Shown here one piece after another: positions 1 through 64,000 of a DNA stretch of 64,000 bases (its first letter is position 1; each line of letters starts with the position of its first letter). The position numbers and the translations under genes are program-made. The stretch is from Flavobacterium kayseriense. Its GTDB lineage: Bacteria; Bacteroidota; Bacteroidia; Flavobacteriales; Flavobacteriaceae. The notes under the pieces are model-generated. The model did not search any database and was not told where the DNA came from. It was given only the letters and a program-made list of their open reading frames with translations. The DNA lies in assembly GCF_014305095.1 (NCBI RefSeq), contig NZ_JACRUI010000002.1:310001-374000 (forward strand), written 5' to 3'.

Positions 1-416
1 ATCCCGGGATTAGCTCCTGGTATTGTCCTAATTATAGCAGGATCAATGCTTGTCAAGCCCTGCACTGACCGTCTGTTGTTCCCGTTTACAACAACTTCTC
101 CTATTTGCTCAGTCTGGTCATTCATCACTAAATTAAACTCATAATTCTCATTCGCTTGAAGCAAAATAGTAACTGTAGCTTTTTTTAATGAGACATGCGT
201 AAAAACCAACGTAGTCTTTTGGTCAGCTGGTACTTTGATAATGTAAAATCCATTCTCATTGGAGGTAACGCTTTGGGTGCCACAAGAGACATTCACCCCA
301 TCTACAGGACGATTCACTTTATCTAGAATAATACCTTTAACGGTTCCTGTTTGAGCTGTAGATACCAAACTCATGACAAATAAAAAACAAACAAAAATTC
401 TCTTTTTACAGCTCAA
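1..416 (-). CDS. TonB-dependent outer-membrane receptor, N-terminal part (runs off the window)
   Basis: The reading frame continues past base 1, so only about 139 N-terminal residues are seen. A hydrophobic signal peptide ending ..SLVSTAQ is followed by a carboxypeptidase-regulatory-like beta-sandwich (TGTVKGIILDKVNRPVDG, then a repeat of small hydrophobic strands) and the start of a plug region (VVVNGNNRR...). This order is typical of SusC/CirA-like TonB-dependent receptors, which import large ligands across the outer membrane. I chose the TTG at 416 because it gives a complete signal peptide; the first ATG at 374 would cut it in half. The start lies only about 15 bases after the stop of the upstream peptidase gene on the same strand, so the two probably form one transcript. 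The ligand cannot be predicted. Confidence 0.8.
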   Translation of the reverse strand, partial: MSCKKRIFVCFLFVMSLVSTAQTGTVKGIILDKVNRPVDGVNVSCGTQSVTSNENGFYIIKVPADQKTTLVFTHVSLKKATVTILLQANENYEFNLVMNDQTEQIGEVVVNGNNRRSVQGLTSIDPAIIRTIPGANPG

Positions 417-431
417 GCTCTTTATATATTT

Positions 432-2138
432 TTATTTTTGACTTCTAAAAAATTGCGTTTCAAAGGTAGTCGAGTTCCCTACGTTGTCTGTAACGACAAG
501 TTTCAAACTATTAGCACCTTCGGCTACAATACTATCATCAAAATTATGCGTAATTTTTTTTGTTTTGTGATCATGTTCAAATAAAATCCATTTACCATTT
601 AGGTAACCATCATAACTTTTAATTCCTGATCCTGAATCTCCTATTGTAAACTGTACTGTTTTTTGTGAACTAATCCATTTCCCCTCAATTTGGCTAGTGA
701 TAGTAATAGATGGCGCAACTGTGTCTGAAGCTAGAGTGTACTTACCTAATTCACGAGTTCTTGTACTAAAAATATTTCCTTTTATAGTTGTGACATTATA
801 TCCTTTACGACCCGACTTATCTATATCAGCAATAAACATTTTTCCTTTTTGCGCTGCAGTATATTTATCACTCTCAATGGTTACGGTAAAATAACTATGA
901 ACAGGCACTGAATCATCATGCAAAAACAACACATCCCCTTTTACATCAAAATTCATATCGAAATCTTCGTAAAAAGTGCCAGCAGGAAAGAAAACTGACA
1001 TATTATCTTTTGCAAAAATATTATCTTTATTAACCTTTACAAAATAATTTGAAGGAACAACTTCCTTATCCACAATTGAGGTAGCAGTATCATAAGTTAT
1101 AGGAATTGACACCACTGTTTTGTTTCCATAAAAATCAGACAATTCAATTCTACAAATTGCAGATAAATTTGGCACAACAGTAACAACTCCATTTGTTTCA
1201 TCCGTTTTTATAATACTTAACTTATAAGGGTTTGCCATAAATAACTTTTGTACTCTTTGATAGGTTTTTTTATATTTAGGATAATCAACTAAAGCATTAA
1301 TATATCGCATATCATCAAAAGAATAGGTATCGAACTGATAACCAAAATTAGGTTTACCATTGATAAAAGACTGCACTTTATAGACTCCATTTTTATTAAA
1401 TGAAACATTATCATAATCTACTGCACTTATACCAAATCCTATTTTACCATTTGCGACAACCTTATTAGCTAAATAAGTTCCATCTTTTTGTAAAACTAAG
1501 TTTAAAAGTAAAGGCCTTTTAGACTGATTCACGACCGTTTTAGCATCTATCGGATAGACATATACAGCTGAAAGCGTTGGCTTTTTAGAATCTTGACTGT
1601 ATTTATCAAAACCAAACAACATTGGGTTGATAATTTTTTCTGTTTTGCTGTCGCGAAATTCAAAATGTAAATGTGGCCCTTCAGACGAACCTGTATTACC
1701 TGAGAATGCAATAACTTGCCCCTTTTTAATTACTAAATCCGTTGCTTTGGGAAACAACTCAATTTCATAGGATTGCTCTTTGTACTGTGCCTTTTTGATA
1801 TATTCATCAATGACCCCATCAGCGTTCTTTAAATGACAATAAACCGTTGTATAACCGTTGGGGTGCGTTATATAAATCGCTTTTCCATTTCCAAAGGAAG
1901 AAATTTTAATTCTTGACACATAACCCTCACCTACAGAGTACACCTTTAAGCCCTCACGCTGTTGTGTTTTGAAATCAAAACCGGCATGAAAATGATTAGG
2001 CCTTAACTCTCCGAAATTACCAGATAACTGCATAGGAACATCTAGAGGAAATCCGAAATAATCCTTTGGATAGTTGATTTGAGCGTTTGTAAGCCCAGTA
2101 AAAACTAGAAAAAAAATAAAAAATCTCATAGTAATCAT
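432..2138 (-). CDS. Secreted M23-family (LytM) metallopeptidase
   Basis: This 568-residue protein has a signal peptide (residues 1-19, cut after TNA) and an M23 peptidase domain at about residues 35-170. The zinc-binding pattern is visible: H51-x3-D55 in HFHAGFD and the later HLH in GPHLHFEFR. M23 enzymes cleave peptide cross-links in peptidoglycan, or act as inactive activators of amidases. Here all the expected ligands are present, so activity is likely. The remaining 400 residues are beta-rich and end in an Ig-like segment (about 480-560), which may place the enzyme at the envelope. An alternative start three codons in (M4) is possible. It sits just upstream of the TonB-dependent receptor gene. 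Confidence 0.88.
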   Translation of the reverse strand: MITMRFFIFFLVFTGLTNAQINYPKDYFGFPLDVPMQLSGNFGELRPNHFHAGFDFKTQQREGLKVYSVGEGYVSRIKISSFGNGKAIYITHPNGYTTVYCHLKNADGVIDEYIKKAQYKEQSYEIELFPKATDLVIKKGQVIAFSGNTGSSEGPHLHFEFRDSKTEKIINPMLFGFDKYSQDSKKPTLSAVYVYPIDAKTVVNQSKRPLLLNLVLQKDGTYLANKVVANGKIGFGISAVDYDNVSFNKNGVYKVQSFINGKPNFGYQFDTYSFDDMRYINALVDYPKYKKTYQRVQKLFMANPYKLSIIKTDETNGVVTVVPNLSAICRIELSDFYGNKTVVSIPITYDTATSIVDKEVVPSNYFVKVNKDNIFAKDNMSVFFPAGTFYEDFDMNFDVKGDVLFLHDDSVPVHSYFTVTIESDKYTAAQKGKMFIADIDKSGRKGYNVTTIKGNIFSTRTRELGKYTLASDTVAPSITITSQIEGKWISSQKTVQFTIGDSGSGIKSYDGYLNGKWILFEHDHKTKKITHNFDDSIVAEGANSLKLVVTDNVGNSTTFETQFFRSQK

Positions 2139-2250
2139 TTTTGCTAAGGTAAAAAAAGTATTTCGGTTTAGTTTACAAAATAGAACACAATTCCTAACAC
2201 ATTATTATGCAATACATTAGTTATTTTAAAATAAAAAAACCAATAAAATA

Positions 2251-2280
2251 TTGTAATAATAAAAACTAATACTAAATTTG
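2251..2280 (+). promoter_or_regulatory. Bacteroidota-type promoter for the coiled-coil/zapA operon
   Basis: TTG at 2251-2253 and TAAATTTG at 2273-2280 are separated by exactly 19 bases. This is the TTG-N19-TAnnTTTG form of primary sigma factor promoters in Flavobacterium and relatives. Transcription would start near 2287, about 23 bases before the ATG at 2310. Confidence 0.75.
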
Positions 2281-2309
2281 TAATATTAAGTAATGAATTA
2301 GGTACGATA

Positions 2310-2600
2310 ATGAGTGTAATTGTAGAAATAATTGATACTCTTGAAAATAAAGTTGTAAAACTTATTCTAAAAATAAAAAATTTAGAAAAAAACAATCAAG
2401 GATTAAAAATCGAATTAACAAAATCTGCACAAATCATACAAGATCAGTCAAATGAAATTGAAGCGCTAAAATCGCAATATGAAACACTTAAAATTGCTAG
2501 TTCACTACTAGGCAGTGACGAAAACAAGAGAGATACAAAGCTTAAAATAAATTCATTAATTCGTGAAATTGATCACTGTATAGCACAGTTATCAGATTAG
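2310..2600 (+). CDS. Small coiled-coil protein encoded upstream of ZapA
   Basis: A 96-residue acidic/basic coiled-coil protein with no signal peptide. Residues about 5-70 show a heptad-like run (LENKVVKLILKIKNLEKNNQ...), and the tail SLIREIDHCIAQL resembles a short amphipathic helix. I do not recognise a named family. Its stop is 7 bases before the zapA start and a strong promoter lies just upstream, so it is co-transcribed with zapA. Context and shape suggest a partner of the division machinery, comparable in style to ZapB or to a ZapA-binding coiled coil, but this is inference. Codon and base composition match the neighbours. Confidence 0.75.
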   Translation: MSVIVEIIDTLENKVVKLILKIKNLEKNNQGLKIELTKSAQIIQDQSNEIEALKSQYETLKIASSLLGSDENKRDTKLKINSLIREIDHCIAQLSD

Positions 2601-2607
2601 TATAAAT

Positions 2608-2901
2608 ATGGACGAAAAGCTTAAAATTAAAATATCAATTGCAGATCGAGTATACCCACTAACGGTAGAACTTAATCAAGAAGAAGGCTTACGAAGCGCT
2701 TCAAAGAAAATTGATGTGATGATGAAGCAATTTGAAGAAAACTATGCTGTTCGCGACAAACAAGATGTATTAGCCATGTGCGCGTTGCAATTTGCATCAC
2801 AATCAGAGCAAAAACAAATTGACAATGCGATAAATGGAGAAGAAACCATTGAAAGAATTAAAAAAATCAATGCGCTTCTCGATCAATATCTCGACAATTA
2901 A
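2608..2901 (+). CDS. zapA: Cell division protein ZapA
   Basis: A 97-residue protein of ZapA length and pattern. The N-terminal globular part (KLKIKISIADRVYPLTVE followed by EEGLRSASKKID) is the beta-hairpin/helix domain of the family, and the C-terminal half is a long helix (QIDNAINGEETIERIKKINALL). ZapA binds FtsZ at midcell and stabilises FtsZ filament bundles. It follows the coiled-coil gene by 7 bases. Directly downstream lies a structured RNA candidate, the same zapA-6S RNA arrangement known from gammaproteobacteria, and then rny. Confidence 0.88.
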   Translation: MDEKLKIKISIADRVYPLTVELNQEEGLRSASKKIDVMMKQFEENYAVRDKQDVLAMCALQFASQSEQKQIDNAINGEETIERIKKINALLDQYLDN

Positions 2902-2928
2902 ACGTTCTTTACAAGAAACTAAGATACT

Positions 2929-3081
2929 GCCTACATTAGTTCACAATTGGTAAACTCAACACTAACAATTTAGAATGAGCGAATCATCGTTACTATAGCA
3001 AGCCAATTCAGTTTGGAAGCTTGAACAACGAGTTAGCTCAAAACTTGTCTTTTCGAGTTTATTCAAGCAATTAATGTAGGC
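2929..3081 (+). ncRNA. ssrS: Probable 6S RNA (6S-Flavo type), between zapA and rny
   Basis: This noncoding stretch folds as one long irregular hairpin. A perfect 10-bp closing stem joins 2929-2938 (GCCTACATTA) to 3072-3081 (TAATGTAGGC). Further in, AAACTC pairs with GAGTTT, and near the apex CAAGC/GCTTG and CCAA/TTGG form a capped stem. A U-rich tract (CTTTTTATATTT) follows the 3' arm. Length (about 153 nt), a long imperfect rod and position directly after zapA all fit 6S RNA, which binds the housekeeping RNA polymerase as a promoter mimic. I see no promoter of the TTG-N19-TAnnTTTG form just upstream, so it may be processed from the zapA transcript. Identity rests on structure and synteny. 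Confidence 0.7.
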
Positions 3082-3108
3082 TTTTTATATTTATAAATTT
3101 TAACAAAC

Positions 3109-4671
3109 ATGGACATATTAACGATCGTTATTTCAGGAATTATAGGAATTGCAGCAGGGTTTGCAATCGCAAAAATCATAGAGAAAAGCAATATTTCAAA
3201 CTTAATTAAAAACGCTAAAAAAGAAGCATCATCGATTTTAAAAGATGCCAACTTAGAAGCTGAAAACATAAAAAAAGATAAAATTCTTCAAGCAAAAGAA
3301 AAATTCATTGAACTAAAGTCAGAGCACGAACAAGTGATTTTGACTAGAGACAAAAAAGTCGCTGAAGTTGAAAAAAGAATAAGAGATAAAGAATCTCAAA
3401 TCTCTAATGAATTATCAAAAGCTAAGAAAGTAAATGATGACTTTGAAAGCAAAACGATAGAATACACCACAAAAATTGAAAGCTTAGATAAAAAACAAGC
3501 TGAAGTAGAAAAATTACATAAAAGTCAGTTGCAACAATTAGAAGTAATCTCAGGATTATCTGCTGAAGATGCAAAAGAACAGTTAGTGGAAGGCTTAAAA
3601 GCAGAAGCTAAAACTAAAGCAATGTCTCACATTCAAGATACTATTGAAGAGGCTAAGTTAACAGCGCAGCAAGAAGCAAAGAAAATCATCATTAATACAA
3701 TTCAAAGAGTTGGAACAGAAGAAGCAGTAGAAAACTGTGTTTCTGTTTTCAATATTGAATCTGACGACGTTAAAGGTAGAATTATTGGACGTGAAGGAAG
3801 GAATATTAGAGCACTGGAAGCAGCTACAGGAGTAGAAATCATCGTAGATGATACCCCTGAAGCAATAATTCTTTCTTGTTTTGATCCCGTTCGTAGAGAG
3901 ATTGCTCGTTTAGCCCTACACAAATTAGTAACTGACGGACGTATTCACCCAGCACGTATCGAAGAAGTTGTTGCGAAAACAGCAAAACAAATAGATGATG
4001 AGATTATCGAAGTTGGTAAACGTACTGTAATAGATTTAGGAATTCACGGTTTACACCCAGAATTAATCAAAGTAGTAGGTCGTATGAAGTACCGTTCTTC
4101 TTACGGACAAAATTTACTACAACACTCTCGTGAAGTATCGAAACTATGTGGTATCATGGCAGCAGAACTTGGTTTGAATGTAAAATTAGCTAAAAGAGCA
4201 GGTCTTTTACATGATATAGGAAAAGTACCAGATGCAGAAAGTGACTTACCTCACGCTTTATTAGGAATGCAGTGGGCTGAAAAATATGGTGAAAAAGAAG
4301 AGGTTTGCAATGCAATTGGAGCTCACCACGATGAAATTGAAATGAAATCACTGCTTTCACCAATCATTCAAGTTTGTGATGCTATATCAGGAGCTAGACC
4401 CGGAGCTAGAAGACAAGTATTAGACTCTTACATTCAACGTTTGAAAGATCTTGAAGAAGTTGCTTACGGATTTACTGGAGTGAAAAACGCATATGCTATT
4501 CAAGCAGGTAGAGAATTACGTGTTATTGTTGAAAGCGAGAAAGTATCTGATGATAATGCAGCCAATTTATCATTTGAAATTTCGCAAAAAATACAAACTG
4601 AAATGACTTACCCAGGTCAAGTGAAAGTAACTGTAATTAGAGAAACAAGAGCAGTAAACATTGCTAAATAA
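3109..4671 (+). CDS. rny: Ribonuclease Y
   Basis: A 520-residue protein with the full RNase Y layout. It has an N-terminal membrane anchor (residues 5-24), a long charged coiled coil (about 30-190), a KH RNA-binding domain with the GREG loop at 227-230, and an HD domain with H339 (LLQHSREV) and H368-D369 (LLHDIGK) as metal ligands. RNase Y is a membrane-bound endoribonuclease that begins mRNA decay. The length matches the family. It is preceded by the 6S RNA candidate and followed by a clear terminator, so it may be transcribed alone or by read-through from zapA. Confidence 0.95.
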
Positions 4672-4700
4672 AAACTGCTTTACATTTATATCCATACAAA

Positions 4701-4733
4701 AACACTTCAATTATATTGAGGTGTTTTTTTTTT
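4701..4733 (+). terminator. Rho-independent terminator after rny
   Basis: Arms 4701-4710 and 4716-4725 form a 10-bp stem with one G-U pair and a 5-base loop, followed by a run of T. Confidence 0.85.
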
Positions 4734-4744
4734 ATGAAATTAAA

Positions 4745-5653
4745 TCACATTTTCGTTTTCTTTCTAGGGTGAAAACTATGAATAACCTCCTTTAGAAATT
4801 TTCTATCTAAGTGCAAATAAATCTCAGTAGTAGTAATCGATTCATGACCTAACATTAACTGAATCGAACGAAGATCAGCACCATTTTCAAGTAGATGTGT
4901 CGCAAAGGAATGTCTAAAAGTGTGAGGACTTATATTTTTACTTAGATCAATCTTTATAGCTAAATTTTTAATAATAGTAAAAACCATTGCTCGCGTTAAT
5001 TGCGCTCCCCTCCTATTTAAAAACAGCGTGTCGCCAAATTCTTTCTTCGCATTTACGTGAATGCGAACAGTATCCTTATATAGCTCAATATACCTTTGAG
5101 CCAACTCACCAATAGGTACAAAACGCTGTTTATCTCCTTTTCCTGTAATTTTTATAAAACCTTCGTCAAAAAATAAATCTGAAATTTTTAAAGCCACTAA
5201 TTCAGATACACGTAAGCCACAGCCATACAACGTTTCTAACATAGCACGGTTTCGCTCCCCTTCATTGGAAGTTAGATCGATGGCAGCTATCAAAGCATCT
5301 ATTTCTTCAATAGCTAATGTATCTGGTAATTTCCTCCCTGTTTTAGGAGATTCGATTAATTCTAAGGGATTATCCTCGCGATAGTCTTCGAAAATTAGAT
5401 AATTAAAAAAACTTTTTAAACCAGAAATAATTCTTGCTTGTGAGCGCGCATTAACTTGATTAGATACTTCATAAATAAACTGTTGGACAGTTACATCATC
5501 TATAAGTATTGGAGAAACTGCAATAGCATTCTCTCTCAAATAAAGGCATAAACGATCGACATCAAAAGAATAATTTTCAATTGTATTCTTTGACATTCCT
5601 CTCTCTAATTTTAAATAGGACTGATAACTCTTTATATAGGACTTCCAACTCAT
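4745..5653 (-). CDS. xerD: Site-specific tyrosine recombinase XerD/XerC
   Basis: A 302-residue tyrosine recombinase with an N-terminal SAM-like core-binding domain (residues 5-90) and a C-terminal catalytic domain. All active-site residues are present: R148 (GCGLRVSE), K172 (GKGDK), H244 and R247 (HTFRHSF), H270 (LGHES) and the nucleophile Y279 (TTEIYLH). Xer recombinases resolve chromosome dimers at dif. The length and the HTFRHSFATHLLENGADLRS pattern fit XerD best, but XerC cannot be excluded from sequence alone. No element-like flanks or att repeats surround it, so it is the housekeeping enzyme. It is convergent with rny. Confidence 0.92.
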   Translation of the reverse strand: MSWKSYIKSYQSYLKLERGMSKNTIENYSFDVDRLCLYLRENAIAVSPILIDDVTVQQFIYEVSNQVNARSQARIISGLKSFFNYLIFEDYREDNPLELIESPKTGRKLPDTLAIEEIDALIAAIDLTSNEGERNRAMLETLYGCGLRVSELVALKISDLFFDEGFIKITGKGDKQRFVPIGELAQRYIELYKDTVRIHVNAKKEFGDTLFLNRRGAQLTRAMVFTIIKNLAIKIDLSKNISPHTFRHSFATHLLENGADLRSIQLMLGHESITTTEIYLHLDRKFLKEVIHSFHPRKKTKM

Positions 5654-5686
5654 ACTACAAAGTAAGGCATTTTATATCCATAAAAA

Positions 5687-5710
5687 AACCTCTTCGATAT
5701 TGAAGAGGTT
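5687..5710 (-). terminator. Terminator after the 5734-6327 outer-membrane protein gene
   Basis: A perfect 9-bp stem (5687-5695 with 5702-5710) and a 6-base loop, followed on the minus strand by seven T. It separates the barrel protein gene from xerD. Confidence 0.85.
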
Positions 5711-5733
5711 TGAATTATTTAAGTAAGATTCTA

Positions 5734-6327
5734 TTATTTACTCCATTTACCTCCACCAACATAAAATCCTAAGTGAACTCCTAAGTATGAGTTTGCAACC
5801 TCACCTTTACCATTACCATTAATATCTTGCAAAGTCGATTTTGGAACAAGATTATATTCTAAACCCATTCTAAATTTACCCCATTCAAAACCACCTCTTA
5901 AAAGACCACCAAATTTTCCTGAAGCGTCAATATTGTCCGTGGATGAACCGTTATTATCATCAAACTCTAAATTTGCAATACTATAGTAACCAGCACCACC
6001 ACCAACGTAAGGAACAAAAGAAGACCCTCCCTTATTAAAATAGTAATCATAAGTACCAACATAAGAACCGTTAGCAGAGATCTTCGCAGTCGTATTGTTA
6101 TTACCTGTATTGATATCGCGAGCCATCGCTGCTGCACCAATACGTAAACCAACATTCATATTATCTTTGATATTGTATTTTGGCTCTATCGAGAATAAAA
6201 CACCACCACCACCATTTGATGGCACTGTATATCCTAAATCTAAACCAACTCTAAATCCACCTTCTTTTTGAGCATAGCCATTTGCCAAAGCAAATACAGC
6301 CGCAACTGTTAAAATAATTTTTTTCAT
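5734..6327 (-). CDS. Outer-membrane beta-barrel protein
   Basis: A 197-residue protein with a typical signal peptide (MKKIILTVAAVFALANGYAQ, cut at about residue 19). Alternating hydrophobic/polar strands follow, with Gly- and aromatic-rich turns (GLDLGYTVPS, VGLRIGAAA, YVGGGAGYYS, RMGLEYNLVP), ending in a strand with many aromatics (YLGVHLGFYVGGGKW). This is the pattern of small 8-stranded OmpA/OmpX-like porins (beta-barrel 'porin family' proteins of Bacteroidota). Function is unknown. It has its own terminator, and a TATATTTG -7 box lies on the minus strand at 6361-6368. A divergent gene of a related barrel family lies 380 bases away. Confidence 0.85.
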   Translation of the reverse strand: MKKIILTVAAVFALANGYAQKEGGFRVGLDLGYTVPSNGGGGVLFSIEPKYNIKDNMNVGLRIGAAAMARDINTGNNNTTAKISANGSYVGTYDYYFNKGGSSFVPYVGGGAGYYSIANLEFDDNNGSSTDNIDASGKFGGLLRGGFEWGKFRMGLEYNLVPKSTLQDINGNGKGEVANSYLGVHLGFYVGGGKWSK

Positions 6328-6708
6328 GTTTGTTTTGTTTGTTTGTTCTATTTACTAAGGCAAATATAGCATCATTTTCTGACAGATTATTCGGTGAAAA
6401 AAAAGCACTTAAAAAGGACACACTAAACAACTTAATTACAATACATTAAATGCAAAAAAATCACTGTATTTAGTGATAACAATACTCATAAAATGAGGTA
6501 ATAAAAAAAATATACAGCTAAATTTGTAGTTTACACTAATCATTTGGAAAAAATATCCAACTAAAACAAATTCAATAACTTTACTACTCAATTCGTTTTT
6601 ATGCCCTTAGGTGTTAGTTGAAATATTACAATAAAAAATAAAAATTCTACAATAGTAAGCTACTGTAAAGTCTGTACCTTGCAACTAACAAAAATAAAAA
6701 ATCACATC
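6328..6708. other. AT-rich intergenic region between two divergent barrel genes
   Basis: No gene is seen. It holds -7-like boxes for both directions: TATATTTG on the minus strand at 6361-6368, and TAAATTTG on the plus strand at 6519-6526. Neither has a TTG at the exact 19-base distance. No repeat or stable hairpin stands out. Confidence 0.6.
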
Positions 6709-7272
6709 ATGAAAAAAGTAATCTTAGCAGCCATTGCATTTTTTGCATTATCAGCCAATGTTGAAGCTCAATCAGTACGTCTAGGAATCAAGGGGGGTAT
6801 TAACTACGCCAATCAAAACGGAACTAATATCACGGTAACTCCAACAAACTACGATTCAGAAGCTATCACTAGTTACCATGCAGGTTTAGTAGCCGAGGTT
6901 AAATTAACAAAAGGTTTTGCAATTCAGCCCGAACTTTTATATTCTACACAAGGAGCAAATTATAAAAACGGAGTTAATGAGTTCAAAAATGAGCTAGGGT
7001 ATCTATCCATTCCAGTGGTAGCAAAAATCTATTTAAGTAACAGTTTAAGTTTAGAATTAGGTCCACAAGCTTCCTTTTTATTAAGTGAACGAGACAATGT
7101 AAATTTTAAGGATTCAGAGACTTTTGAATTTGCAGCTGTTGGAGGTCTTGGCCTTAACATCACAAAGAATCTATTTATTCAGGCGCGTTATGGTCTTGGT
7201 TTAACAGAAGCATCTAAGAATGCCGATATTAAAAACTCGACTTTTCAAGTATCTGCTGGAATCATGTTCTAA
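6709..7272 (+). CDS. Outer-membrane beta-barrel protein (PorT-like family)
   Basis: A 187-residue protein starting at the ATG at 6709 (MKKVILAAIAFFALSANVEAQ, a clear signal peptide). An upstream in-frame TTG at 6679 would break the signal peptide and is not used here. The mature part matches the outer-membrane beta-barrel family common in Bacteroidota: RLGIKGGINYAN at the N-terminus, SYHAGLVAEVKL, FAIQPELLYSTQGA, LSIPVVAKIYL, LSLELGPQASFLL and a C-terminal strand ending SAGIMF. Such proteins are surface barrels of unknown ligand; the gene is monocistronic, with a terminator right after it. Confidence 0.87.
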   Translation: MKKVILAAIAFFALSANVEAQSVRLGIKGGINYANQNGTNITVTPTNYDSEAITSYHAGLVAEVKLTKGFAIQPELLYSTQGANYKNGVNEFKNELGYLSIPVVAKIYLSNSLSLELGPQASFLLSERDNVNFKDSETFEFAAVGGLGLNITKNLFIQARYGLGLTEASKNADIKNSTFQVSAGIMF

Positions 7273-7290
7273 AAACTAAAAACAATCTTA

Positions 7291-7322
7291 AAAAACCGCT
7301 CTAATATTAGAGCGGTTTTTTT
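7291..7322 (+). terminator. Terminator after the barrel protein gene
   Basis: An inverted repeat, AAAACCGCTCTAA paired with TTAGAGCGGTTTT, and a T tract. It lies just before aroQ. Confidence 0.88.
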
Positions 7323-7343
7323 ATTTTTACAAAAACATTCATT

Positions 7344-7757
7344 ATGAAAATTTGCATTATAAACGGACCTAACCTTAATTTATTAGGCAAGAGAGAACCT
7401 GAAATATACGGAAGTTTAACATTTGAGGAATACTTCACCACGCTACAAATAGAAAACCCTACAATAGCATTTTCTTACTTTCAAAGTAATATTGAAGGAG
7501 AATTGATTGATAAAATTCAAGAAGTTGGTTTTACTTATGACGGAATAATTCTTAATGCAGGTGCTTACACACATACTTCAGTAGGAATTGGTGATGCAGT
7601 AAAAGCAATTACCACACCTATAGTCGAAGTACATATATCTAACACTTTTTCTAGAGAAAGTTTTAGACACCAATCTTATATTTCCGGAAATGCTAAAGGA
7701 GTTATTCTGGGTTTTGGTTTAAAAAGCTATGACTTAGCAATAAAATCATTTTTGTAA
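7344..7757 (+). CDS. aroQ: 3-dehydroquinate dehydratase, type II
   Basis: A 137-residue protein of the small type II family. The N-terminal signature NGPNLNLLGKREPEIYG gives the catalytic Y22 and R17. NAGAYTHTS (about residue 72) and VEVHISN (about 98, catalytic His) complete the active site. The enzyme removes water from 3-dehydroquinate in the shikimate pathway to aromatic amino acids, working in the cytosol as a dodecamer. The ATG is 22 bases after the upstream terminator hairpin, leaving little room for a promoter, so it may depend on read-through or on a promoter inside the terminator region. Confidence 0.95.
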   Translation: MKICIINGPNLNLLGKREPEIYGSLTFEEYFTTLQIENPTIAFSYFQSNIEGELIDKIQEVGFTYDGIILNAGAYTHTSVGIGDAVKAITTPIVEVHISNTFSRESFRHQSYISGNAKGVILGFGLKSYDLAIKSFL

Positions 7758-7781
7758 TATCAAAATAAGTATCCTAAATAA

Positions 7782-7809
7782 AGTCAGCGCTATAAGCTGG
7801 CTTTTTTTT
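7782..7809. terminator. Terminator between convergent aroQ and CDF transporter genes
   Basis: A 7-bp stem (7782-7788 with 7796-7802, one G-U) followed by eight T on the plus strand serves aroQ. On the minus strand the tail is weaker. Confidence 0.7.
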
Positions 7810-7815
7810 AGCTCC

Positions 7816-8709
7816 CTATTCATCATCTGGCTCTATATGAATTAGAATATGACCTAATTCATCTATTTGTTGATGCAAAGTATCCTTTAATCGATGTGAT
7901 AGTTCATGCCCTTGCTTAACAGTGATAGCTGCGTTGACAATTGCGTGTAATTCTACATGATATTTCATACCCGATTTTCTAATAAAACATTTTTCGGTAT
8001 CAACAATGCCTTCTACCTGTGTTGCCACGAATCGAATCGAGGCAATTAAATCATCGTACAGATGCTCGTCCATTATTTCGCCTAAGGCGGGTCTAAAAAT
8101 TCTGTAACTATTATAAAAAATAAATCCAGAGGCAAACAGCGCAGCCCAATCATCCGCAGCTTCGAATCCTTTTCCCATAAGTAATGCAATGCCAATACCA
8201 ACAAATGCCGCTACAGAAGTAATTGCATCACTCCTATGGTGCCAAGCATCTGCCTTTAGGGAGGAGCTATTTGTTTCGATACTTTTTTTCATGACTACTC
8301 GAAAGGAATATTCTTTCCATAAGATAATCGTCGCCAAAACATAAAGCGTCCATGATTTTGGTAAATCATGTGGTTTTTGAATATTGATAATACTTTCATA
8401 TGCAATTACAGTAGCCGAGGTTATTAGAAAACCTACAACCAAAAAAGTAATCAATGGCTCTGCTCTACCATGACCGTAGGGGTGATTATCATCAGCAGGT
8501 CTATTTGAGTATTTAATTCCAAACAACACTAATAATGATGCAAAAATATCGGTCGTTGACTCAATAGCATCTGCGATTAAGGCATACGAATTGCCAAAAA
8601 AACCTGCTAAGCCCTTTATAATGGCCAAGCAGGTGTTTCCTATAATACTAAAATAAGTTGCCTTTACAGCTGATTCTTCTTTACTCAACACGAACGATAT
8701 TTGCTCCAA
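7816..8709 (-). CDS. Cation diffusion facilitator (CDF) metal transporter
   Basis: A 297-residue transporter with six predicted membrane helices and a C-terminal cytoplasmic ferredoxin-like domain (about 210-297). Metal sites are visible in helix 2 (D47-x2-E50-S-x2-D54) and helix 5 (ADAWHHRSDA). The first site has Glu where zinc-type members usually have His, which may shift metal choice; the substrate (Zn, Fe, Mn or Co) is not certain. CDF proteins export divalent cations in exchange for protons. The start codon lies inside the end of murA (28-base overlap); a TTG nearer the murA stop is a possible alternative start. Confidence 0.9.
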   Translation of the reverse strand: MEQISFVLSKEESAVKATYFSIIGNTCLAIIKGLAGFFGNSYALIADAIESTTDIFASLLVLFGIKYSNRPADDNHPYGHGRAEPLITFLVVGFLITSATVIAYESIINIQKPHDLPKSWTLYVLATIILWKEYSFRVVMKKSIETNSSSLKADAWHHRSDAITSVAAFVGIGIALLMGKGFEAADDWAALFASGFIFYNSYRIFRPALGEIMDEHLYDDLIASIRFVATQVEGIVDTEKCFIRKSGMKYHVELHAIVNAAITVKQGHELSHRLKDTLHQQIDELGHILIHIEPDDE

Positions 8710-9994
8710 TGGCTCTTAAACGCTCATCAATTCTCTCATATCCGCGATCAATTTGTTCTATATTTTGTATCGTACTCGTTCCTTTAGCTGAAAGTGCTGC
8801 AATCAATAAAGAGATTCCTGCACGAATATCCGGTGAGGACATTGTTGTAGCTTTTAATTGAGATTGAAAATTATGTCCCATAACTACTGCTCTGTGTGGA
8901 TCACATAACATAATTTTAGCTCCCATATCGATCAATTTGTCTACAAAAAACAAGCGACTTTCAAACATTTTTTGGTGTATCAATACATCTCCTTTAGCTT
9001 GTGTTGCAACCACTAAAACGATACTCAATAAATCAGGTGTAAAACCAGGCCAAGGCGCATCAGCAATAGTCAAAATAGAGCCATCAATATCAGTCTTTAT
9101 CTCGTAGCCATTTTCATGAGAAGGGATGTAAATATCATCTCCTTTTCGCTCTAAAGTTATCCCTAGTTTTCTAAACGTATTTGGAATTATTCCTAAATTA
9201 TCCCAACTTACATCCTTAATTGTAATTTCGCTTCTAGTCATTGCAGCCAAACCTATCCATGATCCTATTTCGATCATATCAGGTAAAATTCTGTGCTCAC
9301 AACCTACAAGACTTTCTACACCTTCAATCGTTAACAAATTAGAACCAACACCGGTAATGTTAGCACCCATAGAGTTCAACATTTTACACAACTGCTGTAA
9401 GTAAGGTTCACAAGCTGCATTGTAAACAGTTGTTATTCCTTTAGCCAAAACGGCTGCCATCACAATATTAGCTGTTCCTGTAACCGACGCTTCGTCTAAA
9501 AGCATTGTGGCTCCAACCAAACCATTTTTGGCTTCAACACCATAAAAATGATCTTCTCTATTGTAACGAAACTTTGCTCCTAAATTGATAAAACCTTCAA
9601 AATGAGTATCCAATCTACGACGACCAATTTTATCACCACCTGGTTTTGGAATATATCCTTTACCAAATCGCGCTAATAAGGGACCTACAATCATGATAGA
9701 TCCACGTAACGACCCACCCTCTTTCTTAAACGCTTCTGTTTCTAAATAGCCTACATTGATGTCATCAGCTTGAAAAGTATATGATCCTGGACCATTCTTC
9801 TGAATTTTCACACCGAGATTACCTAAAAGTGTAATTAATTTATTGATATCAATAATATCAGGAATATTGTTGATTATAACTTTTTCTGGAGTTAAAAGTA
9901 CTGCACATAAAATCTGTAATGCTTCATTTTTTGCTCCCTGTGGAGTAATTTCTCCTTTTAGACGAATGCCTCCTTCTATTTTAAAAATTCCCAT
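8681..9994 (-). CDS. murA: UDP-N-acetylglucosamine 1-carboxyvinyltransferase, Asp-type
   Basis: A 437-residue enolpyruvyl transferase with the two-domain inside-out alpha/beta barrel fold. Signatures include GAKNEALQIL (K22-N23), GGSLRGSIMIVGPLLARFG and, near the C-terminus, SSPDIRAGISLLIAALSAKG. It makes the first committed step of peptidoglycan synthesis, adding enolpyruvate from PEP to UDP-GlcNAc. The loop that carries the catalytic Cys (Cys115 in E. coli) reads PKPGGDKIGRR here, so residue 121 is Asp. That substitution keeps activity in other bacteria but removes the fosfomycin target. The order DUF4290-murA-CDF suggests an operon. Confidence 0.95.
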   Translation of the reverse strand: MGIFKIEGGIRLKGEITPQGAKNEALQILCAVLLTPEKVIINNIPDIIDINKLITLLGNLGVKIQKNGPGSYTFQADDINVGYLETEAFKKEGGSLRGSIMIVGPLLARFGKGYIPKPGGDKIGRRRLDTHFEGFINLGAKFRYNREDHFYGVEAKNGLVGATMLLDEASVTGTANIVMAAVLAKGITTVYNAACEPYLQQLCKMLNSMGANITGVGSNLLTIEGVESLVGCEHRILPDMIEIGSWIGLAAMTRSEITIKDVSWDNLGIIPNTFRKLGITLERKGDDIYIPSHENGYEIKTDIDGSILTIADAPWPGFTPDLLSIVLVVATQAKGDVLIHQKMFESRLFFVDKLIDMGAKIMLCDPHRAVVMGHNFQSQLKATTMSSPDIRAGISLLIAALSAKGTSTIQNIEQIDRGYERIDERLRAIGANIVRVE

Positions 9995-10078
9995 ATTATA
10001 ACATTAATATTATTGTAAGTTTTATTTCCAGCAACATTAAATCGTACTCTTTTATATGTAAAAACCTGTGATAGGTAT

Positions 10079-10792
10079 TTACTGTTGTTTTTTAGAATAC
10101 GTTTTTGCTTTTCCTGTTTTTATGTTTTTATTACTCTGAATCTTAGGTTGGCCTGGAGGAGTAATTTTGTTTGAAATTCGTTTATTAGTACGCAACAAAT
10201 CTGTAGTGTTAATAAGCTCCTCTGTACTTTGACGCATGTCTAATTTCCCATCTGATAATTCAAACAAATGCTCGAATATCACATCATCTTTCACTGTGTC
10301 TTTATTCCAGCTCAAATAAGACTTTTTCATATGGTTAGCAATAACCTTAACCAAAGCGCTCTTCATATCACCATCATCCCACTTATTAGCAACATCAATC
10401 ATATATTTGATGTTATTACCGTAGTACCTATATTTTGGGAAATTTTGAGGATAATTCAAAACATCAGGCTTAAGTTGCAAAACTTCTCTTGAAGGAATTG
10501 GATAAGGAGACTCTACATCTAATTTAAAATCAGACATAATAAAAAGCTGATCCCATAATTTGTGCTGAAAATCCAATACATCTCTTAAATGAGGATTAAG
10601 ATTTCCCATTACTTGGATAATATATTTAGCTGCTTTATTGCGTTGCTCGCTATCCTCTATTGCTGTGGCTTGATCAATTAGCTTTTGCAAATGACGGCCG
10701 TACTCAGGTATGATTAAATGAGACCTTTCTGCATTGTATTCTAAATGATGAACAACATCATTAGCAATTTCTTTTGTATACTTTGAATTCAT
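10079..10792 (-). CDS. DUF4290 family protein
   Basis: A 237-residue soluble protein with no signal peptide. It matches the Bacteroidota-specific DUF4290 family by its start (EIANDVVHHLEYNAERSH), the LIIPEYGRHLQKLID stretch, and NPHLRDVLDFQHKLWDQLFIM. The last 40 residues are Lys-rich and disordered. Its function is unknown. In this group it is regularly found just before murA, as here (84 bases apart, same strand), so a role linked to cell wall or growth is possible but unproven. Confidence 0.85.
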   Translation of the reverse strand: MNSKYTKEIANDVVHHLEYNAERSHLIIPEYGRHLQKLIDQATAIEDSEQRNKAAKYIIQVMGNLNPHLRDVLDFQHKLWDQLFIMSDFKLDVESPYPIPSREVLQLKPDVLNYPQNFPKYRYYGNNIKYMIDVANKWDDGDMKSALVKVIANHMKKSYLSWNKDTVKDDVIFEHLFELSDGKLDMRQSTEELINTTDLLRTNKRISNKITPPGQPKIQSNKNIKTGKAKTYSKKQQ

Positions 10793-10876
10793 ATTTGAAT
10801 TTTTTTGAGGCTTTTGAACACAACTATTGATTTATACACTTAAGTAGTGCTTTTCAATTGTAAAACTATTCAAATA

Positions 10877-11161
10877 TTAAAGAGAAACTATACCTTCTAT
10901 TGTAGAAACTTCTTGGTATTTATCAACTATTTCTTGAGAATTTTTCATTTGAACATCAATAGATATACTAGTGAACTTTCCTGTTTTAGATTTAGTAGTT
11001 TTAATAACTGCTCCCATGCAATCAAATGCCAACTCAACTTTTTGAATATTTTCATCTGTTGTAGGAACAATAAATTTAAACAAATATAAAGCAGGCCAGG
11101 TATTGCTGTTATCCAACTCTACTTTCAATCTATCATAAAACTCTTCTGCTTTTTTATCCAT
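10877..11161 (-). CDS. DUF493 family protein
   Basis: A 94-residue protein matching the DUF493 (YbeD-like) fold, a small alpha/beta ACT-like domain: FYDRLKVELDNSNTWPALYLFKFIVP, then KVELAF and GKFTSISIDVQMKNSQEIVDKYQ. E. coli YbeD lies near lipoic acid genes; a molecular role has not been established. A minus-strand -7 box TATCTTTG is at 11181-11188. It is followed by DUF4290 and murA on the same strand, so it is likely the first gene of that operon. Confidence 0.85.
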   Translation of the reverse strand: MDKKAEEFYDRLKVELDNSNTWPALYLFKFIVPTTDENIQKVELAFDCMGAVIKTTKSKTGKFTSISIDVQMKNSQEIVDKYQEVSTIEGIVSL

Positions 11162-11282
11162 TTTTCAATTAAAATTAAAGCAAAGATACGGTTTCAAATG
11201 ATAATTATGAATTATGCATTATTAATTTTTACTAAAACCATTTTTAATACGTTTCATTTTTTCAATTTCCAATAAGTTTGAG

Positions 11283-11290
11283 TACTTTTG
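11283..11290 (+). promoter_or_regulatory. -7 box for the P-loop ATPase gene
   Basis: TACTTTTG fits TAnnTTTG and lies 18 bases before the GTG start. No TTG is seen at the exact -33 distance (TTC instead), so this is a partial match. Confidence 0.45.
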
Positions 11291-11307
11291 CGCCTTATTT
11301 CTAAAAC

Positions 11308-11847
11308 GTGCAGAAAGAAGTCATTATAATTATAGGTGGACCCGGAACAGGGAAAAGTACTCTAATAGATGGATTAGTAGCAAAAGGTTTTTGTTGCTAT
11401 CCAGAAATCTCAAGAGAAGTAACTTTAGAAGCGAAGAAACAAGGAATCGAACAGCTATTTCTTGAAAAACCGCTCTTATTTAGTGAACTATTACTTGAAG
11501 GTAGAAAAAAACAGTTTTTAGACGCTCAAAAAGAACCTCACAATGTGGTTTTTATAGATCGTGGAATTCCAGATGTACTTGCTTACATGCATTACATTGG
11601 GGATAGCTACCCTGCTTCATTTGATGCTATTTGTAGGGAATACCGGTATTCTAAAATTTTCATACTACCACCATGGGAAGAAATTTACGTTAGCGACGAA
11701 GCTCGTTATGAGAATTACGAGCAAGCAAAGCTAATCCAAAATCACCTTATCGAGACGTACGAAGGATATGAGTATGAACTAATAGAAGTTCCAAAAGATA
11801 CTATTGATAACCGAATTCTTTTTATCTTAGATAAAATTTCGAACTAA
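11308..11847 (+). CDS. P-loop ATPase/kinase-like protein (AAA_28 type)
   Basis: A 179-residue protein with a Walker A motif at residues 10-17 (GGPGTGKS) at its very N-terminus. It also has FCCYPEISREV (about 28-38) and FIDRGIPDVLAYMHYIG (about 83-99), the latter a nucleoside-kinase-like DRG motif. This pattern fits the AAA_28/NadR-like NTPase group, proteins predicted to be ATP-binding kinases of unknown substrate. The start is GTG at 11308, which places the P-loop correctly, and the -7 box lies 18 bases upstream. recQ follows 70 bases later on the same strand. Confidence 0.8.
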   Translation: MQKEVIIIIGGPGTGKSTLIDGLVAKGFCCYPEISREVTLEAKKQGIEQLFLEKPLLFSELLLEGRKKQFLDAQKEPHNVVFIDRGIPDVLAYMHYIGDSYPASFDAICREYRYSKIFILPPWEEIYVSDEARYENYEQAKLIQNHLIETYEGYEYELIEVPKDTIDNRILFILDKISN

Positions 11848-11917
11848 AATCCTGTACCGTTTAGTAATAAACAAGATGGAATGTAGTTGAAAATTTGTAA
11901 TTCAAATTCAAAAAAGA

Positions 11918-13813
11918 ATGTCTGAGGCGTTACAAATTCTACAAAAATATTGGAAGCATGATTCGTTTAGATCCTTACAGCAGGAGATAATAGATTCTGT
12001 TTTAAGCGATCAAGATACCTTTGCTCTAATGCCTACTGGGGGTGGAAAATCTATCTGTTTTCAAGTTCCAGCCATGATGAAAGATGGAATTTGCTTGGTT
12101 ATTTCTCCTTTGGTTGCCCTGATGAAGGACCAGGTAGCGAATTTGCAAAAGCGAAACATCAAAGCTATAGCGCTAACTGGAGGAATTCGATCTGAAGAGA
12201 TGATTGATCTACTTGATAATTGCCAATTTGGGAACTACAAGTTCCTCTACTTATCACCAGAGCGTTTGCAGTCTGATTGGATTTTGGAACGGATTAAAAA
12301 CCTTCCTATTAACTTAATAACTATTGATGAAGCACATTGTGTATCACAATGGGGACATGATTTTAGACCAGCCTATTTAAAAATTTCACATTTAAAATCT
12401 CATTTCCCTAAAATTCCTTTTTTAGCACTTACAGCAACTGCAACTTCAAGAGTAAAAGAAGATGTTATTTCACAACTAGGACTAGAGAGACCTCATTTGT
12501 TTCAGAAATCATTTGCAAGAAAAAACATTGCCTACATGGTTTTTGAAGTGGAAGATAAACTGCATCGCGTAGAACAAATTTTAAGAAAGAATCCGCAATC
12601 CTCTATAATATACGTAAGAAACAGAAAATCGTGTATCGAAATTTCATCTCAATTACAAAATCTTGGCTTTAAAGCAACTTATTATCACGGTGGATTAAGT
12701 ACTAAAGTAAAAGAGAAGAACATGCAATTATGGATGCAAGATCAAGAACAGGTGATTGTTGCTACAAATGCATTTGGGATGGGGATTGATAAGGCTACCG
12801 TAAAGACGGTGATTCACCTTCAGCTTCCTGATAATATCGAAAACTATTACCAAGAAGCTGGTAGAGCAGGTAGAAACGAGGAAAAAGCATTTGCCGTACT
12901 TTTACATAGCCCGTCAGATAGCATACAAGCTGAAAATCAGTTTTTGAATATCTTACCCGATACAAAGTTTTTGAAGGAGATGTATATTAAATTGTGTAAC
13001 CACTTTCGAATTGCCTACGGAGAAGGTATCGATGAGCAGTTTTATTTAAACACAAATAATTTTTGCTCTAAGTACAACTTTCCTATTCTAAAAACGTATA
13101 ATGCCTTACAGTTTTTAGATCGTCAAGGAATCATAACACTTTCACAAGAATTTTCAGAAAAATTAAACTTACAATTTTTAATTCCGTCCAAGGAAGTCAT
13201 TCGATACTCCAGTTTAAACCCTACTGCTGCAGAAATTATCTTAGTTATAATGCGAACCTATCCTGGTATTTATGAAATGCCAACTGCTTTTAATATTTCG
13301 CTAGTGGCAAAAAAATCGAATCAAACTGAAGACCAAGTTAATGACGTTTTACTTAAGCTTAAAGAAAAAAATATAGTTGACTACCACTCAAAAAACAATG
13401 ACACTAAAATTATTTTTAATGAAATACGAGAAGATGACAGAACTATCAATAGAGTAGCAAAATATTTAGAAAACCAAAATCAGCTTAAGGCTGCACAACT
13501 TAAATCCGTTTTAAGTTATGTTAGCGACAAAACTCACTGTAAAAGCAAAATAATTCTAGACTATTTTGGTGAAAAAGCGACTGAAGATTGCGGTATTTGT
13601 TCCTACTGCATTTCTTCGAAAAAAAAGAAACTCAAAAAGCCTACAATCAACTTAGATATTCTAAATATTTTAGCAAAAGAAGATTTAACTTCGAGAGAAA
13701 TTCAAAACAAGATTAACCACAAACAAGACGATATTCTCTTCGCTATTCAAGAATTACTAGAAAACGAAAGCATAAGCGTCAAGACCAATAATAAATATAC
13801 AGTAAAAAAATAA
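11918..13813 (+). CDS. recQ: RecQ-family ATP-dependent DNA helicase
   Basis: A 631-residue superfamily 2 helicase. Motif I is MPTGGGKSICFQVP (about 40-52), motif II DEAH (about 138), followed by the RecQ aromatic-rich loop HCVSQWGHDFRP. Motif VI reads YYQEAGRAGRNE (about 311). The C-terminal part has a Cys cluster (THC..., EDCGICSYC, about 542-566) typical of the RecQ zinc-binding domain, then a short winged-helix-like tail; a clear HRDC domain is not seen. RecQ unwinds forks and recombination intermediates 3' to 5'. Its stop codon overlaps the fmt start (TAATG), so the two are translationally coupled. Confidence 0.93.
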   Translation: MSEALQILQKYWKHDSFRSLQQEIIDSVLSDQDTFALMPTGGGKSICFQVPAMMKDGICLVISPLVALMKDQVANLQKRNIKAIALTGGIRSEEMIDLLDNCQFGNYKFLYLSPERLQSDWILERIKNLPINLITIDEAHCVSQWGHDFRPAYLKISHLKSHFPKIPFLALTATATSRVKEDVISQLGLERPHLFQKSFARKNIAYMVFEVEDKLHRVEQILRKNPQSSIIYVRNRKSCIEISSQLQNLGFKATYYHGGLSTKVKEKNMQLWMQDQEQVIVATNAFGMGIDKATVKTVIHLQLPDNIENYYQEAGRAGRNEEKAFAVLLHSPSDSIQAENQFLNILPDTKFLKEMYIKLCNHFRIAYGEGIDEQFYLNTNNFCSKYNFPILKTYNALQFLDRQGIITLSQEFSEKLNLQFLIPSKEVIRYSSLNPTAAEIILVIMRTYPGIYEMPTAFNISLVAKKSNQTEDQVNDVLLKLKEKNIVDYHSKNNDTKIIFNEIREDDRTINRVAKYLENQNQLKAAQLKSVLSYVSDKTHCKSKIILDYFGEKATEDCGICSYCISSKKKKLKKPTINLDILNILAKEDLTSREIQNKINHKQDDILFAIQELLENESISVKTNNKYTVKK

Positions 13814-14760
13814 TGGAAAAATTACGAATAGTTTTCATGGGCACGCCAGAATTTGCCGTAGCCATTTTAGATAGCATCATAAAAAACAATTATGACGTAG
13901 TTGGTGTTATTACAGCCGCAGACAAACCTGCTGGTAGAGGTCAAAAATTAAAATACTCAGCTGTAAAGGAATATGCACTTGCTAATAATTTAAATTTATT
14001 GCAACCTACTACTCTAAAAGACGAAACATTTTTAGACACTTTAAAAGCGCTAAACGCCAACCTTCAAGTTGTGGTTGCTTTTAGAATGCTCCCTCAGGTG
14101 GTGTGGAGCATGCCAAAGCTGGGTACTTTTAATCTTCATGCGTCATTGTTACCAAATTATAGAGGCGCAGCGCCAATCAACTGGGCAATTATAAACGGAG
14201 AATCTACTACTGGTGTAACAACATTTTTTATAGATGATAAAATTGATACTGGTGCCATGATTCTAAATAGCGCATTAGACATTGATACTAATGAAAATGC
14301 AGGTCACCTACATGACCGCCTAATGAATCTAGGAAGTGAAACTGTCATTAAAACTTTAACACTTATTGAAGAAGATAAAGTAGAACTTACAGTACAAACT
14401 GAAAATCCAGACATAAAGACCGCTTACAAATTGAATAAAGAAAATTGCAAGATCGATTGGTCACAGTCAGCAACTACAGTACATAATTTAATTAGAGGAT
14501 TAAGTCCCTATCCTGCAGCTTGGTGCTATTTCTCAGATAAAAATGAAGAGTGGAGTGTTAAAATATATGAATCTATTTTACTTCCAGAAGTACACAACAT
14601 AGAAATAGGAACAATAGTTTCAACCAAAAAAGAGTTAAAAGTAGCAGTTAAGGATGGTTTTATACAATTAGTAAGCTTACAATTTCCTGGAAAAAAGAGA
14701 ATGCTGATCGCAGAGCTGTTAAATGGTCTGACGTTTACTGCTGAAGCTAAAGCCTATTAA
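13813..14760 (+). CDS. fmt: Methionyl-tRNA formyltransferase
   Basis: A 315-residue protein with the formyltransferase domain at the N-terminus (residues 4-185) and an OB-like C-terminal domain (about 205-310). Catalytic residues N107, H109 and D145 are present in FNLHASLLPNYRGAAPI and DDKIDTGAMI. The enzyme formylates Met-tRNAfMet using 10-formyl-THF. It starts on the last base of the recQ stop codon. The more common partner, def (peptide deformylase), is not adjacent here; the recQ-fmt pairing is the local arrangement. Confidence 0.95.
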   Translation: MEKLRIVFMGTPEFAVAILDSIIKNNYDVVGVITAADKPAGRGQKLKYSAVKEYALANNLNLLQPTTLKDETFLDTLKALNANLQVVVAFRMLPQVVWSMPKLGTFNLHASLLPNYRGAAPINWAIINGESTTGVTTFFIDDKIDTGAMILNSALDIDTNENAGHLHDRLMNLGSETVIKTLTLIEEDKVELTVQTENPDIKTAYKLNKENCKIDWSQSATTVHNLIRGLSPYPAAWCYFSDKNEEWSVKIYESILLPEVHNIEIGTIVSTKKELKVAVKDGFIQLVSLQFPGKKRMLIAELLNGLTFTAEAKAY

Positions 14761-14865
14761 GTCCAACAATCACGGGCTTTTGCATTAAAACACTACAAAA
14801 CGCCATGCATTTATGAACAATTAAAATAAGTTATCAACAAAAGAGGCTAAAATCCCCTAAATCAC

Positions 14866-14895
14866 TTGCATGGTACTGTTTTCCTGCTAAATTTG
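14866..14895 (+). promoter_or_regulatory. Promoter of the HU gene
   Basis: TTG at 14866-14868, 19 bases of spacer, TAAATTTG at 14888-14895: an exact TTG-N19-TAnnTTTG promoter. The expected transcript start is near 14902, giving a leader of about 36 bases before the ATG at 14938. Confidence 0.78.
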
Positions 14896-14937
14896 TGTAT
14901 TAACAATTTATTTAACCAACAATTAATAACTATTATT

Positions 14938-15210
14938 ATGAACAAATCAGAATTAATCGATGCTATCGCGGCAGACGCAGGGATCACAAAAGCAGCTGCT
15001 AAATTGGCTTTAGAGTCGTTTTTAGGAAACGTTAGCGGAACTTTGAAGAAAGGTGGAAGAATATCTTTAGTAGGTTTTGGATCTTGGTCTGTATCAGCGA
15101 GAGCAGCGAGAGATGGTAGAAATCCTCAAACTGGAAAAACAATCCAAATTGCAGCAAAAAATGTTGTAAAATTTAAAGCTGGAGCAGAATTAGAAGGAGC
15201 TGTAAACTAA
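14938..15210 (+). CDS. hup: HU-family DNA-binding protein
   Basis: A 90-residue HU/IHF protein with the standard fold: N-terminal helices (MNKSELIDAIAADAGITKAA), the core sheet GRISLVGFGSWSV, the DNA-binding arm around RAARDGRNPQTGKTIQI, and the closing AAKNVVKFKAGAEL. HU bends and compacts DNA as a dimer. I place the start at 14938; an in-frame TTG at 14866 is actually the -33 element of the promoter. Preferred codons and the strong promoter suggest high expression. A terminator follows. Confidence 0.95.
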   Translation: MNKSELIDAIAADAGITKAAAKLALESFLGNVSGTLKKGGRISLVGFGSWSVSARAARDGRNPQTGKTIQIAAKNVVKFKAGAELEGAVN

Positions 15211-15244
15211 TTACACCCATTTTATAATATCTTATTATAGCGAA

Positions 15245-15273
15245 AAGCCTTCTTCATTGAAGGTTTTTTTTTG
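15245..15273 (+). terminator. Terminator after the HU gene
   Basis: An 8-bp stem, AAGCCTTC paired with GAAGGTTT (one G-U), with a 6-base loop and a run of nine T. Confidence 0.83.
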
Positions 15274-15342
15274 CCTTTAATCGAAGAAATAGGTACTATT
15301 TTAATTTTTTTTCTTAAATTTAATAAAAAAATTACGGCAAAC

Positions 15343-15903
15343 ATGATTACAGAAACACTAATAAAAGGACAACTGCTTATTTCTGAGCCTTCTATAATTG
15401 GAGATTTATCATTTAATAGATCTGTAATTTTATTAGCAGATCACGATAAGGAGGGTTCAGTTGGCTTCATAATAAATAAGCCACTGAAGTACACAATTAA
15501 TGATTTAATCCCTGAGGTTCGTGCAAGATTTAAAATTTACAACGGAGGTCCCGTAGAACAGGACAACCTTTATTTTATTCACAACATTCCGGATCTAATA
15601 CCTAATAGTATCGAGATATCCAACGGTATATACTGGGGCGGTGATTTTGAGTCAACTAAAGAATTGATAAACAATGGTACCATACAAAAAGGAAATATTC
15701 GCTTTTTCTTGGGATATACTGGTTGGGGTGAAAATCAATTAGAGGCTGAAATGAATTCTAACTCTTGGATCGTTACTTCAAATAATTATAAAAATAAGAT
15801 AATCGGTAAATCGGCTACACATTTCTGGAAAGAGCAAATAATGGAACTTGGAGGCGAATATTTAATTTGGTCTAATGCACCTGAAAATCCCTATTTGAAT
15901 TAA
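15343..15903 (+). CDS. YqgE/AlgH (UPF0301) family protein
   Basis: A 186-residue protein starting at the ATG at 15343 (MITETLIKGQLLISEP); the longer frame upstream is low-complexity AT sequence. Family marks include GDLSFNRSVILLADHDKEGSVGFIINKP (about 18-45), the VYNGGPV-like YNGGPVEQDNLYF, and FLGYTGWGENQLEAE (about 125-139). The family is widespread and folds into an alpha/beta protein; its biochemical role is not settled (AlgH affects alginate regulation in Pseudomonas). Its last codons overlap the convergent aminotransferase gene by 4 bases. Confidence 0.9.
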   Translation: MITETLIKGQLLISEPSIIGDLSFNRSVILLADHDKEGSVGFIINKPLKYTINDLIPEVRARFKIYNGGPVEQDNLYFIHNIPDLIPNSIEISNGIYWGGDFESTKELINNGTIQKGNIRFFLGYTGWGENQLEAEMNSNSWIVTSNNYKNKIIGKSATHFWKEQIMELGGEYLIWSNAPENPYLN

Positions 15904-16739
15904 ACAGATTTAATCGACTCATTAAGCTTCGTTAACAATTCACTTGCAATATCATTTTTGAATTCCTTTTTCCTGTACTTTGTTATTGGCTGAATACCTT
16001 TAATAACATTGGTAACAAATAATTCATCTGCTTTTTGAAGATCAAAAGGAGAAATAATTTCTTCAACAACCTCAAGTCCTCCTATTTGTTTTGCTAAAGT
16101 CAAAACTTGTTTTCGCATTACACCATTTAAACAACCTTCAGCTACAGGCGGCGTTATTAACTTTTTTCCTATTACCATAAAAATATTACCTTGAATAGCT
16201 TCAACTACATTCTTACTATCGTTCAATAGCAAACAGTTGTCCAAACTATTTTCATAGGCATAAATACTCGCTGTAATGTTCAACATTCTGTTTGTGGTTT
16301 TTATAGACGACAAAAGTTGCTTAGTAACATAAAAGTCTTTAAACAAATCTACTTCATAGATCGATTTTTCAAAACTGTATAATTTATTTTCAGCTTTACT
16401 AGAGTGAATTAAATAGGACACCTCGTTTGTTACAGGTAGATAATATCCTCCATCATTTCTAAAAACAGTAATCCTAACTCTAGAAGAATCACTGCAACCA
16501 TTATTTTTGACAAGGGACAACATTTGATCTTCTAAATATTCCATTGTAAAATTCATAGGAATCTCCATTCGAACTACACGCATTGAGGCCATTAATCTAA
16601 AATAATGATCTTCAAGAAAAAGAATTTTCCCATCGACAACCTTAACAGTTTCAAATACGGCATCTCCGTATAAAAAAGCACGATTTTGCGTCAATATATT
16701 TGTATCTTGTGTAACTGTAATCCCGTTGAAATTAATCAT
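15900..16739 (-). CDS. Class IV aminotransferase (branched-chain aminotransferase / aminodeoxychorismate lyase type)
   Basis: A 279-residue fold-type IV PLP enzyme. Visible residues include the opening FLYGDAVFETVKV (about 22-34), the Schiff-base lysine K147 in SSIKTTNRMLN and the PLP-contacting E180 in NVVEAIQGNIF. The family includes PabC, IlvE and D-amino acid aminotransferase; the short length and the GDAVFET start fit PabC-like enzymes (4-aminobenzoate for folate), but sequence alone does not settle the substrate. A -7 box TACCTTTG on the minus strand (16767-16774) lies inside the terminator arm of the preceding START-like gene, about 28 bases before the ATG. Confidence 0.85.
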   Translation of the reverse strand: MINFNGITVTQDTNILTQNRAFLYGDAVFETVKVVDGKILFLEDHYFRLMASMRVVRMEIPMNFTMEYLEDQMLSLVKNNGCSDSSRVRITVFRNDGGYYLPVTNEVSYLIHSSKAENKLYSFEKSIYEVDLFKDFYVTKQLLSSIKTTNRMLNITASIYAYENSLDNCLLLNDSKNVVEAIQGNIFMVIGKKLITPPVAEGCLNGVMRKQVLTLAKQIGGLEVVEEIISPFDLQKADELFVTNVIKGIQPITKYRKKEFKNDIASELLTKLNESIKSV

Positions 16740-16746
16740 AAAAAAA

Positions 16747-16767
16747 GCCCTAAATTATATTTAGGGC
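16747..16767 (-). terminator. Terminator after the START-like gene
   Basis: Arms 16747-16754 and 16760-16767 form an 8-bp stem with a 5-base loop, followed on the minus strand by seven T that run into the ATG of the aminotransferase gene. The stem also overlaps that gene's -7 box. Confidence 0.78.
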
Positions 16768-16794
16768 AAAGGTAAGTTATAAAATACAATTTTA

Positions 16795-17187
16795 CTAGAC
16801 AGATCCTATCAGATGTTTTAAATCTGAGATTTGATTTTCCCATAACTGCGTAGCTTCTTCTACTTCATCTTTCTCAGCAAAATCTACGACCATTAGAGAA
16901 ACATCCTTTGTCAACTCATCAACTAATATGTGTAATTCGAAAAAATATTCGGTGTCTTTATTATTGTTGTCCACCCATTTAAACTTCACCTTCTCTCCAG
17001 ATTTTTTTGAAGCTAATCTTGCTTTTTCCTCTGAATCATTCCAGATGAAGGTAAAAAACTCGCCACGTGAATTCACATTATCAGCAAACCATTCTGAAAG
17101 CCCAGAAGGCGTTGAAATATATTGATATAACAATTGCGGTGAAGAATTGATTGGGAACTCTATTTCGTAGCGTATTTTTTGATCCAT
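16795..17187 (-). CDS. START/AHSA1-like domain protein
   Basis: A 130-residue helix-grip protein, starting at MDQKIRYEIEFPI (17187); longer starts upstream give AT-rich nonsense. The fold signature is a first strand (YEIEFPINSSPQLLYQYI), GLSEWFADNV, FFTFIWN, then strands KVKFKWV and EYFFELHI, and a long C-terminal helix (EEATQLWENQISDLKHLI). AHSA1/START proteins bind hydrophobic ligands or act as Hsp90-type cofactors; the ligand here is unknown. It is divergent from tRNA-Met, whose promoter lies in the gap. A terminator follows. Confidence 0.83.
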   Translation of the reverse strand: MDQKIRYEIEFPINSSPQLLYQYISTPSGLSEWFADNVNSRGEFFTFIWNDSEEKARLASKKSGEKVKFKWVDNNNKDTEYFFELHILVDELTKDVSLMVVDFAEKDEVEEATQLWENQISDLKHLIGSV

Positions 17188-17273
17188 GAGTTGCATTAAT
17201 TTTTTTCGAATATATAGAATATAATTACGAAAAAAAAACCTTTTTAAAAATATTTTTTTTTCTTTAAATATGC

Positions 17274-17303
17274 TTGCAAGATCATTTATAATTTTTATAT
17301 TTG
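17274..17303 (+). promoter_or_regulatory. Promoter of tRNA-Met
   Basis: TTG at 17274-17276, a 19-base spacer and TATATTTG at 17296-17303: an exact TTG-N19-TAnnTTTG match. The start would be near 17310, so the precursor has a leader of about 30 bases. Confidence 0.78.
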
Positions 17304-17339
17304 CACCCGCATTCAAGAGGATAACAAATGAATGATTTT

Positions 17340-17413
17340 GGCGAGGTAGCTCAGTCGGTTAGAGCGCAGGATTCATAACCCTGAGGTCACGAGTTCAAAT
17401 CTCGTTCTCGCTA
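17340..17413 (+). tRNA. tRNA-Met (anticodon CAT)
   Basis: A 74-base cloverleaf. Acceptor arms GGCGAGG and TCTCGCT pair with G-U at both ends; the D arm is GCTC/GAGC, the anticodon loop TTCATAA gives CAT, and the T arm is ACGAG-TTCAAAT-CTCGT. The discriminator is A and no CCA is encoded. The anticodon stem ends in an A-C mismatch next to the loop. First-pair G-U and the D loop fit elongator Met; Ile2 with a modified CAT cannot be fully excluded. Confidence 0.93.
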
Positions 17414-17420
17414 CAAAAAC

Positions 17421-17454
17421 AAACCCTTAAACATCAATTGTTTAAGGGTTTTTT
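17421..17454 (+). terminator. Terminator after tRNA-Met
   Basis: A perfect 12-bp stem (17421-17432 with 17440-17451) with a 7-base loop and a T run. Confidence 0.9.
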
Positions 17455-18018
17455 ATTGCAATTAACAGTAATGAATTACCGTACATTTTACTGAAAGCTT
17501 CAGTTCTCCGGCTTTCCTTTCTGAATTGGATTCATCAAAAAAAAACAATTTCTTCAATTTGATTTGCTTCAATATTCATTTTGAATCACTCTAAAATATT
17601 TTTCTATTAAAGGTTGTTTTTGCGTTGTTTGCTAATGGGAAATTCTAAGGATGAAATAAGATAAGTACAAAAAATTGTTTTCATAAGTTTTTGGAAATTA
17701 GGTCCTGAAAATTTACAAACCTCTGTAATATCATATTTTAAACTAAATAAATAGACTTAAAAATTTTACTACTTTTTCTAATTCTCAATCCTTATTGTAA
17801 AACAAATAATAAATTTTGTAGGCTTTATAGTTCAAGATATTGTATTAATAGTCGTTAATCGATTATTTTGACATAAAAAATATTTTTAACACGTAAAAAG
17901 TTTAATTTTACAGATCCGATTTTACATACATACTTTTTAATAAAACTCTTGTATTCTATTAAATTAGAGAACATTAAATAGTATTTAAAAATCAGTAACA
18001 TTAGAACAGTTGAAAACT
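17455..18018. other. Long AT-rich intergenic region upstream of the first giant surface protein
   Basis: About 560 bases with no open frame of note, no RNA-like stem and no exact promoter match. It probably holds the promoter and leader of the surface protein gene, but no element can be named. Confidence 0.55.
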
Positions 18019-21000
18019 ATGAATAAAATTACTATTCTTACATTAAAGTTTTTTTTCGTATTTTATTATATCCTTATTATAAATAGTGGCTACTCTCAGG
18101 GTCAACAAACATTTGTTACAACAAGTACTTTCACCGTTCCTGCTGGAGTCACTTCAGTCACAGTAGAAACATGGGGAGGTGGAGGAAAAGGAGGAACTAT
18201 GTTAGCAAACGGATCAGCTGGTGGCGGTGGCGGTGGGGCATATGCCCGTAAAACTATAGTAGTAACTGCTGGAACAAATCATACTGTCACTGTTGGTTTG
18301 GGAAGTACTAGTACAAGTCCAGGTGGTGATTCTTGGTTTAGTACTACAGCAACAATTCTCGCCAAAGGAGGCAACAGTGTTCCTAATAATATAACTACTG
18401 GGGCAGCTGGCGGAAGTGCAACCACTAGTATCGGTGATTTTAAATTTGCCGGTGGAAACGGCTCAAATGGAATACCTTCAAAGTCTGGTGGTGGTGGTGG
18501 TTCATCAGCAGGAAGTTATACGAATGGTGTAGCTGCTTCTACTGGTTCTGGAGCCATAGCTCCATTGGGAGGTGGTAATGGCGGTAATGCAAGATCAGTA
18601 ACTGAAGGAAATGCAGGGAATTCAGCAATTCTTGGAGGTGGTGGTGGTGGTGGCTATAGAATATCAACAGGAACTAGGACTGGAGGAAATGGCGCAAATG
18701 GAAAAGTAGTTATTACTTGGGGACCCCAAGAAATTGATTTACAAGGAAGTAATATCAGCATAGCAAGTGGTGATACTACTCCAGATGGAACTGACGGAAC
18801 CGATTTTGGTTCGCTAGATATTAGCTCTGGATCTATTACAAAAATTTTCAGCATTCACAATCTAGGATCGGCTACTTTGAACTTAAATTCAATTTCTTTA
18901 TCTGGCTCAACCGATTTTACGATAGTAAGCACCCCTACTTTACCAACAACTATCTCTGGAATGAATCGCACTAGTTTTTCGATTGCATTTGATCCCACGG
19001 TAATAGGGACAAAAAATGCTACCATTTCAATTGCCAATAACGACACTAATGAAAATCCTTACACATTTACAATCAAAGGTCGAGGTATTCAAACATTCTA
19101 CGATAGTGACGACGATGGTGTATTTGACAATATAGACATTGATGATGACAATGATGGAATTCTCGATATTACCGAAGAGAATAATTGCCGAGCGGTAAAA
19201 GGATTCAATGTTAATTACAAATTTTTAAATGAAACTTTTGGAGCAGGAACAAACCGAACAACTATTAATACAACCTACGCTGCAACGACTACCTATTTAT
19301 ACGAACCAGGTGGTACGGGACCCAACCCTTATGCTGGTACTTTGAGTTTAAATGATGGAGACTACACTGTAGGCCCAAGTGCAATAATATCTACATGGGC
19401 TGAAGGCCCAACAGGAGTTTGGTATAAAGGCGGTGATCACACAGGTGACGTTAATGGTAGGATGGCAATGTTTAATGCTGACTATTCTCCTGGAATTTTC
19501 TACACCGCAACTATTACCGGAGCGCTACCACAAACACCTATAACATACAGCTTTTGGGTATTGAATTTAGACTTATCTGATGCTCCTGGGATTGCAACTA
19601 GATTAAGACCAAATATAAAAGTAGAATTTAGGGATTTAAATGATAATGTACTTTCTACTATCAGCACTGGCGAAATAGCACCAACCAATAGTAGCAACAT
19701 CTCAGGAGACTGGTATAATTTTACATCTGATTTAGTTTTTAACGTCAGTGACTTTAAAGTAGTTTTTATAAATAATGAAACAGGGGGAAATGGAAATGAC
19801 TTAGCGATAGATGACATATCAATATCTCAAACTTTATGTGACCGTGATGGTGACGGAGTGGCTGATTTATTTGATCTCGATGCAGACAATGATGGTATAG
19901 AGGATATAATTGAGGTAGGTTTAGGAAGTTATAGTAATGGAAAAGGCAAAATAGCTGTTGCTTGGGCAGACGTAAACGGTAATGGTCTTCTCGATAGCGT
20001 TGAATCTATCGCCGCATTACCTGCTTTAGACTCAGATGGTGATGGAGTCCCTAATTATTTAGATTTAGATAGCGACAATGATAGCTTGTTTGATGTTGAT
20101 GAGTCTGGTGCTGGAAATAGTAATGCTGTTACGGGCTTTATTAACGGAGATGGAGATATTTCTGGCGATGGAACTGGAGACGGACCTGAATCAGAAACAT
20201 TTAGAAACAAAGACACTAATGGAGACGGAATACTGGAAGGCTTTGGTGATGGAATATTAGACATTTATGACTATGGTACGGGCTTAAATCAATATGGAAA
20301 CATAGGGCAAGGAATTGCAAATGCCAATCCTAACACTACTTACTTACTAGATACCGATGGCGACGGTATACCTGATTACCTGGATGTAAAATCTAACGGA
20401 ACTACTTTTGATATTGCCAATAATAAATTGTTGTACAATTATAAAATTTTAGACGCTAACAATGACGGAATTATTGATGGTACTGCTGACATTGATAAAG
20501 ATGGCATATTAGATACTTTTGATAGTAATACTTCACTGTTTGGGTCACCGAGAGATATCCGTACCAAATTATTTCTAGATTTTGACGGAAGAAATGATTA
20601 CGCACAAAGTACTTCGATTTTAGGAACATTAGATAATGCATCCCTGATGGCTTGGATCAATTTAAATTCGGGGTTTACAACAGAGGGTGTTGTCATCGGA
20701 CAGAACAATTTCCAAATTGGTATAGATGCATCTAAGAAACTTTTTACTTCTATTAATGGAACAAAGGTAACTTACAACACCGCACTATCCAGTCAACGAT
20801 GGTATCATATTGCTGCAGTATATGGAGGTGGTTCACTTAAGCTTTACTTGAACGGTACTTTAGTACGAACTCAAGCAAGAACTGGTTCAATAAATAATGA
20901 TACTTCATTATTAACAATAGGCCGCGACCCGGCTACTATAGGACCTATTGGATCGAAATACTTTAAAGGCAAAATGGATGAAGTACGGGTATTTAATGTA

Positions 21001-23112
21001 GCGTTAACCGATTCACAATTGCAACGAATGGTTTATCAAGAAATTCAGGATAGCAGTTCTGAAATTAGGGGTGCAATTATTCCAAAAAATATAGCTACTG
21101 CACCCTCTTCCTTGCCTTTTGCTAATTTACTGCGATACTACCGAATGGATAATTACAAAGATGATATCATAGATGATTTAACTACGCCAATGATAGATAT
21201 TATTGGAACAAAAATATACAATCATAAAAATATATTTGTGCAACAGGCTCCAATGCCTTTTTTAACCGAGCGTACTGGTACTTTTTCTGAAGCAGTAAAT
21301 AGCCCAACGAAGGAGATTAGAGGAATGGACGTAATCGACAAAGACTGGTCTATCATAAAAGTACAGCATGACATTACCGACACCGTAGACAATATAGACT
21401 TAGGAATGATTGTCGATTCAGGAAAAAATATTGTAATGAACAATAACACCAAAATCCAAAATGACTGGTATTTAAAGTTAGATGGTACAATTGATCTTAC
21501 TGGCATGTCTCAGCTATTACAAACCAATGAAAGCGACCTAGATGTAAGTAGTTCTGGTTCCATTGAGCGAGACCAGCTTGGACAGTCTAACAAATACAAT
21601 TACAATTATTGGAGTTCTCCTGTGGGACCAAAAAACACTTCACAAAACAATAGTGATTACACCATTGGAGCCGTGATGAAAGACGGCGGTACAAGTACGC
21701 CAAAAAATATAAATTGGATAACAGGATACGACGGATCTCCTTCAACTTCAACAATACCGGTAAGCATAGCTAAATATTGGCTTTATAAATTCGATAACTT
21801 AAGTAATAACTATTCAAATTGGACACAGATTTCTGAAACAGCGCCACTAAAAGTGGGACTGGGTTATACTATGAAAGGCAGTGGAAGTCCTTTAGGGAAT
21901 CAAAACTATACATTTGTTGGAAAACCAAATAATGGAACTATATCTTCTAACACTGTAGGCGGTGACCAATTACTTTTAGTAGGAAATCCATATCCTTCAG
22001 CCTTAGATGCAGATGCTTTTATAAACGAGAATATCAATTCGATTCAATCGTTTACAAGTCCCTCTATAGATGGTACATTGTACTTTTGGGAACATTATGC
22101 AACGAATAATACTCATATTTTACGCGCATATCAGGGCGGTTATGCAGTACGAAATCTTACTGGAGGTATAGCGCCTTCTTCGTCAGCAGTAGACTTTATC
22201 TCAAAATCCGGCACTCCATCTAGAGGAATACCAAATCGTTTCATTCCGGTGGGACAAGGATTTTTTGTTATTGGAAAAAAGGACTCTGGAGGCACAATTA
22301 TGTTTAAAAACAATCAAAGAGCTTTTTTTAAAGAAGATAATACAACCATGTCTAATCCGACTTTTAAAACTACTGCTACACTAAAACAAAAAACTGAAAA
22401 TAATTCTGCTGATGAAAAGATTGTGATTAAATACAAAAAGGTTCGTCTTGGTTTTAATTCACATGACGATTTTCATAGACAAGTTCTATTAGGATTTATG
22501 GATGAAAAAGCTACCTCAGCTATTGACCTTGGTTACGATGCCTTAAGTATTGACGATTTCCCAAATGACATGTATTTTCTCAATGGCGAAAACCAACTTG
22601 TAATTCAAGGTGAAGGATTTTTTGATAACAATATTTCGTACCCATTAGGTGTAAAAACAGATGCTGATGGCAAAGTAACTTTTAACATAGATGGTACTGA
22701 AAATTTTGATTCACAGCAGCATTTTTTCATTTACGACAAACTAAACGATACTTATAATGACATAACAAATGCACCGTACGAAGTCTTTTTAAATAAAGTA
22801 AAAACTAGTGATCGATTTTATCTCCGATTTAATGATGGTAAAAAAGCTATTACTGAAGCAATAGAAGCTGCTAAAACCGGACTCTTTATTACTTATTCAT
22901 CAAAAACAAATTCGATAACCATAAATAACAATACTAATTTTAGTATTGAAGAATTTAGTCTATATAATACTATCGGACAAAACCTTATGAATAGTAAAAT
23001 CAGTACTCTACAAGAATTAAAAATTCCTCTCCAAAAACTAGCGACAGGCATGTACATTGCCAAAGTAAAAACAGCAACAGCTACTTTCACTCAAAAAATT
23101 ATTGTACCCTAA
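18019..23112 (+). CDS. Giant type IX-secreted surface protein (Gly-rich, choice-of-anchor, TSP3-like repeats, LamG)
   Basis: I take the ATG at 18019, giving 1697 residues. In order: a signal peptide (about 1-25, ..GYSQ), a Gly-rich domain with poly-Gly runs (about 28-233), a choice-of-anchor D / ASPM-like domain (about 239-357), and acidic calcium-binding thrombospondin-3-like repeats of DxDxDG type (about 360-390 and 607-840). A LamG/concanavalin-like domain follows (about 850-1000, ending in the MDEVRVFNVAL motif), then a long module shared with the next gene (about 1175-1615, with SSSGSIERDQLGQSNK). The last 80 residues form a type A sorting domain for the type IX secretion system (LYNTIGQNL..., MYIAKVKT, KIIVP). 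It is probably an exposed adhesin; the ligand is unknown. Confidence 0.88.
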   Translation: MNKITILTLKFFFVFYYILIINSGYSQGQQTFVTTSTFTVPAGVTSVTVETWGGGGKGGTMLANGSAGGGGGGAYARKTIVVTAGTNHTVTVGLGSTSTSPGGDSWFSTTATILAKGGNSVPNNITTGAAGGSATTSIGDFKFAGGNGSNGIPSKSGGGGGSSAGSYTNGVAASTGSGAIAPLGGGNGGNARSVTEGNAGNSAILGGGGGGGYRISTGTRTGGNGANGKVVITWGPQEIDLQGSNISIASGDTTPDGTDGTDFGSLDISSGSITKIFSIHNLGSATLNLNSISLSGSTDFTIVSTPTLPTTISGMNRTSFSIAFDPTVIGTKNATISIANNDTNENPYTFTIKGRGIQTFYDSDDDGVFDNIDIDDDNDGILDITEENNCRAVKGFNVNYKFLNETFGAGTNRTTINTTYAATTTYLYEPGGTGPNPYAGTLSLNDGDYTVGPSAIISTWAEGPTGVWYKGGDHTGDVNGRMAMFNADYSPGIFYTATITGALPQTPITYSFWVLNLDLSDAPGIATRLRPNIKVEFRDLNDNVLSTISTGEIAPTNSSNISGDWYNFTSDLVFNVSDFKVVFINNETGGNGNDLAIDDISISQTLCDRDGDGVADLFDLDADNDGIEDIIEVGLGSYSNGKGKIAVAWADVNGNGLLDSVESIAALPALDSDGDGVPNYLDLDSDNDSLFDVDESGAGNSNAVTGFINGDGDISGDGTGDGPESETFRNKDTNGDGILEGFGDGILDIYDYGTGLNQYGNIGQGIANANPNTTYLLDTDGDGIPDYLDVKSNGTTFDIANNKLLYNYKILDANNDGIIDGTADIDKDGILDTFDSNTSLFGSPRDIRTKLFLDFDGRNDYAQSTSILGTLDNASLMAWINLNSGFTTEGVVIGQNNFQIGIDASKKLFTSINGTKVTYNTALSSQRWYHIAAVYGGGSLKLYLNGTLVRTQARTGSINNDTSLLTIGRDPATIGPIGSKYFKGKMDEVRVFNVALTDSQLQRMVYQEIQDSSSEIRGAIIPKNIATAPSSLPFANLLRYYRMDNYKDDIIDDLTTPMIDIIGTKIYNHKNIFVQQAPMPFLTERTGTFSEAVNSPTKEIRGMDVIDKDWSIIKVQHDITDTVDNIDLGMIVDSGKNIVMNNNTKIQNDWYLKLDGTIDLTGMSQLLQTNESDLDVSSSGSIERDQLGQSNKYNYNYWSSPVGPKNTSQNNSDYTIGAVMKDGGTSTPKNINWITGYDGSPSTSTIPVSIAKYWLYKFDNLSNNYSNWTQISETAPLKVGLGYTMKGSGSPLGNQNYTFVGKPNNGTISSNTVGGDQLLLVGNPYPSALDADAFINENINSIQSFTSPSIDGTLYFWEHYATNNTHILRAYQGGYAVRNLTGGIAPSSSAVDFISKSGTPSRGIPNRFIPVGQGFFVIGKKDSGGTIMFKNNQRAFFKEDNTTMSNPTFKTTATLKQKTENNSADEKIVIKYKKVRLGFNSHDDFHRQVLLGFMDEKATSAIDLGYDALSIDDFPNDMYFLNGENQLVIQGEGFFDNNISYPLGVKTDADGKVTFNIDGTENFDSQQHFFIYDKLNDTYNDITNAPYEVFLNKVKTSDRFYLRFNDGKKAITEAIEAAKTGLFITYSSKTNSITINNNTNFSIEEFSLYNTIGQNLMNSKISTLQELKIPLQKLATGMYIAKVKTATATFTQKIIVP

Positions 23113-23733
23113 CTACAATTAATAATTTACACTACCTTCTTTTGCAAGACTAGAAACGAGAATTTAATCACTCTTACTATTACAGTTTTAATATAGACCA
23201 GAGAATACAATTGTATTATTTTACAAAAAAGGTGCCTTTATAAAAGGTACCTTTTTTGTAGGATTCAACACTATCCCATAAGCTCTGATAGAAAAACCAT
23301 TCCAAAAAGACGCCCTATATATTTTTTCAAAATTAATAATACAAAATAGCTATTCTAATTTTCATTTTTAATGATGGTTCACTTCTGATTACTGTTCTTT
23401 ATTATTAAAAAAAATGGAGACTATTTAATCTTGCAATTAGACTTATAAAACATATTCAAAATATCCTTTGTACCAACTTTGTAAAACACCTTATAGCTAT
23501 TTAATATTAAAATGCTTGAAGAAAGTATCACTTTATAATTAAAAAATATATTTTTGTAATAATTTACTTTATTTAAATAACTAATAATGTATTTAATCGA
23601 TTTTAAATGCATTACAACGTGTTTATTAACCGAAAAAAATTATTTTTGTATTTGTATTTAACTACACAAAATACATTCCTTTTTGAATTTGTACATAGAA
23701 AAACAGCAGTAGCAGCAACTATAAATAATAGTT
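23113..23733. other. Intergenic region between the two surface protein genes
   Basis: It holds a terminator at 23225-23257 and a -7 box TATTTTTG at 23641-23648 about 86 bases before the next gene. The rest is AT-rich with no believable gene. A 63-codon minus-strand frame at 23421-23612 is low-complexity and looks accidental. Confidence 0.6.
23225..23257 (+). terminator. Terminator after the first giant surface protein gene
   Basis: A 15-bp stem (one G-U) formed by AAAAAAGGTGCCTTT and AAAGGTACCTTTTTT, with a loop of 3 bases, ending in T. It lies 112 bases after the stop codon. Confidence 0.8.
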
Positions 23734-26700
23734 ATGGATAAAACTTTACACGTAAACAATTTAATTTGCAAAATTGCGGTGCAAATAATTTTAATATTAT
23801 TTGTATTAAATCCTCTCAAAACAATCGCGCAAGCTACTGTAGTAAAACCATTTACACAAAGAGCCGCAGCAGCTACTCCAACACAGTTGAACTATAGAAT
23901 CAAAGGTGACTTTACAATGATTGGAAATACCAATTTAACCTTGGCAGCATATGGTGATGCAGTTAATAACAATACTGAGAATATGATTTTTGTTGATGTA
24001 GATAGTGATCCATCAACATTCAATTCCTCATCTGCAGAATTACAGCTATCAAATGAAAATGGAGCACTACCTAATTGCTCTAGAATTTTATATGCAGGGT
24101 TATATTGGACTGGTAGATCTAACAGTAGCCAGTATACTTTTAATGTAACCAAGAACGGTGTAACCAAACCATTTGATAAAAGAAAGGTGTCAATCAAAGG
24201 TCCAAATGAGACTGCTTACACGGTTATGACTGCTACAAACTCGGACATTCAATATCCAGTTAATTTAAGCACACACTCAGGTATTTTTGTAGGTTATAAA
24301 GAAATTACCGATTACGTTAAAGCGAATGGTATTGGAAATTATACCATAGCTGATTTAGCAATTGTAGAAGGAAAAGGTGATGGCACGGGTTTCGTTGGAG
24401 GCTGGGGTATGGTTATAATTTATGAAAATGATTTGATGAAATACCGCGATGTTACACTTTTTGATGGTCATGCGCTGGTAGTTTCAAATGGGGATCAATT
24501 TGGTGAAATATTTGTTGATGGATTTAAAACAGTTCCCTCTGGTCCAGTAAAGATGAAATTGGGAGTAATGGCTAGTGAAGGAGATGCTGGTGTTACCGGA
24601 GATTACTTAAAAATAAGAAATAACACTCTCACCAACGCTGCAACGCCAACAGCTGCAAGTAATTACACGAGTTTATCTCATTCTGGAAATACAACAACCA
24701 ATTTTTTTAATTCGTCAATATTTACAGGAGGTAATCCTAGAAACCCAAACATAGTAAATAACACAGGAGTTGATTTGAGTATGTTTGAAATTAACAATCC
24801 TGGTAATTCCGTTTTAGGTAATAACCAAACCAGCACTACCTTCCGATATGGTACCGTAGGAGAACTTTACGCTATATTTGGTTTAGCCATGTCAGTAGAG
24901 ACCTATGTTCCAGAACCAGAAGCTTTTATGGGTGTAACCTCGATAGACGGCAATACAAATCCACCGTTGCCTTATACAGTAACACCTGGTAAAAACATTA
25001 CTTACACTTTAAACATTAAAAACAAAGGTACAGAGGCGATAAACAGTACCGTAATTAGAATTCCGATTTCGAATACCATTAACTTCGAAGTAGGAAGTAT
25101 TACAATAACTAAAGCCACAGATGTTACCACTACTAATTTACCCTATTTTGATACTGCAACTAGCACTATTATTTGGGATATGGGTACTTTACCATTACAT
25201 ACAGACCCAAATGACTTATTAGCAACCTTAACCTTCAGAGTAAAGGCTACAGAGAATTGTGCAATAATTATAAACAATAGTTGCACCTCTGTCATATCTG
25301 TAAGTGGTACTATTGCAGGTGTCGGAGTAATATCCGGTAATGCAATTAGTAAAGCTATTTTTAAAGGTTTTGATAATTCTACAGGATGTAATACCGCAAT
25401 TACAACACCAACCACTGTTGCATTAAATAGCACAGGAAGTAGCTGTTTCACTAATATAGCAGGAGCAGATAGAATACTTAGCTGTGGCGGCGAAATTGTC
25501 ACTTTAGCGGCAACAACAGGAACAACAGGAACTTGGACTATTGTTAGTGGACCAACTGGAGGAGGTGAAATCTTCTCTAGTATATCAAGTCCAAGTTCAA
25601 CCTTTTCTAGTCCTAATTTTGGACAATATTTATTGCGATGGACAACGGGATGTGCAGCAACAACTGACGACGTTTTGATCACTTTTGTACCATGTAACGT
25701 TTTAAATTTTGATGGCGTAGATGATCATGTAACTTTCAACAAGAATTACAGCTTAAATACTGGAGCGTTTAGCATTGAAGTCTGGATTAAATCAAACGCT
25801 TCAAACACTAACAGGCAAACGATATTTTCTAAGCGTTTGGGTACAAATACAACTCACGGATATGACTTAAGATTGGTAAATAATATAATCTCTTTCAATT
25901 GGAACAATAGCTCAATAACATCTCAATATCCTATAAATACCGGGAGATGGTATCATGTCGCAGTAACATTTAATGGCACTAACTACAAACTTTATATCGA
26001 CGGGATTGCTGTACAAACACAAGTTAGTGGAGTTAACCCGGTGCTAAATAATAATTCAAATTCCCTTCTAGGAGCGACGGGTCAAACAGCTGGTACCCCT
26101 TCTAATTTCTTTAATGGTTGGATGGACGAACTACGTATTTGGAAATTAGAGCTTACACCTCAGCAAATTCGCCAAATGATGAACCAAGAAATTACAAATT
26201 CGAGCGGAAACATCGAAGGTAGTATAGTCCCACTTGCAGTCCCAGGACTTAATTGGTCTAATTTAGATGGTTATTACCAAATGAATAAAGCAACTGATAT
26301 ACTTAATGGTAACGTATTAGGAAAATCGCTTACGGCAATTCAAGGGAGACTTATTAATATCGGAACACCGCAACCAGAAACAGCTCCACTTCCTTACACA
26401 ACTGCAGCCAATACTGCATGGGAGACATCCAGTACGTGGACCAACGGAAGTGTTTGGAATATTCCTAATACATTAGCTATTGATGGATCCACGTATATTG
26501 ACTGGAATATTGTAAAAACTAGCAACAAGGTTACCACTGCAGGAAACAAGACTTTATTAGGATTACTTGTTGAAAGCAATACTCTTGAAGCTAACAGTAA
26601 TAATAAGATAGAAGTAACGCATTATTTAAAAATTAATGGAAAAATAGATCTAGTAGGTAAATCACAGCTCATCCAAACAGAAGGTAGTATTCTTGAAACT

Positions 26701-28263
26701 TCAAGTTCGGGGTCTATTGAAAGAGATCAATTAGGACAGTCTAATAAATACAACTATAATTATTGGAGTTCACCCGTAAGCCCAATAAGTAGTGCTCAAA
26801 ACAATGGCAATTACTCCGTTTCGGGAGTTATGAAAGACGGATCAACCACTATACCACAAAATATTAATTGGACTGGTGGCTATGATGGGGCTCCAACTAC
26901 ACCATTTAGCATTGCAAGATATTGGCTGTACAAATTTGATAGCTTAAATAATGCTTACGCAAATTGGACTCAAATCGCAGAAACAGCACCACTGAGAGTA
27001 GGTCAAGGCTTTACGATGAAAGGCAGTGGAAGTGCATTAGGTAATCAAACGTATACTTTTGTAGGAAAACCTAATAATGGAACAATAGCGACTAACACTG
27101 TTGGGAGCGATCAGCTATTATTAGCTGGAAATCCGTATCCATCTGCTTTAGATGCTGATGCTTTCATTACTGATAACATTAATTCAATAAAGTCCTTTAA
27201 CAGTCCTTCTATAGACGGTACATTGTACTTCTGGGAGCATTATGCTACCAATAACACACATATTTTACGAGCGTATCAAGGTGGTTACGCAGTACGAAAT
27301 CTAACGGGAGGAATTGCTCCTTCTTCCTCTGGAGTCGATTTTATTACTCAGTCTGGAACTCCATCGAGAGGAATTCCTAATCGTTTTATTCCAGTTGGCC
27401 AAGGATTTTTTGTAATTGGTAAATTAGGTTCAGGTGGTACCGTTACCTTTAAAAATAGTCAGCGCGGTTTCTATAAAGAAGATGATGCCGCCAACTCTAA
27501 TGTCCTTTACAAAACAAAAAAAACAGCGAAACAAGATTGGAAAACTAACGAAAATGATTCTGCAATTACTGAAACATACAAAAAATTAAGATTGGGATTT
27601 AACTCTCATGATGATTTTCACCGTCAGGTACTACTTGGTTTTATGGATGAAAAAGCGACTTCTGATATCGATCCTGGTTATGATGGTTTCAATATCGATG
27701 ATTTTCCAAATGACATGTACTTCCTTAATGGTGATAACCAACTATTGATTCAAGGAGAGGGCTATTTTGATGAAAAAGCATCGTATGCCATAGGTATCAA
27801 AACAGATGCCGAAGGGAAGGTATCATTTAACTTAGATCTAGTAGAAAATTTTGATACGGCACAACGCTATTTCATCTATGATAAACTTACTGATACTTAT
27901 AACGATATTACCACAACACCATTTGAAGTGACACTTTCTCAAGGCAAAACCGAAGATCGTTTCTTCCTAAAATTCAATGATGGAAAGACACTAAACAGCA
28001 ATGAGTTTATAAATGAAAGTGAAGCGATCACAATACGTTATGCAGAAAATCAAAATAGCATTATAGTAAATAATCCAACCGAAATTGAAATAAAAGGAAT
28101 CACGCTTTATAATATTTTAGGTCAAAATATTATAAACACAAAAATCACAAATCAAGATCAAAAAGAAATTACAATCCCGCTTAAAAAACTGGCACCTGGA
28201 ATATATATTACAAAAGTACAAACTGATAAAGCAGCTATAGCTAGAAAAATTATTATACAATAA
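23734..28263 (+). CDS. Giant type IX-secreted surface protein (DUF11-like, LamG), paralogue of the preceding gene
   Basis: A 1509-residue protein with a signal peptide (about 1-33, ..LKTIAQ). A beta-rich N-terminal domain (about 50-400; GNYTIADLAIVEG, GGWGMVIIYEND) is of the type found in many Bacteroidota surface proteins. Then come a DUF11-like repeat (about 415-505, KNITYTLNIKNKGTEAINSTV), a short Ig-like part with Cys (about 570-650), and a LamG domain (about 658-823). The C-terminal module is shared with the upstream gene (about 990-1425), and a type A sorting domain closes the protein (LYNILGQNI, GIYITKVQT, KIIIQ). Shared segments differ mainly at third codon positions, so these are old paralogues under selection rather than a recent copy. 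Confidence 0.88.
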   Translation: MDKTLHVNNLICKIAVQIILILFVLNPLKTIAQATVVKPFTQRAAAATPTQLNYRIKGDFTMIGNTNLTLAAYGDAVNNNTENMIFVDVDSDPSTFNSSSAELQLSNENGALPNCSRILYAGLYWTGRSNSSQYTFNVTKNGVTKPFDKRKVSIKGPNETAYTVMTATNSDIQYPVNLSTHSGIFVGYKEITDYVKANGIGNYTIADLAIVEGKGDGTGFVGGWGMVIIYENDLMKYRDVTLFDGHALVVSNGDQFGEIFVDGFKTVPSGPVKMKLGVMASEGDAGVTGDYLKIRNNTLTNAATPTAASNYTSLSHSGNTTTNFFNSSIFTGGNPRNPNIVNNTGVDLSMFEINNPGNSVLGNNQTSTTFRYGTVGELYAIFGLAMSVETYVPEPEAFMGVTSIDGNTNPPLPYTVTPGKNITYTLNIKNKGTEAINSTVIRIPISNTINFEVGSITITKATDVTTTNLPYFDTATSTIIWDMGTLPLHTDPNDLLATLTFRVKATENCAIIINNSCTSVISVSGTIAGVGVISGNAISKAIFKGFDNSTGCNTAITTPTTVALNSTGSSCFTNIAGADRILSCGGEIVTLAATTGTTGTWTIVSGPTGGGEIFSSISSPSSTFSSPNFGQYLLRWTTGCAATTDDVLITFVPCNVLNFDGVDDHVTFNKNYSLNTGAFSIEVWIKSNASNTNRQTIFSKRLGTNTTHGYDLRLVNNIISFNWNNSSITSQYPINTGRWYHVAVTFNGTNYKLYIDGIAVQTQVSGVNPVLNNNSNSLLGATGQTAGTPSNFFNGWMDELRIWKLELTPQQIRQMMNQEITNSSGNIEGSIVPLAVPGLNWSNLDGYYQMNKATDILNGNVLGKSLTAIQGRLINIGTPQPETAPLPYTTAANTAWETSSTWTNGSVWNIPNTLAIDGSTYIDWNIVKTSNKVTTAGNKTLLGLLVESNTLEANSNNKIEVTHYLKINGKIDLVGKSQLIQTEGSILETSSSGSIERDQLGQSNKYNYNYWSSPVSPISSAQNNGNYSVSGVMKDGSTTIPQNINWTGGYDGAPTTPFSIARYWLYKFDSLNNAYANWTQIAETAPLRVGQGFTMKGSGSALGNQTYTFVGKPNNGTIATNTVGSDQLLLAGNPYPSALDADAFITDNINSIKSFNSPSIDGTLYFWEHYATNNTHILRAYQGGYAVRNLTGGIAPSSSGVDFITQSGTPSRGIPNRFIPVGQGFFVIGKLGSGGTVTFKNSQRGFYKEDDAANSNVLYKTKKTAKQDWKTNENDSAITETYKKLRLGFNSHDDFHRQVLLGFMDEKATSDIDPGYDGFNIDDFPNDMYFLNGDNQLLIQGEGYFDEKASYAIGIKTDAEGKVSFNLDLVENFDTAQRYFIYDKLTDTYNDITTTPFEVTLSQGKTEDRFFLKFNDGKTLNSNEFINESEAITIRYAENQNSIIVNNPTEIEIKGITLYNILGQNIINTKITNQDQKEITIPLKKLAPGIYITKVQTDKAAIARKIIIQ

Positions 28264-28565
28264 GTTTCAGAAGTTCAATTGACAGGAAGATTTGTTCTAA
28301 TTGAATCAACTATTCAAACGAATAGAGCTGCCCTTTGTTGGTTTTATTTCGAAAAAAATTATAATTTTCTAGTACTAATAATGATTAATACACAACTAAG
28401 GAACAAAGCTACAGAATCTATAATTTACAGATACTACTAACATCAAATTCTACAACTCACAATGTGGTCAACACGACAAAAAACTATTTTATAAAAATTT
28501 GAAACAAAAAAAAGCCTCTAAATTTAGAGGCTTTTACGTATTTATATTTACTACAATAAACGAAA
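28264..28565. other. Intergenic region between convergent genes
   Basis: About 300 bases. The terminator at 28511-28534 is the only structure I can support; no gene is seen in the rest. Confidence 0.55.
28511..28534 (-). terminator. Terminator after the DUF4442 gene
   Basis: A perfect 10-bp stem (AAAGCCTCTA with TAGAGGCTTT) around AATT; on the minus strand it is followed by more T. It could also stop transcripts from the surface protein gene on the other strand. Confidence 0.85.
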
Positions 28566-29024
28566 CTACTTAACTCGTACACTCCATTCAAAATCCATTT
28601 CTGATACTTGAATTCCCTTTTCGTCAGTTCCAATAGACTTCATCCAAAAAGTTTGACCCTCACCTGTTGCAATAGTTGCCTTCATTGCTTGCTCGATTAA
28701 ATGACCATCTTTACACTCAAAAGTTATTAGTCCTGTCGCCTTTTTAGTAAAATTACCTTTGTTATTTGCTACCAACATTGATATTTTGCGTCCACTCTTT
28801 TGAATCTGGTACATTACTAGAGCACCCGTTGCTAGCTCAGCCGCCATAGCTTGAACAGCAAAATACATGGAATTAAAAGGGTTTTGATTGATCCAGCGGT
28901 GTTTTACTTTTACAACACAATGACTCTCATCTAATTCTTTTACACGTACCCCACATATAAAAGCAGATGGTAATTTAAAAAATAAAAATTTGTTGAGTTT
29001 TGATGCTGTAAGTTTCATAGACAC
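28566..29024 (-). CDS. DUF4442 hot-dog fold protein, thioesterase-like
   Basis: A 152-residue protein whose pattern fits DUF4442 in the hot-dog thioesterase superfamily: KHRWINQNPFNSMYFAVQAMAAELATGALVM carries the N-P-F-N-S-M motif and central helix. It is followed by strands KISMLVANNKGNFTKKATGLITFEC. Such proteins hydrolyse or bind acyl-CoA-like thioesters, but the substrate is not known. No signal peptide is present, so it is cytosolic. It is a single gene with its own terminator and no clear exact promoter. Confidence 0.83.
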   Translation of the reverse strand: MSMKLTASKLNKFLFFKLPSAFICGVRVKELDESHCVVKVKHRWINQNPFNSMYFAVQAMAAELATGALVMYQIQKSGRKISMLVANNKGNFTKKATGLITFECKDGHLIEQAMKATIATGEGQTFWMKSIGTDEKGIQVSEMDFEWSVRVK

Positions 29025-29134
29025 TGGTTTTGAGGCTAAAATACAAAAAATTACTATGCGTACATAATAAATTAATTTGTTAATTTTATGTTAACTTTTA
29101 CTACTATGCGATACAAGATACCATTCTTTAGATA

Positions 29135-29142
29135 TATATTTG
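29135..29142 (+). promoter_or_regulatory. -7 box upstream of the DUF4870 gene
   Basis: TATATTTG fits TAnnTTTG; the -33 TTG is not at the exact distance. The transcript would have an 85-base leader before the ATG at 29234. Confidence 0.45.
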
Positions 29143-29233
29143 CATAAGAAATTACTAGGCCGACTAAAGCTAACCTGTATTAATTTTAATCATCATCAAA
29201 GCCAAGAATAAAATTGGCATAAAATCAATCAAA

Positions 29234-29689
29234 ATGGAAAACACAACCGAAAAAAACATTGCAACTTTTACACACTTGAGCACATTGACTCAGTATTTTA
29301 TTCCTTTTGGAAATTATATTTTTCCAATACTTTTATGGTCTTCTAAAAAAGACAAATCAGAATTTGTCGATTTTCATGGAAAGCAAGTCCTGAATTTTCA
29401 ATTGAGTATTTTATTGTACTCTATCCTTACAGCATTAATTGCTATTCCTATTTTACTTGTTACAATTTTTAATAATGTTTCCCTAGATGCGGTGATCAAC
29501 GATGATAACTTTGTCGTAAATAATTTTAATTTTAGTAATCAAATAGGTTTAATAACTGTAGGATTAACTGCCGTTTTTCTTTTTGGTTGTTTAAAAGTAG
29601 CGGAGTTTTTTTTAATCATATACGCGGCGATTAAAACGTCAAATGGAGAACGTTATAAATATCCTATCACCATACCGTTTATCAAATAA
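29234..29689 (+). CDS. DUF4870 (Tic20-like) membrane protein
   Basis: A 151-residue protein with about three to four membrane helices: one around TLTQYFIPFGNYIFPILLW (about 14-35), one at about 55-80 (LSILLYSILTALIAIPILLV), and two near the end (about 110-140). The motif DFHGKQVLNFQLS between the first two is a mark of DUF4870, a family of small membrane proteins related to Tic20. The function is unknown. It lies upstream of the padR-pspC-GIN cluster on the same strand, separated by a hairpin repeat element, and may belong to the same envelope-related region. Confidence 0.83.
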   Translation: MENTTEKNIATFTHLSTLTQYFIPFGNYIFPILLWSSKKDKSEFVDFHGKQVLNFQLSILLYSILTALIAIPILLVTIFNNVSLDAVINDDNFVVNNFNFSNQIGLITVGLTAVFLFGCLKVAEFFLIIYAAIKTSNGERYKYPITIPFIK

Positions 29690-29696
29690 AATACTC

Positions 29697-29777
29697 CTAG
29701 CCCTGATAGCAGTGGAAATCCTTTTTACTTTTTTGAAAAAAAATAAAAAGATTGCAGCGAATAGCAGGATTAGCTTC
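29697..29777 (+). repeat. Dispersed hairpin element, copy 1
   Basis: An 81-base structured intergenic element after the DUF4870 stop. 5' half: CTAGCCCTGATAGCAGTGG; 3' half: AGCGAATAGCAGGATTAGCT. Outer pairs AGC/GCT and CCTG/CAGG enclose an inner hairpin (AATC...TTTTTA with TAAAAA...GATT). A second copy with the same ends but a different inner hairpin lies at 61327-61421. Confidence 0.7.
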
Positions 29778-29847
29778 AAATAAAAATCATCAATTATCAA
29801 TCAAAAAATGAATAGCTTAATCAACAAAAAAATCAAAAAAACAAATT

Positions 29848-30177
29848 ATGAACATTGAAAACACAAAAGCCCAGATGCGTAAAGGTGTTCTCGAGTTTTG
29901 CATCTTATCTGTACTAAAAGAGAAAGATGCTTATACATCAGAAATACTTGACACTTTAAAAAACGCAAAATTACTTGTGGTAGAGGGTACAATTTACCCA
30001 CTGTTAACACGATTAAAAAATGACGGTTTATTGAACTACCGTTGGGAAGAATCGACCTCAGGACCACCCAGAAAATACTATGGTCTCACTGAAATAGGCC
30101 AAACCTTTTTGAACGAACTTAGTGGCACTTGGACTGAATTGTCTGATGCCGTAAACCTTATAACCAACCAAAAATAA
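29848..30177 (+). CDS. PadR-family transcriptional regulator
   Basis: A 109-residue PadR winged helix protein: KGVLEFCILSVLKEKDAYTSEILDTL (helices 1-3), VVEGTIYPLLTRLKNDGLL (recognition helix, residues about 44-62) and the wing SGPPRKYYGLTEIGQTFL. It is of the short PadR-s2 type without a long C-terminal domain. The pspC gene starts 5 bases after its stop, and two GIN-domain genes follow; PadR very likely represses this operon and itself. Related Bacteroidota gene sets occur with a PadR regulator, so the signal may be envelope stress or a membrane-active compound, which is inference. Confidence 0.9.
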   Translation: MNIENTKAQMRKGVLEFCILSVLKEKDAYTSEILDTLKNAKLLVVEGTIYPLLTRLKNDGLLNYRWEESTSGPPRKYYGLTEIGQTFLNELSGTWTELSDAVNLITNQK

Positions 30178-30182
30178 AAGTC

Positions 30183-31943
30183 ATGAACAAAACTGTAAAT
30201 ATAAACCTAGGCGGAATGTTCTTTCATATAGACGAAGATGCATACCAAAAATTAACACGCTATTTTGATGCTATAAAGCGTTCTCTCAACAACTCATCGG
30301 GACAAGATGAGATTATAAAAGATATCGAAATGAGAGTTTCGGAACTATTAAATGAGAAACAAAAAAGCGACAAACATGTTGTGGGATTAAAAGATGTAGA
30401 CGAAGTTATTACCATAATGGGACAACCTGAAGACTATATTATTGAAGACGAAAACACAAACAATCAGCAAACGTATAATTATAGTACAACTGGTAGTAGA
30501 TCAAGAAAATTGTACCGTGATAAAGACAAAGGCATGCTTGGAGGCGTGGCTGCTGGATTAGGATTTTACTTTGGGATTGACACTGTATGGATCAGGATTG
30601 TTCTTATTCTGTTAGTTTTTGCAGGGTTCGGCACCGGTATTATTGCTTACATCATTTTGTGGGTAGTTACTCCTGAAGCGATTACAACCTCTGAAAAACT
30701 AGAGATGACTGGCGAGCCTGTTAATATCTCGAACATCGAAAAAAAAGTAAGAGAAGAGTATGAAAATGTATCTCAAAAATTTAAAAATGGCGATTATGAC
30801 AAATACGGTAACCAAATAAAAACTGGAGCTGGTAAAGTGGGAAGCTCATTAGGTGACTTTATTATGACTGTTTTTAAGATTTTTGCTAAGTTCCTTGGTA
30901 TCATTTTAATTATGACAGGTTTAACGACATTGATTTTCTTATTGATAGGCGTGTTCACTTTAGGTACAAATGCCTTTATTGATTTTCCTTGGCAAGGATT
31001 TGTAGAAGCAGGAAATTATACGGACTACCCTATTTGGTCGTTTGGATTGCTAATGTTTTTTGCAGTTGGAATTCCGTTCTTTTTCTTAACAGTATTAGGG
31101 TTCAAATTATTAGCTCCTGGGATGAAGTCAATAGGAAGTATCGCTAAATACACACTTTTAGCTTTGTGGATTATCGCTGTTGCCTTAGCTATTTCGCTAG
31201 GAATTAAGCAAGCATCAGCATTTGCATCTGATGGCCGAGTGGTGAAAAAAGAAACAATTAACCTTATGCCAAATGACACTTTATTCGTGAAGTTCAAGCA
31301 CAATGCTTATTATTCAAAAAGCATTGATGATCATGATAATTTTAAAATTACACAAGACTCCTTGAGTAATAATGTAATTTATTCAAACCATGTAAGTTTA
31401 AAAATAGAACGTACAGATGAAAAGTTACCTTACCTGCAAATAGAGAAAGAAGCAAAAGGAAATTCATTATCTGAAGCTAAAAAAAGAGCCGAATTGATTA
31501 AATACAGTTATAAAATAGTTGGAAATCAAATCATTTTAGACAACTACCTGCTCTCTAATCTAAAAGATAAATTTCGTGATCAAGAAGTAGCCATTACATT
31601 GTACCTCCCAGAGGGAACACTTTTTAAAGCAGATACTAGCGTTCAAGAATATGACAGATCTAACGATGAGTTTTTTAACTTGCACTATAGCTCTGGTAAA
31701 TATTTATATCAAGTAATGGAAAATAAAGTACGTTGTTTAGACTGTCCAGCAGATGAAAATGAATATGATGACGTTGACAGTGAATATGATGAAGAAATCA
31801 ATCTTCAAGCAACGGATGATCAGAACAATTCAATTATAATTAGCAAAAATGGAGTAACGATAACTACTGATTCTACTAATACTAAAAAAAGTTCTAGTCG
31901 ACTAAGAGTGAATAAAAATGGGATAATTATTAAAACAAATTAA
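30183..31943 (+). CDS. PspC-domain membrane protein
   Basis: A 586-residue protein with a cytoplasmic N-terminal part (MNKTVNINLGGMFFHIDEDAYQ), a PspC domain at about residues 103-165 (RKLYRDKDKGMLGGVAAGLG, then the amphipathic helix and VWIRIVLILLVF) and three more membrane helices (about 230-265, 285-310, 320-345). A C-terminal extracytoplasmic domain of about 240 residues follows; it contains Asp/Glu-rich tails and a Cys pair (CLDCP, about 519-523). PspC senses or handles membrane stress in other bacteria; the long C-terminal domain is specific to Bacteroidota. It sits in the operon with the PadR gene upstream and the GIN lipoprotein 2 bases downstream. Confidence 0.88.
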   Translation: MNKTVNINLGGMFFHIDEDAYQKLTRYFDAIKRSLNNSSGQDEIIKDIEMRVSELLNEKQKSDKHVVGLKDVDEVITIMGQPEDYIIEDENTNNQQTYNYSTTGSRSRKLYRDKDKGMLGGVAAGLGFYFGIDTVWIRIVLILLVFAGFGTGIIAYIILWVVTPEAITTSEKLEMTGEPVNISNIEKKVREEYENVSQKFKNGDYDKYGNQIKTGAGKVGSSLGDFIMTVFKIFAKFLGIILIMTGLTTLIFLLIGVFTLGTNAFIDFPWQGFVEAGNYTDYPIWSFGLLMFFAVGIPFFFLTVLGFKLLAPGMKSIGSIAKYTLLALWIIAVALAISLGIKQASAFASDGRVVKKETINLMPNDTLFVKFKHNAYYSKSIDDHDNFKITQDSLSNNVIYSNHVSLKIERTDEKLPYLQIEKEAKGNSLSEAKKRAELIKYSYKIVGNQIILDNYLLSNLKDKFRDQEVAITLYLPEGTLFKADTSVQEYDRSNDEFFNLHYSSGKYLYQVMENKVRCLDCPADENEYDDVDSEYDEEINLQATDDQNNSIIISKNGVTITTDSTNTKKSSSRLRVNKNGIIIKTN

Positions 31944-31945
31944 TC

Positions 31946-32686
31946 ATGATCAAAATTATATCACTACTAACAAAATTTGTTATTGCACTACTATGTTCAG
32001 TGCTGTTTGCATCCTGCAACCACACTATCAACTTAAAATCAATAACCGGTAGCGGCACTGTTGAGAAAGAGAATAGAACTGTAACTAATCCGTTCAAGAG
32101 CATAGAAGTAAGTAACGCGATCGATCTAGTGCTAGAACAATCAGATAAAACTGAAATCACAGTTGAAGCCGACGATAATCTAATCAGTAGCATAAGAACT
32201 AGAATAGAAAATGGCGTTTTAGTTATTGACTGCGACTACAATTCGTTCCTTGATATTGAATCTAAAAAAGTAATCGTAAAAATGCCTCTTATAGAAGAAT
32301 TAAAAGCCTCAAGCTCATCTTCTATATCAGGTACCAATACTTTAAAAGGGGAAGAAATTGTGATAAGAGCTTCCAGTGCAGCTAATATTAAGCTCGATTT
32401 GGAATATGATCGTGTGAACGCAAAAGCGAGTAGTGCTAGCACAATTGTCATGTATGGATTAGCCTTAGATTTAAATGCTAATTCATCTAGCGGAAGCGAG
32501 ATTGAAGCTGATGATCTTTTATCAAATGAGGTTATAGCGGCAGCTTCTAGTGGTGCATCTATTAAGACACATCCTATTGTAAGGTTAAAAGCTAAAGCGT
32601 CAAGTGGCGGAAGTATTGAATACTCTAAAACGCCCAAATCAATGGAACGTCGAGTGTCGTCAGGTGGAAGCGTCGATAAAATATAG
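31946..32686 (+). CDS. GIN-domain (DUF2807) lipoprotein
   Basis: A 246-residue protein with a lipoprotein signal ending LFASC (Cys24). A GIN/DUF2807 domain follows, a right-handed beta-helix-like fold of repeating short strands: FKSIEVSNAIDLVLEQSDKTEITVEADDNL, then SSSSISGTN, ASSAANIKL, ASSASTIVM, ANSSSGSEI, ASSGASIKT, ASSGGSIEY, RVSSGGSV. The repeated ASS/SSG turns space about 20 residues apart and build a stacked solenoid. Function is unknown. It starts 2 bases after pspC and is followed by a terminator. Confidence 0.87.
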   Translation: MIKIISLLTKFVIALLCSVLFASCNHTINLKSITGSGTVEKENRTVTNPFKSIEVSNAIDLVLEQSDKTEITVEADDNLISSIRTRIENGVLVIDCDYNSFLDIESKKVIVKMPLIEELKASSSSSISGTNTLKGEEIVIRASSAANIKLDLEYDRVNAKASSASTIVMYGLALDLNANSSSGSEIEADDLLSNEVIAAASSGASIKTHPIVRLKAKASSGGSIEYSKTPKSMERRVSSGGSVDKI

Positions 32687-32710
32687 GTTAACATTATCCT
32701 AATACGTAAA

Positions 32711-32739
32711 AAAATCATTCTAGTCAGGATGATTTTTTT
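32711..32739 (+). terminator. Terminator after the first GIN gene
   Basis: Arms 32712-32721 and 32726-32735 form a 10-bp stem (one G-U) with a 4-base loop and a T run. The TACTTTTG box of the next gene begins in its tail. Confidence 0.78.
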
Positions 32740-32746
32740 ACTTTTG
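32739..32746 (+). promoter_or_regulatory. -7 box for the second GIN gene
   Basis: TACTTTTG lies 17 bases before the ATG at 32763. No exact TTG is at -33, so it is a partial match to the promoter form. Confidence 0.45.
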
Positions 32747-32762
32747 CAGTAAAGTAAACACT

Positions 32763-33599
32763 ATGAAAATGAAACATTCGATAGCCGTATTTTTAATCTT
32801 ATTAGCAACCTCTTTTGCAGTAGCGCAAAAAAAAGAAAGAATAAAAGGTTCTAAAATAGTAACAACAATAGTCAAGGAAATAAGCAACTTTAACCATCTT
32901 GAAGTGAATGATAACATCGAGGTTTATCTTGAAAAAGGAGCAACTTCGTTTGTATCAATAGAAGCCGATGATAATTTACAGGATGAAATAGCAATAACAT
33001 CCGTGGGTGCTACGCTGCAACTGCATACCATTAAAACAATTACTCGTTTTAAGAAACTAATTGTTAGAATCACTTACGCAAATGAAATCAATAGCATAAC
33101 TACAAAGAACGATGCTATAGTAAATGCAATTCAAGAAATTCACACAGATAATTTGACCTTAAAATCTATAGATGATTCTAAACTATTTGTAAACATTGTG
33201 GCAAAAAACTTTGCATTGCAAACCGACAATAAATCTAGCTTGGAATTAAATCTTAAAGGTGAGACTGCAAAAATCGTGATGAGCGAGAGTTCGCAATTAA
33301 AAGCATTAGTAAATGTAACCGACTTTACTTTTGACCAATACCAAAAGACAGTGGCAAGAATAGAAGGAGCAGCTAAGACAGGAGCAATTAGGCTGGATAA
33401 CACTACTCAGCTTACCGCTGAAAAACTACAAATTAACAAACTTATAATCATCACAGAACAATCAGCAGCGTGCAGTGTTAATGCAGAAAAAGAAATTGAA
33501 ATTAGCGCTAGTGAACGATCTGAAATTCAACTTTATGGAAATCCTAAAATTGAAATAAAACGATTTGATGATGAAGCTAAATTATTAAAAAAGAAGTAA
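32763..33599 (+). CDS. GIN-domain (DUF2807) secreted protein
   Basis: A 278-residue protein with a signal peptide (MKMKHSIAVFLILLATSFAVAQ) but no lipobox Cys. The DUF2807 region (about 40-260) repeats short strands: ISNFNHLEVNDNIEVYLEKG, VSIEADDNLQDEI, LTLKSIDDSKLFV, and AKIVMSESSQLKALV, consistent with a beta-helix. It is a paralogue of the GIN lipoprotein just upstream. A terminator and an own -7 box separate the two, so it may be expressed independently but in the same stimulon. The cellular role is unknown. Confidence 0.85.
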   Translation: MKMKHSIAVFLILLATSFAVAQKKERIKGSKIVTTIVKEISNFNHLEVNDNIEVYLEKGATSFVSIEADDNLQDEIAITSVGATLQLHTIKTITRFKKLIVRITYANEINSITTKNDAIVNAIQEIHTDNLTLKSIDDSKLFVNIVAKNFALQTDNKSSLELNLKGETAKIVMSESSQLKALVNVTDFTFDQYQKTVARIEGAAKTGAIRLDNTTQLTAEKLQINKLIIITEQSAACSVNAEKEIEISASERSEIQLYGNPKIEIKRFDDEAKLLKKK

Positions 33600-33621
33600 T
33601 TCTACCTCAGCTTAAAACAAA

Positions 33622-33657
33622 AAAAGTCCCATGTTACAAATTGTAAATGGGACTTTT
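33622..33657 (-). terminator. Terminator after trxB
   Basis: An 11-bp perfect stem (33622-33632 with 33647-33657); the minus strand continues with T. It may work for both convergent genes. Confidence 0.83.
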
Positions 33658-33684
33658 ATGTTTATTCTAAATCTAATTATTTTT

Positions 33685-34632
33685 TTATTCTTGTGCAGCT
33701 AAATATCTTTCGGCATCAAGTGCAGCCATACATCCCGTACCTGCAGCAGTAATTGCTTGACGGTACACATGATCAGCAGCATCACCAGCTACAAAAACAC
33801 CAGTAACATTTGTCTTAGAACTACCTGGAGTATTTACAATATAACCTGTTTCGTCAAGAGTAATAAAGTCCTTAAAAATATCAGTATTAGGTTTGTGTCC
33901 AATAGCTACAAAGAAACCAGTAGCAGGAATATCAAATTCTTCATTGGTAGTTTTATTCAATGCTTTTACGCCAGTAACTACTTGCTCGTCTCCAAGTACC
34001 TCAACCGTATCATGATTCATTAAAATAGTAATGTTCTCGGTTTTACGAACGCGTTCTTCCATGATTTTAGAGGCTCTGAATTTTTCGCTTCTTACTAGCA
34101 TGGTTACTTTTTTACATAATTTAGAAAGATAATGTGCTTCTTCACAAGCAGAATCTCCTGCTCCTACAATTACCACTTCTTGATTTCTGTAGAAAAAACC
34201 ATCGCAAACAGCACAAGCCGAAACTCCACCACCCATTTTTAGGTAATGTTGCTCAGATGCTAATCCTAAATATTTAGCCGATGCACCTGTGGATATAATA
34301 ACTGTTTCACAGTGTAATTCGATGGTATTGTTAATCCATACTTTATGAATATCACCTGAGAAATCAACTTTAGTAGCCCATCCATCACGTACGTCTGTAC
34401 CAAAACGCTCTGCTTGCGCTTGCAATCCCACCATCATTTCAGGTCCTGTAATTCCTTCTGGATTACCAGGCCAATTCTCTACTTCATTAGTAGTCGTTAA
34501 TTGACCACCCGGTTGCATTCCTTGGTATACTACAGGATTCATATTAGCTCTAGCTGCATAAATTGCTGCTGTATAACCTGCTGGTCCCGAACCTATAATT
34601 AGGCATTTTATTTTTTCGATTGTATCTGACAT
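33685..34632 (-). CDS. trxB: Thioredoxin reductase
   Basis: A 315-residue flavoprotein. FAD-binding GSGPAG lies at residues 14-19, the redox pair is C140-C143 (SACAVCDGFF), the NADPH-binding GAGDSA is at about 157, and the FAD motif VFVAGDAAD is near the C-terminus. It transfers electrons from NADPH to thioredoxin. Length and motif order match the low-molecular-weight bacterial enzyme. A minus-strand -7 box TATTTTTG (34663-34670) lies about 30 bases before the start. Confidence 0.96.
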   Translation of the reverse strand: MSDTIEKIKCLIIGSGPAGYTAAIYAARANMNPVVYQGMQPGGQLTTTNEVENWPGNPEGITGPEMMVGLQAQAERFGTDVRDGWATKVDFSGDIHKVWINNTIELHCETVIISTGASAKYLGLASEQHYLKMGGGVSACAVCDGFFYRNQEVVIVGAGDSACEEAHYLSKLCKKVTMLVRSEKFRASKIMEERVRKTENITILMNHDTVEVLGDEQVVTGVKALNKTTNEEFDIPATGFFVAIGHKPNTDIFKDFITLDETGYIVNTPGSSKTNVTGVFVAGDAADHVYRQAITAAGTGCMAALDAERYLAAQE

Positions 34633-35172
34633 AGTGCTATTCTATTTTTTTTAAAAACAGTACAAAAATAAGTTTTATTTACCGAAATACTTAAAAGCTG
34701 CAATCAGTTTTTGCTATTTGGTAATAAAAAAACCCTTTCTGCAGAAACAGAAAGGATTTTCCCTAGAGTCATCGACTTACAAACAAATACATTTTAACAC
34801 GGAACTATTTACTATTAGAATACAGCAAAGTACCTTGACAACTCTAAAATTTTACTTTTAAATTAATTAATACCTTTTATTAATTGTATCAGAAAAAAAC
34901 ACAGAATGTTTAGTATTGTTCTAAACTGTATTCTTTTAGATTAAAATACTTTTTTTAGCCAATCTATTCTACTACATTTACAAGAGTACTTCATTTTCAA
35001 TATCATAGTGTCTAGTATCCTACTGACAGCAGTACTTTACCTCTAGAGTAAAATCACTCACAACTTAATTTTTATTCGAAAATATATCTAAAATCAAAGT
35101 GGAGTCCAGAACCCACCAAAAACGGGGCGTATTCCGAAAAGCCACAGAGTAGGACAAAATAATTCTTTTAAT
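34633..35172. other. AT-rich intergenic region upstream of trxB
   Basis: 540 bases. It contains an 8-bp hairpin at 34734-34755 (CCTTTCTG with CAGAAAGG) with a weak T tail on the plus strand. The rest shows no gene; a short more GC-rich stretch near 35100-35150 (ACCCACC.., CGGGGCG) resembles no feature I can name. Confidence 0.55.
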
Positions 35173-35358
35173 ATGTTTTATAAATTTGATTTAACAGACA
35201 AATTGCTATTCGTTGCTGCTTTTGCTTCTTTAATTTATTCAGAAGTTTTGTTTTTTAATGGTTTTGAAAATCAAGCTATATTCATTGGACTTTGGGTACC
35301 ATCGATCTTATGTTTTGGCATTTACTTACATCTAATAAAGAAAAATAAAAATGACTGA
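35173..35358 (+). CDS. Small membrane protein, function unknown
   Basis: A 61-residue protein with two membrane helices (about 10-30, LLFVAAFASLIYSEVLFF, and 35-54, AIFIGLWVPSILCFGIYL) and a short Lys-rich tail (KKNKND). There is no family I can name. The second helix and tail overlap an 8-base stretch with the next small gene, which suggests the two small proteins are made together as a membrane pair. AT content and codon use match the neighbours. Confidence 0.65.
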   Translation: MFYKFDLTDKLLFVAAFASLIYSEVLFFNGFENQAIFIGLWVPSILCFGIYLHLIKKNKND

Positions 35359-35485
35359 TTTTATACCCTACTTTGCAGGGATAATTACCCTGCTTTTTGG
35401 AATTGCGTTTGCATATGCAATTACAACTACACAAAAAAAAGACCAAGAAATGAAAAGAAAGATTGAAGAAAGTAGAAACAAATAG
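35351..35485 (+). CDS. Very small single-helix membrane protein
   Basis: A 44-residue frame, MTDFIPYFAGIITLLFG then a Lys/Glu-rich tail (QKKDQEMKRKIEESRNK). It begins 8 bases before the stop of the 61-residue gene, the type of overlap used for translational coupling. One membrane helix (about 7-25) is followed by a charged, probably helical tail, as in small subunits of membrane complexes. No named family is recognised. It is too short for usual gene callers and could be missed. Confidence 0.6.
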   Translation: MTDFIPYFAGIITLLFGIAFAYAITTTQKKDQEMKRKIEESRNK

Positions 35486-35634
35486 CTTTCATTACGGAAT
35501 ACTTTATTATTTTTTGCTCTTTTTACCGCTTCAAAAAAAGTAAAAACAGGGATGAATTCACAGCTTTATTTATACAATTAGCATAGCAATCCCTATCCTT
35601 ACTATTTGAAAGTATTTGAAGATATATTTACTAA

Positions 35635-35665
35635 AAAGAGGCAATCACAAAAGATTAGCCTCTTT
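35635..35665 (-). terminator. Terminator after aceA
   Basis: An 8-bp stem (AAAGAGGC with GCCTCTTT) with an added inner ATC/GAT-like pairing; the minus strand continues with T. Confidence 0.65.
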
Positions 35666-35684
35666 ACATTCTAGTAAACAAATA

Positions 35685-37310
35685 TTATTTTTCTAAAACT
35701 AATTCTCTCTTTTGCTCTATTTTTTTACTTTCAAACTGATCACTAGTGTTTTTAGCTCCATCAGCTTTTAAAGCTTTTTCCCCTGCAAAAAACGTTTTAT
35801 GATCATCTCCTAGGTTAGACCCAGCCATTCTCTGATGTTTTACGCAAGCAACCCCTTTTCGAATTTCTTGTCTTTGCACTCCTTTTACGTAAGCTAACAT
35901 TCCTTCATTGCCATAGTATCCCTGAGACAAATCATTCATATGAAGCGCTGTTGTGTGGTAGGTAGGTAACGTTATTAGGTGGTGAAAAATCCCCGCCTCT
36001 TTAGAGCTATCTTTTTGGAACGTTCTAATTTTATCGTCGGCACGATGACATAATTCAGAGTTATCATAAGCTACATCCATCAAATTATTCCTATCATAGC
36101 CCGTCATGTTTTCACCTTCGGCTAACATATCATCATAGGCTTGATTACGGAAATTTAGTGTCCAGTTAAAGGATGGCGAATTGTTATACACTAATTTAGC
36201 ATTAGGTACCACTTCTCTAATTCGGTTTACCATATGCGCAATTTGTTTTACATTGGGCGTTGGTGTCTCTATCCATAAAAGATCTGCTCCGTTTTGCAAA
36301 CTAGTAATACAATCTAAGACCACTCTATCGATATTAGATCCATCTTTAAATTGATATAAACCATTAGGTAGCCTTACAGGTCGCACTAATTTACCATCTC
36401 TTTTGAGCAAAACGTCATCTTCTCTTGCTTGGCTAATCGATATTTCTTCTGCTTCCACAAAAGCTAAATACTTCGAAGCCAAATCACCGGGTTCTGTACT
36501 TACTGGTAACTTTTGAGTCAGACTCGCTCCTTCAGAATCTGTTCTTGCTACAATAACACCTTCATCAACTCCTAATTCTAAAAACGCATAGCGAATTGCA
36601 TTAATTTTAGCCAAAAAGTCTTCGTGCGGCACCGTTACTTTTCCGTCTTGATGCCCACATTGCTTAGCATCTGAAACCTGATTTTCGATTTGAATTGCAC
36701 AAGCGCCAGCTTCAATCATTTTTTTCGTCAATAAATAGGTAGCTTCTTCATTCCCAAATCCAGCATCTATATCAGCAATTATGGGAACAATATGTGTTTC
36801 GAAATTATCGATTTGTTCCTGTACATCTTCTCCCTTCTCAAGTTTTCTGAATAAATCATTTAACTCGATAGCATCTGCTTGACGCAGAAAATCATATATT
36901 TCCTTTATTAAGTTGGGAACAGTCGTTTTTTCGTGCATAGATTGATCTGGCAAAGGACCAAATTCAGAGCGCAATGCTGCAATCATCCATCCTGACAAGT
37001 AGATATATCTTTTACTGGTAGTCTTATGGTGTTTTTTTACTGCAATAATATTTTGTTGGGCAACAAACCCGTGCCATGAACCAAGTGATTGTGTATAATT
37101 AGAAGCATTTGCATCATACTCTGCCATATCTTTCCTCATAATAGCAGCCGTATATTTAGCGATATCTAAACCCGTTTTAAATCGATTTTGAGTTGCCATT
37201 CTCGCAGCACTTTCTGGACTTATTGCGTCCCAAGTAGTCCCATATTTCGCTTTTAAATCTCTTACCGTTTGTAAAGCGGAACTATAATTGCTTTGTTCTA
37301 AATTTTTCAT
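35685..37310 (-). CDS. aceA: Isocitrate lyase
   Basis: A 541-residue enzyme of the long isocitrate lyase type. The active-site loop reads K216-Q-C218-G-H220 (KKCGH in E. coli), preceded by IADIDAGFGNEEATYLLTK (metal-binding) and IQIENQ. It splits isocitrate into glyoxylate and succinate. The Lys to Gln change at the second position is a difference from the KKCGH consensus but leaves the catalytic Cys. It follows aceB by 73 bases on the same strand, so both form the glyoxylate shunt operon. Confidence 0.95.
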   Translation of the reverse strand: MKNLEQSNYSSALQTVRDLKAKYGTTWDAISPESAARMATQNRFKTGLDIAKYTAAIMRKDMAEYDANASNYTQSLGSWHGFVAQQNIIAVKKHHKTTSKRYIYLSGWMIAALRSEFGPLPDQSMHEKTTVPNLIKEIYDFLRQADAIELNDLFRKLEKGEDVQEQIDNFETHIVPIIADIDAGFGNEEATYLLTKKMIEAGACAIQIENQVSDAKQCGHQDGKVTVPHEDFLAKINAIRYAFLELGVDEGVIVARTDSEGASLTQKLPVSTEPGDLASKYLAFVEAEEISISQAREDDVLLKRDGKLVRPVRLPNGLYQFKDGSNIDRVVLDCITSLQNGADLLWIETPTPNVKQIAHMVNRIREVVPNAKLVYNNSPSFNWTLNFRNQAYDDMLAEGENMTGYDRNNLMDVAYDNSELCHRADDKIRTFQKDSSKEAGIFHHLITLPTYHTTALHMNDLSQGYYGNEGMLAYVKGVQRQEIRKGVACVKHQRMAGSNLGDDHKTFFAGEKALKADGAKNTSDQFESKKIEQKRELVLEK

Positions 37311-37383
37311 AATTTTGTGTTAGTTATTAATACTAGTAATTAGATCCTGTTGATTGTGTCCGCAATCGCAGGGTTGTTTTTTT

Positions 37384-38982
37384 TTAAATGTATTGGTAAG
37401 CAGGTACGGTTAAAAATTCTTCAAATTCTTCAGAGAGCACGAGGGTATCAAAAAGTGAGATTGCTAAATGTAACTTGCTGCTTTTTATATTTTCTTCACC
37501 TATTTGCCTTGTTATTTTAGCCACTTCATCATCTAATAATTCTTTATATAATTGTACATTAAATGATCTTCCGTCTTCAAGCTTGACTTTGATTTTTAAC
37601 CACTGCCATACTTGCGTTCGCGAAATCTCTGCGGTAGCAGCATCTTCCATTAGGTTATATAACGCTACAGCACCATGACCTCTCAACCATGATTCAATGT
37701 ACAAAATACCCACATTAATATTTTTTCGAATTCCTGCTTCTGTGACAGTTCCTTGTGGGATTGCTACCAAATCTTGTTCAGAAACGATAATATCATTACG
37801 TGTTACTTGCAACTGGTTCGGCGTTGGCATGTGTTTATTAAATTCAGCCATAGCTACTGCAACTAAAGCAGGATGAGCAACCCAAGTACCATCATGTCCG
37901 TTTAAGACTTCGCGTTCTTTATCTTTTCTAACTTTTTCTAAAGCAGCAGCATTTGCTTCCTCGTCATTTTTAATCGGTATTTGTGCTGCCATTCCGCCAA
38001 TAGCAAGAATCCCTCTTTTGTGACAACGCTGAATTACTAGTTTTGAATAAGCATCCATAAACGGGCTAGTCATGGTCACTTGATCTCGATTAGGAACGAC
38101 AAAGCCAGGATGGTTTCTAAATTTCTTGATGTAGGAAAAAATATAATCCCAACGACCACAATTCAAACCTACAATATGATCTTTAAGTTCAAATATAATT
38201 TCATCCAACTGAAAACTAGCTGTAATTGTCTCGATTAAAACGGTCGCCTTAAAAGTCCCAACTGGTACTTCTAAATAGTTTTCTGCAAATTCGAATACTT
38301 GATTCCACCAACGTGCCTCTTCATAATGCTCTATTTTAGGTAAGTAAAAATAAGGTGCTGTATCATTATTCAACAATGTTTGCGTGTTGTGAAAAACATA
38401 CAATCCAAAATCAACTAGACTTCCAGAAGTAATTTCATTATGAATCAAAAGGTGTCTTTCATTTAAATGTAAACCTCTTGGTCTTACTAATAAAACAGCT
38501 GTGTCTGATTTTAAAGCATAAGACTTATTGCGCTGCGCATCTGTGAAAGAAATAGTTTTAAGGTTAGCATCGATTAAGTTTTTTTGTCCTTCAATCGTGT
38601 TTCTCCAAGAGGGCGCAGTGCTATCCTCAAGATCTGCCATGAATGTTTTGGCGCCAGAATTAAGAGCATTGATAATCATTTTACGGTCTACCGGTCCTGT
38701 GATTTCTACCCGTCTATCTTGAAGGTCATGCGGAATCGTACCTGCAGTCCAATTTGAATTTCTAATCTCAATTGTTTCTTTCGGAAATTCAGGAAAATTT
38801 CCTTTATCAAAACTTATTTGATGAGCAATTCTATTATTTAATAAAGCACTTCTTTTTGCATTAAAGTGCTCATGAAGCGCAACAATAAAAGTCATGACTT
38901 CATCCGTTAAAATATCAGGATAATAATTTACTACTTCATTAGAGAAATTGATTTTAGATTGTTGTAAAAGTTTGTTTTCCAT
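37384..38982 (-). CDS. aceB: Malate synthase A
   Basis: A 532-residue enzyme using the ATG at 38982 (MENKLLQQSK). Family marks: VEITGPVDRKMIINALNSGAKTFMADLEDS (about 85-113), VRPRGLHLNERH, and the metal/acid region LIETITASFQLDEIIFEL (about 250-267). It condenses glyoxylate with acetyl-CoA to malate. It is the first gene of the aceB-aceA operon, allowing growth on acetate or fatty acids. An upstream in-frame ATG would add 8 residues of AT-rich sequence and is less likely. No divergent regulator gene lies next to it, unlike in many relatives. Confidence 0.94.
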   Translation of the reverse strand: MENKLLQQSKINFSNEVVNYYPDILTDEVMTFIVALHEHFNAKRSALLNNRIAHQISFDKGNFPEFPKETIEIRNSNWTAGTIPHDLQDRRVEITGPVDRKMIINALNSGAKTFMADLEDSTAPSWRNTIEGQKNLIDANLKTISFTDAQRNKSYALKSDTAVLLVRPRGLHLNERHLLIHNEITSGSLVDFGLYVFHNTQTLLNNDTAPYFYLPKIEHYEEARWWNQVFEFAENYLEVPVGTFKATVLIETITASFQLDEIIFELKDHIVGLNCGRWDYIFSYIKKFRNHPGFVVPNRDQVTMTSPFMDAYSKLVIQRCHKRGILAIGGMAAQIPIKNDEEANAAALEKVRKDKEREVLNGHDGTWVAHPALVAVAMAEFNKHMPTPNQLQVTRNDIIVSEQDLVAIPQGTVTEAGIRKNINVGILYIESWLRGHGAVALYNLMEDAATAEISRTQVWQWLKIKVKLEDGRSFNVQLYKELLDDEVAKITRQIGEENIKSSKLHLAISLFDTLVLSEEFEEFLTVPAYQYI

Positions 38983-39006
38983 GGTACTTATGTTTTTATA
39001 GTACAA

Positions 39007-39370
39007 TGATATAAAAAAGTTTTACATAAAACAAGCGAACGTACGCTAAAAATACAAAATAATAATTATGATTTAATTCGCTGCATTTTTAAAGAGTACA
39101 GAAATTGCAGTTAATAAATTTCAATTACTGTAGAACGGACTGAAATTAGATTTATTTAAGAACATTTGATAACTACCAAAATAACACAGGCTCAATATCA
39201 AAGACTTACGACATTATCTAATTACAACCAGAATTAACTCGCAAAAGCTTCGGCTAAAACAAAAACTTGAAAAAGGTTAAAAAGAACCAAATTCACACTC
39301 TCACATTAAGTACTAATTTGAAGACAAAAAAAACAAGAATCAACGAATCAAAGTCTTTTTAAGTAGGACA
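39007..39370. other. Intergenic region between aceB and the tRNA/GIY-YIG repeats
   Basis: 364 bases, AT-rich; no gene and no strong structure. It should hold the aceBA promoter, but no exact TTG-N19-TAnnTTTG match is visible on the minus strand. Confidence 0.5.
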
Positions 39371-39376
39371 TAAAAA

Positions 39377-39403
39377 AAACCTTCTTGGCTTACAAGAAGG
39401 TTT
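39377..39403 (-). terminator. Terminator of repeat unit 1
   Basis: An 11-bp perfect stem (39377-39387 with 39393-39403), a 5-base loop, and a T run on the minus strand. The same hairpin recurs at 39734-39760 and 40090-40116. Confidence 0.88.
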
Positions 39404-39472
39404 TGGTCGGGGTGGCAGGATTCGAACCTGCGGCCATCCCGGTTTTCAATCGGGACTCAATAAACGAGCCTA
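39404..39472 (-). pseudogene. Truncated tRNA-like remnant 1 (anticodon GAA, Pro-type T arm)
   Basis: On the minus strand this begins at tRNA position 8 (TAGGCTC...), and has a decayed D arm, an anticodon arm CCCGA-TTGAAAA-CCGGG (GAA, Phe-like, with an A-C mismatch), a perfect T arm GCAGG-TTCGAAT-CCTGC, and the 3' acceptor strand CACCCCG with A and encoded CCA. The 5' acceptor strand (CGGGGTG expected) is missing; instead the end of a GIY-YIG gene stands there. From the T arm to the terminator it is almost identical to tRNA-Pro. It cannot fold a normal acceptor stem. Confidence 0.8.
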
Positions 39473-39715
39473 TTTTGAAATTAGTTCAATAATCTTAACA
39501 CTACTTTTCCAGTTTTTAATTTCCTTTTCGCGCAAAATTGCTTTTGTTTTATCGTCAATCAATTCGAAATAAACAACCTCCCAGTCTTTAGCACTTCCGG
39601 TAAAACCTTTATGTGAACTCAAATGGCGGCGCAATCTTTCAGACAATTCCATTACAGTGTAACCAATGTGAATCTTGTCAATGGATTTTGAGTACAAAAT
39701 ACAAACGTAAAACAT
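39470..39715 (-). CDS. GIY-YIG nuclease-domain protein, copy 1
   Basis: An 81-residue protein that is almost only a GIY-YIG domain. The first strand is MFYVCILYSKS, the second motif is DKIHIGYT (GIY and YIG both degenerate to VCI and HIG), the Arg helix is LSERLRRHLSSH (about 25-36), and the catalytic Glu and Asn are in ILREKEIKNWKSS. This is the YhbQ/UPF0213-like small class, often annotated as an excinuclease C-like endonuclease. The start is the ATG at 39715, only about 20 bases after the terminator of unit 2. Its stop codon TAG is the U8-A9-G10 of the tRNA remnant. Confidence 0.85.
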   Translation of the reverse strand: MFYVCILYSKSIDKIHIGYTVMELSERLRRHLSSHKGFTGSAKDWEVVYFELIDDKTKAILREKEIKNWKSSVKIIELISK

Positions 39716-39733
39716 GATTTGTAGAAATAAAAA

Positions 39734-39760
39734 AAACCTTCTTGGATCACAAGAAGGTTT
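39734..39760 (-). terminator. Terminator of repeat unit 2
   Basis: The same 11-bp stem as in unit 1 (39734-39744 with 39750-39760), loop GATCA rather than GCTTA. It stands between tRNA-like remnant 2 and the start of GIY-YIG copy 1. Confidence 0.88.
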
Positions 39761-39829
39761 TGGTCGGGGCGGCAAGATTCGAACCTGCGGCCTTCCCGGT
39801 TTTCAATCGGGACGCAATAAACGAGCCTA
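39761..39829 (-). pseudogene. Truncated tRNA-like remnant 2 (anticodon GAA)
   Basis: The same layout as remnant 1: starts at U8 (TAGGCTCG), decayed D arm, anticodon arm with loop TTGAAAA, T arm GCAGG-TTCGAAT-CTTGC (one G-U), acceptor 3' strand CGCCCCG, A and encoded CCA. The 5' acceptor strand is absent. The extra C/T changes in the T arm and acceptor show no selection for the matching tRNA-Pro sequence. Confidence 0.8.
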
Positions 39830-40072
39830 TTTCGAAATTAGTTCAATAATCTTGGCACTACTTTTCCAGTTTTTAATTTCCTTTTCGCACAAAATTGCTT
39901 TTGTTTTATCGTCAATCAACTCGAAATAAACAACCTCCCAATCTTTAGCCCTTCCGGCAAAACCTTTATGCGAACTCAAATGGCGGCGCAATCTTTCAGA
40001 CAATTCCATTACAGTGTAACCAATGTCAAACTTGTCAATGGATTTTGAGTACAAAATACAAACGTAAAACAT
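39827..40072 (-). CDS. GIY-YIG nuclease-domain protein, copy 2
   Basis: An 81-residue paralogue of copy 1. It differs at a handful of positions: DKFDIGYT for DKIHIGYT, GFAGRAKDW for GFTGSAKDW, ILCEKEIK for ILREKEIK and SSAK for SSVK. The Arg helix and the Glu of EKEIKNW are kept. The reading frame is intact in both copies, so both are probably under selection or recent. The start is about 18 bases after the tRNA-Pro terminator, with no recognisable own promoter, so it may be read by leakage through that terminator. The stop TAG again coincides with U8-A9-G10 of the remnant. Confidence 0.85.
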   Translation of the reverse strand: MFYVCILYSKSIDKFDIGYTVMELSERLRRHLSSHKGFAGRAKDWEVVYFELIDDKTKAILCEKEIKNWKSSAKIIELISK

Positions 40073-40089
40073 GATTTGTAGAAATAAAA

Positions 40090-40116
40090 AAACCTTCTTG
40101 GCTTACAAGAAGGTTT
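40090..40116 (-). terminator. Terminator after tRNA-Pro
   Basis: An 11-bp stem (40090-40100 with 40106-40116), loop GCTTA, then T on the minus strand. It is identical in its arms to the terminators of both repeat units. Confidence 0.9.
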
Positions 40117-40119
40117 TAG

Positions 40120-40194
40120 TCGGGGTGGCAGGATTCGAACCTGCGGCCTCCTGCTCCCAAAGCAGGCGCGATAACCGAGCTACGCTACACCCCG
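40120..40194 (-). tRNA. tRNA-Pro (anticodon TGG)
   Basis: A complete 75-base tRNA: acceptor CGGGGTG with CACCCCG, anticodon arm CCTGC-TTTGGGA-GCAGG (TGG), T arm GCAGG-TTCGAAT-CCTGC, discriminator A, no encoded CCA (CTA follows). Its T arm, acceptor 3' strand and terminator are the source of, or share an origin with, the two truncated remnants downstream. Confidence 0.95.
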
Positions 40195-40204
40195 CAATCG
40201 GCTG

Positions 40205-40234
40205 CAAATATACAATTCTTTTTTCCTTAAACAA
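40205..40234 (-). promoter_or_regulatory. Promoter of tRNA-Pro
   Basis: On the minus strand TTG (40234-40232), a 19-base spacer, and TATATTTG (40212-40205) form an exact promoter 11 bases before the tRNA 5' end. It may also drive the GIY-YIG genes by read-through. Confidence 0.78.
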
Positions 40235-40423
40235 GTAAATAAAAAATTTATATTTAAAGTAAATTTTGATTGACAAAGCTAAATAGTTCTCTCACAAATC
40301 TTACAATTTACAAATAAACCTACAAGCCTCTACACGTAAAAAGATCTTTAACAATTGTTAACAAAATAGATTTTCAGAAACCATAATAAATTGTATTTTT
40401 ACGGTTCAAAATTTAGAAAATAA

Positions 40424-41191
40424 ATGGGCAAAATCATTGCGATTGCTAATCAAAAAGGAGGCGTTGGAAAAACTACTACATCAGTAAATCTAGCCGCTTC
40501 ATTAGGAGTTTTAGAAAAAAAAGTGTTACTTATAGATGCTGATCCTCAAGCTAATGCGAGTTCAGGGTTAGGGATAGATGTAGAAAGTGTTGAAATAGGG
40601 ACTTACCAAATCTTAGAACATAGCAATAGTCCAAAGGAAGCTATTGTAAAATGTTCTGCTCCAAATGTTGATGTTATCCCTGCTCATATTGACCTTGTTG
40701 CTATCGAAATAGAATTGGTAGACAAAGAAAATAGAGAATACATGCTTAAAAAAGCTTTAGCGGATATTAAGGAAGAATACGATTACATCATTATCGACTG
40801 TGCTCCTTCCCTAGGTTTATTGACGCTAAATGCACTTACAGCAGCTGATTCAGTAATCATACCTATTCAATGTGAATATTTTGCGTTAGAAGGCCTTGGA
40901 AAATTATTAAATACAATCAAAAGTATACAAAAAATACACAATCCAGATCTTGATATTGAAGGATTATTACTTACTATGTATGATTCTAGATTGCGACTAT
41001 CCAATCAAGTAGTAGAAGAAGTGCAAAAACACTTTAACGACATGGTTTTTGATACAATTATCCAGAGAAATGTGAAGTTAAGTGAGGCTCCAAGTTTTGG
41101 AGAGAGTATCATTAACTATGATGCTACAAGTAAAGGTGCTACAAACTATTTGCATTTAGCACAAGAAGTAATTAAGAAAAATAGCAAGTAA
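40424..41191 (+). CDS. parA: Chromosome partitioning ATPase ParA
   Basis: A 255-residue deviant Walker ATPase: KGGVGKTT at residues 11-18, switch I region PQANASSGLG, and the Walker B-like YDYIIIDCAPSLG (about 119-131). The ATP-bound dimer binds DNA and moves ParB-bound origin DNA. The short N-terminus (no HTH) makes it a chromosomal Soj-type protein. parB begins 4 bases after its stop. Confidence 0.95.
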   Translation: MGKIIAIANQKGGVGKTTTSVNLAASLGVLEKKVLLIDADPQANASSGLGIDVESVEIGTYQILEHSNSPKEAIVKCSAPNVDVIPAHIDLVAIEIELVDKENREYMLKKALADIKEEYDYIIIDCAPSLGLLTLNALTAADSVIIPIQCEYFALEGLGKLLNTIKSIQKIHNPDLDIEGLLLTMYDSRLRLSNQVVEEVQKHFNDMVFDTIIQRNVKLSEAPSFGESIINYDATSKGATNYLHLAQEVIKKNSK

Positions 41192-41195
41192 TTGT

Positions 41196-42095
41196 ATGGC
41201 AAAAGCGATAAAAAAACAAGCCCTAGGCCGAGGACTATCTGCCTTATTAAAAGATCCTGAAAACGATATTAAATCAGTAGATGACAAAAACGCTGATAAA
41301 GTTGTTGGGAATATAATTGAGCTTGATATAGAAGCCATTGAAATAAATCCTTTTCAACCTCGTAGTAATTTTAATGAGGAATCATTAAGAGAGCTTGCTA
41401 CTTCCATTAAGGAATTAGGAGTCATACAACCTATAACTGTTAGGAAATTGGATTTCAATAAATACCAATTAATTTCAGGAGAGCGACGTTTAAGAGCATC
41501 GACTCTTGTGGGACTAACATCTGTCCCTGCTTACATTCGTATTGCAAATGACAATGAATCATTAGTTATGGCATTAGTTGAAAATATTCAGCGTCATGAC
41601 TTAGATCCAATTGAAATCGCTCTTTCTTACCAACGATTAATCGATGAAATTCAGTTAACGCAGGAGCAAATGAGCGAACGTGTAGGAAAGAAAAGATCTA
41701 CTATTGCAAATTACTTGCGTCTCTTAAAACTTGATCCAATTATTCAAACAGGAATTCGTGATGGTTTTATAAGTATGGGTCACGGTAGAGCAATTATTAA
41801 TATTGAAGATCTAGATGCTCAAACAGGAATTTATCAAAAGATCGTCAGTCAAAATTTATCTGTAAGAGACACTGAAGCTTTAGTTAAAAACTACCAAGAT
41901 AGCTTAAAACCTAAAAGCATTGCAGCAACTAAATCAGCTAATTTTGAAATTGAAGAGACTGATAAAAATGTTTTTAACAGCTATTTTGGAAACAAAGTAG
42001 ATGTAAAAGTGGCTGCAAATGGAAAAGGCAAAATTACGATTCCATTTAAATCTTCAGAAGATTTTAAACGTATATTAGAACTAATAAAAGGATAG
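41196..42095 (+). CDS. parB: Chromosome partitioning protein ParB
   Basis: A 299-residue CTP-dependent ParB: the N-terminal part has IEINPFQPRSNFNEESLRELATSI (about 48-71) and the CTP-binding box ISGERRLRAS (about 91-100). The central HTH is QEQMSERVGKKRSTIANYLRLL (about 155-176), and the C-terminal end is a short dimer domain. It loads on parS sites and slides as a clamp. No parS-like palindrome was recognised within this region by eye. Stop and next start overlap (TAGTG). Confidence 0.94.
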   Translation: MAKAIKKQALGRGLSALLKDPENDIKSVDDKNADKVVGNIIELDIEAIEINPFQPRSNFNEESLRELATSIKELGVIQPITVRKLDFNKYQLISGERRLRASTLVGLTSVPAYIRIANDNESLVMALVENIQRHDLDPIEIALSYQRLIDEIQLTQEQMSERVGKKRSTIANYLRLLKLDPIIQTGIRDGFISMGHGRAIINIEDLDAQTGIYQKIVSQNLSVRDTEALVKNYQDSLKPKSIAATKSANFEIEETDKNVFNSYFGNKVDVKVAANGKGKITIPFKSSEDFKRILELIKG

Positions 42096-42655
42096 TGAAT
42101 AAAATTCTTTCCATAGGAATATTCCTTTTCATTATAGGAAATGCTACTGTTCTTGCTCAAGCAAAAACAAATGGCCCCGTGATTCTTCAAGATACCATTA
42201 AATCTAATGATATTGATCCTTTAACACCCGCTAAAGCTGCTTTTTACTCAGCAGTTTTACCAGGTTTGGGGCAAGCCTACAATAAAAAATATTGGAAAAT
42301 CCCTCTTGTCTATGGTGCAATTGGAACTAGTCTTTATTTCTATCTGGATAGCAATAAAAAATACAACCAGTACCGCGACGCTTACAAAAGAAGACTGGAA
42401 GGATACTCTGATGACAGCTTAGATTACTTAGATACTGACAGATTAATTACGGGTCAAAAATTCTATCAAAGGAACAGAGATCTATCTGCTTTATTTGTTG
42501 TCGCCTTTTATGCTCTAAACATCATAGATGCCAATGTTGATGCAGCACTTTTGCAATTTAATGTTGACGAAAATATCTCCTTTAAACCTTCGCTATATAC
42601 TAATGATGTAACATTAAAAGCAAATGTGGGTCTAACTATTAATTATAATTTTTAG
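42095..42655 (+). CDS. DUF5683 family membrane protein
   Basis: A 186-residue protein starting at a GTG that overlaps the parB stop. It has a signal-like first helix (ending ..TVLAQ) and the family core TPAKAAFYSAVLPGLGQAYNKKYWKIPLVYGAIG (about 40-73), a membrane segment, then a helix with YRDAYKRRL and a second segment (LFVVAFYALNIIDANVDAAL, about 133-152). DUF5683 is common in Bacteroidota next to parAB and dapB, as here. The function is unknown. Confidence 0.85.
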   Translation: MNKILSIGIFLFIIGNATVLAQAKTNGPVILQDTIKSNDIDPLTPAKAAFYSAVLPGLGQAYNKKYWKIPLVYGAIGTSLYFYLDSNKKYNQYRDAYKRRLEGYSDDSLDYLDTDRLITGQKFYQRNRDLSALFVVAFYALNIIDANVDAALLQFNVDENISFKPSLYTNDVTLKANVGLTINYNF

Positions 42656-42712
42656 AGAAACATAATTGCGTTAATCAACTTTAAACTTCTTCTAATTCAT
42701 AAATACATTAAA

Positions 42713-43414
42713 ATGAAAATTGCGCTTTTAGGATACGGAAAAATGGGAAAAGTAATTGAAAGAATCGCAATGGAGCGAGGACACGAAATTATTTTGAAAA
42801 AAGAAGAACACAATACCTACGAAGGCCTATCTAACGCAGATGTGGCTATAGATTTCAGCGTACCTAACGCAGCAGTGCTTAATATTACAAACTGCTTAAA
42901 TGAGAATGTACCTGTTATTTCAGGAACAACAGGATGGCTAGATCATTATGAACAAATGGTATCGTTATGCAATGAAACAAAAGGAGCTTTTATTTCGAGC
43001 TCAAATTTTAGCTTAGGTGTAAATATATTCTTTGAAATCAACGAATATCTTGCAAAAATGATGGCAAAGCTAGACAATTACAACATTAAGATGGAGGAAA
43101 TTCATCACACGCAAAAGCTGGATGCACCAAGTGGAACTGCTATCTCACTAGCAAAAGGAATTATCAATAACAGTGAATATAAAAGTTGGACTTTAGAAGA
43201 ACCAACAGCAGATCAAATTTTAATAGAAGCAAAACGAATCGGAACTGTTCCAGGTACACATACAGTTACTTACAGTTCAGATGTAGACAGTATCGAAATT
43301 AAGCATACAGCACACAATCGCGAAGGCTTTGCACTTGGCGCAGTTATAGCAGCAGAATGGATCATTGGAAAACAAGGGGTTTTCACTATGAAAGATGTTC
43401 TAGAGTTAAAATAA
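42713..43414 (+). CDS. dapB: 4-hydroxy-tetrahydrodipicolinate reductase
   Basis: A 233-residue short DapB with a Rossmann start (KIALLGYGKMGKVIE) and the substrate-binding signature IHHTQKLDAPSGTAISLAKG (about 126-145, with catalytic His pair and Lys). It reduces 4-hydroxy-tetrahydrodipicolinate on the way to diaminopimelate and lysine. The order parA-parB-DUF5683-dapB-lepB is a familiar Flavobacteria cluster. An N-terminal GYGKMGK rather than GxxGRMG variation is normal for this group. Confidence 0.94.
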   Translation: MKIALLGYGKMGKVIERIAMERGHEIILKKEEHNTYEGLSNADVAIDFSVPNAAVLNITNCLNENVPVISGTTGWLDHYEQMVSLCNETKGAFISSSNFSLGVNIFFEINEYLAKMMAKLDNYNIKMEEIHHTQKLDAPSGTAISLAKGIINNSEYKSWTLEEPTADQILIEAKRIGTVPGTHTVTYSSDVDSIEIKHTAHNREGFALGAVIAAEWIIGKQGVFTMKDVLELK

Positions 43415-43459
43415 TCTCGTACTATTATTTATTTACATTACACACTAAACCTATCAATT

Positions 43460-45037
43460 ATGTCATTTTATCAATGGTTTGTATTTTTCTTACTCATTCA
43501 ATTAGTTCATTTTCTTGGAACTTGGAAAATGTATGTGGCTGCTGGCCGAAAAAGCTGGGAAGCTGCCGTACCAGTTTATAATGTAATTATTTTAATGAAA
43601 ATAATAGGACGCCCAAGTTGGTGGACTATTTTGTTGTTCATTCCTGTCATTAACTTAATTATGTTTCCTATTATATGGGTAGAAACGTTAAGGAGCTTTG
43701 GAAAACGCAGTACAATAGATACTATTCTAGGAATAGTAACCTTGGGACTATACATATACTATGTTAACTATACGCAAAAGTTAACACACGTAACTGAACG
43801 ATCACTAAAATCACAAACTACTATTGGAGACACGATCAACTCATTGCTTTTTGCGATAATTGTAGCCACGTTAGTTCACACCTATGTAGTACAACCATAT
43901 ACTATACCAACTCCATCTTTAGAAAAATCCTTATTAGTAGGTGATTTTTTATTTGTTAGTAAAATTAACTTTGGAGCAAGAATCCCAATGACAGCCGTTG
44001 CCTTTCCTATGGTTCATGATTCGATACCTATGACCAAATCTAAGTCTTACTTAAGTTGGCCTCAAATACCGTACTTAAGAATGCCCGCGACAGAAGCGAT
44101 TAGCAGAAGTGATATTGTAGTTTTCAACTGGCCAGTAGATACCGTACATTATTTCTTTGAACCAAAGGGAAAACCAGGAGTTATTAAACCGGTAGATAAA
44201 AAATCAAACTATGTAAAAAGATGTGTTGGTATCCCTGGAGATAGTTTATCTATTATAGACGGAATGGTTTATATTGACGGAAAAAAACTGATTCTTCCGG
44301 AAAGAGCAAAACCTCAATTTTCGTACAACGTAGTTGTAGACGGAAAAACCTTTATTGATTTCGAATATCTTGTTAAAGATATGGATATCACAGATGCAGC
44401 AGGTTATATTAATGACAGCAGAGACACCTTGATCTTTAGAGCACTAACAGAAGCTAGTGCAGCGAGATTAAAAAACGTACCTGGTATTACTGCTGTAAAC
44501 AGAATTATAGCTAAAGATGTTGAGGCAAGCATATTCCCTCAAATCAACAAATGGAATCAAGATAATTATGGGCCTGTTTACATTCCTCAAAAAGGAAAAA
44601 CAGTCGCTTTAAACACCGCATCGCTACCATTTTACAAAAGAATCATAACTGATTATGAAAAAAATGATCAAGGAGATAAAAATGATCTAAAAGTAATTGG
44701 AAACGAAATCAGACTTAATGGACAGGTAGTAACAAGCTATAAATTTAAGCAAAATTATTATTGGATGATGGGTGATAACCGCCACAACTCTGAAGATAGC
44801 CGCTACTGGGGTTTTGTTCCTGAGGATCATATTGTGGGTAAACCCGTTTTTATCTGGATGAGTATTAAAGGCATCAATGATGGTATTAAAAATTGGAGCA
44901 TCCGATGGGATCGAGTTTTCACAACAGTAAGTGGTGAAGGACAACCGCAGTCCTATTTCAAATACTTCCTATTTGCATTGGCTGCTTTCTTTGTTGGAGA
45001 ATATTTTTGGAAAAAACGAAAAGAAAAAAATAGTTAA
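43460..45037 (+). CDS. lepB: Signal peptidase I with extended N-terminal membrane domain
   Basis: A 525-residue protein, longer than the roughly 250-320 residues of most signal peptidases. Residues 1-105 form a DUF5684-like membrane domain with about three helices. The peptidase follows a further helix (about 125-145): catalytic S153 (IPTPSLEKSLLVGD) and K253 (NYVKRCVGIPGD), and the C-terminal box GDNRHNSEDSRYWGFVPEDHIVGK. A large insert lies between K253 and that box (about 270-445). It removes signal peptides from exported proteins. It follows dapB by 45 bases and probably shares its transcript. Confidence 0.93.
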   Translation: MSFYQWFVFFLLIQLVHFLGTWKMYVAAGRKSWEAAVPVYNVIILMKIIGRPSWWTILLFIPVINLIMFPIIWVETLRSFGKRSTIDTILGIVTLGLYIYYVNYTQKLTHVTERSLKSQTTIGDTINSLLFAIIVATLVHTYVVQPYTIPTPSLEKSLLVGDFLFVSKINFGARIPMTAVAFPMVHDSIPMTKSKSYLSWPQIPYLRMPATEAISRSDIVVFNWPVDTVHYFFEPKGKPGVIKPVDKKSNYVKRCVGIPGDSLSIIDGMVYIDGKKLILPERAKPQFSYNVVVDGKTFIDFEYLVKDMDITDAAGYINDSRDTLIFRALTEASAARLKNVPGITAVNRIIAKDVEASIFPQINKWNQDNYGPVYIPQKGKTVALNTASLPFYKRIITDYEKNDQGDKNDLKVIGNEIRLNGQVVTSYKFKQNYYWMMGDNRHNSEDSRYWGFVPEDHIVGKPVFIWMSIKGINDGIKNWSIRWDRVFTTVSGEGQPQSYFKYFLFALAAFFVGEYFWKKRKEKNS

Positions 45038-45131
45038 TTTTATAACAACCACTACTAAGTCATAAAGCCCACTTAAAACAAGTAACTTTATGACTTTTTT
45101 ATTTAAATTAATAACTTTTGTTCGCAACCAA

Positions 45132-45758
45132 ATGAAAAGCTTACTTCACCCCTCTTACTTCCCTTCTATCAGTCATTACGTTGCCATGGAGCAAGCAGAT
45201 ACAATTCTGTTTGAAATCGAAGATAATTTTCAAAAACAAACAAACAGGAACCGCACTTATATTTATAGTCCAAATGGTATTCAAATTCTAAATATCCCAG
45301 TAAAACATACCAAAGAGGCCCATCAAAAAACCAAAGATATTATTATAGATAATGATTCAGATTGGCAGAAGCAACACTTTAAATCACTTGAAACAGCGTA
45401 TCGTAGTTCTCCCTTTTTTGAATTTTTTGAAGATGAAATAAGACCATTTTACGAAAAAAAGCACAACTACTTACTTGATCTAAATTTTGAATCAATAGCC
45501 ATAGTTTCTAAATGCTTACGCAAAAAAATTACTTTTGAAACCACAACTGAGTATTTAAGGGAGGTAGATCAAAACAATATAAAAGATTATAGGTTTTTGA
45601 TCGATGGCAAAAAAGATACTTCGATAGTAAACCGATACATGCAAGTGTTTGAGGACAAACATGGCTTTATAAACAACCTGAGCATCTTAGACTTACTTTT
45701 TAATGAAGGTAAATTTACTATTGATTATTTGAGAGAGCAGCCACTACTTTCTAAGTAG
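45132..45758 (+). CDS. WbqC-like family protein
   Basis: A 208-residue protein starting at MKSLLHPSYFPSISHY (45132); a longer frame upstream is unlikely. Family marks are the N-terminal YFPSISHYVAMEQAD, then QTNRNRTYIYSPNGIQILNIPVKHT (about 36-60) and SDWQKQHFKSLETAYRSSPFFEFF (about 77-100). WbqC-type proteins are linked to O-antigen or capsule sugars in some species, but many, like this one, are single genes in Bacteroidota with no proven role. lepB lies upstream on the same strand. Confidence 0.83.
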   Translation: MKSLLHPSYFPSISHYVAMEQADTILFEIEDNFQKQTNRNRTYIYSPNGIQILNIPVKHTKEAHQKTKDIIIDNDSDWQKQHFKSLETAYRSSPFFEFFEDEIRPFYEKKHNYLLDLNFESIAIVSKCLRKKITFETTTEYLREVDQNNIKDYRFLIDGKKDTSIVNRYMQVFEDKHGFINNLSILDLLFNEGKFTIDYLREQPLLSK

Positions 45759-45763
45759 AGTTC

Positions 45764-46810
45764 CTACTCCAGACTTAGTTTAGCCATTATTGGATAATGA
45801 TCCGAATCTTTCATATCTGAAAAACTTTGAAACTCCTTGACAATCATTCTCTCATCGGCAAAAATATAATCTATTCGAGCAGGATAATATTTAAATTTAT
45901 AGGTCTGGCCAAAACCTGTACCAGCCTCTTCAAAACTATCTTTCAACTTACCTTTAATATTTCGATATACGTAAGAATAGGCACTATTATTCATATCACC
46001 ACAGATAATAACGGGATACTCACAGCGACTTTCGTGTTCTTTAAATAGCTCCGCTTGCTGTTGCTGTTGCTTGAAAGCTTTACTAATGCGTCTATATAAC
46101 ATTCGAGACTTGCTCTTGTTGATCACCTCTATATTATCATTAATCTCATCCACATCGGGTGAAATCTTTATGGATTGTAATTGCATATTGTACACTCGTA
46201 TAATATCCTTGCCCTTTTTAATATCAGCATAAATAACACTGTTATTAGAGTTGGGAAAAACAATACTTCCTTGATCAATTATAGGGAATTTAGAAAAAAT
46301 AGCTTGACCAGACTTAATTTTATTACCAGCCATTAAAATATATTTATACTTGTATACCTTTAGATCTATAGTAGCAGAGGAAGAAAATTCTTGAATACAC
46401 AAAATATCGGGGTTCTTATCATTTATAAAATCCACTATAGAGCCAGGTACATCGTTTTTATCAATCCAATTAAACAAATTAAACAAGCGAACATTGTAGC
46501 TCATTACCAGAAAGTCTTTCTCTCCAGCTGGATAAGCATTGGCTGAAAATTTATAAAACTTATTGATAAAAGTGATGCCTATTAACAATACAATGCCTGA
46601 TAAAATCATTCGTTTTTTGAACTGCAACAACCAATAAATAAAAAATAAAGTGTTTAATATAAAAAAAAGAGGCATCATCAATGTCAAAACTGCTAAAATA
46701 GGAAATATTTTAGGCGCTAAGAAAGGAAGAATATATGCAATAAAAGTAACAAGAATAAGTAGAATGTTTAAACTATACATCCCTTTATTGAACCAAGAAA
46801 GGTTTTTCAT
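45764..46810 (-). CDS. Membrane-anchored endonuclease/exonuclease/phosphatase family protein
   Basis: A 348-residue protein with about three membrane helices (residues 10-85) then an EEP-fold catalytic domain. Motifs: MSYNVRLFN (about 104), CIQEFSS (catalytic Glu, about 140), GDMNNSAYSYVYR (Asp and Asn, about 271) and SDHYPIMAKL (Asp-His, about 336). The superfamily cuts phosphodiester bonds in nucleic acids, phospholipids or inositol phosphates. The substrate is unknown. It is the last gene of the mutL-rhomboid-rhomboid operon on the minus strand. Confidence 0.86.
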   Translation of the reverse strand: MKNLSWFNKGMYSLNILLILVTFIAYILPFLAPKIFPILAVLTLMMPLFFILNTLFFIYWLLQFKKRMILSGIVLLIGITFINKFYKFSANAYPAGEKDFLVMSYNVRLFNLFNWIDKNDVPGSIVDFINDKNPDILCIQEFSSSATIDLKVYKYKYILMAGNKIKSGQAIFSKFPIIDQGSIVFPNSNNSVIYADIKKGKDIIRVYNMQLQSIKISPDVDEINDNIEVINKSKSRMLYRRISKAFKQQQQQAELFKEHESRCEYPVIICGDMNNSAYSYVYRNIKGKLKDSFEEAGTGFGQTYKFKYYPARIDYIFADERMIVKEFQSFSDMKDSDHYPIMAKLSLE

Positions 46811-46859
46811 TATTTTAGTTTAAAATTAAAATTCAGCTCACATACTCTATTTTTGGAAA

Positions 46860-47723
46860 TTAATTCCCTGCTTTAAATAAAAAATCTTTTTCTTCTTTAG
46901 ACAAACTATCATATCCAGACTGACTAATTTTATCAAGAATTTCATCTATTTGTTGCTGTGATTTTGTTTTTGTTACAATCTTGGAGGTGCGTTGTTCACT
47001 AGGCCTGTTGTAATTTTTATGTACTTTTTTAAAGGGTGTCGAAGGTGATTTCTTAAATCTATTTACAAACAAATCTATAATTTTAGTAACCCCCACACTT
47101 AAATCAGTGCCATTCTCGAGTAACTTAATGTATAAAAAACCAAAGAAAGCCCCTGATAAATGGGAAATATGCCCACCCATATTATCTAATCGAAATTGCA
47201 TTAAATCTAAAATCAGAAGTACTGCTGTAATATACCACAATTTAACGTTTCCTAACAGCAACATTCTTACATTCATTAGCGGCTGATAAGTTGTTACCGC
47301 AACTAAGATAGTCATAATTGCGGCCGAAGCACCAACAATAGAAGTATTTATCCCCAAAATATAGTAACTGATAACAAATACTAAACCAGCAAAAACTGCT
47401 CCTAAAATATAGCTTCCTAGCAACTGCTTTTGCGTGAAATAAGTCAAAAATAATTGACTAGAAAAATTCAAAACCATCATATTAAAAAGCAAATGCCAAA
47501 AACCATCATGAAAAAAAGCATAGGTTAAAAACGTCCAAGGCTTTACTGCAAAATTAGCTGGATCAGTTGATAAAGCGATCCACGATGGAAAACTAAAGAA
47601 TCCACCACTATACTGATAGAAAAAAGCTAATGATAAAAGAAAGCATCCCACATTCCAATAGATAATTCTAAAAGCAACACTCCCTACTTTATACTGTAAT
47701 TTTAAATCGTCTATAATATTCAT
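46860..47723 (-). CDS. Rhomboid family intramembrane serine protease with C-terminal DUF6576-like tail
   Basis: A 287-residue protein with six predicted membrane helices. The catalytic dyad is S133 (IVGASAAIM) and H188 (ISHLSGAFFG), and the HLLFNMMVL motif (77-85) is the usual second helix. Beyond about residue 205 it has a cytoplasmic tail of about 80 residues ending DEILDKISQSGYDSLSKEEK, which matches the DUF6576 domain attached to Bacteroidota rhomboids. Rhomboids cut membrane proteins inside the membrane; the substrates are not known. It is directly downstream of a second rhomboid gene. Confidence 0.9.
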   Translation of the reverse strand: MNIIDDLKLQYKVGSVAFRIIYWNVGCFLLSLAFFYQYSGGFFSFPSWIALSTDPANFAVKPWTFLTYAFFHDGFWHLLFNMMVLNFSSQLFLTYFTQKQLLGSYILGAVFAGLVFVISYYILGINTSIVGASAAIMTILVAVTTYQPLMNVRMLLLGNVKLWYITAVLLILDLMQFRLDNMGGHISHLSGAFFGFLYIKLLENGTDLSVGVTKIIDLFVNRFKKSPSTPFKKVHKNYNRPSEQRTSKIVTKTKSQQQIDEILDKISQSGYDSLSKEEKDFLFKAGN

Positions 47724-47741
47724 GGCTTTACTTGCTTTTAC

Positions 47742-48488
47742 TTAATTCCAACGATTGTTCTCAAATTGGTTTTTCTTCCAATACCAACTTATCAAAAGCC
47801 CAAACAAAGCACCACCAACGTGAGCAAAATGAGCAATTCCAGGCCCGCCAAAAAGCGACTGACCAGAAACCCCCAAATATAAATCAACTGCAACTAATCC
47901 TGGTACAAAATATTTAGCCTTAATAGGAACTGGAATGAATATCAAAGCTAACTCCGCATTTGGAAACATGAAAGCAAAAGCAACAATTATTCCGTATATA
48001 GCGCCAGAGGCACCTACAACAGTTCCTGCATAAGAGCTAATAAAGTTTTGGTATTGTGAAGTCGTAAGCAATTCTTGCCATTGTGTATTAATTTTACCCT
48101 CATTCAATACTTTCAAAATTTCTGCTTTTTCAAAACCACTTTCTACAAGCGTATTAATGGCATCTTGAAAATAATAGTAATTTATTCCTGTGTGTATTAA
48201 GGCAGCACCTAAACCACATGAGAGGTAAAAGAACAAAAACTTTTTACCTCCCCAAAAATGCTCTAACGCAGATCCAAAGGAATATAAGGCAAACATATTA
48301 AATAAAATATGCATAAACCCCCCATGCATAAACATATGTGTAATAGGTTGCCAAAACTGAAAACCACCGTTCTCAGGAAAGTATAGTGCTAATAAATCGT
48401 AAGCTTGATCTCCGACAGCAAGTGTACCAATGAAGAATAATACATTAATAATTAGTAACTGCTTTACCGTTTCGGTTATATTTCTCAT
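47742..48488 (-). CDS. Rhomboid family intramembrane serine protease
   Basis: A 248-residue protein with the rhomboid pattern: QPITHMFMHGGFMHILFNMFAL (about 47-68), catalytic S161 (VVGASGAIYG) and H223 (FAHVGGALFG). Between helix 3 and the Ser helix (about 106-155) it carries a 50-residue insert, longer than in the neighbouring rhomboid, probably a periplasmic or luminal loop. Its start overlaps the mutL stop by 4 bases, so the two are translationally coupled. Substrates are unknown. Confidence 0.91.
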   Translation of the reverse strand: MRNITETVKQLLIINVLFFIGTLAVGDQAYDLLALYFPENGGFQFWQPITHMFMHGGFMHILFNMFALYSFGSALEHFWGGKKFLFFYLSCGLGAALIHTGINYYYFQDAINTLVESGFEKAEILKVLNEGKINTQWQELLTTSQYQNFISSYAGTVVGASGAIYGIIVAFAFMFPNAELALIFIPVPIKAKYFVPGLVAVDLYLGVSGQSLFGGPGIAHFAHVGGALFGLLISWYWKKNQFENNRWN

Positions 48489-50347
48489 ATTGCGAATTTT
48501 TTATCTAAATCTTCTACTCTCATTGTAATAAAAGTAGGTTTTTGAAAAGGAGAAACATTTGGATCTTTACAGGCAAAAAGACCATTTACCAAATTCTCTT
48601 GTTCTTTTACTGTTAAACTTATCCCTGTTTTTACGGCTAAACTTTTAGCCATCGACTTTGCAATTGTATCGTTTTGACTGAAGCTATTCTCTGGAATACC
48701 ATCTTCTAAATCGCTTAACAATTGCTCTAAAACCATAGAAACTTCACTCTCTGTAACATTTACAGGTATCCCAGAAATTACTATATGTGCATTATCAGCT
48801 ATTTCTTCAAAAACAAAACCAGTATTTACTAAGGATAGTTTAAGTTCCTCAATTAAATCCATCTCAGCAGATGAAAAAAACAAATCTAAAGGAAATAGTA
48901 ATTGCTGGCTTGATGCTTGTTGCACGGTCATATTAGTCAAAAACTGCTCATACAAAACCCGTTGATGTGCCCTTTGCTGATCAACAATAACCATTCCTGA
49001 TTTAATAGGAGATACTATATACTTTTTATGTATTTGATATACATTTTGAACAGCATGCTCTACCTCTTGATCATTAAACAAAGATCCTGTGATCTCTTCC
49101 GTTTCAAAAGTAAAATCAGTTGCAGCAGACTGAAAATGTGAATCTTGTTTTAAACCAACATAAAGACTTTCCCAACTTGCAGTAGGCTCGGGTTTTCTAT
49201 AAGAACTAGCCGAGGCATAATGTTTATTAACTTTATCATCAGAAAAAGGATTAAAAGTACTATCCACCTGAATTGTAGGCGTTTCTCCTTTTAAATCTTT
49301 ATAATTATAGGGCGTATCTAAGTTCGAGTCTCTATCAAAATCTAGAACGGGTGCTACATTAAACTGACCCAAACTGTGCTTTATTGAAGAACGTAAAATA
49401 GCATACAAGGCGTGCTCATCATCAAACTTAATTTCTGTTTTAGTAGGATGAATATTGATATCAATCGTGTTGGGTGGCACCGTTAAATATAGAAAATAAC
49501 TTGGTTGCGCACCATCACGCAAGAGTCCTTCGTAAGCAGCCATTACGGCATGATGCAAATAACCACTTTTAATGAATCGATCATTAACAAAGAAAAACTG
49601 TTCACCTCTGCTTTTTTTGGCAAATTCTGGCTTACTAACAAATCCCTGAATGGTAACAATCTCGGTTTCCTCCTGAACAGGCACTAATTTCTCATTAGTT
49701 TTACCCGAAAAAATATTTACGATACGTTGCCTTAAAGTCGAAGCTGGCAGATTAAACATTTCACTTCCATTGTGGTAAAAAGTAAAATAGATAGAAGGAT
49801 GCGCCAATGCAACTCTATGAAATTCATCGATGATATGACGGTATTCTACTGTATCTGATTTTAAGAAATTGCGACGTGCAGGTATGTTAAAAAAAAGATT
49901 TTTGACTGCAAAAGATGTTCCTTTAGGAAGCACGGCAGCGTCTTGCGCGACAAACTTACTCCCCTCGATTATAATTTGAACACCAAGTTCTTCTTGGTCT
50001 TGCTTTGTTTTCATCTCTACGTGAGCAATTGCGGCAATTGAAGCTAATGCTTCTCCACGAAAACCCTTAGTATTTAATGAAAATAAATCCTCTGCTTGAC
50101 GAATTTTTGATGTCGCATGACGTTCAAAACACAAACGAGAATCTGTTACGCTCATCCCTTTTCCGTTGTCGATTACTTGCACTAATGCTTTCCCTGCTTC
50201 TTTAATAATGAGCTTGATGTCTGAGGCATTAGCATCCACAGCATTTTCTAGCAATTCTTTGACAACTGAGGCAGGTCTTTGCACCACTTCTCCAGCAGCA
50301 ATTTGGTTTGCGACATGATCAGGAAGTAATTGGATTATACTTGACAT
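48485..50347 (-). CDS. mutL: DNA mismatch repair protein MutL
   Basis: A 620-residue MutL using the ATG at 50347 (MSSIIQLLPDHVANQIAAGE). The N-terminal GHKL ATPase is complete: VVKELLENAVDA, IDNGKGM, TKGFRGEALASIAA. The C-terminal dimer domain contains a variant metal-motif DQQRAHQRVLYE (about residue 455) instead of DQHA..E-type, and the last motif reads SPFQKP instead of a CPHGRP-type. Nicking activity may therefore be lost or changed. MutL couples MutS mismatch detection to downstream repair. It heads an operon with two rhomboids and an EEP protein. Confidence 0.94.
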   Translation of the reverse strand: MSSIIQLLPDHVANQIAAGEVVQRPASVVKELLENAVDANASDIKLIIKEAGKALVQVIDNGKGMSVTDSRLCFERHATSKIRQAEDLFSLNTKGFRGEALASIAAIAHVEMKTKQDQEELGVQIIIEGSKFVAQDAAVLPKGTSFAVKNLFFNIPARRNFLKSDTVEYRHIIDEFHRVALAHPSIYFTFYHNGSEMFNLPASTLRQRIVNIFSGKTNEKLVPVQEETEIVTIQGFVSKPEFAKKSRGEQFFFVNDRFIKSGYLHHAVMAAYEGLLRDGAQPSYFLYLTVPPNTIDINIHPTKTEIKFDDEHALYAILRSSIKHSLGQFNVAPVLDFDRDSNLDTPYNYKDLKGETPTIQVDSTFNPFSDDKVNKHYASASSYRKPEPTASWESLYVGLKQDSHFQSAATDFTFETEEITGSLFNDQEVEHAVQNVYQIHKKYIVSPIKSGMVIVDQQRAHQRVLYEQFLTNMTVQQASSQQLLFPLDLFFSSAEMDLIEELKLSLVNTGFVFEEIADNAHIVISGIPVNVTESEVSMVLEQLLSDLEDGIPENSFSQNDTIAKSMAKSLAVKTGISLTVKEQENLVNGLFACKDPNVSPFQKPTFITMRVEDLDKKFAI

Positions 50348-50458
50348 TAAGAAAAAATAGTTTAAAAATTTATGGTTTTGGGCTCCCAAACAAATAGTCA
50401 CAAATTTAAGGAAATTTGATTGGCTTTACCTCTTTAGAAAATCATAAATAAAACAAAA

Positions 50459-50490
50459 AACCTATCCTATTTTGAGAAATAGCATAGGTT
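50459..50490 (-). terminator. Terminator after ribH
   Basis: Arms 50459-50472 and 50477-50490 form a 14-bp stem with one C-C mismatch and a short loop; T follows on the minus strand. Confidence 0.75.
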
Positions 50491-50512
50491 TCCTATTTGT
50501 GTATGATACGAA

Positions 50513-51085
50513 TTACTCGTCTAACTTCAAAGGAAGGTTTTCAATTTGTAATTGACCTGATGACAACAAAGCTGGTTTTTTGTATTCGTGCGCCAAGGAT
50601 GCTTGCTGACGAATGAAAGCCATTTTTATAGCCGCAATTGCTGCTTCAGTTCCTTTGTTTCCATGAATCCCTCCACTTCTATCAATCGACTGTTGCATGG
50701 TATTATCTGTTAAAACACAAAATATAACAGGAATATCTGACTGTACATTTAGGTCTTTTATACCCTGTGTCACACCTTCGCATACAAAATCAAAATGCTT
50801 CGTTTCTCCTTGTATCACACATCCTATCGCGATAACAGCATCAACATTTTGTGTTTGCAACATTTTTTTTGCACCGTAAATAAGTTCAAAACTTCCTGGA
50901 ACATTCCATCTAATAATATGCTCTGCAGGAACCTCACTATCTAAAAAAGCTGCTTCGGCTCCATTGTATAATCCTTCTGTGATTTCCTCATTCCATTCTG
51001 CAACTACAACTCCAAAGCGAAAATCTTTTGCTTTAGGTAAGCTGCTTTTGTCATAAACCGATAAATTCTTATTAATCGTTGCCAT
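50513..51085 (-). CDS. ribH: 6,7-dimethyl-8-ribityllumazine synthase
   Basis: A 190-residue lumazine synthase. Marks: FGVVVAEWNEEITEGLYNGA (about 24-43), NVPGSFELIYGAK (about 61-73), and GCVIQGETKHFDFVCE (about 88-103) with the catalytic H97. It makes the lumazine precursor of riboflavin, forming 60-subunit shells or pentamers. The C-terminal tail after about residue 160 is 25-30 residues longer than in E. coli. No other riboflavin gene and no FMN riboswitch is adjacent; it is monocistronic with a terminator. Confidence 0.94.
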   Translation of the reverse strand: MATINKNLSVYDKSSLPKAKDFRFGVVVAEWNEEITEGLYNGAEAAFLDSEVPAEHIIRWNVPGSFELIYGAKKMLQTQNVDAVIAIGCVIQGETKHFDFVCEGVTQGIKDLNVQSDIPVIFCVLTDNTMQQSIDRSGGIHGNKGTEAAIAAIKMAFIRQQASLAHEYKKPALLSSGQLQIENLPLKLDE

Positions 51086-51190
51086 AAAAATGATATTTAA
51101 TATTTGATTTAAAAAAAAATTGACAATTACATGTATTAAAATTACTCTTAATAAATGTAACTGCCAACCTTAGAACTGTGTATTTTATAT

Positions 51191-51967
51191 TTATTGAGAC
51201 AAACCAATTAAAGCATCAACTGAAGCTGCTTCTGGTGCTGTATCAAAATCTTCTTTGATGTCTGTAAAAAATTTCAAAGCTGCTTCTTTATCTCCAAGAG
51301 CTAAGGCAGTTTTACCCGCTTTTAACATGAAACGTGGAGTTGTGAAATCATTTTTATTTGCCTCAACTGCCTTTTTGTAACTATCTAAAGCCTCTTTAAG
51401 TTGATTTTTTTGTGCGTATGCATCTCCAATTGCTCCTTTTGCTAAAGCACTTAAAACAATATCATCTGAGTTAAACTTGTTTAAGTAATCAATTGCTTCT
51501 GTATATTTACCTGTGTTTAAATAAGCAATTCCAGCGTAATAGTTAGCCAAGTTTCCTGCATCAGTACCTGAATATTCATCAGCAATTTTCAAGAAACCAA
51601 ACTTACCTTCTGATCCATTCAAAGATAATTTGAAAAGAGAGTCACTTTTAACTCCATCAATAGCTGATTGAAAGTTTTGTTGTGCAACAAACATCTCATT
51701 AGCTGCTTCTAATTGTTTGGGCTCAGCAATAAATTTTTGATAAACTAAGTAACCAACAGTAAACAAAGCAACAGCTCCTACTATACCAATAATAATTTTT
51801 TGGTTTCTAGCAACGAAATCTTCAGTTTTTGAAGCAGTTTCATCTAAAGCTGAAAAAACACCCGCCGTTGTACTATCTTTTTCGTCAATTATAACATTAT
51901 CAACAGTAGTATCGTTTACTTCTTTTTCTTTTGGTGCTTTATATCCTCTTTTATTGTAAGTAGCCAT
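51191..51967 (-). CDS. Tetratricopeptide repeat membrane protein (YfgM-like)
   Basis: A 258-residue protein with a cytoplasmic N-terminal stretch (1-55), a single membrane helix (about 57-76, IIIGIVGAVALFTVGYLV), and a TPR region (about 85-255): AGIAYLNTGKYTEAIDYLNKF, GAIGDAYAQKNQLKEALDSYKKA, MLKAGKTALALGDKEAALKFF. It looks like the YfgM family, TPR proteins facing the periplasm that bind chaperones or the SecYEG translocon. The role here is inferred from layout. It is divergent from recF; a minus-strand -7 box (TATTTTTG) lies at 51990-51997. Confidence 0.83.
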   Translation of the reverse strand: MATYNKRGYKAPKEKEVNDTTVDNVIIDEKDSTTAGVFSALDETASKTEDFVARNQKIIIGIVGAVALFTVGYLVYQKFIAEPKQLEAANEMFVAQQNFQSAIDGVKSDSLFKLSLNGSEGKFGFLKIADEYSGTDAGNLANYYAGIAYLNTGKYTEAIDYLNKFNSDDIVLSALAKGAIGDAYAQKNQLKEALDSYKKAVEANKNDFTTPRFMLKAGKTALALGDKEAALKFFTDIKEDFDTAPEAASVDALIGLSQ

Positions 51968-52211
51968 TTAAAATTAATTTAGTGAACCGCAAAAATAAAA
52001 TTTTTATTCAAACTCACGCAATAAATTACATATTTTATATCAGAATCGAAAAAATATTTTTTGAACCCCTTAATCTACTTTGATAAACTAAAATAAATTG
52101 GAGACAAAATAGCCAAAAGTTCTTTTTATCAATAATTTTCAATAATTTGCAACCTTTTATTAAAAACACTCCAAAAACGACAAATACCTCTATTTCAGTA
52201 GGTCCTAAAAG

Positions 52212-53291
52212 ATGTATCTAAAAAAAATCTCATTATTCAATTATAAAAATTTCTCAGAAGCTAATTTTGAGTTCGAAAGTAAAATAATATGTTTCGTAGG
52301 GAAAAACGGAATTGGTAAAACCAATGTGTTAGACGCTATCTATCATTTGTCGTACGGCAAAAGTTATTTTAACCCTTTGGCGGTTCAAAACATTAAGCAC
52401 GGCGAAGAGTTTTTTGTCATTGATGCCGAATTTGTCAAGAAAGAACGTACTGAACAAGTCGTGTGCAGCTTGAAGAAAGGTCAGAAAAAAGTACTTAAAC
52501 GCAACGGCAAAGCATACGACAAATTCTCGGACCACATCGGCTTCATACCCTTAGTAATTATTTCACCAGCTGATAGGGATTTGATTGTAGAAGGAAGTGA
52601 AACACGCCGTAAATTCATGGACAGCGTTATATCACAACTTGACGCCCAGTATTTACAGCAATTAATTCAATACCAAAAAGTAATGAGTCAGCGCAATGCA
52701 TTACTAAAATACTTTGCACTAAATCATGTTTTTGAGAATGACACACTCGCTATCTACAACGAACAATTGACTACTTACGGTACTTATATTTTCGAAAAAA
52801 GAAAAGAATTTATAGCTGCTTTCGTTCCTATATTTAATGAACATCACCATGCTATAACCGGTTCTGCCGAGAGTGTGCAATTAGTATATGAAAGTCATTT
52901 ATACGAAAATGATTTATTGACATTATTACAACAAAATATAAATAGAGATCGAACCTTACATTACACAAGCGTTGGGATTCATAAAGACGACCTATCCTTC
53001 GAAATTGACAACCATCCCATTAAAAAATTTGGATCGCAAGGACAACAGAAGTCATTTTTGATTGCTTTAAAATTAGCACAATTCGAATTTCTTAAGAAAC
53101 AAAGTGGCGTAAAACCGATCTTATTATTTGACGATATTTTTGATAAGCTTGACGAAAGCAGAGTATCTAAAATTATCGAAATGGTAAACAGTGAAGCCTT
53201 TGGTCAGCTTTTTATCTCGGATACGCATCCTGAACGAACAGAAATCATTGTAAAATCAACTCATCAATCCTATCAAATTTTTAATTTATAA
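52212..53291 (+). CDS. recF: DNA replication and repair protein RecF
   Basis: A 359-residue SMC-like ATPase: Walker [10 protein letters not shown] (residues 30-38), signature [10 protein letters not shown] (about 275), and Walker [17 protein letters not shown] (about 299-314). RecF loads RecA at gaps in single-stranded DNA with RecO and RecR. It stands alone here, not in a dnaA-dnaN-recF cluster, which is normal for Bacteroidota. The start at [21 protein letters not shown] is well placed. Confidence 0.95.
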
Positions 53292-53368
53292 AAGGAATTT
53301 TAGCCTTTAATTAAGGGGATTCACTTAATAATTAGTTATTTTTGTATCACATCTAAAAACCAAATCCT

Positions 53369-53797
53369 ATGATTAACTTTCGTTCCTTTTTAGCCTTATT
53401 GGTAACTATTACTCTATTTGCTTGTAACGCTCAAACCTCAGATAAAATTAAAACGGTTTCAGCTACAGAATTCGCTAATAACATAAACACTGCGGTTAAG
53501 CCTCAAATTATAGATGTAAGAACACCAGGCGAATACTCAGCAGGTTATATAAAAAACGCTACTAACATCGATTGGCTAGGCGATGCTTTTGAAGCAGAGA
53601 CAGAGTCGCTAGACAAGAAAAAACCAGTATATGTGTATTGTAAAAGTGGAAATCGCAGTAGTAAAGCGGTTAAAAAACTAGAAGAATTAGGTTTTACACA
53701 AATAGTTGAGCTCAAAGGAGGTATATCAGAATGGACTAATAACTACCCAATTACTACGGATACAACTACTGATTCTAAAAACACTAATAAAGGATAG
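53369..53797 (+). CDS. Rhodanese-like lipoprotein
   Basis: A 142-residue protein with a lipoprotein signal (LLVTITLFACNAQ, Cys19) and a single rhodanese domain (about 29-130). Marks: IDVRTPGEYSAGYIKNATNID and the catalytic loop YCKSGNRSSKA, whose Cys is present. Rhodaneses move sulfur or act as periplasmic thiol proteins; the exact job is unknown. A TATTTTTG -7 box at 53337-53344 lies 25 bases before the ATG. Confidence 0.9.
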   Translation: MINFRSFLALLVTITLFACNAQTSDKIKTVSATEFANNINTAVKPQIIDVRTPGEYSAGYIKNATNIDWLGDAFEAETESLDKKKPVYVYCKSGNRSSKAVKKLEELGFTQIVELKGGISEWTNNYPITTDTTTDSKNTNKG

Positions 53798-53821
53798 AAA
53801 AACAACCTTAATCGATTACAT

Positions 53822-54502
53822 ATGTTAGCGATAGAAACAATTCAATTTCTTGCAGACTTAAAAGGGAACAATAATCGCGATTGGTTTTTGGAAAATAAAA
53901 AAAGATACGAGCTTTTTAAAAAAGACTATCAGAAACTTGTTTCAGAACTGTTAGCAATTATGAAACCTTTAGATCCTACTCTTGAAATGCTAGAAGTGAA
54001 AAATTGCACTTTTAGAATTAATAGAGATATTCGCTTTTCTAAAGATAAAACTCCTTATAAAACACACCTCGGAATATGGATGCCTTGTGGCAGAGTAAAA
54101 GGAAAAAATAGCCCCGGGTACTACATTCACTTAGATCCTGAAGAAGCTTTTATCGCAGGAGGGCTGTATGCTCCCGAAGCCGAGGAGTTAAAAAAAATAC
54201 GAAAAGAAATCGCTTTTTTTTATGAAGATTTAGAAGAAATATTACTTGAAAAAGAATTTAAAAAAGTATTTGTAGATTTTGATCGTAATGAAAAAAGCCT
54301 GCTTAAAAATCCGCCTCGAGGATATGACAAAGAGCATCCTGCAATTGACTTATTAAAACTCAAGAGTTTTGAAAGCTCACATAAAATTAAATTTGAAGAT
54401 GTTGCAGAAAAAGGGTTTGTAAATATGGTGACGAAAAAACTTATTCTCTTAAAACCGTTAAACGAATTTATAAGCAGGGCTTTAAGTGGTGATGAATTTT
54501 AA
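53822..54502 (+). CDS. DUF2461 family protein
   Basis: A 226-residue protein with the DUF2461 pattern: FLADLKGNNNRDWFLENKKRYE at the start, FRINRDIRFSKDKTPYKTHLG (about 61-81), GYYIHLDPEEAFIAGGLYAPE (about 99-119) and LKNPPRGYDKEHPAIDLLKLKSF (about 160-182). The family is widespread with no known role. It is in a run of same-strand genes after the rhodanese gene. No signal peptide is seen, so it is cytosolic. Confidence 0.87.
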   Translation: MLAIETIQFLADLKGNNNRDWFLENKKRYELFKKDYQKLVSELLAIMKPLDPTLEMLEVKNCTFRINRDIRFSKDKTPYKTHLGIWMPCGRVKGKNSPGYYIHLDPEEAFIAGGLYAPEAEELKKIRKEIAFFYEDLEEILLEKEFKKVFVDFDRNEKSLLKNPPRGYDKEHPAIDLLKLKSFESSHKIKFEDVAEKGFVNMVTKKLILLKPLNEFISRALSGDEF

Positions 54503-54511
54503 ACCAAACAA

Positions 54512-55597
54512 ATGAATAAAAGAAAAATACTTTTTCTTGGAGAATCCTACAGAGCCGATGCCATCACTTGGATGAACGGCCTAAAAGAATATGGAGACTT
54601 CGAAATCATTTGTTGGGAGCTAAAAACACCTAGCAATACCTTGCCTAATCGCATTCTACGTATTTTTGAATTTAAATTTGCTTATTTTAAAATAAAAAAA
54701 ATTATTGATCGAGAGCAGCCTGATATGGTAATAGCAGAACGGACAACTAGCTACGGCTTTCTAGCTGCATTATCAGGCATAAAACCTTCAGCAATTGCTC
54801 AGCAAGGTAGAACCGACTTATGGCCTTTAAATTCTATTTTATTACCCCTGAAAAAAATAATTCAAAACTACGCTTTTAAAAAAGCTACTTTAATACACGC
54901 ATGGGGGCCAGTCATGACAATTTCTATGGCCGAGGCCAATGTCGATTTGTCAAAGGTATTAGTTCTACCAAAAGGAATCGATCTAAAGCGATTTAACAAT
55001 AAAAATAGTGCCGATTGTTCGAAAATAAGTGCTATAGTAACACGATCATTATTACCCGAATACAGTCATGAAACAATATTAAAAGCATTTGAAATAATAA
55101 ACCAAAAGGGAATAGATTTCGTATTAACTATTATTGGAGATGGATCACAAGCCAATTATTTAAAAGAAAAAGCAAAAAAATTGAAAATTGAAAATAAAGT
55201 TATTTTCACAGGACGTATTGACAATACGCTGTTACCCGAATTATTACAAAATGCCAACTTTTATATAAGCATGCCAACGACCGAAGGAGTATCGGCCTCT
55301 TTATTTGAAGCAATGGCTTGTAATGCCTATCCTGTTGTTACCGATATTCCCGGAAACCAAAGCTGGATAAAACATCGCGAAAATGGACAACTTGTTCCTG
55401 TGGCTGATTATCAAAAATTAGCAGATGAAATAATTTGGGCTTTTAATAACAAAACATACCGAGATAAAGCAACTACTTACAATAGATTATTTGTCGAAAA
55501 CAATGCCAATTACGACACGAACATGAGTAGGATTGCTCAAAAATACCACGAGCTGATTAACGCGTATAGTCAAAAAAATAATTATGTGCGGAATTAA
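54512..55597 (+). CDS. Glycosyltransferase family 4 protein
   Basis: A 361-residue GT-B glycosyltransferase. The N-terminal Rossmann half is KILFLGESYRADAITW; the C-terminal half has the nucleotide-sugar motif GIDLKRFNNKNS (about 154), FTGRIDNTLLPELLQNANFYISMPTTEGVSASLFEAMACNAYPVVTD (about 230-277), where the E-x7-E-like GVSASLFEAMA is the donor-binding site. It most likely builds a surface polysaccharide. It overlaps the asparagine synthase gene by 14 bases, so both are made together. Confidence 0.9.
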   Translation: MNKRKILFLGESYRADAITWMNGLKEYGDFEIICWELKTPSNTLPNRILRIFEFKFAYFKIKKIIDREQPDMVIAERTTSYGFLAALSGIKPSAIAQQGRTDLWPLNSILLPLKKIIQNYAFKKATLIHAWGPVMTISMAEANVDLSKVLVLPKGIDLKRFNNKNSADCSKISAIVTRSLLPEYSHETILKAFEIINQKGIDFVLTIIGDGSQANYLKEKAKKLKIENKVIFTGRIDNTLLPELLQNANFYISMPTTEGVSASLFEAMACNAYPVVTDIPGNQSWIKHRENGQLVPVADYQKLADEIIWAFNNKTYRDKATTYNRLFVENNANYDTNMSRIAQKYHELINAYSQKNNYVRN

Positions 55598-57431
55598 CGG
55601 AATACTACATTTTAATTCAAATAGAATAGTTGACGAGCGCATTCTAAAAAAAATGCGCGATTCATTAGTGCATCGTGGACCCGATGACCAAGGTTTATTC
55701 ATTGATAAAAACATTGGTTTTGGTCACAGGAGACTTTCTATATTAGATGTTTCAAAAGCAGGACACCAACCCTTTATCTCTGATGACAAGCGTTTTATCA
55801 TGGTGTATAATGGCGAAATTTATAATTTTAAAGAATTTTATTGTGAACTCAGAAATAATGGGTATGCCGTAAAAACAAATTCAGACACAGAAGTTCTTTT
55901 GAAACTTTTTCAACTATACGGTTTAAAAATGCTTCCGCGGCTTAATGGAATGTTTGCCTTCGCTATATGGGACACACTTGAAAAAAAACTTGTTATTGTC
56001 AAGGATAGAATGGGAGTCAAACCCTTGTATTACGCTATACACAACGAAACATTTTACTTCGCATCTGAGCAAAAAGCTCTCTTTATCGCTGGCATAAAGC
56101 TTAAAATCGCTCAAGAAGGCCTAGAGGAATACATCTTTAATCGCTTTGTAGCAGGCGAAAATACCTTGTACGAAAACATTAACAAACTACTACCCGGCCA
56201 TTGCATGACTGTTCATGCTAGCGGTAAAATTGAAACAACAAAATGGTGGGATCTAAAAACAGAGATACAAAACCAACCCACAATTAAAGATCCACTTGAT
56301 TGGTTCAAAGCTACATTTGACGATTCTGTTCGACTACGCATGGTAAGTGATGTTCCTGTAGGAGTTTTATTAAGCGGTGGCTTAGATTCATCTTCAATCC
56401 TTGCGAGCTTAAAAAAGCAACAATTTGAAAATATTTCTACCTTTAATATTGGTTTTAAAGAAGAGAAACATAATGAATCCCATCTTGCCAAGATGCTTAG
56501 TGAAAAATTTGGCTATGGTTTTCACACCTTACAATTAGAAGATGAAGCCCTGTACAACAGTCTAGTACAAGCTACCTATTTTCAAGATGAACCCATAATG
56601 CATTTAAATGAGCCACATCTATTAGCAGTTTCTGAACTAGCAAAACCATCAGTAAAAGTATTGTTATCAGGCGAAGGTGCTGATGAGTTAATGGGAGGAT
56701 ATGTACGTTATAAAGCATTGCAATACCCCTCATTACTACAGTCCATCGCTAAGATAGCTTCACTAGATCTTTTTGACAAAACATCCCGTTTTGAGAAGTT
56801 AGTTCGTTATTCTCAAATGAGCAAAAAATCGGATTTAATAGTATTTAACAGCTGTAATATTTACCCCCGTGATATCGAACAGACATTTGGAATTCGCTCC
56901 TCTCCCATCAATAAATACCGTCATCAAATATATGATGAAGCGGTTGAATTGTATCCTAATAATTTAAGAAGACAAGCCCTTTATTATGATCAACAAACGT
57001 ATCTTCGCTCTTTGCTGCATCGAAACGATAGAGCAACTATGGGCGCATCAATAGAATGTAGAGAGCCGTTTTTAGATCAACGTTTACTTAGCGGCTTAGG
57101 ATCTTTAGACGACAAATGGTTGTTCACAGGAAAAAAAGGAAAGTTTATTCTAAAATCAGCGATGCAAGATCAATTGCCAGAATCAATCCTTAATTTTAAA
57201 AAAATTGGTCTCAGCGCACCTTGGGAAAAGTACCTATTACATAGCCCCATATTTGCGCAAGAACTAGACTCGTTTGCTAAAAGTGAAATTTTTCAGATGC
57301 CTTATTTACAAAACATAAATAGTAAAAAATTAGTAGATCGCTTGAAAAAAGGAGACACCACAATGACTGCTTTTATAATGCCTTTATTTATGATGCATAT
57401 CTGGATGAAAAATTATGTAACTCAATTTTAA
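55584..57431 (+). CDS. asnB: Asparagine synthase (glutamine-hydrolysing), AsnB-type
   Basis: A 615-residue enzyme with the glutaminase domain at the N-terminus (nucleophile C2 in MCGINGIL, then MVYNGEIYNF) and the ATP-pyrophosphatase loop LLSGGLDSSSI (about 264). It also has SGEGADELMGGYVRY (about 370) and RNDRATMGASIECREPFLD. It amidates Asp or a surface sugar. Because it is coupled to a glycosyltransferase, a role in modifying polysaccharide precursors is likely, but free asparagine synthesis is equally possible. Confidence 0.9.
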   Translation: MCGINGILHFNSNRIVDERILKKMRDSLVHRGPDDQGLFIDKNIGFGHRRLSILDVSKAGHQPFISDDKRFIMVYNGEIYNFKEFYCELRNNGYAVKTNSDTEVLLKLFQLYGLKMLPRLNGMFAFAIWDTLEKKLVIVKDRMGVKPLYYAIHNETFYFASEQKALFIAGIKLKIAQEGLEEYIFNRFVAGENTLYENINKLLPGHCMTVHASGKIETTKWWDLKTEIQNQPTIKDPLDWFKATFDDSVRLRMVSDVPVGVLLSGGLDSSSILASLKKQQFENISTFNIGFKEEKHNESHLAKMLSEKFGYGFHTLQLEDEALYNSLVQATYFQDEPIMHLNEPHLLAVSELAKPSVKVLLSGEGADELMGGYVRYKALQYPSLLQSIAKIASLDLFDKTSRFEKLVRYSQMSKKSDLIVFNSCNIYPRDIEQTFGIRSSPINKYRHQIYDEAVELYPNNLRRQALYYDQQTYLRSLLHRNDRATMGASIECREPFLDQRLLSGLGSLDDKWLFTGKKGKFILKSAMQDQLPESILNFKKIGLSAPWEKYLLHSPIFAQELDSFAKSEIFQMPYLQNINSKKLVDRLKKGDTTMTAFIMPLFMMHIWMKNYVTQF

Positions 57432-57435
57432 TGCT

Positions 57436-57443
57436 TACTTTTG
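57436..57443 (+). promoter_or_regulatory. -7 box for murB
   Basis: TACTTTTG lies 34 bases before the ATG at 57478 and just after the asnB stop. No exact -33 TTG is seen. Confidence 0.42.
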
Positions 57444-57477
57444 AACCTTAAAATTCGTATTAAAAGCACCTCCATTC

Positions 57478-58491
57478 ATGGAAATAAAAACTAACTTTTC
57501 GCTAAAAAACTACAATAGTTTTGGCATTGAAGCTATAGCTAAACAATTTATTGCAATTCAAACGATTAGTGAATTAACCAGTATTTTACAATCTAATCCT
57601 ACTAGTAAAAAATTTATTTTAGGAGGTGGTAGTAATATGTTGCTAACGCAAGATATTGACGCACTTGTAATTCATATTGCTTTGAAAGGAAAAAAAATCA
57701 TAAGCGAAGATGAAGACTTTGTTTGGGTAGAAAGTCAAGCAGGCGAAAACTGGCATGAATTTGTAATCTGGACTATCGATCAAGGTTTTGGCGGGCTCGA
57801 AAACATGTCCTTAATACCTGGTAACGTTGGCACAACGCCTGTACAAAACATAGGCGCTTATGGAACCGAAATAAAAGACACCATGGTATCCTGTGAAACC
57901 ATAGCAATCAAAGATCAGACCATCAAAACTTTTACCAATGCAGATTGTCATTTTGGATATCGAGAAAGTGTTTTTAAAAATGAGTTCAAATTTCAATATA
58001 TTATAACCTCAGTGGTTTTTAAGTTAACCAAGAAAAATCATAAGATTAATACATCTTATGGTGATATTCTAGCCGAATTATCAAAAAACAACACCACTGA
58101 TCCTAGCCTAAAAGAGGTTAGCGACGCCGTAATCGCAATACGTAGTAGCAAATTACCCGACCCAAAAGAGTTAGGCAATAGCGGAAGCTTTTTTAAAAAT
58201 CCTATTTTATCTAAAAAAGAGTTTGACCCAATCCACCTAAAATTCCCTGAAATGAAATACTATGAAATTTCAGATTCAGAAGTAAAAGTTCCCGCTGGTT
58301 GGCTTATCGAGCAAGCAGGCTTCAAAGGAAAACGCTTTGGTGACGCAGGTATTCACAAAAATCAGGCGCTAGTTTTAGTTAATTATGGTGAAGCGACTGG
58401 TCAGGAAATTCTGGCCGTATCGAAGGATATTCAAAAAACGGTATTTGAAAAGTTTGGCATTCGTATAGAAGCCGAAGTTAATGTGATTTAA
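57478..58491 (+). CDS. murB: UDP-N-acetylenolpyruvoylglucosamine reductase
   Basis: A 337-residue type I MurB. FAD-binding GGGSNMLL (about 49-56), LENMSLIPGNVGTTPVQNIGAYGTEIK (about 105-131), LGNSGSFFKNP (about 231, catalytic Ser) and a C-terminal EAEVNVI Glu are present. It reduces the enolpyruvyl group to give UDP-MurNAc, one step after MurA (8681-9994). The Tyr-containing loop (PEMKYYEI) is typical of type I. Confidence 0.95.
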   Translation: MEIKTNFSLKNYNSFGIEAIAKQFIAIQTISELTSILQSNPTSKKFILGGGSNMLLTQDIDALVIHIALKGKKIISEDEDFVWVESQAGENWHEFVIWTIDQGFGGLENMSLIPGNVGTTPVQNIGAYGTEIKDTMVSCETIAIKDQTIKTFTNADCHFGYRESVFKNEFKFQYIITSVVFKLTKKNHKINTSYGDILAELSKNNTTDPSLKEVSDAVIAIRSSKLPDPKELGNSGSFFKNPILSKKEFDPIHLKFPEMKYYEISDSEVKVPAGWLIEQAGFKGKRFGDAGIHKNQALVLVNYGEATGQEILAVSKDIQKTVFEKFGIRIEAEVNVI

Positions 58492-58562
58492 ACGAAAATA
58501 AGACAGCCGAAATCAACAAATAGATTTAGCATTTTATCATTTACTTTTCACAATTCTATTCA

Positions 58563-58570
58563 TACCTTTG
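58563..58570 (+). promoter_or_regulatory. -7 box for the GT2 gene
   Basis: TACCTTTG, 31 bases before the ATG at 58601; at the -33 position TTA stands instead of TTG, so it is a near match. Confidence 0.5.
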
Positions 58571-58600
58571 CAACCGATTTAAATAACCTATTAAACACAG

Positions 58601-59707
58601 ATGCTTATACTAATTCTTTACTTTTTTATTGCTATTGTAGCCATTCAAATAATATACTATCTGGTCGTTTTTGGGAAATTTGCATTCGCAAAAGCACAAA
58701 AAATAACACCTAAAAGAATCCCGATTTCCGTTATTGTTTGCGCTAAAAACGAGGAAGAAAACGTAGTTAGATTCATTCCTTTATTAGCTGCACAAGATTA
58801 TCCTGATTTCGAAATTATTTTAATAGATGATGCTTCAAGCGATGAAACGCTAGAACGTTTTGAAGAATTTGAAAAACAATATTCTAATATTCGCCTGGTA
58901 AAAGTGCAAAATAATGAAGCGTTTTGGGGCAATAAAAAATATGCATTAACACTAGGTATAAAAGCCGCAAAAAAAGAATATTTATTGTTTACTGATGCTG
59001 ACTGTTATCCAACATCTAAAAATTGGATCACAGCAATGAGTTCCCAGTTCACTATGCAAAAAACAATTGTGTTGGGATACGGAGGATACGAAAAAATCAA
59101 CAATTCATTTCTAAATAAAATCATTCGATTTGAAACGGTATTAACCGCTGTTCAATACTTTTCGTGGGCAAAAATGGGACTACCCTACATGGGCGTGGGA
59201 CGCAATTTAGCCTACAAGAGAGAAGAATTTTTTAATGTAAACGGATTTATCAATCATATTCAAGTTCGATCTGGAGACGATGATTTGTTCATAAATGAAG
59301 CTTCGACCGCAAAAAATACCGCCATTGCTTATACTCCTGATAGTTTTACCGTTTCTAAATCCAAAACAAAGTACAGTGAATGGTTTACCCAAAAAAGAAG
59401 ACATATCGCAACTGCAAAACATTATAAAAAAAGAGACCAGCTACAACTTGGAGTATTTTACTTTAGTCAGCTAATGTTTATTCTATTACCGATAATTTTA
59501 TTGTCGTTTCAATTTCAATGGATTATTGTTCTTAGCTTAGTTGTGATACGCTATATATGTGCTTGGATTGTTATTGGTTTCTGTGCTGGGAAATTAAAAG
59601 AAAAAGATTTAAAATATTGGTTTCCCGTAGTAGAATTTACTCTAATTTTGATTCAAATCAATATCTTTATAACTAATACTTTCTCAAAACCAGTAAATTG
59701 GAAATAA
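58601..59707 (+). CDS. Membrane glycosyltransferase family 2 protein
   Basis: A 368-residue GT2 enzyme. An N-terminal membrane helix (about 1-22) is followed by the catalytic GT-A domain: ISVIVCAKNEEENV (about 42-55), ILIDDASSDET, FTDADCYPTSKNWI (D-x-D motif, about 130-143), GGYEKINNSF, and the acceptor motif STAKNTAIAY followed by TQKRRH (about 265-270; QxxRW-like). Two to three membrane helices close the protein (about 285-360). It probably makes a cell-surface glycan or glycolipid. Its last codons overlap the ECF sigma gene. Confidence 0.9.
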   Translation: MLILILYFFIAIVAIQIIYYLVVFGKFAFAKAQKITPKRIPISVIVCAKNEEENVVRFIPLLAAQDYPDFEIILIDDASSDETLERFEEFEKQYSNIRLVKVQNNEAFWGNKKYALTLGIKAAKKEYLLFTDADCYPTSKNWITAMSSQFTMQKTIVLGYGGYEKINNSFLNKIIRFETVLTAVQYFSWAKMGLPYMGVGRNLAYKREEFFNVNGFINHIQVRSGDDDLFINEASTAKNTAIAYTPDSFTVSKSKTKYSEWFTQKRRHIATAKHYKKRDQLQLGVFYFSQLMFILLPIILLSFQFQWIIVLSLVVIRYICAWIVIGFCAGKLKEKDLKYWFPVVEFTLILIQINIFITNTFSKPVNWK

Positions 59708-60249
59708 AAACTCAAATAGAAAAAGCAAAGAAAGGCGATCAGACAGCCTTTACCTTTCTATTGAATCATTACTGGAATGAGGTATATGGTTTCATGCTAA
59801 AACGCACTGAAAACGAAACAAATGCTGAAGACATTACAATTGAAACCTTCTCCAAAGCATTTGATAAAATAGAAACTTACAGTTTTGAATTTCAGTTTAA
59901 TACATGGTTAATTAGCATTGCTAAGAATGTACATATTGATTTACTTCGTAAAAAGAAATCTAGTCTTTTTATTGAACTAACCGATCGCGAAGATCAAAAA
60001 GCGTACAACATCGCAGACACAACCCTTACTGCAGAAGATGAACTAATTAGAGAACAAAACCTATCTCGATTACTACGCTACATCAAAGAGTTAAAACCAC
60101 ACTATCAAGAAGTAATACAACTACGCTATTTTCAAGAAATGACATACCAAGAAATAGCTAACACTATCAATGAACCCTTAAGTAGTGTAAAAGTAAAATT
60201 ACTACGTGCTAAGAAATTATTAGCAGAGATCATCACCAGCAAACGCTAA
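59698..60249 (+). CDS. RNA polymerase sigma factor, ECF-type
   Basis: A 183-residue sigma factor with region 2 (about 18-85: LNHYWNEVYGFMLKRTENETNAEDITIETFSKAFDKIE) and region 4 (about 120-178: HYQEVIQLRYFQEMTYQEIANTINEPLSSVKVKLLRAKK). The start is TTG at 59698, inside the end of the GT2 gene. No anti-sigma gene follows; the next gene is TonB after 186 bases. It is probably regulated by another partner or by supply, and its targets are unknown. Confidence 0.92.
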   Translation: MEIKTQIEKAKKGDQTAFTFLLNHYWNEVYGFMLKRTENETNAEDITIETFSKAFDKIETYSFEFQFNTWLISIAKNVHIDLLRKKKSSLFIELTDREDQKAYNIADTTLTAEDELIREQNLSRLLRYIKELKPHYQEVIQLRYFQEMTYQEIANTINEPLSSVKVKLLRAKKLLAEIITSKR

Positions 60250-60435
60250 CGTTTACAGTAATTATTTAAGTGAAATAAAATATATTTAAGTTATTTTTAT
60301 TTTATTAACATTAATATTGATTTAGTATTTAAAAATTAACTAAATTAGTGTAATGGTTTTAAATTAACAATCATTACTTGAAAACTGTTTATTGCCTATG
60401 ATCTAATAATTACTTAACCTTTAAATCCAATCATC

Positions 60436-61257
60436 ATGTCTAAACTAAGCCTTTACGAGAACAACTGGATCGATCTAGTATTCGAAAACAGAAATAGAGA
60501 ATACGGCGCCTATCAAATGCGACAAGAAAACACAAAGACTTCCTACTATGCACTTTTTATTGGTATTTTATTATTTGCATCACTGGCAACTATCCCCAAT
60601 ATTATTAGTGCACTATTTCCCAACAAAGCGGTTCCTACTATACTACCACAAATTCAAGATCAAATTATTGAAGTAACAAATATTTATCAACCCGAGGTAA
60701 AACCTATCATTCCTATTGCACCAAAACCAATCCAAGCCCAACCAGCTGCTGTTGTAACTACAAAGCAATTAACCAATCCCATTATTGTCAAAGCGCCTCT
60801 TGCCACCGATGATATTCCGACGTCAATTGAAATTATAGCACAACCCGCAAAGGGAACAGTAGGAGCTTCTTCGAGCACTATTAATACTATGCCGCAAATT
60901 GCAGGCGGTAACGGCACAGCACCCATTGAAAATAGCAACAACGTAATGGCGAGTGCTGCTTTAGACAAATTACCTGAATTTCCTGGAGGAATAACTAAGT
61001 TTTATACTTATGTTGGTAGAAATTTTGAAACACCTGAGATATCTACTGATAAAAATATTAAAATTTACGTTTCCTTCGTAGTTGAAAAAGATGGAAGCAT
61101 GACAGATATTCAAGTAAAAAACGATCCAGGATATGGCCTAGGAAAAGAAGCAATTAGAGTTTTAAAATCCTTAAAAACAAAATGGAGTCCGGGTATGATA
61201 GACTCCAAGCCGGTACGTACTGCATACAATTTACCCATAACAGTACAAGCTAACTAA
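60436..61257 (+). CDS. TonB-family energy transducer
   Basis: A 273-residue TonB: a short cytoplasmic start (ENNWIDLVFENRNREYGAYQMRQ), one membrane helix (about 38-58, ALFIGILLFASLATIPNII), a Pro/Lys-rich periplasmic linker (about 70-145, PVIPIAPKPIQAQP), and a TonB C-terminal domain (about 180-272, KIYVSFVVEKDGSMTDIQVKNDPG). It transmits proton-motive force to TonB-dependent receptors. No exbB/exbD lies next to it. Its own terminator follows. The upstream 186 bases contain no clear -33/-7 promoter. Confidence 0.92.
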   Translation: MSKLSLYENNWIDLVFENRNREYGAYQMRQENTKTSYYALFIGILLFASLATIPNIISALFPNKAVPTILPQIQDQIIEVTNIYQPEVKPIIPIAPKPIQAQPAAVVTTKQLTNPIIVKAPLATDDIPTSIEIIAQPAKGTVGASSSTINTMPQIAGGNGTAPIENSNNVMASAALDKLPEFPGGITKFYTYVGRNFETPEISTDKNIKIYVSFVVEKDGSMTDIQVKNDPGYGLGKEAIRVLKSLKTKWSPGMIDSKPVRTAYNLPITVQAN

Positions 61258-61265
61258 AACTTAAA

Positions 61266-61299
61266 AAAGCATAATCGAACTGATTATGCTTTTTTTTTA
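61266..61299 (+). terminator. Terminator after the TonB gene
   Basis: A perfect 11-bp stem (61266-61276 with 61282-61292), 5-base loop, and a long T run. Confidence 0.87.
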
Positions 61300-61326
61300 A
61301 AATGAACGCGATTAAATCCTAAGTTT

Positions 61327-61421
61327 CTAGCCCAGATAGCAGCGGCATCGTGTTTATATAGAACAAGATTTTTACCGCAGTTCTATAAAAGGACATATAG
61401 CGGATAGCTGGAATAAGCTCC
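61327..61421 (+). repeat. Dispersed hairpin element, copy 2
   Basis: Shares its ends with the element at 29697-29777: CTAGCCCAGATAGCAGCGG at the 5' side and AGCGGATAGCTGGAATAAGCT at the 3' side. The outer pair AGC/GCT is kept and CCAG/CTGG replaces CCTG/CAGG. The inner hairpin is a different sequence (TATAGAAC with GTTCTATA) at the same place. It lies after the TonB terminator and upstream of lipA. Confidence 0.7.
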
Positions 61422-61501
61422 TTATAAAAAAAAAGATGTAATTCTAAAAAACCTTGATAAACCTTCAGCCTTTAAAGTCTATATTTTAATTCCACTTTCC
61501 G

Positions 61502-61509
61502 TATCTTTG
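61502..61509 (+). promoter_or_regulatory. -7 box for lipA
   Basis: TATCTTTG fits TAnnTTTG and lies 21 bases before the ATG at 61530. A -33 TTG at exact distance is not visible. Confidence 0.45.
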
Positions 61510-61529
61510 TGCTATTGAAATTTTTAATT

Positions 61530-62399
61530 ATGGAAACTGTTTTAGAAAATAAATTACCTACTAGTAAGCCAAAATGGCTTAAAGTAAAACTCCCAATAGG
61601 ACAAAAATATACTGAGTTACGTGGTCTTGTCGATAAGTATAGCTTGAACACTATATGCACCTCTGGTAGTTGCCCAAATATGGGTGAATGTTGGGGTGAA
61701 GGAACAGCAACATTTATGATTTTAGGTAATACCTGTACTCGTTCTTGTGGTTTTTGTGGCGTAAAAACTGGCCGACCAGAAACAGTAGATTGGGATGAAC
61801 CAGAAAAAGTGGCACGCTCCATTAAAATAATGAATATCAAGCATGCTGTAATTACTAGTGTAGACAGAGATGATTTAAAAGATGGTGGATCGATTATATG
61901 GATAGAAACTGTAAAAGCGATTCGTAGAATGAACCCCAATACAACGCTAGAAACTTTAATTCCTGATTTTCAAGGAATGGAAAGAAACCTTGATCGTATC
62001 GTTGACGCAAATCCAGAGGTAGTTTCGCACAACATGGAAACCGTTCGTAGACTTACTCGTGAAGTACGTATACAGGCTAAATATGATCGTAGCCTTGAAG
62101 TTTTACGCTACTTAAAAGAAAAGGGAATCAATAGAACAAAATCTGGAATCATGCTTGGTCTTGGTGAGCAAGAAGAAGAAGTTTTCCAAACCATGAGAGA
62201 CCTTCGCGAAGTTAATGTTGATGTGGTAACGATTGGACAATATTTACAGCCTAGTAAAAAGCACCTACCGGTAAAGGAATTCATAACGCCTGAGCAATTC
62301 GCAAAATACGAGCAATACGGACTAGAATTAGGTTTCCGTCATGTCGAAAGCGGACCATTAGTTCGATCTTCATACAAAGCACAAAAACACATATTATAA
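61530..62399 (+). CDS. lipA: Lipoyl synthase
   Basis: A 289-residue radical SAM enzyme using the ATG at 61530 (METVLENKL). The auxiliary cluster motif C-x4-C-x5-C is present in [12 protein letters not shown] (about 49-60), the radical SAM CxxxCxxC is CTRSCGFC (about 70), and the C-terminal RSSYKAQK supplies the auxiliary-cluster Ser. It inserts two sulfur atoms into octanoyl groups on the lipoyl domains of PDH and OGDH. No lipB is adjacent. The GAPDH gene follows 77 bases later. Confidence 0.96.
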
Positions 62400-62476
62400 T
62401 CTAAGACACTAAAGTCAGAAAGTCGAAAGGCCTAAATTCCTGACTTTAGGTTATGAGATTTTCAGACTTAAAACCT

Positions 62477-63469
62477 ATGACAAGAATTGCTATAAATGGC
62501 TTTGGAAGAATTGGACGAAATTTATTTCGCTTGCTTTTAAACCATCCCACTATAGAGGTTGTGGCCATTAATGACATTGCCGATACAAAGACAATGGCCC
62601 ACTTATTGAAATACGACAGTATTCATGGCGTACTACCTTATAAAGTTACCACAGATGATTCTGGTATTTTTGTGGAAGAAAAACATTTTTTCTTTTTCCA
62701 TGAAAAAAACATAGCTAACCTGGATTGGAAAGGTATCGATATAGATTATGTAGTTGAAGCAACAGGGAAACACAAAACTTTTGAAGAGATAAACGCACAC
62801 ATATTGGCAGGAGCCAAAAAAGTAATATTATCAGCTCCATCTGAAGTAGACACTATAAAAACAGTAGTTCTAGGGGTCAATGAGAATATACTTGACGGTA
62901 GTGAAACTATTATCTCAAACGCAAGTTGTACAACGAACAACGCAGCGCCAATGGTTAAAATAATTGATGACCTTTGCGGGATAAAAGAGGCTTATATTAC
63001 AACTATACACTCGTTCACCACGGATCAAAGTTTACATGATCAACCTCATAAGGATTTACGAAGAGCCCGAGGCGCAAGTCAATCGATCGTACCCACTACT
63101 ACCGGTGCAGCGAAAGCTATTACAAAAATTTTTCCTACATTAGAGGGGAAAATTGGTGGCTGTGGCATTCGAGTACCCGTTCCTGATGGATCATTGACAG
63201 ATATTACATTTAATGTCAAGAGAGCCGTCACTATCGAAGAAATAAATGCAGCGTTTAAACATGCTTCCTTAAACGGTTTAAAAGGAATCCTTGATTATAC
63301 CGAAGATCCAATAGTATCTGTCGATATTATAGGAAATAGAAATTCTTGTGTATTTGATGCGCAATTGACCTCTGTAATTGATAAAATGGTAAAAGTGGTA
63401 GGCTGGTATGACAATGAAATAGGGTATTCCTCGAGAATAATTGATTTGATTGAATTGACAAAAAAATAA
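62477..63469 (+). CDS. gap: Glyceraldehyde-3-phosphate dehydrogenase, type I
   Basis: A 330-residue enzyme from MTRIAINGFGRIGRN (ATG at 62477; an upstream ATG at 62453 would add 8 residues). The catalytic Cys is in SNASCTTNNAAP (about residue 150), and the second active-site His is in TIHSFTTDQS (about 178). NAD is bound by the N-terminal GFGRIGR. It oxidises glyceraldehyde-3-phosphate in glycolysis or works in the reverse direction. The VVAINDIADTKTMAHLLKYDS stretch fits the NAD-dependent phosphorylating type. Confidence 0.94.
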   Translation: MTRIAINGFGRIGRNLFRLLLNHPTIEVVAINDIADTKTMAHLLKYDSIHGVLPYKVTTDDSGIFVEEKHFFFFHEKNIANLDWKGIDIDYVVEATGKHKTFEEINAHILAGAKKVILSAPSEVDTIKTVVLGVNENILDGSETIISNASCTTNNAAPMVKIIDDLCGIKEAYITTIHSFTTDQSLHDQPHKDLRRARGASQSIVPTTTGAAKAITKIFPTLEGKIGGCGIRVPVPDGSLTDITFNVKRAVTIEEINAAFKHASLNGLKGILDYTEDPIVSVDIIGNRNSCVFDAQLTSVIDKMVKVVGWYDNEIGYSSRIIDLIELTKK

Positions 63470-63487
63470 CGAACTAATAAAATTAGG

Positions 63488-64000
63488 ATGAAGTACATTT
63501 GGGTTTTTGTTGCTTTTTTTACTTCTTTTCTTTATTCTCAAAGTAAAGATAGTCTTGTATATTACAATGATTTAGCAACTTCAAATATTCAAATCAACAA
63601 GATCAAGAATGCTCTTTATTACACCCAAAAAGCTATTGATTATGCAGAAGAAAATGGCGATATTAGAGCTCACGCAACACAAACATTTTTATTAGGCAAA
63701 ATTTATTTTGACCTACAAAAATACAATGATGCCATTGAAACATTTTCTAAAAGCATTTCTTTATTTGAATCAGTTACTCCCACTGTAGAATATGGTGACA
63801 CCTATTACTATTTTGGTTTAGCCGAAATGCACAAGCTAAATTACAAAGCTGCTAAAAATTACTTCAATAAAGCCAGCACTATATACAAACTAGTAAAAAC
63901 GGAAAAAAAAGCAGACGTAATAAATCTTCAAAAGGGAATTATCCTTAGAAATGAAAACCAATTTTCAGAAGCTGCCCTTCTTTTCAACACTATCATTAGC
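63488..64000 (+). CDS. Secreted TPR-repeat protein, N-terminal part (runs off the window)
   Basis: The frame starts at ATG 63488 and is open to the window end (171 codons seen). A signal peptide (MKYIWVFVAFFTSFLYSQS) is followed by tetratricopeptide repeats: ALYYTQKAIDYAEENGDI, LLGKIYFDLQKYNDAIETFSKSISLF, FGLAEMHKLNYKAAKNYFNKA, ILRNENQFSEAALLFN. Such N-termini occur in Bacteroidota TPR sensor kinases and LuxR-type regulators, but only the repeats are visible, so the effector domain is unknown. It lies 18 bases after the GAPDH stop. Confidence 0.8.
   Translation, partial: MKYIWVFVAFFTSFLYSQSKDSLVYYNDLATSNIQINKIKNALYYTQKAIDYAEENGDIRAHATQTFLLGKIYFDLQKYNDAIETFSKSISLFESVTPTVEYGDTYYYFGLAEMHKLNYKAAKNYFNKASTIYKLVKTEKKADVINLQKGIILRNENQFSEAALLFNTIIS

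Follow-up and report, generated by a model that had tools for sequence, protein, structure and literature searches.

A putative minimal selfish element of Bacteroidota: a single-domain GIY-YIG gene between an intact and a palindrome-bearing copy of one tRNA gene

In a family of small loci in Bacteroidota, a GIY-YIG gene is enclosed by two directly repeated copies of the same tRNA gene, one of which is intact while the other has a segment, usually the anticodon arm, replaced by a palindrome. We propose, at a probability of roughly 60%, that these loci are minimal selfish elements in which a GIY-YIG nuclease homes to one tRNA gene; we infer that it cuts and moves there. Each active element would consist of one single-domain nuclease gene and a scarred copy of the host tRNA, and it is rather probable that the locus which led us to the family, in a 64,000-nucleotide stretch of Flavobacterium kayseriense DNA (the window), is a decayed array of two such units.

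The array occupies the minus strand. An intact tRNA-Pro with anticodon TGG (40119..40194; called by ARAGORN, 69.2 bits with Rfam RF00005) is its host tRNA and is followed by two direct tandem units, an arrangement described in the first-pass annotation, which had given 357 bp for both units; unit alignment yields 356 and 357 bp. As also described there, each unit carries a GIY-YIG ORF, a tRNA-Pro-like stretch and a terminator copy. By sequence reading the order is a leader, an 81-codon ORF, a degenerate tRNA copy, and a copy of the tRNA-Pro terminator; we use the name tRNA* for the degenerate copy downstream of each GIY-YIG ORF. Terminator copy 1 (40086..40117), an intrinsic-terminator-like hairpin (AAAACCTTCTTG...CAAGAAGGTTTTTTT) recopied at each unit end, precedes ORF 1 (81 aa, 39827..40072), tRNA*-1 (39761..39829) and terminator copy 2 (39729..39761). 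ORF 2 (81 aa, 39470..39715), tRNA*-2 (39404..39472) and terminator copy 3 (39372..39404), the end of the array, complete the second unit. The two ORFs were placed from the ORF list, PF01541 and residue counts and the other parts by sequence reading, joined from terminator copy 2 onward by unit alignment. Both tRNA* are copies of tRNA-Pro with an encoded CCA, and each starts inside the TAG stop codon of its ORF. The hairpin TCCCGATTGAAAACCGGGA stands at the place of the anticodon arm, at 39794..39812 in tRNA*-1, where it is imperfect, and at 39437..39455 in tRNA*-2. Besides the 81-aa ORF the ORF list holds short overlapping frames only and no integrase gene in either unit, and an Rfam scan of 39300-40260 found no group I intron at E <= 1. 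Because each ORF starts 13 nt past the T run of a terminator, the genes are probably expressed at a low level by terminator read-through.

The two window proteins are 93% identical, and both match PF01541 (39.6 and 44.9 bits, curated cut-off 22.6). Conservation within the family was counted in 240 of 274 distinct ORFs, the two window copies among them: tyrosine occurs at position 5 in 229 and at position 16 in 236, arginine at position 27 in 237 and glutamate at position 63 in 239. We take positions 5 and 16 to be the GIY and YIG active-site tyrosines and the Arg and Glu to belong to the active site as well, and a role for the tyrosines fits the UvrC mutants Y19F and Y29F named in structure titles. 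The family as a whole has the GIY-YIG active-site residues, unlike the two window copies, which both carry Cys at position 5 and have Asp (ORF 1) or His (ORF 2) at position 16, with R27 and E63 kept. Since both conserved tyrosines are lost, the window copies are probably catalytically inactive GIY-YIG-domain proteins. The first-pass annotation had called these genes intact, which holds for the frames, still open, but probably not for catalysis. Low dN/dS values indicate that the family is under selection as protein: the ratio is below 0.5 in all 177 close pairs (median 0.10) and 0.04-0.18 in 23 independent pairs, in many of which dS is high. The predicted 81-residue fold (pLDDT 88) is a bare GIY-YIG domain without a separate DNA-binding domain. 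A PDB sequence search gave no relative at 0.01, and the nearest solved folds in Foldseek are GIY-YIG proteins, among them BH0048 (E 0.008) and the branched-DNA nuclease Slx1 (E 0.034), both at probability 1.00; 1zg2 and 6seh are the best structural matches, Slx1 included.

The association with tRNA genes is general in the family. Our pool of 253 loci, drawn from collections with one genome per species, gave the 274 ORFs distinct by sequence; the 80 named loci in it added 76 new distinct ORFs, 53 of them with an intact tRNA upstream. Overall, an intact tRNA on the same strand ends less than 150 nt upstream of 136 of the 274 ORFs. Fifteen isoacceptors are represented, in a mix that in part reflects the choice of queries: Val-TAC 53, Arg-TCT 16, Met-CAT 14, Pro-TGG 13, Asp 9, Asn 7, Ala-GGC 6, Arg-ACG 5, Gly 4, Phe 2, Pro-CGG 2, Lys 2, and Thr, Ser and Leu 1 each. 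An intact tRNA on the opposite strand was found within 150 nt, upstream or downstream, of none of the 274. These counts refer to a tRNA pool cleaned of mis-called pseudo-tRNAs, with six odd rows left out; isotypes of the first ARAGORN calls such as Ile-TAT and some Lys had included mis-called tRNA*. Counting tRNA-like stretches with a score of at least 30 as well, 264 ORFs have a tRNA or tRNA-like neighbour on at least one side. Six of the ten exceptions (three each from L057 and L170) adjoin tRNA-Asn* and tRNA-Phe* by eye, and the remaining four comprise a single row from L163, another from L220, and two YhbQ-like (UPF0213) GIY-YIG genes of the window genome, L001 and L002. L001 and L002, with no tRNA or tRNA-like stretch adjoining, form a natural negative; they are located among short repeats.

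The downstream copy could be scored for 127 ORFs with at least 100 nt of downstream sequence. A tRNA-like stretch reaching 30 follows 116 of them, the maximum after dinucleotide shuffling being 27 (n=55), and the isotype of the upstream tRNA is strictly the best match in 118. Counter-cases are the 11 without a tRNA-like copy at this score and the 9 whose copy is not best for its own isotype.

Protein relationships follow the isoacceptor. On a protein tree of 130 of the 136 ORFs, made by a quick method from 81 columns and leaving 69 of 127 inner branches unresolved, 35 changes of isoacceptor are required, against a minimum of 71 after shuffling, or 62 when shuffling is kept inside family labels. 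The 35 changes are 21 above the minimum on the whole tree, in which many forks are unresolved. In the window's family (f1), 38 proteins with 7 isoacceptors require 6 changes, the fewest possible (shuffled minimum 17), and, as the tree places them, each protein clade in this family belongs to one tRNA. The nearest relative across family codes has the same isoacceptor in 42 of 84 cases, where 9.4 are expected by chance.

In the tRNA-Pro* of the window a hairpin, TCCCG...CGGGA, takes the place of the anticodon arm, and TCCCGATTGAAAACCGGGA is an imperfect local form of a palindrome seen in related elements of several isoacceptors. This arm had been taken for one reading GAA. Neither window tRNA* matches the Rfam tRNA family at E <= 1, tRNA*-2 giving a sub-threshold match to Rfam tmRNA (12.4 bits vs a cut-off of 47), and because elements of other isoacceptors have the hairpin at the corresponding site the GAA is not a tRNA-Phe anticodon; an origin of the arm from tRNA-Phe is rejected. 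The remnant, first described as a plain truncated tRNA 3' end, is instead a hairpin-bearing tRNA copy. The palindrome was defined as a perfect inverted repeat of at least 6 bp that is absent from the parent tRNA, and 115 of 127 tRNA* could be aligned for the comparison. New palindromes are present in 103 of the 115, vs 109 of 1150 shuffled regions, and several of the 12 without a perfect one, the window included, have near-palindromes by eye. CCG..CGG is found in 113 of 122 new palindromes, which are otherwise variable.

The position of the scar is mostly typical of the isoacceptor. Both Lys elements and most of those at Val, Pro, Arg and Ala have it in the anticodon arm, starting at nt 25-28 and ending at nt 43-46. 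In 8 of 12 Met elements it lies at nt 37-49, and 6 of 7 Asp palindromes fall within the T arm, at nt 50-60, with mixed positions in Asn, Gly and Phe; some elements have a second palindrome in the T arm. The tRNA* is changed at one place, and the intact tRNA next to it is unaltered. The nuclease probably does not target the tRNA 3' end in general. Of the proposal that the unit is mobile or tandem-expanding and aimed at tRNA 3' ends, the tRNA-directed and tandem-expanding part is supported, by 15 isoacceptors and arrays of up to seven ORFs, and the general 3'-end target is probably wrong.

Insertion sites and copy number were compared among relatives. Syntenic tRNA-Pro loci matching the whole 342-bp query occur in 7 of 121 genomes; the number of units there varies, with two in G000, one in G031, two in G105 and none in the ~500 nt after the tRNA in G074, G005, G051 and G025. 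As unit number varies and units occur at 15 isoacceptors, the alternative put forward in the first-pass annotation, an old locus fixed at a single tRNA, fails. One tRNA-Pro site, followed by a gene that looks trxB-like by eye, is occupied in G031 and empty in G051, G025, G113 and G019. The G031 unit measures 353 bp and has a direct repeat of ~84 bp with one mismatch, running from just past the hairpin through the tRNA 3' half, the terminator and the leader to the first bases of the ORF. A second empty-site test, on the right flank of a tRNA-Val element in G079, found no informative relative among 150 genomes. Tandem ORFs, as many as seven (as in G139), were seen in 18 of the 80 loci from named genomes, in 25 of 69 from the phylum set and in 10 of 30 from the genus set, counts that come from the tops of hit lists, from partly overlapping sets and with short flanks. 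Five loci have a mirror form, with an intact tRNA downstream and no intact tRNA upstream; by eye, a palindrome-bearing tRNA 5' part lies upstream in L126, L141, L153 and L186 and is less clear in L191. ORF-less units follow a tRNA-Arg in the window genome and a tRNA-Asn in G096.

For the 3' third of the tRNA*, the local tRNA is strictly the best match in 77 of 108 cases and ties for best in 23, leaving 8 that are closer to a foreign tRNA. A second copy of the 45-nt trailer, terminator included, is present in 82 of 125 loci, in agreement with the earlier suggestion that a terminator is restored with each unit; in 9, the best among 20 foreign trailers scores as high. Left and right trailers agree in 68 of the 90 loci where both could be excised. 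A terminator borne by the element itself is unsupported: in pairs of loci with differing trailers, left trailers were common to 3 of 76 and the right-right comparison gave 1.

The repeats invite two other accounts. An ordinary GIY-YIG gene might have landed beside a tRNA once and been multiplied passively by recombination between the tRNA copies, for direct repeats of ~84 bp permit unequal recombination and the units within one array are near identical. Passive duplication leaves unexplained the 15 isoacceptors, the linkage of clade to isoacceptor, the uniform orientation and the isoacceptor-typical palindrome; it is disfavoured by recurrence at many isoacceptors, and we give it very little weight. 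Alternatively, tRNA-specific tyrosine integrases of phages or islands might move the unit through its tRNA 3'-end repeats, which resemble attL/attR; anticodon and T arms are reportedly integrase targets, as Williams is said to have described in 2002. Such mobilisation in trans also seems highly improbable, given that the window unit has no integrase, that the scar palindrome and the clade-isoacceptor linkage would be left without explanation, and that no relative of the window protein turned up in phage or plasmid records, nor any confirmed match to the closer profile in viral contigs.

Relatives at E <= 1e-5 were found in 72 of 150 genomes of the same genus, the window genome counted, many of them spaced 360-400 bp apart. 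A nine-member profile is matched at E <= 1e-6 in 191 of 296 genomes of the phylum, a figure that takes in general YhbQ-like proteins and is based on at most 18 scored candidates per genome. Scanning named genomes with a profile built from Pro- and Arg-type sequences led to 149 confirmed relatives, of which the best 80 are all from Bacteroidota (Flavobacteriia 38, Chitinophagia 17, Bacteroidia 10, Saprospiria 5, class unnamed 10); hosts include Flavobacterium glycines, F. flevense, F. hibernum, Chryseobacterium, Gelidibacter and Taibaiella. Carriage by phages or plasmids is rejected: the window protein has no match in plasmid and phage records, and of 29 pattern matches in viral contigs the Pro/Arg profile confirmed 0.

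A function for the host at the RNA level would account for part of these data. The protein would act on tRNA or tRNA-like RNA, in defence, quality control or regulation, and the tRNA* would be its partner or decoy. Strong purifying selection and the co-orientation of the genes with the tRNA are in keeping with this, as is the fact that some tRNA* are still called by ARAGORN, as odd tRNAs. Weak PADLOC matches count in its favour too: other members matched UzuA (2 of 9) and two PDC-S14 models (1 member each), while the window ORF 1 protein matched 0 defence families. Against it, the scar of most Asp and Met elements falls where disruption of the tRNA fold is to be expected, neither window tRNA* scores as a tRNA, and ORF-less units exist; a selfish element better accounts for the patchy occurrence and the changes in copy number. 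We regard a host function as improbable.

A second interpretation gives the palindrome an active part. In RAYT/REP systems (REPIN), a gene for an HUH tyrosine transposase is linked with palindromic repeats, some of them dispersed. By analogy, a structure-specific, Slx1-like single-domain GIY-YIG nuclease could target the hairpin arms of one tRNA gene and swap the arm of the redundant copy for a functional, covarying palindrome, which would serve in recognition or transfer, enter tRNA arms and perhaps disperse. A bare domain close to BH0048 and Slx1, the best fold matches (E 0.008 and 0.034), leaves room for such a hairpin-directed enzyme. Covariation was sought in 60 replaced segments, taken regardless of pairing and some of them imprecisely trimmed, which lowers pair counts. 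Pairing at stem levels 2, 6 and 7 was above all 200 re-pairings of arms within isotypes, so that pairing is kept there while some pairs change; at levels 1, 3, 4, 5 and 8 it was not above this control. The outer pairs are near-constant. Across the 296 genomes, TCCCGAT..ATCGGGA occurs 949 times vs 46 for the reversed control, ~20-fold more often, and hairpin number rises with ORF number (rho 0.49, phylogeny uncorrected). The location of L001 and L002 of the window genome among short repeats points the same way. Against this, some genomes with at least 10 hairpins have 0-2 ORF matches, the palindrome is variable outside CCG..CGG, the re-pairing control keeps no phylogeny any more than the correlation does, and several hairpins of the window genome resemble ordinary terminators by eye; mobility of all dispersed hairpins is accordingly unsupported. 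We consider this interpretation unlikely. If true, the family would be a new class of minimal mobile element, parallel to RAYT/REP but with a GIY-YIG enzyme; it would multiply in arrays anchored at tRNA genes and might also seed palindromes across Bacteroidota genomes.

Homing to a tRNA gene, the reading we prefer, can be set out as follows. The nuclease would cut an unoccupied tRNA gene of its own type at the position that the palindrome occupies in the tRNA*. Using an element-bearing tRNA as template, the left break end, with the tRNA 5' half, would be extended through the intact tRNA and its terminator and on through the ORF and the scar; the right break end, with the tRNA 3' half, terminator and flank, would anneal to the 3' half of the tRNA*. 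The outcome would be an inserted unit, an intact tRNA that is kept, a duplicated 3' half and terminator, and a scarred copy that can no longer be cut. Arrays could grow when the intact tRNA next to a unit is cut again, or by plain unequal recombination. In favour of homing are the tRNA link, the downstream copy, the scar with its pairing at stem levels 2, 6 and 7, the clade-isoacceptor linkage, the low dN/dS, the occupied and empty sites, the match to the local tRNA, the tandem ORFs and the precedent of SegB. Several observations count against it. The insertion does not interrupt the intact tRNA, which leaves the allele without the self-protection normal for homing, and the conserved hairpin exceeds what mere loss of a cut site needs. 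The predicted fold has no separate DNA-binding domain, the window copies lack both tyrosines, and the counter-cases given here for the downstream copy, the local match, the tree, the other stem levels and the palindrome position weigh on the same side.

If homing is correct, a large phylum has unnoticed selfish genes that live on essential tRNA genes and keep those tRNAs working, and that evolve separately for each isoacceptor. Homing would also account for many of the small GIY-YIG genes and unusual tRNA pseudogenes of Bacteroidota and raise a testable question, how a nuclease homes into an essential gene without death of the host; isoacceptor-linked nucleases of 80 residues could also help show how GIY-YIG enzymes recognise their targets.

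Several known systems share features with the family. Like islands and prophages at tRNA genes, the element is flanked by a direct repeat of the tRNA 3' end and leaves an intact tRNA; it differs in its size of ~350-400 bp, its single nuclease gene without an integrase, its tandem arrays and the palindrome in the second tRNA copy. RAYT/REP systems likewise link a single nuclease gene with palindromic repeats, but here the fold is GIY-YIG and not HUH, the element is tied to tRNA, and the link between nuclease and dispersed palindromes is correlative. UPF0213/YhbQ-like proteins and Slx1 have the same fold (1zg2, 6seh), and the YhbQ-like L001 and L002 differ in having no tRNA or tRNA-like stretch alongside. 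Group I introns with GIY-YIG enzymes are a further comparison: anticodon arms of tRNA genes are intron sites, and 4 of 9 members weakly match TIGR01453; yet Rfam finds no intron in the window units, and the intact tRNA is uninterrupted. We found no description of the present family in the open-access literature, a scope that takes in few subscription papers and no bioRxiv preprints; the terms Flavobacter and Bacteroid are absent from the accessible text of a GIY-YIG survey (PMC1564403) and of a tRNA-fragment paper (PMC9897764).

The closest analogue, as far as the accessible part of PMC13096335 describes it, is SegB of T-even phages, a free-standing GIY-YIG homing endonuclease in a tRNA cluster. 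According to that text, SegB of phage T6 cuts within tRNA genes, with the motif RAWTSGAAC at 23 of 83 cleavage sites. We observe, independently of PMC13096335, that RAWTSGAAC fits the reverse complement of the T-loop consensus GTTCGAATC. Both systems place a GIY-YIG gene beside tRNA genes, and SegB offers a precedent in that it cuts there and causes a segment containing tRNA and the nuclease gene to be amplified in tandem (PMC13096335). SegB is phage-borne, and the same portion of PMC13096335 reports no isotype preference and mentions neither a palindrome nor a scarred copy of a tRNA. The family described here is carried on chromosomes, has single-domain proteins and is linked to isoacceptors, and the window protein has no relative in phage records. 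If our main reading holds, these elements would be a cellular counterpart to phage SegB.

Dispersed copies of the palindrome TCCCGATAGCTATCGGGA and of its variants occur in the genomes G006, G250, G341 and G227, among others. Across 296 genomes they occur about 20-fold more often than the reversed control sequence, and 40 such sites are found in G006. On inspection of the bare G006 sequence by eye, some of these copies were seen to be enclosed by larger imperfect palindromes.

Further tRNA-linked copies are present in the window's own genome (G000). Two hairpin-bearing copies of tRNA-Arg, with no associated ORF, lie 3′ of tRNA-Arg(TCT) at L260 (G000:C6:194500-195800). A third tRNA-linked GIY-YIG gene, L004 (G000:C1:696533-696745), has a partial tRNA-Asn on its 5′ side, and on its 3′ side come two copies that carry TCCCGATAGCTATCGGGA in the T arm. 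As read from the sequence, L004 retains both conserved tyrosines, unlike the window copies. Degenerate hairpin-bearing tRNA copies (tRNA*) also occur in tandem 5′ of an intact tRNA, with a spacing of 72 bp for tRNA-Ala* upstream of tRNA-Ala (L267, in genome G297) and 93 bp for tRNA-Met* upstream of tRNA-Met (L272, in G258); at these two loci no space for an ORF was seen between the tandem copies. In the ARAGORN output for many loci, hairpin-bearing tRNA* are sometimes called as tRNAs with odd anticodons, among them Ile-TAT, Glu, SeC and Stop, and such mis-calling is a possible origin of wrong tRNA annotation in Bacteroidota.

For the phage GIY-YIG homing endonuclease SegB, the cleavage motif is reported as RAWTSGAAC (PMC13096335). 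When the T-loop consensus of tRNAs, GTTCGAATC, is read as its reverse complement, the motif fits it, a correspondence drawn here and not by that paper, and the fit may account for the tRNA preference of SegB.

G000 also carries two YhbQ-like GIY-YIG genes amid repeats. L002 (G000:C1:657780-658001) lies between two inverted copies of the repeat GAGGAACGAAGCATCT, at 657699 (+) and 658074 (-); this repeat has 9 sites in G000 when up to one mismatch is allowed. L001 (G000:C3:466605-466823) sits within an array (G000:C3:465399-467403) of short repeats GAGCGGAGTCGAGAATCT, all in the same orientation. Counted at the same tolerance of one mismatch at most, G000 has 20 sites of this repeat, and 15 of them lie no more than about 1.3 kb from the gene. 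L001 and its surrounding repeats resemble the RAYT/REP arrangement, in which a nuclease gene is linked with palindromic repeats, here with a GIY-YIG gene.
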